From NCBI GenBank assembly GCA_903921605.1, contig CAIXQV010000997.1, positions 1 to 23,539 of the forward strand: a stretch of 23,539 nt of DNA, written 5' to 3'. A program made the position numbers and the translations under genes. The notes under the pieces were generated by a model, which searched no databases, had not been told where the DNA came from, and saw nothing but the letters and a program-made list of their open reading frames with translations. Each line of letters opens with the position of its first letter. Within the stretch, counting starts at the first letter, position 1. Positions 1 through 23,539 of the stretch are shown here, one piece after another. Source of the DNA: an uncultured Planctomycetaceae bacterium. Lineage in GTDB: Bacteria > Planctomycetota > Planctomycetia > Planctomycetales > Planctomycetaceae.

Positions 1-464
1 CCAACCTCTTCTTCCCCTTCGATCAGAACCTTCACATTGACCGGCAGACTGCCGTGAATCTTGGTCCAGGCCTCGATGGACTTCAGGTGAGTAAACAACT
101 GGCCTTTGTCGTCCGTTGCTCCTCGAGCAAACAGTTTCCCATCTCGAACCTGGGGTTCGAAGGCAGGAGTCGTCCACAGGTTCAAAGGATCCGGAGGCTG
201 CACATCATAATGACCGTAGACCAGCACCGTCGGGAGAGCGGGGTTTTCGATCCGCTCACCGTAAACAATCGGATGGCCTTTGGTAGGATAGATGGTGGCC
301 TTCAGGCCGGCTTCCGTCATTGAGTTCTGCACCCACTCGGCACAAATTCCCATCTGCGGAGCATAAGCACTGTCCGCGCTGACACTGGGAATGCGGAGGA
401 AGCTGCAAAGCTGCTCCAGCGAGATCGATTGCTGCTGTCGAAGAAAATCGAGCACATCATTCAT
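1..464 (-). CDS. M20-family metallopeptidase / dipeptidase (partial, C-terminus beyond left edge)
   Basis: The reverse strand reads open from an ATG at 464 to the window edge, giving about 154 residues of the N-terminal half of a zinc metallopeptidase of the M20 (ArgE/DapE/CNDP dipeptidase) family. Visible motifs are YGHYDVQP (about residues 83-90; the His is a metal ligand and the Asp is catalytic), RGATDDKGQ (about 114-122; bridging Asp) and EGEEEV near the window edge (catalytic Glu plus metal Glu). The family hydrolyses dipeptides or deacylates amino acids in the cytoplasm, and no signal peptide is seen. Its start lies 66 bp downstream of the MBL-fold gene stop on the same strand, so the two are probably co-transcribed. 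The substrate cannot be told from this half. Only a weak AGGCGA stretch precedes the start. Confidence 0.9.
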   Translation of the reverse strand, partial: MNDVLDFLRQQQSISLEQLCSFLRIPSVSADSAYAPQMGICAEWVQNSMTEAGLKATIYPTKGHPIVYGERIENPALPTVLVYGHYDVQPPDPLNLWTTPAFEPQVRDGKLFARGATDDKGQLFTHLKSIEAWTKIHGSLPVNVKVLIEGEEEV

Positions 465-530
465 GAGAGTCGCCTGATACTTTTAGTAATTCCGCCACGA
501 AACCATCACGCAACCGCATCCGACGCTTAA

Positions 531-1322
531 TCAGGATGCAGCCGGATTTTGACCCTTCGCAAGTTCCGCTTCCCACTCGTCCAGCAAAGGCCAGTCAACG
601 GCGCACGTTCCGAAGTCGGCCATGTGTTGATATTTGTCGAGGCGATCAATCGCCGACTGCAGCAGCTTTGCTTCATTTCGGAATGCTGGTCCGTGACTTG
701 GCAACAACCACTCAACACTGCTCTTCTGAATTCGCTTCAGGGAGTCAATAAACGCTGGCAGGTCAGAACCATGATGTGCATCAATACTGCCAACGCATCC
801 ATCCCGGAAAATATTGTCGCCGGAAAACAGAAGGTTCCCGAGTCGAAATGCCAACTGACCGACGGCATGACCCGGAGTATGCCAGACCTGGATCTTCAGC
901 TTGCCAAGCTCCAGTGTTGTTCCTTCATCGACCTCTTTGTCGATCACGAAGTTCGGCATGTCGATGGAAATTCCCTGCGCGGGGATTTCTGCAAATGAAG
1001 CAATGCGATCGTTCGACTCGAGAATGATCTTCGCATCGGGATGAGCAACGAGCTGCGAACCCGGCAGCAGCTCTTTCGCGCGCTGGAATCCCTGGACATG
1101 GTCCGCGTCCGCGTGTGTCGCGACGAGATACTTGCAGTTGGCGAGAGGGAAGTCCATCTGACGAATCAGATCGATGATTTCATCGACGGTGTCAGCGTAC
1201 CCGATATCCAGCAGCATCCAGTCGCTGCCGGAGAAAATCAGATACACACAGCATCCCAGTCGACGCCGCGCCTGAAAGTTGAGTTCAATTACGTTTGGAA
1301 AAAGCTCACGCCGTTCGAGCAT
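531..1322 (-). CDS. MBL-fold metallo-hydrolase
   Basis: This 263-residue protein has the metallo-beta-lactamase fold signature. Motif 1 is HADADH (residues 70-75), the HxDxDH variant in which the usual second His is Asp. Then come a TPGH motif (His152), SGDN (Asp169) and PSHGP (His210), so a dinuclear metal site is plausible. There is no signal peptide, so it is probably cytoplasmic. Family members hydrolyse thioesters, lactones, phosphodiesters or related bonds, and nothing here fixes the substrate. It lies upstream of the M20 peptidase on the same strand. The start at 1322 has only a weak GAGCGG upstream. The N-terminal [15 protein letters not shown] is typical of planctomycete MBL hydrolases (inference). 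Confidence 0.88.
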
Positions 1323-1823
1323 TGGGGCCGCTCACATGTCCTTAACAGGGGTCTGGCTGCCGCGAAATCCCACTTTGGCAGCCCTGTGACGGATTCTAGG
1401 GAAGCCCCTCAGTCCCGGCAACGCACCCTTCCGTTCCTCCCAGGGCAACGAACATTTCCGGGATGAGCCTGATTTAGGCTGTTTCAGCGTCGTGAGACCT
1501 GTTCCAGCGGAGTGACTTTTGCTTCGCTAGAGTCCTCACAATCCCTACAGAGGCGTCATCGCGAGCAACATTGTCATAAATGCTGCCTGCCTGGCGGACT
1601 CCCGACGTTATAGTTTTTTTGCGGCCGGACATGACGGGGCTGTTGTGGCCGGATGTTTTTGCGAATAAAACGTGAGTTCGCAGAATCTGGAAATTCCAAA
1701 GTGCGGGGTCTTAGGCGTCAGTTTAAAAACGATGGTGTCTGGCAGTCTGAATTGGGCACACCTGAAGATTAGGCCCAAAGCATTGTCCGGCATCGTTAAT
1801 CGGCACGGCAGGAGTAGTTCTCA
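1323..1823. other. Divergent intergenic region, about 500 bp, no gene seen
   Basis: This spacer lies between the leftward MBL-fold gene and the rightward M24-like gene, so it should hold both promoters. Open frames entering it are short and overlap the MBL gene in other frames. Two small structures are visible: a TGCGAA/TTCGCA inverted repeat at 1660-1682 and two copies of GGCCGGA at 1622-1628 and 1647-1653. A run of seven T follows TATAG near 1610. I could not assign a convincing -35/-10 pair, and no tRNA cloverleaf was recognised. Confidence 0.6.
1660..1682. promoter_or_regulatory. Inverted repeat TGCGAA-N11-TTCGCA, possible operator
   Basis: The six-base arms at 1660-1665 and 1677-1682 are perfect and separated by 11 bases. 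They lie about 140 bp upstream of the M24-like start. The spacing suits a dimeric regulator, but the arms do not extend further and no regulator gene is adjacent. Chance occurrence is possible. Confidence 0.25.
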
Positions 1824-3173
1824 ATGAGCTCTGGAAGCATGGATGATGCATCCCGCCGTCGTTGTCTGATTCAGGACAAACGCCGTCTGGCTGATGTCGA
1901 AGAGAAGCAGGAGCGGGTTCGAGCATTCCTTGCGTCGGTTGGTGCCGATGCTGTGTTGCTCCAGGACCCGGCTAACATCGCATGGTTTACGGCTGGCGGG
2001 GATTTAAGTCGATGTGCGTCCGACAGTTGTACCAGCAGCGTATTTGTCACCGAAGACGCTCGTCTGTTTGCCACCAACGCCGTGGATTCCGCGCAGCTCT
2101 TTGAACGAGAATGCTTTGGCCTCGGTTTCCAGTTGAAGCAACGCGAATGGTTTCAGCCACACTGTGCATTGGTGGAAGATCTCTGTCGTGGCCGCAAGGT
2201 CGTGAGCGACTCTGGGTTCGAGGGGACTCGTAACGTCGGCAAACGAATTGCCAAACTTCGTCTGCCGCTCACGGGTCTCGAAGTCGACCGTTTGCGAAAA
2301 CTGAGCAAAGTATTGGTCCACGCGGTTGAAGTGACGGCCGGTCATATTCGCAAAGGCGTTACGGAAGCCGCTGTGGCCGGTGAATTGAGCAACCGACTTC
2401 TGCGCCGGACGGTGACACCAGCAAGAATTCAGGTGTGTGCTGACGGTCGTAACATTCGTTATCGTCACTGGAGCTACAGCGAAGATCCCATTGAATCTTA
2501 TGCGACGGTTTCCTGTGTTGCTCGCCGCTGGGGTCTGCATGTCGCGGTGTCGCGAACTGTGTGTCTGGATGAGGTTCCTCAGGATCTTTGGGCGGCTCAT
2601 CAAAAAGCAGTCATGATGCATGCCACGGGAATTTATTTTTCGCGACACGGTCAGCAGTTGAAAGATGTCTGGCCGAAGGTCAAACGCATTTACGACAAGT
2701 TCGGTCTGCCCTCCGAATGGCAACTGTGTGATCAGGCTGACATCATTGGTTATCGCACGAGCGAACATCAACTGACGCCGTCCTCCGAGTTTGAATTGCA
2801 GGGCCCAGTTCCGATCTTCTGGCATCCTGGAGTATCAGCCGCAATGCTCGGCGATACCGTGCTCGTAATGCCCAGTGGATTTGAGATGTTGACTCGCTCG
2901 ACGGTTTGGCCGGAACTCAAGGTTCAGGTCAAGGGGCATGATGTTCCATGTTCTGGTTTGCTTTTGATTCGAGAAACACAGGCTCCGGAATCGTCTTTGA
3001 AGACAAGTCGCGATCACGATCATGATTCGGCGATTTTCCGAGGCTATAACCTGCCAGACGATGACGCCGATGGATCCAGAATGGATTCGATCTGGGAGCT
3101 GGACATGTCCGCCGGCGGTTCCGTATTCGACGAGAGCGAATCGCAATACTCTCAGGAATCCGTGCTGGATTGA
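1824..3173 (+). CDS. M24 (creatinase/aminopeptidase P-like) fold protein lacking the metal ligands
   Basis: This 449-residue protein has a creatinase-like N-terminal domain (about 24-145, with the AVLLQDPANIAWFTAGGD region), followed by a pita-bread-like domain (about 155-385) starting with the characteristic EVDRLRKLSKVLVHA helix. The M24 metal-ligand positions are degenerate. The usual D-x(10)-D block reads VSCVARRWGLHVAVSRT (229-245) with no Asp. The GIG-HE-P block reads GYRTSEHQLTP (309-319), and the EPG block reads VMPSGFE (348-354). The final Glu is missing around 375-385. It is therefore likely a non-catalytic homologue that binds a peptide or acts structurally (inference). The last 60 residues are acidic and Ser/Asp rich. 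The start at 1824 has GGAG nine bases upstream. PriA follows in the same direction after 136 bp. Confidence 0.75.
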   Translation: MSSGSMDDASRRRCLIQDKRRLADVEEKQERVRAFLASVGADAVLLQDPANIAWFTAGGDLSRCASDSCTSSVFVTEDARLFATNAVDSAQLFERECFGLGFQLKQREWFQPHCALVEDLCRGRKVVSDSGFEGTRNVGKRIAKLRLPLTGLEVDRLRKLSKVLVHAVEVTAGHIRKGVTEAAVAGELSNRLLRRTVTPARIQVCADGRNIRYRHWSYSEDPIESYATVSCVARRWGLHVAVSRTVCLDEVPQDLWAAHQKAVMMHATGIYFSRHGQQLKDVWPKVKRIYDKFGLPSEWQLCDQADIIGYRTSEHQLTPSSEFELQGPVPIFWHPGVSAAMLGDTVLVMPSGFEMLTRSTVWPELKVQVKGHDVPCSGLLLIRETQAPESSLKTSRDHDHDSAIFRGYNLPDDDADGSRMDSIWELDMSAGGSVFDESESQYSQESVLD

Positions 3174-3309
3174 GCGTTCTCTCTGTGCCGAAACCCTTTA
3201 CTGACTGGGCACCTTCTGCTTGTTGCACGATTGAGTGTCGTCTTTCGCTCCGTGAAAGTAACATACCGCCTCGATGAGATTGGTAAGCGTTATTGAGTGA
3301 GCGACGATA

Positions 3310-5589
3310 GTGAGTTCTCAGGGACAATTTGGCTTTGCGGAGATGCGTGAATGGGAGCACGCTGCGATCGAGGATGTGAAGGTCGCAGAGGTCGTGTTTA
3401 ATTTACCGCTGGAGCGGCCTTACACCTATTCGATTCCAGAACCATTGCGAGATCTGATCAAACCCGGACAACGCGTGAAGGCTCCGCTCGGGCGAAGCAA
3501 TCGGATCGTTGTCGGTTACTGTGTGGCGATCAGGCCCGGTGAGTCCGGCCAGAAGCGTCTGAAGCCGATCGAAGAGTTGCTCGACAGCGAACCGTTGCTG
3601 AACAATCAGATGCTGGAGCTGACTCGCTGGATCGGCGAACGGTATTTATGCGGCTGGGGCCAAGTGCTGGACAGCGTTATTCCGGCCGGCGTTCGCAAGA
3701 AGAGCGGTACACGAGAAGTACAGAATTTTATTCTTGTTCCGGGCACGGAAGAGAAACTCACTTCCGCGCGTCTGAGTCGTCAGCAGAAGATGGTGATCGA
3801 GGTTCTGCAGAAATCGACCGGCCCTGTGACGGCGACGGATCTTTGCGAACGAGCCGGTTGCAGTCCCGGACCGCTGAAGTCATTGCAGGAACGAGGACTC
3901 ATCAAGGCGTTAAGAATTCGTTCCGAGATTTCCGGCGATGATCTGTTGCCGGTGCAGCAACAGGCAGACCTGAAATTGAACGTTCAGCAGCAGCAGGCTC
4001 TGGACAGAATTCTGCAGCCGATTCGAGCCGGCGCACATGAAACTTTGTTGTTGCATGGTGTGACTGGTAGCGGCAAGACGGAAGTCTATATCCGCGCGAT
4101 TCGTGAAGTGGTCAGCTATGGTCGGCAGGCGATTGTGCTGGTGCCGGAAATCAGCCTCACGCCGCAGACGATTCGTCGCTTCCGCAGCCGATTTTCCACA
4201 GTCGCCGTGCTGCATAGTCACATGACCGATGCCGAACGACACTGGCAGTGGCAGCAGATTTCCAGCGGCGAAATTCAGGTCGTCGTCGGAGCCCGCAGTG
4301 CGGTTTTTGCGCCGACGCCGAATCTGGGGCTGATCGTCATCGACGAAGAACATGAGCCGTCATTCAAGCAGGACAGCACACCTCGATATCATGCACGCGA
4401 GGTTGCCAGAAAGCGGTGCCTCGATGAGCGTGTGCCGCTGATTCTGGGGTCAGCGACACCAACTCTGGAATCGTGGATCCGGGCGACTCGCAAACTGGAT
4501 GTGCTGGTCTCAATGCCCAGTCGAGTTGAAGACAGACCGCTGCCGCCGGTGGTGGTTGTCGATACACGAAGCGATCCACGCATCGCAAAAGGATCCGCCA
4601 TCGGCCGCGCGCTGTATGGGGCGATTGATCGAGCGTTGAAAGATAAAGGGCAGGTTATTCTGTTTTTGAATCTTCGGGGATACTCGCCGACGGTCTGGTG
4701 TCGCAGTTGTGGAGCCGGCATCAAGTGCCCGAACTGCGATATTACTCTGACATGGCATCGTGACCGACAATGCGTTGTTTGTCACAGTTGCGATTACGAA
4801 ATCACTCCGCCTAAGGCCTGCCCGACATGCCAAAGTCCTGCTGTGCGATATCTTGGGACGGGGACGCAGAAGCTCGATGAAGAAGTGCGGAATACATTTC
4901 CGAATACGACGGTGATTCGCATGGACAGCGATTCCATGCAGAAGCCGGGCAGCCATGATGAGGCTCTGGAGAAGTTTCGGAAGGGCGAGGTGCAGATTCT
5001 GTTGGGAACTCAGATGATTGCCAAAGGGCTCGATTTTCCAAACGTCACTCTTGTTGGCGTGATCGATGCGGACACGATGCTGCGTCAGCCGGATCTTCGT
5101 GCGGCCGAGCGTACGTTTCAGTTGATTGCTCAGGTCGCCGGAAGAACGGGCCGCGGCGAACGTGGCGGAAGAGTTCTCGTGCAAACAACAAGCCCGAATG
5201 ATCCCGCAGTGAAGTTTGCATCGAAGCATGACTTCATCGGGTTCGCTCAGCACGAGTTGGCCGAACGTTACGACACTCAGGCCCCGCCGTTTTCCAGCGT
5301 AGCGCGAGTGATCTTTCGCGGGCCCGATGAGATGCGTACTCGTCAGACAGCACAGGCCGTCGCGGATCGGCTGAGGGCGGCTCGCAAAGGCGCGACGGAA
5401 GCGGTGCGGGTTTTGGGAGCAGCCCCGGCCCCGATTACTCGTTTACGTGGGCTATGGCGATTTCATCTGCAGATCGCAGCGAAAACGCCGGAGCTCGTGA
5501 AGGAATTATGGCAATCTGCCGAGCAATCTCTGTCATTGCCGGATGATGTGGAGTTTGCGATCGACGTCGATCCGATTAATGCCAGGTGA
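3310..5589 (+). CDS. priA: Primosomal protein N' (replication restart helicase PriA)
   Basis: PriA is a superfamily 2 3'-to-5' DNA helicase that recognises stalled or collapsed forks and reloads the replicative helicase. The protein is 759 residues from a GTG start at 3310. It has an N-terminal 3'-DNA-binding domain with VVFNLPLERPYTY (about 28-40), Walker A GVTGSGKT (250-257), Walker B DEEH (345-348) and the SATPTLESW motif (381-389). A zinc-binding cysteine cluster follows at C464, C467, C473, C476, C491, C494, C504 and C507, with one extra Cys at 488. Helicase motifs V/VI are at GTQMIAKGLDFPNV and QVAGRTGRG. The length fits the family. An ATG at 3343 is an alternative start; conservation only begins about residue 24, so the choice is uncertain. 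The gene ends four bases from the convergent peptidase gene. Confidence 0.96.
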   Translation: MSSQGQFGFAEMREWEHAAIEDVKVAEVVFNLPLERPYTYSIPEPLRDLIKPGQRVKAPLGRSNRIVVGYCVAIRPGESGQKRLKPIEELLDSEPLLNNQMLELTRWIGERYLCGWGQVLDSVIPAGVRKKSGTREVQNFILVPGTEEKLTSARLSRQQKMVIEVLQKSTGPVTATDLCERAGCSPGPLKSLQERGLIKALRIRSEISGDDLLPVQQQADLKLNVQQQQALDRILQPIRAGAHETLLLHGVTGSGKTEVYIRAIREVVSYGRQAIVLVPEISLTPQTIRRFRSRFSTVAVLHSHMTDAERHWQWQQISSGEIQVVVGARSAVFAPTPNLGLIVIDEEHEPSFKQDSTPRYHAREVARKRCLDERVPLILGSATPTLESWIRATRKLDVLVSMPSRVEDRPLPPVVVVDTRSDPRIAKGSAIGRALYGAIDRALKDKGQVILFLNLRGYSPTVWCRSCGAGIKCPNCDITLTWHRDRQCVVCHSCDYEITPPKACPTCQSPAVRYLGTGTQKLDEEVRNTFPNTTVIRMDSDSMQKPGSHDEALEKFRKGEVQILLGTQMIAKGLDFPNVTLVGVIDADTMLRQPDLRAAERTFQLIAQVAGRTGRGERGGRVLVQTTSPNDPAVKFASKHDFIGFAQHELAERYDTQAPPFSSVARVIFRGPDEMRTRQTAQAVADRLRAARKGATEAVRVLGAAPAPITRLRGLWRFHLQIAAKTPELVKELWQSAEQSLSLPDDVEFAIDVDPINAR

Positions 5590-5593
5590 CCGG

Positions 5594-6772
5594 TTATTCT
5601 TTGTCGTCAGTTCCATAGAACACCAGGTTCACGATCTTCCATTCGTCACCCTGTTTGATCAGCGTGAAGTGATCGTAGCCGTATTGTAAACGCGGGCCGG
5701 CGGTCAATTTCCAATACACGACTGCTCGTGCAAGATCGGCTTCAAAGCGAATCTCTGTCTTTACGGGAACCTCGATCGCTTTATGGGCGGCCGATTTGTG
5801 ATAGGCGGCTTGGCCAGCGACAAACGGGACTTTGTTCTGAGTATAGATTTCGCCGCCACGACTGATCTCCTGCACAACGGCACCGTCGGCAAAACAATCT
5901 CCGTAGTCTTTCATACGCTGCTCAGACCATGACAGGAAATAGTGCTTGATCAGTTTCTCGACAGCCGGCAGCTCAGGGTTTGTGGCCTTGCTCGACTTCT
6001 CTGCCGACTGAGTTGTTGGCTCAGCGGCGATCAGTGATGTCGGAGTTGCTTTTGTGTCAGCGGCTTTCTGAGTTGTTCGAAGAGTTCGCCAGGTTTCCAG
6101 ATAATCCCCCACGAACTGTTGAATGTACTTCGCGTCCACGCGTTTTTCGCTTACGGTTGCTCCGAGCGGCGGGACATGGCAAAACGCGACATCCAGCTCA
6201 GGATGTCTGGCATGCAGATACTCAAGCGAATACAGAGTCTCCTCGCAAAGATACTGACCTGCTCGGCGGGATACTCGAACGGGATAACCCTTGTCGGCCA
6301 GTCGGTGCTGCATTGCGTCACAGTCAAGAGACGCCTTGAACTCCGCCGGACCATCAGCAGTAATCGCAATCTTCGCGGGAAGTTTGCCGTCGTTATCCGG
6401 AATCTGACCGCGCTGGTTGGAGGCGCGAGATTCAAGAGCAAATCCGTCTGCACCTCCCTGACCAAAGGAGAAGACAGCGACTGGTTTATGCTGTTCAATC
6501 AGCTTCTGCAGATGCTTGAGCGGTTCGCCCCAGACAACAGGTAGCTCATGAGCGATGATTTGATGTCCGTGCCATTCTGTTTGATGCAGATTTCGAATGC
6601 CCTGCCATGAAGGATTTGCGGGACGGCTGGTGCCAAACGGTTCGAATCCTGTCAGCAAAATCACAGGCCTTGCATCATCCGCGAGGACTGCGGGTGAAAT
6701 CTGCGCCAATGGTGTCAGCCAGTTTGTACACGCACAGAGAACAGTCAGGAGCAACATCCGTGGAGGCATCAT
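5594..6772 (-). CDS. Exported pyroglutamyl-peptidase I (C15) fused to an NTF2/SnoaL-like domain
   Basis: From the ATG at 6772 this encodes 392 residues. A short hydrophobic leader (residues 6-30) precedes a C15 cysteine peptidase domain (about 36-230) that opens with VILLTGFEPFG. The family's catalytic triad is visible: Glu114 in ALESRASN, Cys176 in AGQYLCEETLY and His199 in AFCHVP. C15 enzymes remove N-terminal pyroglutamate from peptides. After a Thr/Ala/Lys-rich linker (about 231-268) comes a domain of about 120 residues (269-392) resembling NTF2/SnoaL folds (KHYFLSWSEQRMKDYGDCF, then alternating strands ending WKIVNLVFYG). Most C15 enzymes are cytoplasmic and single-domain, so both the leader and the fusion are unusual. 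Cys15 in LCAC could be a lipobox. The frame extends upstream to an ATG at 6889, but 6772 has GCGAGA upstream and yields the leader. Confidence 0.82.
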   Translation of the reverse strand: MMPPRMLLLTVLCACTNWLTPLAQISPAVLADDARPVILLTGFEPFGTSRPANPSWQGIRNLHQTEWHGHQIIAHELPVVWGEPLKHLQKLIEQHKPVAVFSFGQGGADGFALESRASNQRGQIPDNDGKLPAKIAITADGPAEFKASLDCDAMQHRLADKGYPVRVSRRAGQYLCEETLYSLEYLHARHPELDVAFCHVPPLGATVSEKRVDAKYIQQFVGDYLETWRTLRTTQKAADTKATPTSLIAAEPTTQSAEKSSKATNPELPAVEKLIKHYFLSWSEQRMKDYGDCFADGAVVQEISRGGEIYTQNKVPFVAGQAAYHKSAAHKAIEVPVKTEIRFEADLARAVVYWKLTAGPRLQYGYDHFTLIKQGDEWKIVNLVFYGTDDKE

Positions 6773-6962
6773 GAATCTATCTCGCTGAATCAGGCAAATC
6801 GCGTTCGTTCGGACGACGCATTGTGAGACACCGGAAACTATCAGTGAAGCAAGGATCGTACGGTACAGCCCTCGTCGCTCATGTCGCAATTCTTCGTCGC
6901 GAACAATTGATCGGGGCGAGAGCGAAAAGATTCTCAGGGGACATCAATAAGTAAAAGGCACG

Positions 6963-7262
6963 TTATGGCTTTTCCGAATCTGCACAGACACAGATCATTT
7001 TGTGACAGCCGGGGCATCCCTGGCCGTACTTCATCTGGACAGCTTCGGTCAAATTGATGCCGGCCACATTTGCAATGGTTGCCAGCCAGGCCAGAACATC
7101 CGCAAATTCTTTGGCGATCTCTTCTTTAGGTGACTCACGCAGAGCCGCTGCGAGTTCGCCGATTTCCTCCATGAGCCACATGAAGGTGCCCTCCACGCCG
7201 CGTGCCTGATCTTTGCGAGAATACATTCGATCAATCAACTGCTGTAGTTCGTCGAGTGTCAT
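6963..7262 (-). CDS. MazG-like nucleotide pyrophosphohydrolase with C-terminal Cys motif
   Basis: From the ATG at 7262 this encodes 99 residues of an all-alpha NTP pyrophosphohydrolase (MazG/dUTPase superfamily), which hydrolyses NTPs or dNTPs to the monophosphate and PPi. The Mg-binding motifs are EEIGE (32-36) and EFAD (52-55). The C-terminus carries CPGCHKMICVC (83-93), four cysteines that may bind zinc and are absent from classic MazG. A single MazG domain of this size normally works as a dimer or tetramer. Further in-frame starts lie upstream: ATG at 7283 and 7319, and TTG at 7337. I chose 7262 because AGG lies eight bases upstream and the domain begins there. It follows the SDR gene after 133 bp on the same strand, so it may belong to that transcript. 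Confidence 0.85.
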   Translation of the reverse strand: MTLDELQQLIDRMYSRKDQARGVEGTFMWLMEEIGELAAALRESPKEEIAKEFADVLAWLATIANVAGINLTEAVQMKYGQGCPGCHKMICVCADSEKP

Positions 7263-7395
7263 GCCGTGAGCCTGAAAAGACATTGAATTAGTCGTCGCAT
7301 TGGAGCATCTGACGTTCATTTTTTCGTCATGGTGCAATCAGAAACGGATACTGACCGGACACAATGATGACGTCAAGACATTGGCTTCCGAAGGC

Positions 7396-8202
7396 TTATT
7401 GATGCACGGGCTTCCGTAATGTCGCACCTGCGTTGGCCGCGAGATTCCCACCGTCCATGGGAATCAGAGTTCCAGTGATCCACTCCGAGGCATCCGAGGC
7501 CAGCAGCACAATCAGGCCCTGAATATCGGTTGGCTTTCCCAATCGACCGCACGGTATTCCGCTTAGCCATTGCTGTTCGATCGCAGGATCAGCAGCGATG
7601 CGTTTTTCGAGGCTGGGGTTCAGCACCTGAGCGGGCAAAATCGCATTGCAGCGAATCCCCTGAGCAGCCCATTCAGTGCTTAGTTCGCGAGTCATCTGGA
7701 TGACAGCTCCCATCGCCATGCTGTACGCAATATGGCCTCGACCGAGAGCTGTTGTGCTTGCCAGTGAGCCGATATTCACAATGCTTCCTTTGCCAGCCAT
7801 CAGCATGCGGCGCCCCGCTTCCTGACACATCAGAAACCGTCCGAAAACGAGATTCTGAAAGACCTGCTGCACCGTCGTCAGCGGCATCTCTTCAGGTTTG
7901 CCGAGGATGCCTTCTCCGGCGATATTGGCGAGGAAATCAATACGTCCGAACTGATGATCAAGGACCGTGAACAGCTCCTGAATTTCATCCGCATCTGAGA
8001 CATCCGTGCGACGATAAACGGCTTTGCGACCGGTCTTCAGGATCTCGTCAGTGGTGGCTTTCAGTCCCGGTTCATTCAGGTCCGCGAGCAGCAAATCCGC
8101 ACCATGTGCGGCCAGAGCCAACGCGGCCGCTTTGCCAAGACCGCTCGCGGCCCCGGAAACGATTGCCACTTTGCCGGAAAGATCAAAAAGAGAACTGGTC
8201 AT
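7396..8202 (-). CDS. SDR-family oxidoreductase homologue lacking the catalytic lysine
   Basis: This 268-residue classical short-chain dehydrogenase/reductase has a Rossmann dinucleotide motif SGAASGLG (16-23). Asp41 ends the second strand (LLADL), which suggests NAD(H) preference. The usual NNAG motif reads NIAG (93-96). The expected N-S-Y-K tetrad reads Asn117, Ser146, Tyr160 and Met164: the active-site segment is HIAYSMAMGAV where the family has YxxxK. The ATG codon for Met164 is unambiguous on the strand. Loss of this Lys normally abolishes or greatly lowers activity, so it may be a binding protein or use altered chemistry. AAGG lies eight bases before the ATG at 8202. The start is only 27 bp after the stop of the EutBC gene, indicating one operon and a likely role linked to its aldehyde product or amino-alcohol substrate (inference). 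Confidence 0.88.
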   Translation of the reverse strand: MTSSLFDLSGKVAIVSGAASGLGKAAALALAAHGADLLLADLNEPGLKATTDEILKTGRKAVYRRTDVSDADEIQELFTVLDHQFGRIDFLANIAGEGILGKPEEMPLTTVQQVFQNLVFGRFLMCQEAGRRMLMAGKGSIVNIGSLASTTALGRGHIAYSMAMGAVIQMTRELSTEWAAQGIRCNAILPAQVLNPSLEKRIAADPAIEQQWLSGIPCGRLGKPTDIQGLIVLLASDASEWITGTLIPMDGGNLAANAGATLRKPVHQ

Positions 8203-8229
8203 GAAGGTGCCTTTTATGAGCGGTGGGGA

Positions 8230-10506
8230 CTACATCTGCCGCAGGATTCGCACGGCGTCGACGGCTGCCGCATCCGGTGCCATGGTCGTGAGGGAAATGC
8301 CTGAGACAACTCTTGTAATGTTATGGTCCACTTTGTCGGGAATCGACCATTCTGAACCATCAGCGGTTGTCATGTAAATTGACAGTGTGTGATGGCCACT
8401 TCCGGGACGCTCGCCAATGATATGCAAAAGCGTGAATCGCCCCTTGCGGCCTCCGAACATTTGCTCACCGATACGATAGCCAGCTCGAACTCGTCCCGCA
8501 TCGACAACCAGATGCTCTGGCGAAGTCCTGAAGCCCGCGGTCTGCAGTTCTTTGCGGAGTCCGGTGATCAGGCTCATCAATTGATCGCCGTCGGTGACAG
8601 CCTGCGCGTTTAGTCCATCGGAGATAACGATCTGAGTATTCAACTGATCATTCCGACGGCGTATCCCATCAATCATCTCGCGAGACTGCTCGGAGAGATG
8701 CTCACCGGACACCGGATGCAGAATATAGTCGGTTCGGTCCGCTGACTGACTGCGGAGTCGAACGGCGTTCGGGATGGTCGCGACGAAGGCGTCATCCAGT
8801 TCTTTCCAGATTGAGATTCTGGCGTCTTCATAAATATGCTGAATCTGTTTGGCCAGTTCGGGCTGAAGATCAGCCGGGCTGGCTCCGTAACCTTCCGCCA
8901 CGAACACACCTCGCGAGCGGACTTCGTCGATGCGATCTCTGGCTTCCTGCCGGATAGCATCATCCTCGCGAGCGTCGTTCTTCCTTCGGCAGTACTGCAG
9001 ATAAACCCACGTCGGGTCGCCAAAGTGCGGCGTTGGTTTTTCGTTTTCGTCGACAATGTTTAACGACTGGAAAAAGTTCCACATGCGATCATTGACGCGG
9101 AATCCGAATTTCTCACGGATGTGGACATGGTCCTGATAGCCTGTGGTCAGATATCCCAGCATCGGGTCAATTCGCGTCGGCAAGGCCATCAGATAGCCTG
9201 GGTTGGCCGGCATAATCTGATCAATGCACCAGCCAAGATCGTCGAGACTGACATCCATATGCAGCGTGGAGCAAACGTCGAGTCCGATCATGAGGCCGTG
9301 AAGTTTTCCCATCACGATATCTTCAAGGCAGCATCGAACAAGCTGCTCTCGGGAGCGGAAGACTTCGGGTCCGATAAAGCCCGCAACATCATTCAGATGG
9401 ACCCACGGCGGACGGTTTTGACCGCGTTTCTTCAGGGCCTCGGCAGTGACAGTGGTAAGAGCTCTTGCGAAACCATATTTACGAGACTCATGAATCACCA
9501 TGTCCGTGCCGTGGCCATGTCCGTTTGTGAAGTCGGCCCCCTGCCCCGTTTCAAAATAGAGTGCATAACGTCCTGTGCGAGATCTCGCATGCAGCTTCAT
9601 TTTTTCGACGGTCAGATCGAAAGTTTTGTTGGCGGCATCGTTACCGGCAATGCTCTGGAACCAGAACTCTGTGGAGCCAGGATGTTTGCGTTCCACTTCC
9701 GCCTGAACGTCGATATGGGACAGGACACAATGAGGAAGGACATCTGTGATTTCGAATGTCGCGAGAATATCCTGCAGAGCATTCTCGACGGCCGCGACAG
9801 ATTCGGGAGTGCTTGAAACCGGATTCGTTCCGATCAACACATCACCGACCCCGTACGCGAATGCATCGAAGACCTGCCAGCGAATATCGTCGATATTGTC
9901 GGTGGGTGAGTTCGGCTGAATTCGAGCCCCCATGTAGCCTTTTGCGCCGAGTTGAGTGCCGGGCAGTGGGTTGAAGACCTTCGCGCCAACTTTGATGAGT
10001 TCGTCGTTACTCATCAAACGCACAACGCAGGCGATAACGTCGCTGGAGAGACCATTCCGAATCTCGTGAATGTCCTGTTCGCTGCGCTCCAGAAGAAAGG
10101 TCCTGAGATCGCCAAGCGTCATTTCACCAAGGCGAGTTCTCAGGCTGGCATCGAGATCCGCGTTGATGAATTCAAGCAGTTCATCCTTGAATGGGGGATG
10201 TTCATCGATTTGTTGAACCGTGGTGCGAGACAGGAGATTGCGAGCCAGCGTTCGAGTTGCATCGTCAACCGCGGCGACCCCCAGAATCTGATCGCCCTCT
10301 TTAAACTCATTCGCCGCACCCAGCATCTGACGATAGACGTGCTCGTTCCATCTGCCCTGGGTTCGTTGAATCCAGACAAAGAGGTCTTCGTTTTGCGGAG
10401 CCTCAGAAACGGGGCTTAGCATCGCGGACGCTGTGGAACGCGGAGTGCTTGCGACAGCAGAAATGCCGGCAATTCCGGCGGCCAGAAACCGTCTGCGATG
10501 TAACAT
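8230..10506 (-). CDS. eutBC: Ethanolamine ammonia-lyase EutB-EutC fusion with Tat signal peptide
   Basis: From the ATG at 10506 this encodes 758 residues. Ethanolamine ammonia-lyase is an adenosylcobalamin enzyme that converts ethanolamine to acetaldehyde and ammonia, normally from separate EutB and EutC chains. Residues 1-28 are a Tat leader (RRRFLAAG, hydrophobic stretch, then STASA as a cleavage site). Residues about 40-500 match EutB: ARIQPNSPTD (Arg195, Gln197), IGTNPV (Asn228), WFQSIAG (Phe283), YFETGQGAD (Glu319) and GLDVC (Asp410). These correspond to the substrate-binding residues described for E. coli EutB. Residues about 595-758 match the EutC core: VISDGLNA, GRVRAGYRIGE and IGERPGSGHHTLS. 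The RxGxR segment of the EutC N-terminus is not recognisable. AAGGA lies eight bases before 10506; a longer frame to 10659 would bury the Tat motif. No eut shell or reactivase genes are nearby. Confidence 0.9.
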   Translation of the reverse strand: MLHRRRFLAAGIAGISAVASTPRSTASAMLSPVSEAPQNEDLFVWIQRTQGRWNEHVYRQMLGAANEFKEGDQILGVAAVDDATRTLARNLLSRTTVQQIDEHPPFKDELLEFINADLDASLRTRLGEMTLGDLRTFLLERSEQDIHEIRNGLSSDVIACVVRLMSNDELIKVGAKVFNPLPGTQLGAKGYMGARIQPNSPTDNIDDIRWQVFDAFAYGVGDVLIGTNPVSSTPESVAAVENALQDILATFEITDVLPHCVLSHIDVQAEVERKHPGSTEFWFQSIAGNDAANKTFDLTVEKMKLHARSRTGRYALYFETGQGADFTNGHGHGTDMVIHESRKYGFARALTTVTAEALKKRGQNRPPWVHLNDVAGFIGPEVFRSREQLVRCCLEDIVMGKLHGLMIGLDVCSTLHMDVSLDDLGWCIDQIMPANPGYLMALPTRIDPMLGYLTTGYQDHVHIREKFGFRVNDRMWNFFQSLNIVDENEKPTPHFGDPTWVYLQYCRRKNDAREDDAIRQEARDRIDEVRSRGVFVAEGYGASPADLQPELAKQIQHIYEDARISIWKELDDAFVATIPNAVRLRSQSADRTDYILHPVSGEHLSEQSREMIDGIRRRNDQLNTQIVISDGLNAQAVTDGDQLMSLITGLRKELQTAGFRTSPEHLVVDAGRVRAGYRIGEQMFGGRKGRFTLLHIIGERPGSGHHTLSIYMTTADGSEWSIPDKVDHNITRVVSGISLTTMAPDAAAVDAVRILRQM

Positions 10507-10923
10507 GGGCCGAATCCTTGCAAAGCTGCGTTCAAGTAGTTCCGCTCCGAATGTAATCCTCGGAGCCCCAAACTGCCAACGACTTTCGTCCGGCCCGGCC
10601 AGCCAATGAATTTGGTGTCCTTCGTTGTGGAAATCTGGAATAAGTGGTCTTGTCTGCATTTGACGAAGATGGCTTGTACTCCTATCCTGACATCAGCATT
10701 TGTGCATTATTGCACGATGCCCCGCCGGAAGTTTGCCTGCCTTGAACCCCACCCTCACCCGTATCGCCTTTCTCAAGGGTTTTGTCCCGGAAGCGTTGGC
10801 GTTTGAGCGGCAATACTATTCGGTCAAAAATGCCTGCTGGTTTTGATTCCCTTGGTGTGTTTGTGCGTTGACGGAGCGACGCGAACGATCGGGTCCCTGC
10901 GATTCCGATCTCGGAGTTGTTTC
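10507..10923. other. Divergent intergenic region between eutBC and peroxiredoxin genes
   Basis: About 417 bp separate the two divergent start codons chosen here. Both flanking frames stay open some way into it (to 10659 on the minus strand and from 10843 on the plus strand), but the better ribosome-binding sites favour the inner starts. It should contain both promoters. I saw no convincing -35/-10 pair, riboswitch or RNA gene. In particular I could not recognise a cobalamin riboswitch upstream of eutBC. Confidence 0.5.
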
Positions 10924-11508
10924 ATGCGTGGCGCGGTATCCGTTTTACTGATGATTGTTCTGGCGTCTGCCGGGAACGCAGAATCTCCCGAGGTTGCTCT
11001 CGCGGAGGGAGATCCCGCACCGGCGTTTGAAGCGATCTCAGTGTCCGGGGAAGTTTGGAGATCAGAAGAGCACGTTGGAAAAAAGTTTGTTGTGGTCTAT
11101 TTTTACCCGGCAGATTTTACCAACGGATGTACTCGACAGGCCTGTGGATTCAGAGACCACAGGCAAGAACTGGAAGAAGCTGACGTAGAGGTCGTTGGGA
11201 TTAGTGGTGATTCCCTTCGGACTCATGAATTGTTTGCGCGAGTCAACTCGCTAAAATTTGACTTGTTGGCTGATGAAGATGGAAAAGTGGCTCAGGCGTT
11301 TGGAGTGCCGGTTCGCGATGGCGACACGATCACCAGAATGGTGGAAGGTGTTGAGCAAACGTTGAAACGCGGTGTGACGGCCAGTCGCTGGACCTTTATC
11401 ATCGGGAAAGATGGGCGGATTATTCGGAAGAATACGATGGTTGACGCAGAACAGGATTACAGAAAAGTTCTGGAAACCGTTCGACGTTTGACTGCTGATG
11501 CCGAATAA
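10924..11508 (+). CDS. Exported Bcp/PrxQ-type peroxiredoxin
   Basis: From the ATG at 10924 (GGAG seven bases upstream) this encodes 194 residues. The first 19 form a signal peptide ending AGNA. The mature part is a thioredoxin-fold peroxiredoxin. VVYFYPADFTNGCTRQACGFRD (split here as YFYPADF, then TNGCTRQACGFRD) holds the peroxidatic Cys69 and the resolving Cys74 in the C-x4-C arrangement typical of Bcp/PrxQ. The conserved Arg is in TASRWTFII near the C-terminus, followed by GKDGRI. These enzymes reduce H2O2 and organic hydroperoxides using a thiol donor. Bcp is usually cytoplasmic, so an exported version would need an envelope reductant; the next gene encodes an exported CxxC protein that could serve. 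An upstream in-frame ATG at 10843 lacks a ribosome site and would bury the leader. Confidence 0.92.
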   Translation: MRGAVSVLLMIVLASAGNAESPEVALAEGDPAPAFEAISVSGEVWRSEEHVGKKFVVVYFYPADFTNGCTRQACGFRDHRQELEEADVEVVGISGDSLRTHELFARVNSLKFDLLADEDGKVAQAFGVPVRDGDTITRMVEGVEQTLKRGVTASRWTFIIGKDGRIIRKNTMVDAEQDYRKVLETVRRLTADAE

Positions 11509-11642
11509 TGCGTGCGTCGAAGGCTGGAAAAGAATCCAGGCAGTTGGGCAGGCCAACTGAACGACTGGCTTTGTGATGGGTTTCTCTCAGTGTGTTGAGG
11601 GACTCTGGTTTTCGAATTGTTTCATTCAGGGAGTTTCGAAGC

Positions 11643-12194
11643 ATGAGGAAGTTTGTTGCATTTTGCATGATGGCTCTGGCCGCAGTTAACGTTGTCAGCG
11701 CTGCTGACATTAAGTCCGGTCTGCAGATTGATGAGTTCCCTGCAGCTTTCAATGTCACCGACATTACTGGCCCATCGGCTGGTGAGAAGCTTTGCTACCG
11801 TTGCCAGTACGGTGCTCGTCCGGTAATCAGCATTTTCGTCCGCAAGATGGACGAGAACACTCTGAAGCTGGTCAAAGAACTTGATGCTGTTGTTGGCAAG
11901 AATGCGGAAGACAAGAAGATGGCAGCATTCGTCACTGTTCTGACCGACGATCCAGATGCTCAGGAAGCCTCTCTGAAGAAGGCTGCTGAAGAGCAGAAGA
12001 TTGAGCACACTCCGCTGACTGTTTTCGAAAACGCAGTTGGTCCTGCCAAGTACAAGATCAGCGAAAAGGCTTCTGTCACCGTCATGATGTGGGTTGATTC
12101 CAACGTAAAGGTCAACTACGCATTCGAAGATGGCAAGCTTGACGCTGAAGCCATCGGCAAGATTGTAAAAGACACAGAGAAGATCCTGAACTAG
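11643..12194 (+). CDS. Exported small thioredoxin-like CxxC protein, probably highly expressed
   Basis: From the ATG at 11643 (GGAG nine bases upstream) this encodes 183 residues. A clear signal peptide of about 20 residues ends VVSA. The mature protein begins with an EFPAAFNVTDITGP segment resembling the N-terminal strand of TlpA or peroxiredoxin folds. A LCYRC motif follows (Cys51, Cys54), then strand-helix patterns SIFVRKMDENTLKLVKELD and MAAFVTVLTDD, consistent with a thioredoxin fold. A highly charged Lys/Glu helix (108-122) precedes a TPLTVFENAVGPAKYKI segment with the cis-Pro-like TPL. Codon use is strongly biased towards CTG, AAG, GAA, GCT and GTC compared with its neighbours, which suggests high expression. 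It lies 134 bp after the peroxiredoxin gene and ends in a strong terminator. The family's function is not known to me. Confidence 0.8.
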   Translation: MRKFVAFCMMALAAVNVVSAADIKSGLQIDEFPAAFNVTDITGPSAGEKLCYRCQYGARPVISIFVRKMDENTLKLVKELDAVVGKNAEDKKMAAFVTVLTDDPDAQEASLKKAAEEQKIEHTPLTVFENAVGPAKYKISEKASVTVMMWVDSNVKVNYAFEDGKLDAEAIGKIVKDTEKILN

Positions 12195-12269
12195 TTTCGG
12201 ATGTCGTTTGGCTGAACCTGATTGGCTGCTGAACGGCTTCGATTTGAATTAGAACAGATCTGAAAATTT

Positions 12270-12309
12270 AAAAAGACTGAGCGACCCATCGGGGTTGCTC
12301 AGTCTTTTT
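12270..12309. terminator. Strong bidirectional rho-independent terminator
   Basis: A near-perfect hairpin has left arm 12270-12287 and right arm 12292-12309 around an ATCG loop. The stem is 18 bp including one G-T pair. The outer ends are A5 on the left and T5 on the right, so it can terminate both the plus-strand thioredoxin-like gene and the convergent minus-strand AIM24 gene, whose stop lies at 12319. Confidence 0.93.
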
Positions 12310-12318
12310 CTTTTGCTG

Positions 12319-13254
12319 TCAATGTTGCCCCTGGAAATAAACTTCCTCGTACGGTTGAACAACGACAAATCCGTCGCCCTGAAACTGCATCTGAATTGAT
12401 TCGCCGCTGCCCCGGCCAAAGAACGTCTTCAGCGAGATATCCTTTTTGAACTCCGGCGTCAGGTTCCCTGACCAGGCGATTGTGGCATTCGGATCCGTCG
12501 TGACCGGCTGGCCAGGTCGCACTCGCAGCGTCATCGGCTGAAAATGGGACGTGATTGCGATCATCCCCGTTCCCCATAGTTTTACGTTGAAGAGTCCTCC
12601 AGCCAGCATGCCTGTGATGGACTTCATCATTTTGATGTCCCATTCAACAGACGTTTCCAGTGCCAACAGATCGTTGCCGTTCACAAAGATTGCTTCGCGA
12701 TTAAGGCTTAGAATACTGATCCGCTTGCCGGAATCCGCCAGATAAAGTCGTCCCTGTCCCTCAGCTTTTGTCAGCTTTGTGCCTTCTCCACTGACGGCCT
12801 TCTTAAGAAGCTTCCCCAGCCCTTTTTCCAGGAGCCCTTCTCGCGTGAACTTGATGTTCCCGACATAGGCCACCATCGACCCCATTTTTGTCCATACCGG
12901 CCCATTCAGATTGACCTCAAGCATGTACGGGCTTTCCAGCTCAAAGAAGCCGTGACCGTGATCCTGCTGAGATGTCTCCTCGACAAACTCGGCCAATGAA
13001 TAACGCTGATCATTGTCTGGTGGCGGAGAGTTCTTTCGCGGAGAGGAAAAGGCGGGTGATGATCCGAAGACTGATTTCTGCGGAGGTGACGCTTCGTATT
13101 CGACATCATCTTCAAAGTCGTCATCAGCCGGAGCTGGAGCGAGTGCCGGGACCTGAATCCCCGCTTTACAGCTTGGGCAGGACACCGTCCGTCCCGCAAG
13201 ATTGTCCGGAGCTTTCAGGCGTTTTCCACACTGGCATCGGATCTCGATTGGCAT
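12319..13254 (-). CDS. AIM24-family protein with N-terminal zinc ribbon
   Basis: This 311-residue protein begins with a small zinc ribbon: CxC at Cys7/Cys9, then an APDNLAGRTVSCPSC stretch with Cys26 and Cys29, a pattern common at the N-terminus of planctomycete proteins. A low-complexity Pro/Ser/Asp linker (about 35-85) follows. Residues about 100-305 match the AIM24 (former DUF124/TIGR00266) beta-prism domain: ESPYMLEVNLNG, GSMVAYVGNIKF, GQGRLYLADSGKRISIL, LFNVKLWGTGMIAITSH and FGRGSGESIQMQFQG-type strands. No signal peptide or membrane helix is seen. The bacterial function of AIM24 is unknown; the yeast namesake is mitochondrial. It stands alone, with a bidirectional terminator at its 3' end and a 562-bp divergent spacer upstream. 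Confidence 0.88.
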   Translation of the reverse strand: MPIEIRCQCGKRLKAPDNLAGRTVSCPSCKAGIQVPALAPAPADDDFEDDVEYEASPPQKSVFGSSPAFSSPRKNSPPPDNDQRYSLAEFVEETSQQDHGHGFFELESPYMLEVNLNGPVWTKMGSMVAYVGNIKFTREGLLEKGLGKLLKKAVSGEGTKLTKAEGQGRLYLADSGKRISILSLNREAIFVNGNDLLALETSVEWDIKMMKSITGMLAGGLFNVKLWGTGMIAITSHFQPMTLRVRPGQPVTTDPNATIAWSGNLTPEFKKDISLKTFFGRGSGESIQMQFQGDGFVVVQPYEEVYFQGQH

Positions 13255-13816
13255 AAATCAATTACTTTCGTGCAGTCGCAAACCAGTCAACCGTCAGAGC
13301 CTTTATGCGCTTTGGTGTTTTCGGATTCAGCGAATTCAGAGGGAGAAGGAGAACGTCTGGATGATCTGCAGACGTTATTGCTTCGGACCAGTTCCGTCCA
13401 GGGAGTTGGCGACGCCTTCGAAGAATCGCGTTTACATCGCGGACAGACTGAATAGTCGACGCACTTCCCTTCTTGAAAATCGCCCCGGAAATACGCGTTC
13501 ATCATTTAGTGTTGTTGTCAAATACGCTGCTGGTACCTGGTGAGAACCCGTAGAAACGGGCCAATACCCGTAGTTTGGCAATTCGTAACAACAGTAATGA
13601 TCATGCAGCAACGCTGAATTCGGTTCGGCATTGGTTGCTGGTATTTACGCCTCCGATAGCTTTGATCAACCGATGGATGGTCGATCGTAGTCAAAGAACA
13701 AGTTGACTTAAGGGATTTCGTTGTTGTGCTCGCTGCAGATCAGGGAACTCCTGATTTGAGCCCTGATTGAGCTCGAGCGTCTCGGTGAGACCAGTGACTC
13801 ACGGAGGAGGTTGAAA
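13255..13816. other. Divergent intergenic region, 562 bp, no convincing gene
   Basis: This is the longest gene-free stretch in the window, between the leftward AIM24 gene and the rightward outer-membrane gene. Small open frames exist on both strands (for example 13202-13543 plus and 13287-13505 minus), but none has a ribosome site or recognisable protein features. A tandem pair of ACCCGTAG words within small hairpins occurs at 13546-13578. A TTGACT word near 13701 could be a -35 element, but no matching -10 was seen. A small RNA is possible but not shown. Confidence 0.5.
13547..13578. repeat. Two adjacent small hairpins sharing an ACCCGTAG word
   Basis: CCCGT at 13547-13551 pairs with ACGGG at 13556-13560 around an AGAA loop. 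Directly after it, CCAA at 13561-13564 can pair with TTGG at 13575-13578 around a second ACCCGTAG copy. The repeated word in two neighbouring stem-loops in a spacer may be a structured RNA or a protein site. It is not followed by a T-run, so it is not a standard terminator. Confidence 0.3.
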
Positions 13817-14830
13817 GTGCTGTTTCAACGTCATGTTTACCTGAGCCTCATCTTCTGCCTGCATTGCGCAGCGGCTTCCGCGCAGTCGGAAATCGAATCG
13901 ATTGCGGGGCATGCCCCACTGGATCCCGAGCAAGAGGTGGCCAGCTTTGCTTCGTTTCGAAACGAGGCTGCTTCAGATGACACCACAGAACTTGAAGCTC
14001 GAGTTCAGCGGCTGGAAGCGGAACTCTCCCAATACCGAGCGCCGACATACTCTGCCCCGATGAAAACTCTGGAGTCGCAGCTTCAAAGACAGGACGCAGG
14101 GACCGGAGCCCTGTTTGGTGATATCGAAGTCACTTTTCTGCAGCCGCACATTTCAGGTTCACAGGCGGCCTTCGGATTAGGCGCTGTCGGGCGACTTATT
14201 GACGGCGACTATCAGACAGGAATGCGTTACGTCCTCGGATATCGCAATGATTCCGGAGTCGGCGTTCGCGGGCGTTTTTGGCAGTACGATCACAGCTTCG
14301 TATATCTTCCGCCATTCGAACCCGCCGTGTTTGGCATCCGGATGGATGTTGCGGATACAGAAATTACACTCGACCAGCGTTTGCGACACTGGGATATGCA
14401 GGTCTCAGCCGGCCTTCGCTACGGACGTCTTGAATACTCCAGCGAAACGCCCACTCTATTCGGTGTGGGCACAGCCACATTTGAAGGCGTTGGTCCCACA
14501 TTTGCCCTGAATGGTCGTCGTGCCATAGGCAACAGTGGGTTCGCATTTTTTGGTAATGTCCGTGGGGCGATCTTGATTGGGGACATTCGCAATTCTGCAC
14601 TGCTGCCCTTCATGCCTGCCGTGAGATTGGAAGATGAAATCATGACGGTCGCCGAGAATCAGCTTGGCGTCGCTTGGACTCATGATCTGAACAAGTTCGT
14701 GCAACTGGATGTGAAGACCGCGTGGGAAACGCAATACTGGATGAACTCATCGTTGTCGGACGACGTTTACGGAATTGGATCCAACCTTGGTTTCACCGGA
14801 CCGACACTGTCCGTGGAACTGCGATACTAG
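13817..14830 (+). CDS. Outer-membrane beta-barrel protein, Lpg1974-like
   Basis: A GTG start at 13817 sits six bases after a strong GGAGGAGG; an in-frame TTG at 13811 lies against that site and is less likely. The 337-residue product begins with a signal peptide ending AAASAQ. A short coiled-coil segment follows (TELEARVQRLEAELSQY, about 55-75), then a domain of about 240 residues of alternating, aromatic-rich strands separated by Gly-rich turns. The last residues are LSVELRY, with the terminal aromatic residue typical of BAM substrates. Its organisation resembles the Lpg1974 / Legionella major outer-membrane protein family, which is often expanded in planctomycetes. A role as a pore or surface barrel is likely (inference). 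It precedes the radical SAM gene by 284 bp, so co-transcription is unlikely. Confidence 0.8.
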   Translation: MLFQRHVYLSLIFCLHCAAASAQSEIESIAGHAPLDPEQEVASFASFRNEAASDDTTELEARVQRLEAELSQYRAPTYSAPMKTLESQLQRQDAGTGALFGDIEVTFLQPHISGSQAAFGLGAVGRLIDGDYQTGMRYVLGYRNDSGVGVRGRFWQYDHSFVYLPPFEPAVFGIRMDVADTEITLDQRLRHWDMQVSAGLRYGRLEYSSETPTLFGVGTATFEGVGPTFALNGRRAIGNSGFAFFGNVRGAILIGDIRNSALLPFMPAVRLEDEIMTVAENQLGVAWTHDLNKFVQLDVKTAWETQYWMNSSLSDDVYGIGSNLGFTGPTLSVELRY

Positions 14831-15051
14831 AATTGTTCCGACGGATGTTGGCCGGGGAAGGCTCCGGTGATGTTATGGTTGTTTTGGTCAGCTGGACGGG
14901 TCCGTTTATCGACGATACCGTTGAAAGAAAACGGGCACATTCCGTGCGAAGGTCTGAGACGAGCCGAGAGCCACCGAGTTTTCGGTGTTCAGGCACTGGG
15001 AAGTTGCCTGCTACTTGAATCTGCAAGCCCATAGGCTTTTCGGGTCGCGAC

Positions 15052-15065
15052 GGGCAGGAATGCCC
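15052..15065. repeat. Small palindromic element GGGCA-GGAA-TGCCC (possible interspersed repeat)
   Basis: A perfect five-base stem around GGAA is followed by ATCCTAC, inside the spacer between the outer-membrane gene and the radical SAM gene. The look is that of a REP-like interspersed element, but only one copy is present in this window, so the classification rests on appearance alone. Confidence 0.3.
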
Positions 15066-15114
15066 ATCCTACATCAGGGATCAGGCCGTCGAGTTATCGC
15101 AGGATGCGAATGTA

Positions 15115-16020
15115 ATGGGCTTCTTCAATCATGCTGACTACGTCGAAATGACGGTTCACTTTCGCTGCAATCTGCGATGCCGTCACTGCATGATTCTGGA
15201 CACCATGGATTGGTTACGTCCGGCCGATGAACGCGAGTTCTCCGACTTGCTGGAAGAGAATCGCCGAACTTCCCGATGGAAGGGCCTCATACTCACCGGC
15301 TCTGAAGTCACTCTTCGCTCAGACCTTCCCCTGATGGCTCAGCGAGCACGGGACGCTGGTTTTGAACACGTGCGGATTCAGACCCATGGGATGCGACTGG
15401 CTGATCTTCGCTACTGTGAAACTTTAATCGATGCGGGTATCAATGAGTTCTTTATCAGCCTGACGGCTGACACTGCGGAACTTCACGATTCAATTACCGA
15501 AGTGCCCGGCTCCTTTGAGAAAACTCTGCAGGCGATTCGTAACCTCGCTCAATTTCCAGGCGTGCGCCAGATGACCAATACTGTCATCACGAAGCTCAGT
15601 TACCAGTCTCTGCCGAAAGTGGTAGAGCTGCTGAAGGAGGTTCCCAACCTCGTCGAAATGGACTTCTGGAATTACTGGCCGATGACAGAAGACGGAGATC
15701 CGAACCTCCTTGTTTCTCATTTCGAAGTGCAGCCGTTTCTTCGTTCTGCGATTCGTTTGGCTCGCGCAATGGGGCGACAGGTCGAGGTTAAGAATTTTCC
15801 TCACTGCCTGCTGGTATCTGACGCTGATGCGTTGGTCAATGATCAACCGGAACTGCGAATTGATCCTCGGTTCTGGAATGAGTTTAACCGGAATGGGTTT
15901 CATCAATGTGCGTTTCGCGAAGTTTGCGGTTCTCGACAATGTCTGGGGCTGAATGCGGCGTACGTCCGAGAATTCGGCTGGCATGAAGACCTGCTGAAGC
16001 CTCTTCCGAGGAGTGCCTGA
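15115..16020 (+). CDS. Radical SAM enzyme with C-terminal cysteine cluster
   Basis: This 301-residue protein has the radical SAM cluster motif CNLRCRHC (Cys18, Cys22, Cys25), which binds the [4Fe-4S] cluster that cleaves S-adenosylmethionine. The usual GGEP motif reads LTGSEVTLRSDL (60-71), followed by a classic half-barrel (HVRIQTHGMRL, INEFFISLTA, TNTVITK). The C-terminus has four more cysteines (Cys231, Cys265, Cys271, Cys276), ending CLGLNAAYVREFG. This resembles auxiliary-cluster (SPASM/Twitch-like) enzymes that modify peptides or proteins. No RRE precursor-binding domain is seen at the N-terminus. AGGA lies about ten bases before the ATG. It is followed after 97 bp by a tryptophan-halogenase-like gene in the same direction. 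The substrate is unknown, and sequence alone does not distinguish a RiPP maturase from other roles. Confidence 0.88.
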   Translation: MGFFNHADYVEMTVHFRCNLRCRHCMILDTMDWLRPADEREFSDLLEENRRTSRWKGLILTGSEVTLRSDLPLMAQRARDAGFEHVRIQTHGMRLADLRYCETLIDAGINEFFISLTADTAELHDSITEVPGSFEKTLQAIRNLAQFPGVRQMTNTVITKLSYQSLPKVVELLKEVPNLVEMDFWNYWPMTEDGDPNLLVSHFEVQPFLRSAIRLARAMGRQVEVKNFPHCLLVSDADALVNDQPELRIDPRFWNEFNRNGFHQCAFREVCGSRQCLGLNAAYVREFGWHEDLLKPLPRSA

Positions 16021-16117
16021 TCATGGCGGTCGATCATTCATTGCTGCTTACAGGCTGAGACGAGCATCTTCGAGCTGAGTCGTTCTGCGCTCAATAGAAT
16101 TATGGAGTTGGTTTCAG

Positions 16118-17653
16118 ATGAGTAGCAAAGTCGCAGAGTCGAACAAACAGATTGTAATTGTTGGTGGCGGGACATCCGGATGGATGACGGCTGCTCTGAT
16201 GTCACAGGTCATGCGATCTTCTGGGCAATCTATTACCGTTATCGAGCCGCCTGGTCCGCGTGGAATCGGTGTTGGTGAAGCGTCCGTGATTTCCATGGTG
16301 CAGTTGCTGAAAAAGCTCGGTGCTGATGAAGTGGAGATGATGCAGCGGTGTGAAGCGACCTACAAGCTGGGAATTCGATTCTGCGACTGGTACGAAAAGG
16401 GGCACGACAACTGGCATCCGTTTGGAGTTTGTGGCGCAAGAATTGACGGGCGAGATTTGTTTCCCTTCTGGCTGGCGGATTCAAAACGATTCGGTACCCC
16501 GGAGCCCTATGAAGCTTATTCTCTGCAATGGGCCGCATCGAATGCGGGCAAGGCACCTCACGCGTTTCATTGCCCGTCACCGATTGCACAGACTCAGTCG
16601 TATGCATTTCATTTCAACGCAGAAGCACTGGCTGGCTGGCTGCGCGATATCGCTCTGCGAAACGGCGTGAAAGAGATTGTCGGGGCGGTTCAGGATGCTG
16701 AATTCGCGGATAGCGGAGATGTGACTGCTGTCACACTGTTCGCCGGGGAAAGAGTCGAAGGTGACTTCTTCGTGGATTGTTCCGGCTTTCAGTCCGTGCT
16801 GATGCATAACGCTCTGGGAGATCCATTCGAGAGTTGGAACAGCCAACTGCTCTGTGATCGTGCCGTTGCTTTCAAGATTTCTGCTGAAGGTTCTGTGCCA
16901 CCTTATACGAAGTCCCATGCTCTGTCGGCAGGCTGGGCCTGGCATATTCCACTGGCCTCGCATCTGGGATTGGGGTATGTCTACAGTTCACAGTTCATTT
17001 CCGATGAAGCCGCCTGGGAGGAACTACGGCAGCATGCAAAACTCAATCCCGGTGCCGGACAGGAACCTCGCTTCCTGAAGATGCGTGTCGGTCGTCAGCA
17101 GTCGTTCTGGAAACAGAATGTGGTTGCCATTGGGCTTTCAGCCGGTTTCCTGGAACCGCTTGAGTCCAGCGGCATTCATCTGAGTCAGGTCGGAATCGAA
17201 CTGCTGCTGAAGAATTTTCCATCCGGCCGCAATGTGGACTCGTTGCGTGATTATTACAACCAGCGTATGGCGTTGATCTACGATGAAGTCCGCGACTTTG
17301 TGCAGATGCACTATCGACTCAGTCGACGCACGGACAGCGCATTCTGGATTGCTGCGCGAGAAGCGGAGATTTCCGGTGATTTGAAACGACGGCTTAATCT
17401 TTACGATGAAGTCGGGATGCTGGACAATTTGCAGGCGGAAGCATTTACTGAGACCAGTTACTTCCATCTGCTGACTGGGAACAAACGCCTGCCACGGCGA
17501 GCCCCTGCCCTTGCGGCTTCGGCTGATCCGCATATGGTTCATTCAATATTGGCTTCGATCAAAGCCCAGAATGACCAAGCGCTCAGCGATCTGCCGCCCC
17601 ACGAGGAGTTGCTGGGGCGGATTCATCGGATTCACCTTGCCAGGGCTTCCTGA
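16118..17653 (+). CDS. Flavin-dependent tryptophan halogenase family protein
   Basis: This 511-residue protein starts at an ATG with GGAG ten bases upstream. It has the FAD-binding VGGGTSGW motif (15-22), VGEAS (52-56), and a lysine in ATYKLGIRF (Lys83) at the position of the catalytic Lys79 of PrnA, which relays HOCl. The diagnostic WxWxIP motif is present as WAWHIP (273-278), and FLEPLESSGI (344-353) includes Glu346, matching the second active-site residue of PrnA. The protein is therefore probably catalytically competent. Family members use reduced flavin and O2 to halogenate tryptophan or other electron-rich rings; the halide and substrate cannot be read from sequence. No flavin reductase is adjacent. 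It probably shares a transcript with the radical SAM gene. Confidence 0.92.
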   Translation: MSSKVAESNKQIVIVGGGTSGWMTAALMSQVMRSSGQSITVIEPPGPRGIGVGEASVISMVQLLKKLGADEVEMMQRCEATYKLGIRFCDWYEKGHDNWHPFGVCGARIDGRDLFPFWLADSKRFGTPEPYEAYSLQWAASNAGKAPHAFHCPSPIAQTQSYAFHFNAEALAGWLRDIALRNGVKEIVGAVQDAEFADSGDVTAVTLFAGERVEGDFFVDCSGFQSVLMHNALGDPFESWNSQLLCDRAVAFKISAEGSVPPYTKSHALSAGWAWHIPLASHLGLGYVYSSQFISDEAAWEELRQHAKLNPGAGQEPRFLKMRVGRQQSFWKQNVVAIGLSAGFLEPLESSGIHLSQVGIELLLKNFPSGRNVDSLRDYYNQRMALIYDEVRDFVQMHYRLSRRTDSAFWIAAREAEISGDLKRRLNLYDEVGMLDNLQAEAFTETSYFHLLTGNKRLPRRAPALAASADPHMVHSILASIKAQNDQALSDLPPHEELLGRIHRIHLARAS

Positions 17654-17702
17654 GGGCCATGCCAAAGAGAGGGCCATGCTACAAAGAGGGCCATTGCGGT
17701 GA
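17652..17702. repeat. 17-bp tandem repeat, three units (GAGGGCCAT core)
   Basis: GAGGGCCAT occurs at 17652, 17669 and 17686, exactly 17 bp apart, with the remaining eight bases of each unit diverging. The array starts inside the stop codon of the halogenase gene and lies between it and the convergent msrB gene. Arms CAGGGC/TGAGGG (17641-17656) and CCCTCA/GCCCTG (17707-17718) bracket the array and could pair across it. Confidence 0.65.
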
Positions 17703-17709
17703 GAGTCCC

Positions 17710-18330
17710 TCAGCCCTGCTTTGGAGCTTCTTCGGGTTTTGACTCAGCAGGTTTTTTGACGACCGGCGGCAGTTCTTTGCCTTCCGGGATGAACTTCATA
17801 GAGACCGAATTTACGCAGTGACGAGTGTTCTTCTTCGTCATACGTTCGCCGAGGAAGACGTGACCCAGGTGACCGCCGCAGTTCTTGCAGGTGATCTCCG
17901 TGCGTTGGCCATCTTCGTCCGGAGTTTCTTCAACAGCGCCTTGGATCTTATCATCGAAACTTGGCCAACCGCAATCACTGCTGAATTTGTCATCAGATTT
18001 GTACAGGGCTGCATTACAGCGACGACAGATGTAGGTTCCGGGATCTTTCAGGTCGGTATATTCACCCACGAATGCTCGCTCGGTGCCCTTTTCTAGGATC
18101 ACGTACTTTTCAAAATTGGTCAGCTCATTGTATTCCGTTGGGGCTGGCTCTGGGGGCATTTCGTTGGCTTTCTGTTCGGATGGGTCCGCCGGTTCACTGG
18201 CTTTGGTCGTGTCCGGCTGAACAACTGCGGATGAGATTGTCTCAACCACATTCGGCTCAGGCCCTTCAGCGCATCCGCTGAACGGTATTGCCAAAGCCGC
18301 AACGAGCATGAAACGATTAACAGACTTCAT
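17710..18330 (-). CDS. msrB: Peptide-methionine (R)-S-oxide reductase MsrB, probable lipoprotein
   Basis: From the ATG at 18330 (AGGAG upstream) this encodes 206 residues. A hydrophobic leader ends IPFSGC, with Cys20 as a lipobox candidate, followed by a Glu/Pro/Ala-rich tether to about residue 70. The MsrB domain occupies about 75-190: two zinc CxxC pairs (CRRC and CKNC), CGWPSF with the resolving Cys, HLGHVF, and the catalytic Cys in RHCVNSVSM. MsrB reduces methionine-R-sulfoxide in proteins using a thiol donor. Anchoring at the membrane places repair in the envelope, in keeping with the exported peroxiredoxin about 6 kb away. It lies 73 bp after infC on the same strand, with a hairpin in between, so it may be partly co-transcribed. 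An upstream in-frame ATG at 18360 is less likely. Confidence 0.93.
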   Translation of the reverse strand: MKSVNRFMLVAALAIPFSGCAEGPEPNVVETISSAVVQPDTTKASEPADPSEQKANEMPPEPAPTEYNELTNFEKYVILEKGTERAFVGEYTDLKDPGTYICRRCNAALYKSDDKFSSDCGWPSFDDKIQGAVEETPDEDGQRTEITCKNCGGHLGHVFLGERMTKKNTRHCVNSVSMKFIPEGKELPPVVKKPAESKPEEAPKQG

Positions 18331-18352
18331 TCTTCCTGCTCCTCGAATGACA

Positions 18353-18377
18353 GAGGGCACGCGGTTTGCGTGCCCTC
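18353..18377 (-). terminator. Perfect 10-bp hairpin between infC and msrB
   Basis: GAGGGCACGC at 18353-18362 pairs fully with GCGTGCCCTC at 18368-18377 around a five-base loop. It lies just after the infC stop on the transcribed minus strand but is not followed by a U-run. It is therefore more likely an attenuator or mRNA-stability element than a full terminator. Confidence 0.5.
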
Positions 18378-18403
18378 CAGCTAACTAAATGATCTGACAA
18401 TGA

Positions 18404-18946
18404 TCAGTGTTTGATCGGAGTCAGCATCACGGACATCATCTTGCCACTTTCCATCCGTGGAGCTTGCTCGACCGTTGCAATGTCTTCCAGCTTCTTCACG
18501 ACTTCCTGAAGCATTTCCATACCACGCTCATGGTGCGCGTTTTCGCGACCCTTGAACATGACGTTAATTTTGACTTTGTCACGTCGTGACAGAAAGTCGC
18601 GTGCCTGTCGGATCTTGACATCAATGTCATTTTGTCCGGTCTTGGCACGCAGACGCAGTTGTTTTAACTGAGTCTTATGTTGCTTTGGACCACTGGACTT
18701 CTTCTGTCGTTCATAAATCACTTTGCCGTAATTCATGATACGGCAGACGGGAGGACGAGCTTCCGGGCTTACCTCAACCAGGTCTAAACCTTCATCCTGG
18801 GCCATCCGCAGTGCAACTGCGGTTTCCATTTCACCTAGCATTTCCCCGGTCGCACTTACAACTCGAATTGGAGAAATGCGAATCCGCTCATTCATGCGCG
18901 GAAGATTGCTCTGCGGGGGAGCTGCTGCTGGACGAGATCGTTTAAT
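18404..18946 (-). CDS. infC: Translation initiation factor IF-3, probable AUU start codon
   Basis: IF-3 binds the 30S subunit, prevents premature 50S joining and checks the start codon. The frame is open from an ATG at 19000 (198 residues), but I place the start at an ATT at 18944-18946. On the coding strand, GGAGG is followed by TAATC and then ATTAAACGA, five bases of spacing, closely like the E. coli infC start. That gives about 180 residues, the usual IF-3 length. Family blocks are [36 protein letters not shown], and the C-terminal domain with [26 protein letters not shown] and MLTP. The AUU start is the known autoregulation device, since IF-3 rejects non-canonical starts on its own mRNA. 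rpmI and rplT, which usually follow, are absent here; msrB follows instead. Confidence 0.94.
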
Positions 18947-18950
18947 GATT

Positions 18951-18957
18951 ACCTCCG
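18951..18957 (-). promoter_or_regulatory. Strong ribosome-binding site of infC that fixes the AUU start
   Basis: On the minus strand this reads GGAGGT. It is in frame with infC but lies inside the coding sequence only if the upstream ATG at 19000 were used. That ATG has no Shine-Dalgarno sequence, so this site decides for the AUU start. Confidence 0.8.
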
Positions 18958-19410
18958 GAAAGAACAAATCGATCAGACTCAAAGACCTGACATTGGTCAT
19001 TCAGTTGAAAACAGCAGAGGGAATCTCACGGTATTCCGTGGTGTCTCACTCCGCACTCCGCTTTTTGCCATAAAGCTCCAAAAAAAGCCAGCGTTTTTGA
19101 GCCCATCCTCCAGGAAACTCTCCAGACACCCAGGGTTTTCCGGATTGCGGTCTCCACGGATTGCCCGAATCCCTGTTTTTGGAGCGAATCTGAGCCAATT
19201 CCCAGCTCGACGACAAATGGATCGCGTGGGAGGGAACTGGTGTGCAGGCCACCAATCGACGCCTCTGAAGGCTGATCGCGATGACTTCTTCATTTGGCTG
19301 GACTGTTTGTGTGCCCGAAGGCATAACACGCTCAACCTGCAGTTAACAGTCGGCCGGCAGTGCGTTGCATGCTCGCTGATTTACTCGCGAATTCTTCGGA
19401 TGGGATCTTA
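18958..19410. other. Divergent intergenic region between infC and the PQQ beta-propeller gene
   Basis: About 450 bp hold the infC leader on the minus strand and the promoter of the beta-propeller gene on the plus strand. A small perfect hairpin (CACGG-TATT-CCGTG, 19027-19040) lies about 85 bases upstream of the infC start. No thrS, upstream ribosomal gene or RNA gene is seen. Open frames here have no protein-like features. Confidence 0.5.
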
Positions 19411-20700
19411 ATGATGGCCTCTTTTTCTGCATCGCTCTTCAGCCGCCTGGTTGCTGTCATCGTGCTGATGCTTTGCTTCAGCAATGTTGTACTCGCCGGA
19501 AACTGGGGGCATTGGCGAGGTCCGTCCGGGAATGGGGCGGCTCCGGATGCGGCTCCGCCAACGGAATGGAGCAGTACAAAGAATGTGAAGTGGAAGATTG
19601 CTTTGCCCGGGCGAGGTTCCTCATCACCGGTGATCTGGGATCAACAGGTCTTTGTGACAAGCGCGGTTCCGGCTGCGACGGCGGTTGGCGGGAAGTTGCC
19701 GAATCTGGAATTCAAACTGCTGTGTTACAACCGTGCTGACGGAAAGTTGCTCTGGGAAAAGACCGCTGTCGTTTCCGTGCCGCACCAGGAGACACATTCG
19801 ACCAACGGGTTTGCGTCGGCTTCTCCATGTACCGATGGCGAACATGTCTATGCTCATTTCGGTTCAAGAGGTCTCTACTGCTATACGATGAAAGGTGATC
19901 TCGTCTGGAAGCGGGATGATTTCGGTCTGATGAATACTCGCAACAGCTTCGGAGAAGGAAGTTCTCCAACGCTCGCGGGCAACAAGATCATCGTGCCGTG
20001 GGACCATGAGGGACCATCTGCTGTGTTCGCCCTTGATAAGCTCACCGGGAAGACATTGTGGAAGACCGATCGTGATGAGCCGACCTGCTGGGCGACTCCA
20101 CTGGTTGTCGAATTCGAAGGCAAGCAGCAGGTCGTTATGAATGGTCAGACGTGTGCTCGAAGCTACGATCTGGAAACCGGAAAAGAGCTATGGCGCTGTG
20201 CAGGGCAAACGGAACGTCCGTGTGCTTCGCCGGTCGCAGAGAACGGACTTGTGTATGTTGGAAGCGGACATCGTGGATCGTTCCTCGGAGCATTCCGGCT
20301 GGACGGTCAGGGCGATATCAAAGGCAGCGACAAAGTTGTCTGGACGATTGATCATGACACGCCGGATATTGCTTCTTTGCTGCTCACGTCGGGACGCATT
20401 TATTTCCACAAAGGCAAGAACGGTCAGTTGTCCTGTGTGGATGCGGTTACCGGCAAGCCTTTCTATACGGCCGAACGAATTCCGGGGCTGGATTCCATCT
20501 ATGCGTCACCGGTTGCAGCCGGGGGGCATGTCTATCTGACTTCGCGAGCAGGCACGACGGTTGTGATTTCTGACGCGGCGGAGTTAAACATTGTTGCAAC
20601 GAACAATGTTGAAGAGACCGTTGACGCAACTCCGGCTCCGGTGGACAACGAACTATTTATTCGCGGCGAAAAACACCTGTTCTGCATCGCTGCGGAATAG
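19411..20700 (+). CDS. Exported PQQ-type beta-propeller repeat protein
   Basis: From the ATG at 19411 this encodes 429 residues. The signal peptide (about 1-29) ends VVLA. The mature protein begins NWGHWRGPSGNG, a hallmark of secreted planctomycete PQQ-like propellers, followed by NVKWKIALPGRGSSSPVIW. Repeated blades end in motifs such as DGKLLWEK, TGKTLWKT, TGKELWRC and TGKPFYTA, with SSP/ASP strand starts, consistent with a seven- or eight-bladed BamB/PQQ-like propeller. No catalytic domain is fused, so it is more likely a periplasmic scaffold or assembly factor than a dehydrogenase (inference). It is monocistronic and ends in a good terminator. An upstream in-frame ATG at 19360 would place extra residues before the leader and is less likely. 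Confidence 0.88.
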   Translation: MMASFSASLFSRLVAVIVLMLCFSNVVLAGNWGHWRGPSGNGAAPDAAPPTEWSSTKNVKWKIALPGRGSSSPVIWDQQVFVTSAVPAATAVGGKLPNLEFKLLCYNRADGKLLWEKTAVVSVPHQETHSTNGFASASPCTDGEHVYAHFGSRGLYCYTMKGDLVWKRDDFGLMNTRNSFGEGSSPTLAGNKIIVPWDHEGPSAVFALDKLTGKTLWKTDRDEPTCWATPLVVEFEGKQQVVMNGQTCARSYDLETGKELWRCAGQTERPCASPVAENGLVYVGSGHRGSFLGAFRLDGQGDIKGSDKVVWTIDHDTPDIASLLLTSGRIYFHKGKNGQLSCVDAVTGKPFYTAERIPGLDSIYASPVAAGGHVYLTSRAGTTVVISDAAELNIVATNNVEETVDATPAPVDNELFIRGEKHLFCIAAE

Positions 20701-20732
20701 CGTTCATAACATCAGAAATTTCAAACTTCGCG

Positions 20733-20773
20733 GACCACGAGCATGTCAGAATTGACGGCTGGTGGTCTTTTTT
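20733..20773 (+). terminator. Rho-independent terminator of the beta-propeller gene
   Basis: GACCAC (20733-20738) pairs with GTGGTC (20762-20767). Inner pairing AGC/GCT and GTCA/TGAC surrounds a GAAT loop, and six T follow directly. The T-run overlaps the stop codon of the convergent ligA gene. Confidence 0.85.
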
Positions 20774-22853
20774 ATTCTGTCTCAAGCATTGCCAGGAACT
20801 CATCCTCCGTCAGCACTTTGACTCCCAACTCCTGAGCTTTGGTGAGCTTGCTTCCTGCCGCCTCGCCCGCGACGACGTAATCTGTCTTCTTCGAAACACT
20901 GCCACTGGCTTTGCCGCCGTGATCGCGGATGAGTTGTTCAATCTCATCACGTTTCAGGCGAACCATGGTGCCCGTCACGACAAGCGTTTTCCCCGCCAGT
21001 TTCGCTCCGTCACCGCTTGTCGTGATGCTGGATCGCTCAACGGCCTGGCCCATGTTAAGGCCCAGTTCCGTCAGCTCCTGGGCGAGAACTTTGCCGTAGT
21101 CAGAATGAAAAAATTGCACGACGGACGCGGCAATGACTTCGCCGATTTCATCAACCTTCGAAAGTGACTCTTCTGTCTGAACGGCAATTTCCTGCATCGT
21201 GCCGAAGGCTCGTTCCAGCGTTCGCGCGTTCGTCTGGCCAACGTGGCGAATGTTCATTCCGGTTAACAGCCTCCACAGCGGCTGTTGCCTCGAAAGCTCA
21301 AGTCCGGACAAAAGCTTGTCGATCGATTTTTCTCCGAGACGATCAAGCTTCAACAATTCGTCGCGACGACTGCTCAGCCGATAAAGTGACGGGATGCCAT
21401 CAACAAGCTTCGCGGCAAGCAATTGTTCAACCAGCTTTTCTCCCAGGCCATCAATGTTCATCGCTGGCCGTGATGCAAAGAAGATCAGCGTCTCACGCAA
21501 TTGAGCTGGACAGGCAGGATTCTGACAGCGAATGTAGACGCCGCCCTCATCCTTTAGAACATCGGACTTGCATTCCGGGCATTGTGTCGGAAAAGCGAAC
21601 GGTTGTTCCTGTCCTGTTCGAGCGGACTCGTTGACACGCATTACGTGAGGAATGATCTTGCCGGCTTTTTCCACGACAACCGTGTCTCCGATCCGGATAC
21701 CCAGACGGTCAAGTTCCTCAGAATTATGCAGGCTCGCGCGGGAGACTGTGGTTCCGGCGATTTCGACGGGTTCCAGTTCTGCCACGGGAGTTAACGCGCC
21801 GGTCTTGCCGACCTGTATCGTGATCGCACGAACTCGTGTTTCCGCTTCGTAGCGTTCCCACTTGTAAGCGCGAACCCAGCGAGGATGTTTCGAGGTTGCT
21901 CCGAGCTGTTCACGATCGGCAAGATTATTCAGCTTGATCACAAGACCATCGACTTCAAACGGCAACTCAGGGACTCGCGCAATCATTTCAGCGCAGACTT
22001 GCAACAGTTCTTCGAAGCCATTTGCGTGGGACACGTTGGGGGTCGTCGGAATACCGAGATTGCGAATGGAGTCCAGAAATTCGCCGTACGATGTCCATGA
22101 GATTCCTTCAAAGTAACCGACACCATGAGCCAGAAATCTGAGTTTACGTTCTCGTGTCAGTGTTGGATCCAGCAGCTTCAATGCGCCGGCGGCAGCGTTG
22201 CGAGGATTCTTGAAGGGCTCTTCACCCGCGCGAACTTGCTCCGCCTGAAACGCTGCGAACTGTTCGTTCAGGATGATAACTTCACCGCGGACTTCGAGTG
22301 AGGTCGGGGGCTTTTCGGTCATCAGTCGGAGAGGGATTCCAGCGATGACTTTTGCGTTGTTCGTGACATCGTCGCCGACAGCTCCGTTGCCTCGAGTTGC
22401 CGCACGAACGAGTGTGCCATTCTCCCAGATCAACGCGATGGCAACGCCATCGATCTTGAACTCAACGGAATACTCGAGCGATTCACGGTCCAGCGTTTTC
22501 CTGAGGCCGGCATCCCAGTCGACCAGTTCCCGCTCTTCAAACGCATTCTCAATGGACAGCATGGGAATGCGATGGGAGACCTGCGTAAAACCGGCGATAG
22601 GTTCGCCACCGACTTTGACGCTGGGGCTGTCTGCGGTCGCGTACTCCGGATGAGCTTTCTCCAGAGCAATCAGGCGGGCCATCAGAGCGTCGTATTCGCG
22701 GTCCAGGATTTCTGGTTTGGCGTCGACGTAGTAGAGGCGGTTGTGCCGCTCCAGCTTTTGGCGGAGTTCAGTGATCTCGTGGAGTTCATCAATTTCATCG
22801 TGCGGAAATAAACTGGCCATGAACAGCGGCTTATCGAGGGGGATAGTTGACAT
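20772..22853 (-). CDS. ligA: NAD-dependent DNA ligase LigA
   Basis: LigA seals nicks in DNA using NAD+, for Okazaki fragments and repair. The protein is 693 residues, normal for the family. It has the NMN-binding Ia domain (HNRLYYVDAKPEILDREYD, about 37-55) and the adenylation motif FKIDG with nucleophile Lys133. The adenylation domain continues with TRGNGAVGDDVTNN and FKNPRNAAAGALK. An OB-fold segment (VQVGKTGALTPVAELEPV-like) and a Cys4 zinc finger (CPEC, then CQNPAC) follow. Helix-hairpin-helix motifs occupy about 465-590, and a C-terminal BRCT domain ends the protein (about 610-693, LAGKTLVVTGTM). The usual EPKxDG is EFKIDG here. The ATG at 22853 has no clear ribosome site; ATG at residue 12 is the alternative. 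It stands alone, divergent from the DEAD-box gene. Confidence 0.97.
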   Translation of the reverse strand: MSTIPLDKPLFMASLFPHDEIDELHEITELRQKLERHNRLYYVDAKPEILDREYDALMARLIALEKAHPEYATADSPSVKVGGEPIAGFTQVSHRIPMLSIENAFEERELVDWDAGLRKTLDRESLEYSVEFKIDGVAIALIWENGTLVRAATRGNGAVGDDVTNNAKVIAGIPLRLMTEKPPTSLEVRGEVIILNEQFAAFQAEQVRAGEEPFKNPRNAAAGALKLLDPTLTRERKLRFLAHGVGYFEGISWTSYGEFLDSIRNLGIPTTPNVSHANGFEELLQVCAEMIARVPELPFEVDGLVIKLNNLADREQLGATSKHPRWVRAYKWERYEAETRVRAITIQVGKTGALTPVAELEPVEIAGTTVSRASLHNSEELDRLGIRIGDTVVVEKAGKIIPHVMRVNESARTGQEQPFAFPTQCPECKSDVLKDEGGVYIRCQNPACPAQLRETLIFFASRPAMNIDGLGEKLVEQLLAAKLVDGIPSLYRLSSRRDELLKLDRLGEKSIDKLLSGLELSRQQPLWRLLTGMNIRHVGQTNARTLERAFGTMQEIAVQTEESLSKVDEIGEVIAASVVQFFHSDYGKVLAQELTELGLNMGQAVERSSITTSGDGAKLAGKTLVVTGTMVRLKRDEIEQLIRDHGGKASGSVSKKTDYVVAGEAAGSKLTKAQELGVKVLTEDEFLAMLETE

Positions 22854-23090
22854 TGGGCATCATAAGACGGCCAAATCCGGGGCCGCTACGTATCATTGTG
22901 CGGTTCTGTGTTCCATACAATCGAAGGAATGTCGAATGCGAGCGGCAGCGTGTTGACGAATTGGGGCGTTCTCCATTAGAGTTTCAGAACAAATTGACCA
23001 GAAAAAGTGAGGCCGCACCGCCATTCGACCTCGCAAGTTCCTGCAGTGTGCTGGATTTTTGAATGAGTCGAAGCCGCAGGACGCAAAATA

Positions 23091-23539
23091 TTGGCGCATG
23101 ATCCCGGAAATACATTGGAAGTCCTGTTGGAAACGACGTTTGAACAATTGGGGCTAAAAGCCTCGACTTTGAAACAACTTCAAAAGATCGGCTACGAAAA
23201 GCCGAGTCCGATTCAATCGGCCTTTATTCCCGTCGCGTTGACGGGGAAAGACTGTATTGGACAGGCCAGAACCGGAACTGGTAAGACGGCCGCCTTTATG
23301 CTTCCCGCGCTGGAACGCGTGGATCTGAGCCTGCCTAAAGTTCAGGTGCTTGTGCTCGCTCCGACTCGTGAGTTGAGTGAACAGGTTTACGCCGAATCCA
23401 AGAAGCTGGCCGGTGGAGATAAGCTGAAGTTCGCTCTCGCTACTGGTGGTCGTCCGATCGGGAAACAGATCGACGATCTTGAGCATGGTGCTCAGGCGGT
23501 GATAGGAACACCGGGCCGAGTGATCGACTTGCTGCGTCG
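23091..23539 (+). CDS. DEAD-box RNA helicase (partial, C-terminus beyond right edge)
   Basis: The frame is open from 23067 to the window end and gives the first RecA domain of a DEAD-box ATP-dependent RNA helicase. Visible motifs are Q motif GYEKPSPIQ, motif I ARTGTGKT, motif Ia PTREL, GG, and motif Ib TPGR just before the edge. The DEAD box itself would lie beyond the window. These proteins unwind RNA in ribosome assembly, decay or cold adaptation. No ATG or GTG is available in frame. I placed the start at TTG 23091, with AGGA nine bases upstream; TTG at 23115 or 23127 are alternatives, the last fitting the METTFEQLGL-like family start. An ATG at 23098 is in another frame and leads nowhere. 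Confidence 0.9.
   Translation, partial: MAHDPGNTLEVLLETTFEQLGLKASTLKQLQKIGYEKPSPIQSAFIPVALTGKDCIGQARTGTGKTAAFMLPALERVDLSLPKVQVLVLAPTRELSEQVYAESKKLAGGDKLKFALATGGRPIGKQIDDLEHGAQAVIGTPGRVIDLLR

Follow-up and report, generated by a model that had tools for sequence, protein, structure and literature searches.

Organization of the fused gene

The window, the whole 23,539 bp stretch of DNA analysed here, carries a fused EutB-EutC gene on its minus strand (Table 1). The strand was absent from the preliminary description; the plus strand of 8230-10506 is stop-rich in the matching frame. The longest open frame runs from ATG 10659 and encodes 809 residues, and that from ATG 10506 encodes 758. Both Pfam domains lie in one frame, confirming the single-chain fusion proposed previously. 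With NCBIfam models the EutB score is above the cut-off (590 versus 554 bits) and the EutC score is below the equivalog cut-off (77 versus 230 bits); the Pfam EutC match, which begins at profile position 31, is above its cut-off (103.7 versus 25.8 bits).

Table 1. Features of the fused lyase gene and its flanks in the window.
Feature	Coordinates	Strand	Details
Short-chain dehydrogenase (SDR) gene	7396..8202	-	27 bases downstream of the lyase gene
Fused EutB-EutC gene	8230..10506	-	758 aa, stop included
EutC domain, residues 554-758	8233..8847	-	Pfam E 1.3e-29; R672, V673, and GERPG 698-702 conserved
Linker between EutB and EutC, residues 503-548	8863..9000	-	Predicted helix 515-531; limits are our reading
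EutB domain, residues 58-492	9031..10335	-	Pfam E 9e-136
EutB-domain active-site residues	within 9031..10335	-	R195, Q197, N228, E319, F377, D410
Tat-type leader, residues 1-28	10423..10506	-	RRRFL, hydrophobic stretch, possible cleavage after STASA
Shine-Dalgarno-like AAGGA	10515..10519	-	9-13 bases 5' of ATG 10506; read from sequence

In the predicted model of the window protein the fold matches solved EutB and EutC, and of the solved structures the canonical proteins match it best in both sequence and fold. The E. coli and Listeria enzymes (PDB 3abo, 2qez) share with it the fold of both parts and the active-site residues, but are built from two chains where here there is one chain with a leader; the front part of EutC is also shortened here, with only about 50 residues separating the two domains. 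The EutC half has diverged further, at 22-24% identity to E. coli compared with about 31% for EutB.

The preliminary description knew ethanolamine lyases as two-chain enzymes, but a single chain is already in print: according to a 2012 report, Pelobacter (Syntrophotalea) carbinolicus has a eutBC1/eutBC2 fusion, located among cobalamin genes in a genome with no eutA (PMC3543383). The protein compared here is P0156 of Syntrophotalea acetylenivorans, a close homologue of the clade described below, which has a Sec-like leader rather than a Tat leader. We found no mention of an export signal on the Pelobacter carbinolicus lyase in the accessible part of that report (PMC3543383).

Conservation of active-site residues

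All six EutB residues named in the preliminary description (Arg195, Gln197, Asn228, Phe283, Glu319, and Asp410, corresponding to E. coli EutB 160, 162, 193, 245, 287, and 362) are present with the same numbering, and each is invariant across all 189 fused rows, a count that includes the window and unthinned near-copies; E. coli, L075, and L078 are not among these rows, and E. coli EutB serves as the ruler. In E. coli numbering, the positions identical in every row are R160, Q162, N193, F245, S247, F258, E287, F329, D362, and L402 of EutB, together with R206, V207, and GERP 227-230 of EutC. The role of Arg160 is reportedly the topic of a published study. D362 is kept in the exported clade, whereas Ala is aligned there in the EutA-type fusions L075 and L078. 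The divergence of the EutC half might be taken to indicate an exported protein that does not bind cobalamin and has another role, but the invariance of its R206, V207, and GERP residues, and the absence of drift among the EutB active-site residues, make this very unlikely.

Three EutB positions differ from E. coli in nearly all rows, E257 (Thr in 182/189), S295 (Thr in 188/189), and Q405 (Leu in 188/189), and contacts with the coenzyme or substrate may therefore differ. These family-wide changes would suit an exported AdoCbl enzyme that applies the same chemistry to a different molecule, for instance choline or a longer amino alcohol. The Pelobacter duplication would suit it too, since according to its description it suggests one lyase for ethanolamine and another for choline (PMC3543383). 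Nonetheless, canonical EutB and EutC are the closest solved structures both in sequence and in fold. The residues that we take to touch the substrate are moreover all kept in the fused rows, and we consider a different substrate unlikely, though a serious competitor to ethanolamine.

Start codon and leader of the window gene

The leader sequence is MLHRRRFLAAGIAGISAVASTPRSTASA, in which a twin-arginine motif, a hydrophobic stretch, and a signal-peptidase-like site are all recognizable by eye. In the predicted model pLDDT is below 50 at residues 1-29, and the alignment to E. coli EutB begins at residue 40. The earlier proposal of a Tat-type leader at a well-placed start is supported by the AAGGA 5' of ATG 10506 and by a third-position substitution pattern, relative to 95-98% identical relatives, that is seen downstream of this ATG and not upstream. 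In the 51 codons upstream, substitutions at first, second, and third positions number 2, 6, and 5 in L001, 2, 5, and 5 in L002, and 1, 2, and 1 in L003 (which lacks 84 of 153 bases); over the first 50 codons on the downstream side the corresponding numbers are 1, 0, and 7, 2, 1, and 7, and 3, 2, and 9. The upstream frame is shut by a stop in L002. TatC was found in G001, the nearest genome, and in 17/17 genomes searched, a set to which the window's own genome does not belong.

If the true start were further downstream, for example at Met29, the leader would go untranslated. The window does have an ATG at codon 29, and the contrast within codons 1-28 alone is modest, with a small synonymous excess of 3 over 2 other changes in L002 and 3 over 1 in L003. 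However, AAGGA lies ahead of Met1, and a twin-arginine motif of the searched form occurs within the first 50 residues of 110 of the 120 best of 5148 matching proteins (with RRxIL in four further proteins of this set, P0087, P0100, P0113, and P0122); in 77 of the 110, Met is absent from the 25-residue stretch that begins at RR+8, GTG and TTG starts being uncounted. A downstream start is thus scarcely credible.

Leaders across the homologues

Leaders were called by a heuristic of our own. Of 240 fused homologues (the best 120 of 5148 and the best 120 of 4352 matches), 209 are export-type by this heuristic, compared with 48/240 when residues 2-45 are shuffled and 340/910 neighbouring ORFs; twin-arginine calls, with or without a lipobox, number 164/240, 7/240, and 41/910, respectively. 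When the 31 homologues called as having none were read by eye, 13 showed doubtful starts or missed motifs and were classed as unclear, 7 of which entered the 139-row tree, and 18 looked leaderless, including several named as myxobacteria. The strain name Pyxidicoccus sp. 3LG is attached both to P0142, an export-type clade member, and to the leaderless P0184. At the level of loci 66/75 are export-type, with the best call over several starts kept, which favours positives; the other nine are five fragments, L008 with a weak twin-arginine leader, the leaderless L079, and the EutA-type L075 and L078. The heuristic calls KR or RK pairs near Sec-like peptides as Tat (L105 and L107 are Sec by eye), calls L108 lipoprotein-like where it is Sec by eye, makes a false call for L117, and misses the twin-arginine leaders of L008, P0036, and P0112. 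The canonical EutB proteins checked have no leader.

In a tree of 139 thinned rows, 136 form a clade, with full local support, that excludes E. coli and L075/L078. By the heuristic, 122 of these have an export-type leader, 7 have none, and 7 are unclear, and the leaders are Tat-like (RR, RK, or KR) in 88, Tat-lipoprotein-like in 27, and Sec-like in 7. The tree omits rows at least 78% identical to a kept row and fragment loci shorter than 700 aa (L040, L056, L064, L067, and L068); also outside it are the canonical L070-L073, the Desulfobacterota loci added later, L076 (the copy in the nearest genome), and P0123, which duplicates L079. Export and its absence are separated by 4 changes over the whole tree, outgroup included, and the leaderless rows form two groups plus L008; with FastTree only and deep forks open, leader loss and original lack look alike on it. 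Leaderless homologues, which the preliminary description expected to speak against export if found in close relatives, do exist in small numbers (L079, from a planctomycete of another family, P0124, P0151, and a myxobacterial group), and to that extent the objection stands, but none of the 17 rows in the window's own set is called leaderless (14 are Tat-like and 3 unclear).

These leaderless relatives would also fit an enzyme that is cytoplasmic, with its hydrophobic N-terminus an uncleaved anchor or inactive relic, as would the cytoplasmic coenzyme supply and reactivation of known systems. Yet Tat-like, lipobox-like, and Sec-like leaders interchange over the tree with the export type kept, and a relic is unlikely because an intact leader persists in several forms; basic residues ahead of the hydrophobic stretch should in addition put the downstream part outside. 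We judge a cytoplasmic enzyme of this kind distinctly unlikely, and favour export.

The predicted export extends beyond planctomycetes and is better described as a property of a cross-phylum clade. EutB is present in 10/149 Planctomycetota genomes, of which four are canonical (L070-L073), two have EutA-type fusions (G062 and G082), and four belong to the exported clade, with a leader in G001, G049, and G070 and without one in G104. The EutA-type proteins (L075/L078) are planctomycete EutB-EutC fusions like that of the window, but show about 28-30% identity, are leaderless, and fall outside the exported clade; EutA is present in both genomes and adjoins the lyase gene in G062. In Desulfobacterota 26/297 genomes matched, and the 14 with clade members (L099-L112) are all export-type, with 7 Sec, 6 Tat, and 1 lipoprotein-like by the heuristic and about 10 Sec by eye. 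Of six non-clade loci taken from the 12 other genomes, 5/6 are without a leader, and the export call for L117 is a false one. Three of them (L114, L115, and L118, all outside the tree) are leaderless fusions of 705-706 aa with 55% identity to E. coli EutB; L114 and L115 are 27% identical to the window protein. Being near E. coli EutB and far from the exported clade, they point to a separate fusion event, and the sequences suggest that EutB-EutC fusion arose more than once, with the exported clade the one pairing fusion with export. One clade carrier, G239, has a second fused lyase (G239:C277:6167-8176, a 726-aa frame, 38% to the Sec-type query).

Gene neighbourhoods, EutA and shell genes

The SDR gene downstream of the lyase gene is possibly co-transcribed with it; the order is the same in L001-L003, and an SDR of the same broad cluster is upstream of the lyase in L017 and L022. 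A minus-strand frame at 5594-6889 joins a pyroglutamyl-peptidase and a lumazine-binding-2-like domain in 431 aa, and a homologous ORF of similar length is present in L001-L003. On the plus strand a radical SAM protein (15115-16020) is followed after about 100 bases by a tryptophan-halogenase-family flavoenzyme (16118-17653, Pfam E 2.5e-140).

As the preliminary description stated, no shell or reactivase gene is beside the lyase: in the 20 ORFs of the window scanned with Pfam, EutA, EutH, EutE, and shell families are all absent. A BLAST search at 1e-6 with E. coli EutA, EutH, EutE, and EutL likewise gave no match in 83 neighbourhoods, comprising the window, 69 loci, and 13 stretches from Desulfobacterota, so none is of the microcompartment type. 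This does not set the carriers apart genome-wide, as shell genes are present in 5/5 planctomycete carriers searched, distant from the lyase. EutH is found in 0/20 genomes, which is not specific because the set includes non-exported types, and PF01923 was not found in G156.

EutA matches of any length occur in 10/17 and 26/26 genomes of two sets, and were counted only if they covered most of 475 positions; the short ones are presumably other proteins of the same fold. Full-length EutA is present in 1/11 clade carriers of the first set (G153, two copies) and in 2/2 genomes with EutA-type fusions (G062 and G082), in 0/4 canonical planctomycetes (G106 has only a partial match under the cut-off), and in 1/14 clade carriers (G415) and 1/12 others (G324) of the second set. 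We therefore rejected EutA absence, once considered special, as a hallmark of the exported form, since canonical EutB genomes also lack it and the carriers G153 and G415 have it.

No recurring operon partner emerged when the neighbours of 70 loci were clustered and chosen ones Pfam-scanned, the commonest families reaching 3/69 near neighbours scanned. Small groups of related loci share ADH and SDR genes, with a zinc ADH in 9/83 neighbourhoods, but these families are common and we do not read them as functional partners. Rfam, cobalamin riboswitch included, gave no match in the window or 12 loci. As hints of function, an aldehyde:ferredoxin oxidoreductase gene adjoins the lyase in L119, L120, and L122, an acetate kinase gene adjoins it in L125, and a Peripla_BP_2-type binding protein is nearby in L121 and L123. 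In L018, L019, and L021 a Peripla_BP_6 protein and a GPR1/FUN34/YaaH (acetate-permease family) protein have the exported lyase directly behind them, a layout that by description resembles the substrate-binding and multi-transmembrane proteins reported around Pelobacter carbinolicus eutBC (PMC3543383).

Discussion

As read from the sequences, the clade combines fusion of EutB and EutC with kept EutB active-site residues and export-type leaders of several kinds, and in the window protein the predicted fold of both halves is kept. On balance, we think that the window gene probably encodes an AdoCbl-dependent ethanolamine ammonia-lyase, made as one chain, whose site of action is outside the cytoplasm, reached here via Tat. 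Against this are the leaderless members, which number 18/240 database proteins by eye (best 120 of 5148 and of 4352) plus L079. Also against it are the absence of a recurring operon partner among the neighbours scanned and of an Rfam match in the window or 12 loci, the second fused lyase of G239, the EutA of G153 and G415, the lack of PF01923 in G156, and the changes at E257, S295, and Q405. We infer export, activity, substrate, and product fate as follows. Tat would carry the window lyase out folded and with coenzyme bound; ethanolamine, for example from phospholipid head groups, would be split in the periplasm, and the resulting acetaldehyde and ammonia would enter the cell without a dedicated permease as a source of nitrogen and carbon.

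The ethanolamine lyases described to date work in the cytoplasm, often enclosed so that acetaldehyde does not escape, and depend on a coenzyme repair that uses ATP. Corrinoid reductive dehalogenases are Tat-exported corrinoid enzymes and share Tat leader and corrinoid with the window lyase, but have another fold and other chemistry, with no adenosyl radical. We know of no AdoCbl supply or lyase reactivation outside the cytoplasm. According to one review, EutBC converts ethanolamine to acetaldehyde and ammonia in an AdoCbl-dependent reaction, EutA reactivates EutBC in an ATP-requiring step, and ethanolamine diffuses across the membrane at neutral pH (PMC5821096). Export is therefore not needed to bypass a permease at neutral pH, but could be at acidic pH. 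Where EutA is missing, inactivated lyase may give way to newly made enzyme instead of being repaired, or inactivation may be slow.

Tat export of a loaded lyase, as proposed for the window gene, cannot be the general rule, given the Sec-like leaders of members from Desulfobacterota and Syntrophotalea. Sec substrates cross the membrane unfolded, and Sec-type members would thus have to meet their coenzyme outside the cytoplasm, whereas in the window gene it would be loaded before export. How Sec-type members acquire coenzyme there is the sharpest question raised.

The fusion is already known; we found no report of an exported ethanolamine lyase in the openly licensed PMC literature searched. Export of the enzyme by a whole clade would, if true, bring AdoCbl radical chemistry into the periplasm and pose the question of coenzyme loading and renewal there. 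It is quite possible, although we hold this less firmly than the reading of the window gene, that a cross-phylum class of AdoCbl radical enzymes works outside the cytoplasm, with Tat members exporting their coenzyme and Sec members capturing periplasmic AdoCbl. If both are extracytoplasmic, there must be pools of AdoCbl beyond the cytoplasm, and a means of reactivation that does not draw on cytoplasmic ATP. The exported-lyase reading is testable because carriers among the matches listed include the cultured genera Gimesia, Myxococcus, Echinicola, Algoriphagus, Ensifer, and Syntrophotalea, and if it is true, planctomycetes, myxobacteria, Bacteroidota, rhizobia, and Desulfobacterota would gain ethanolamine nitrogen and carbon at the cell surface.
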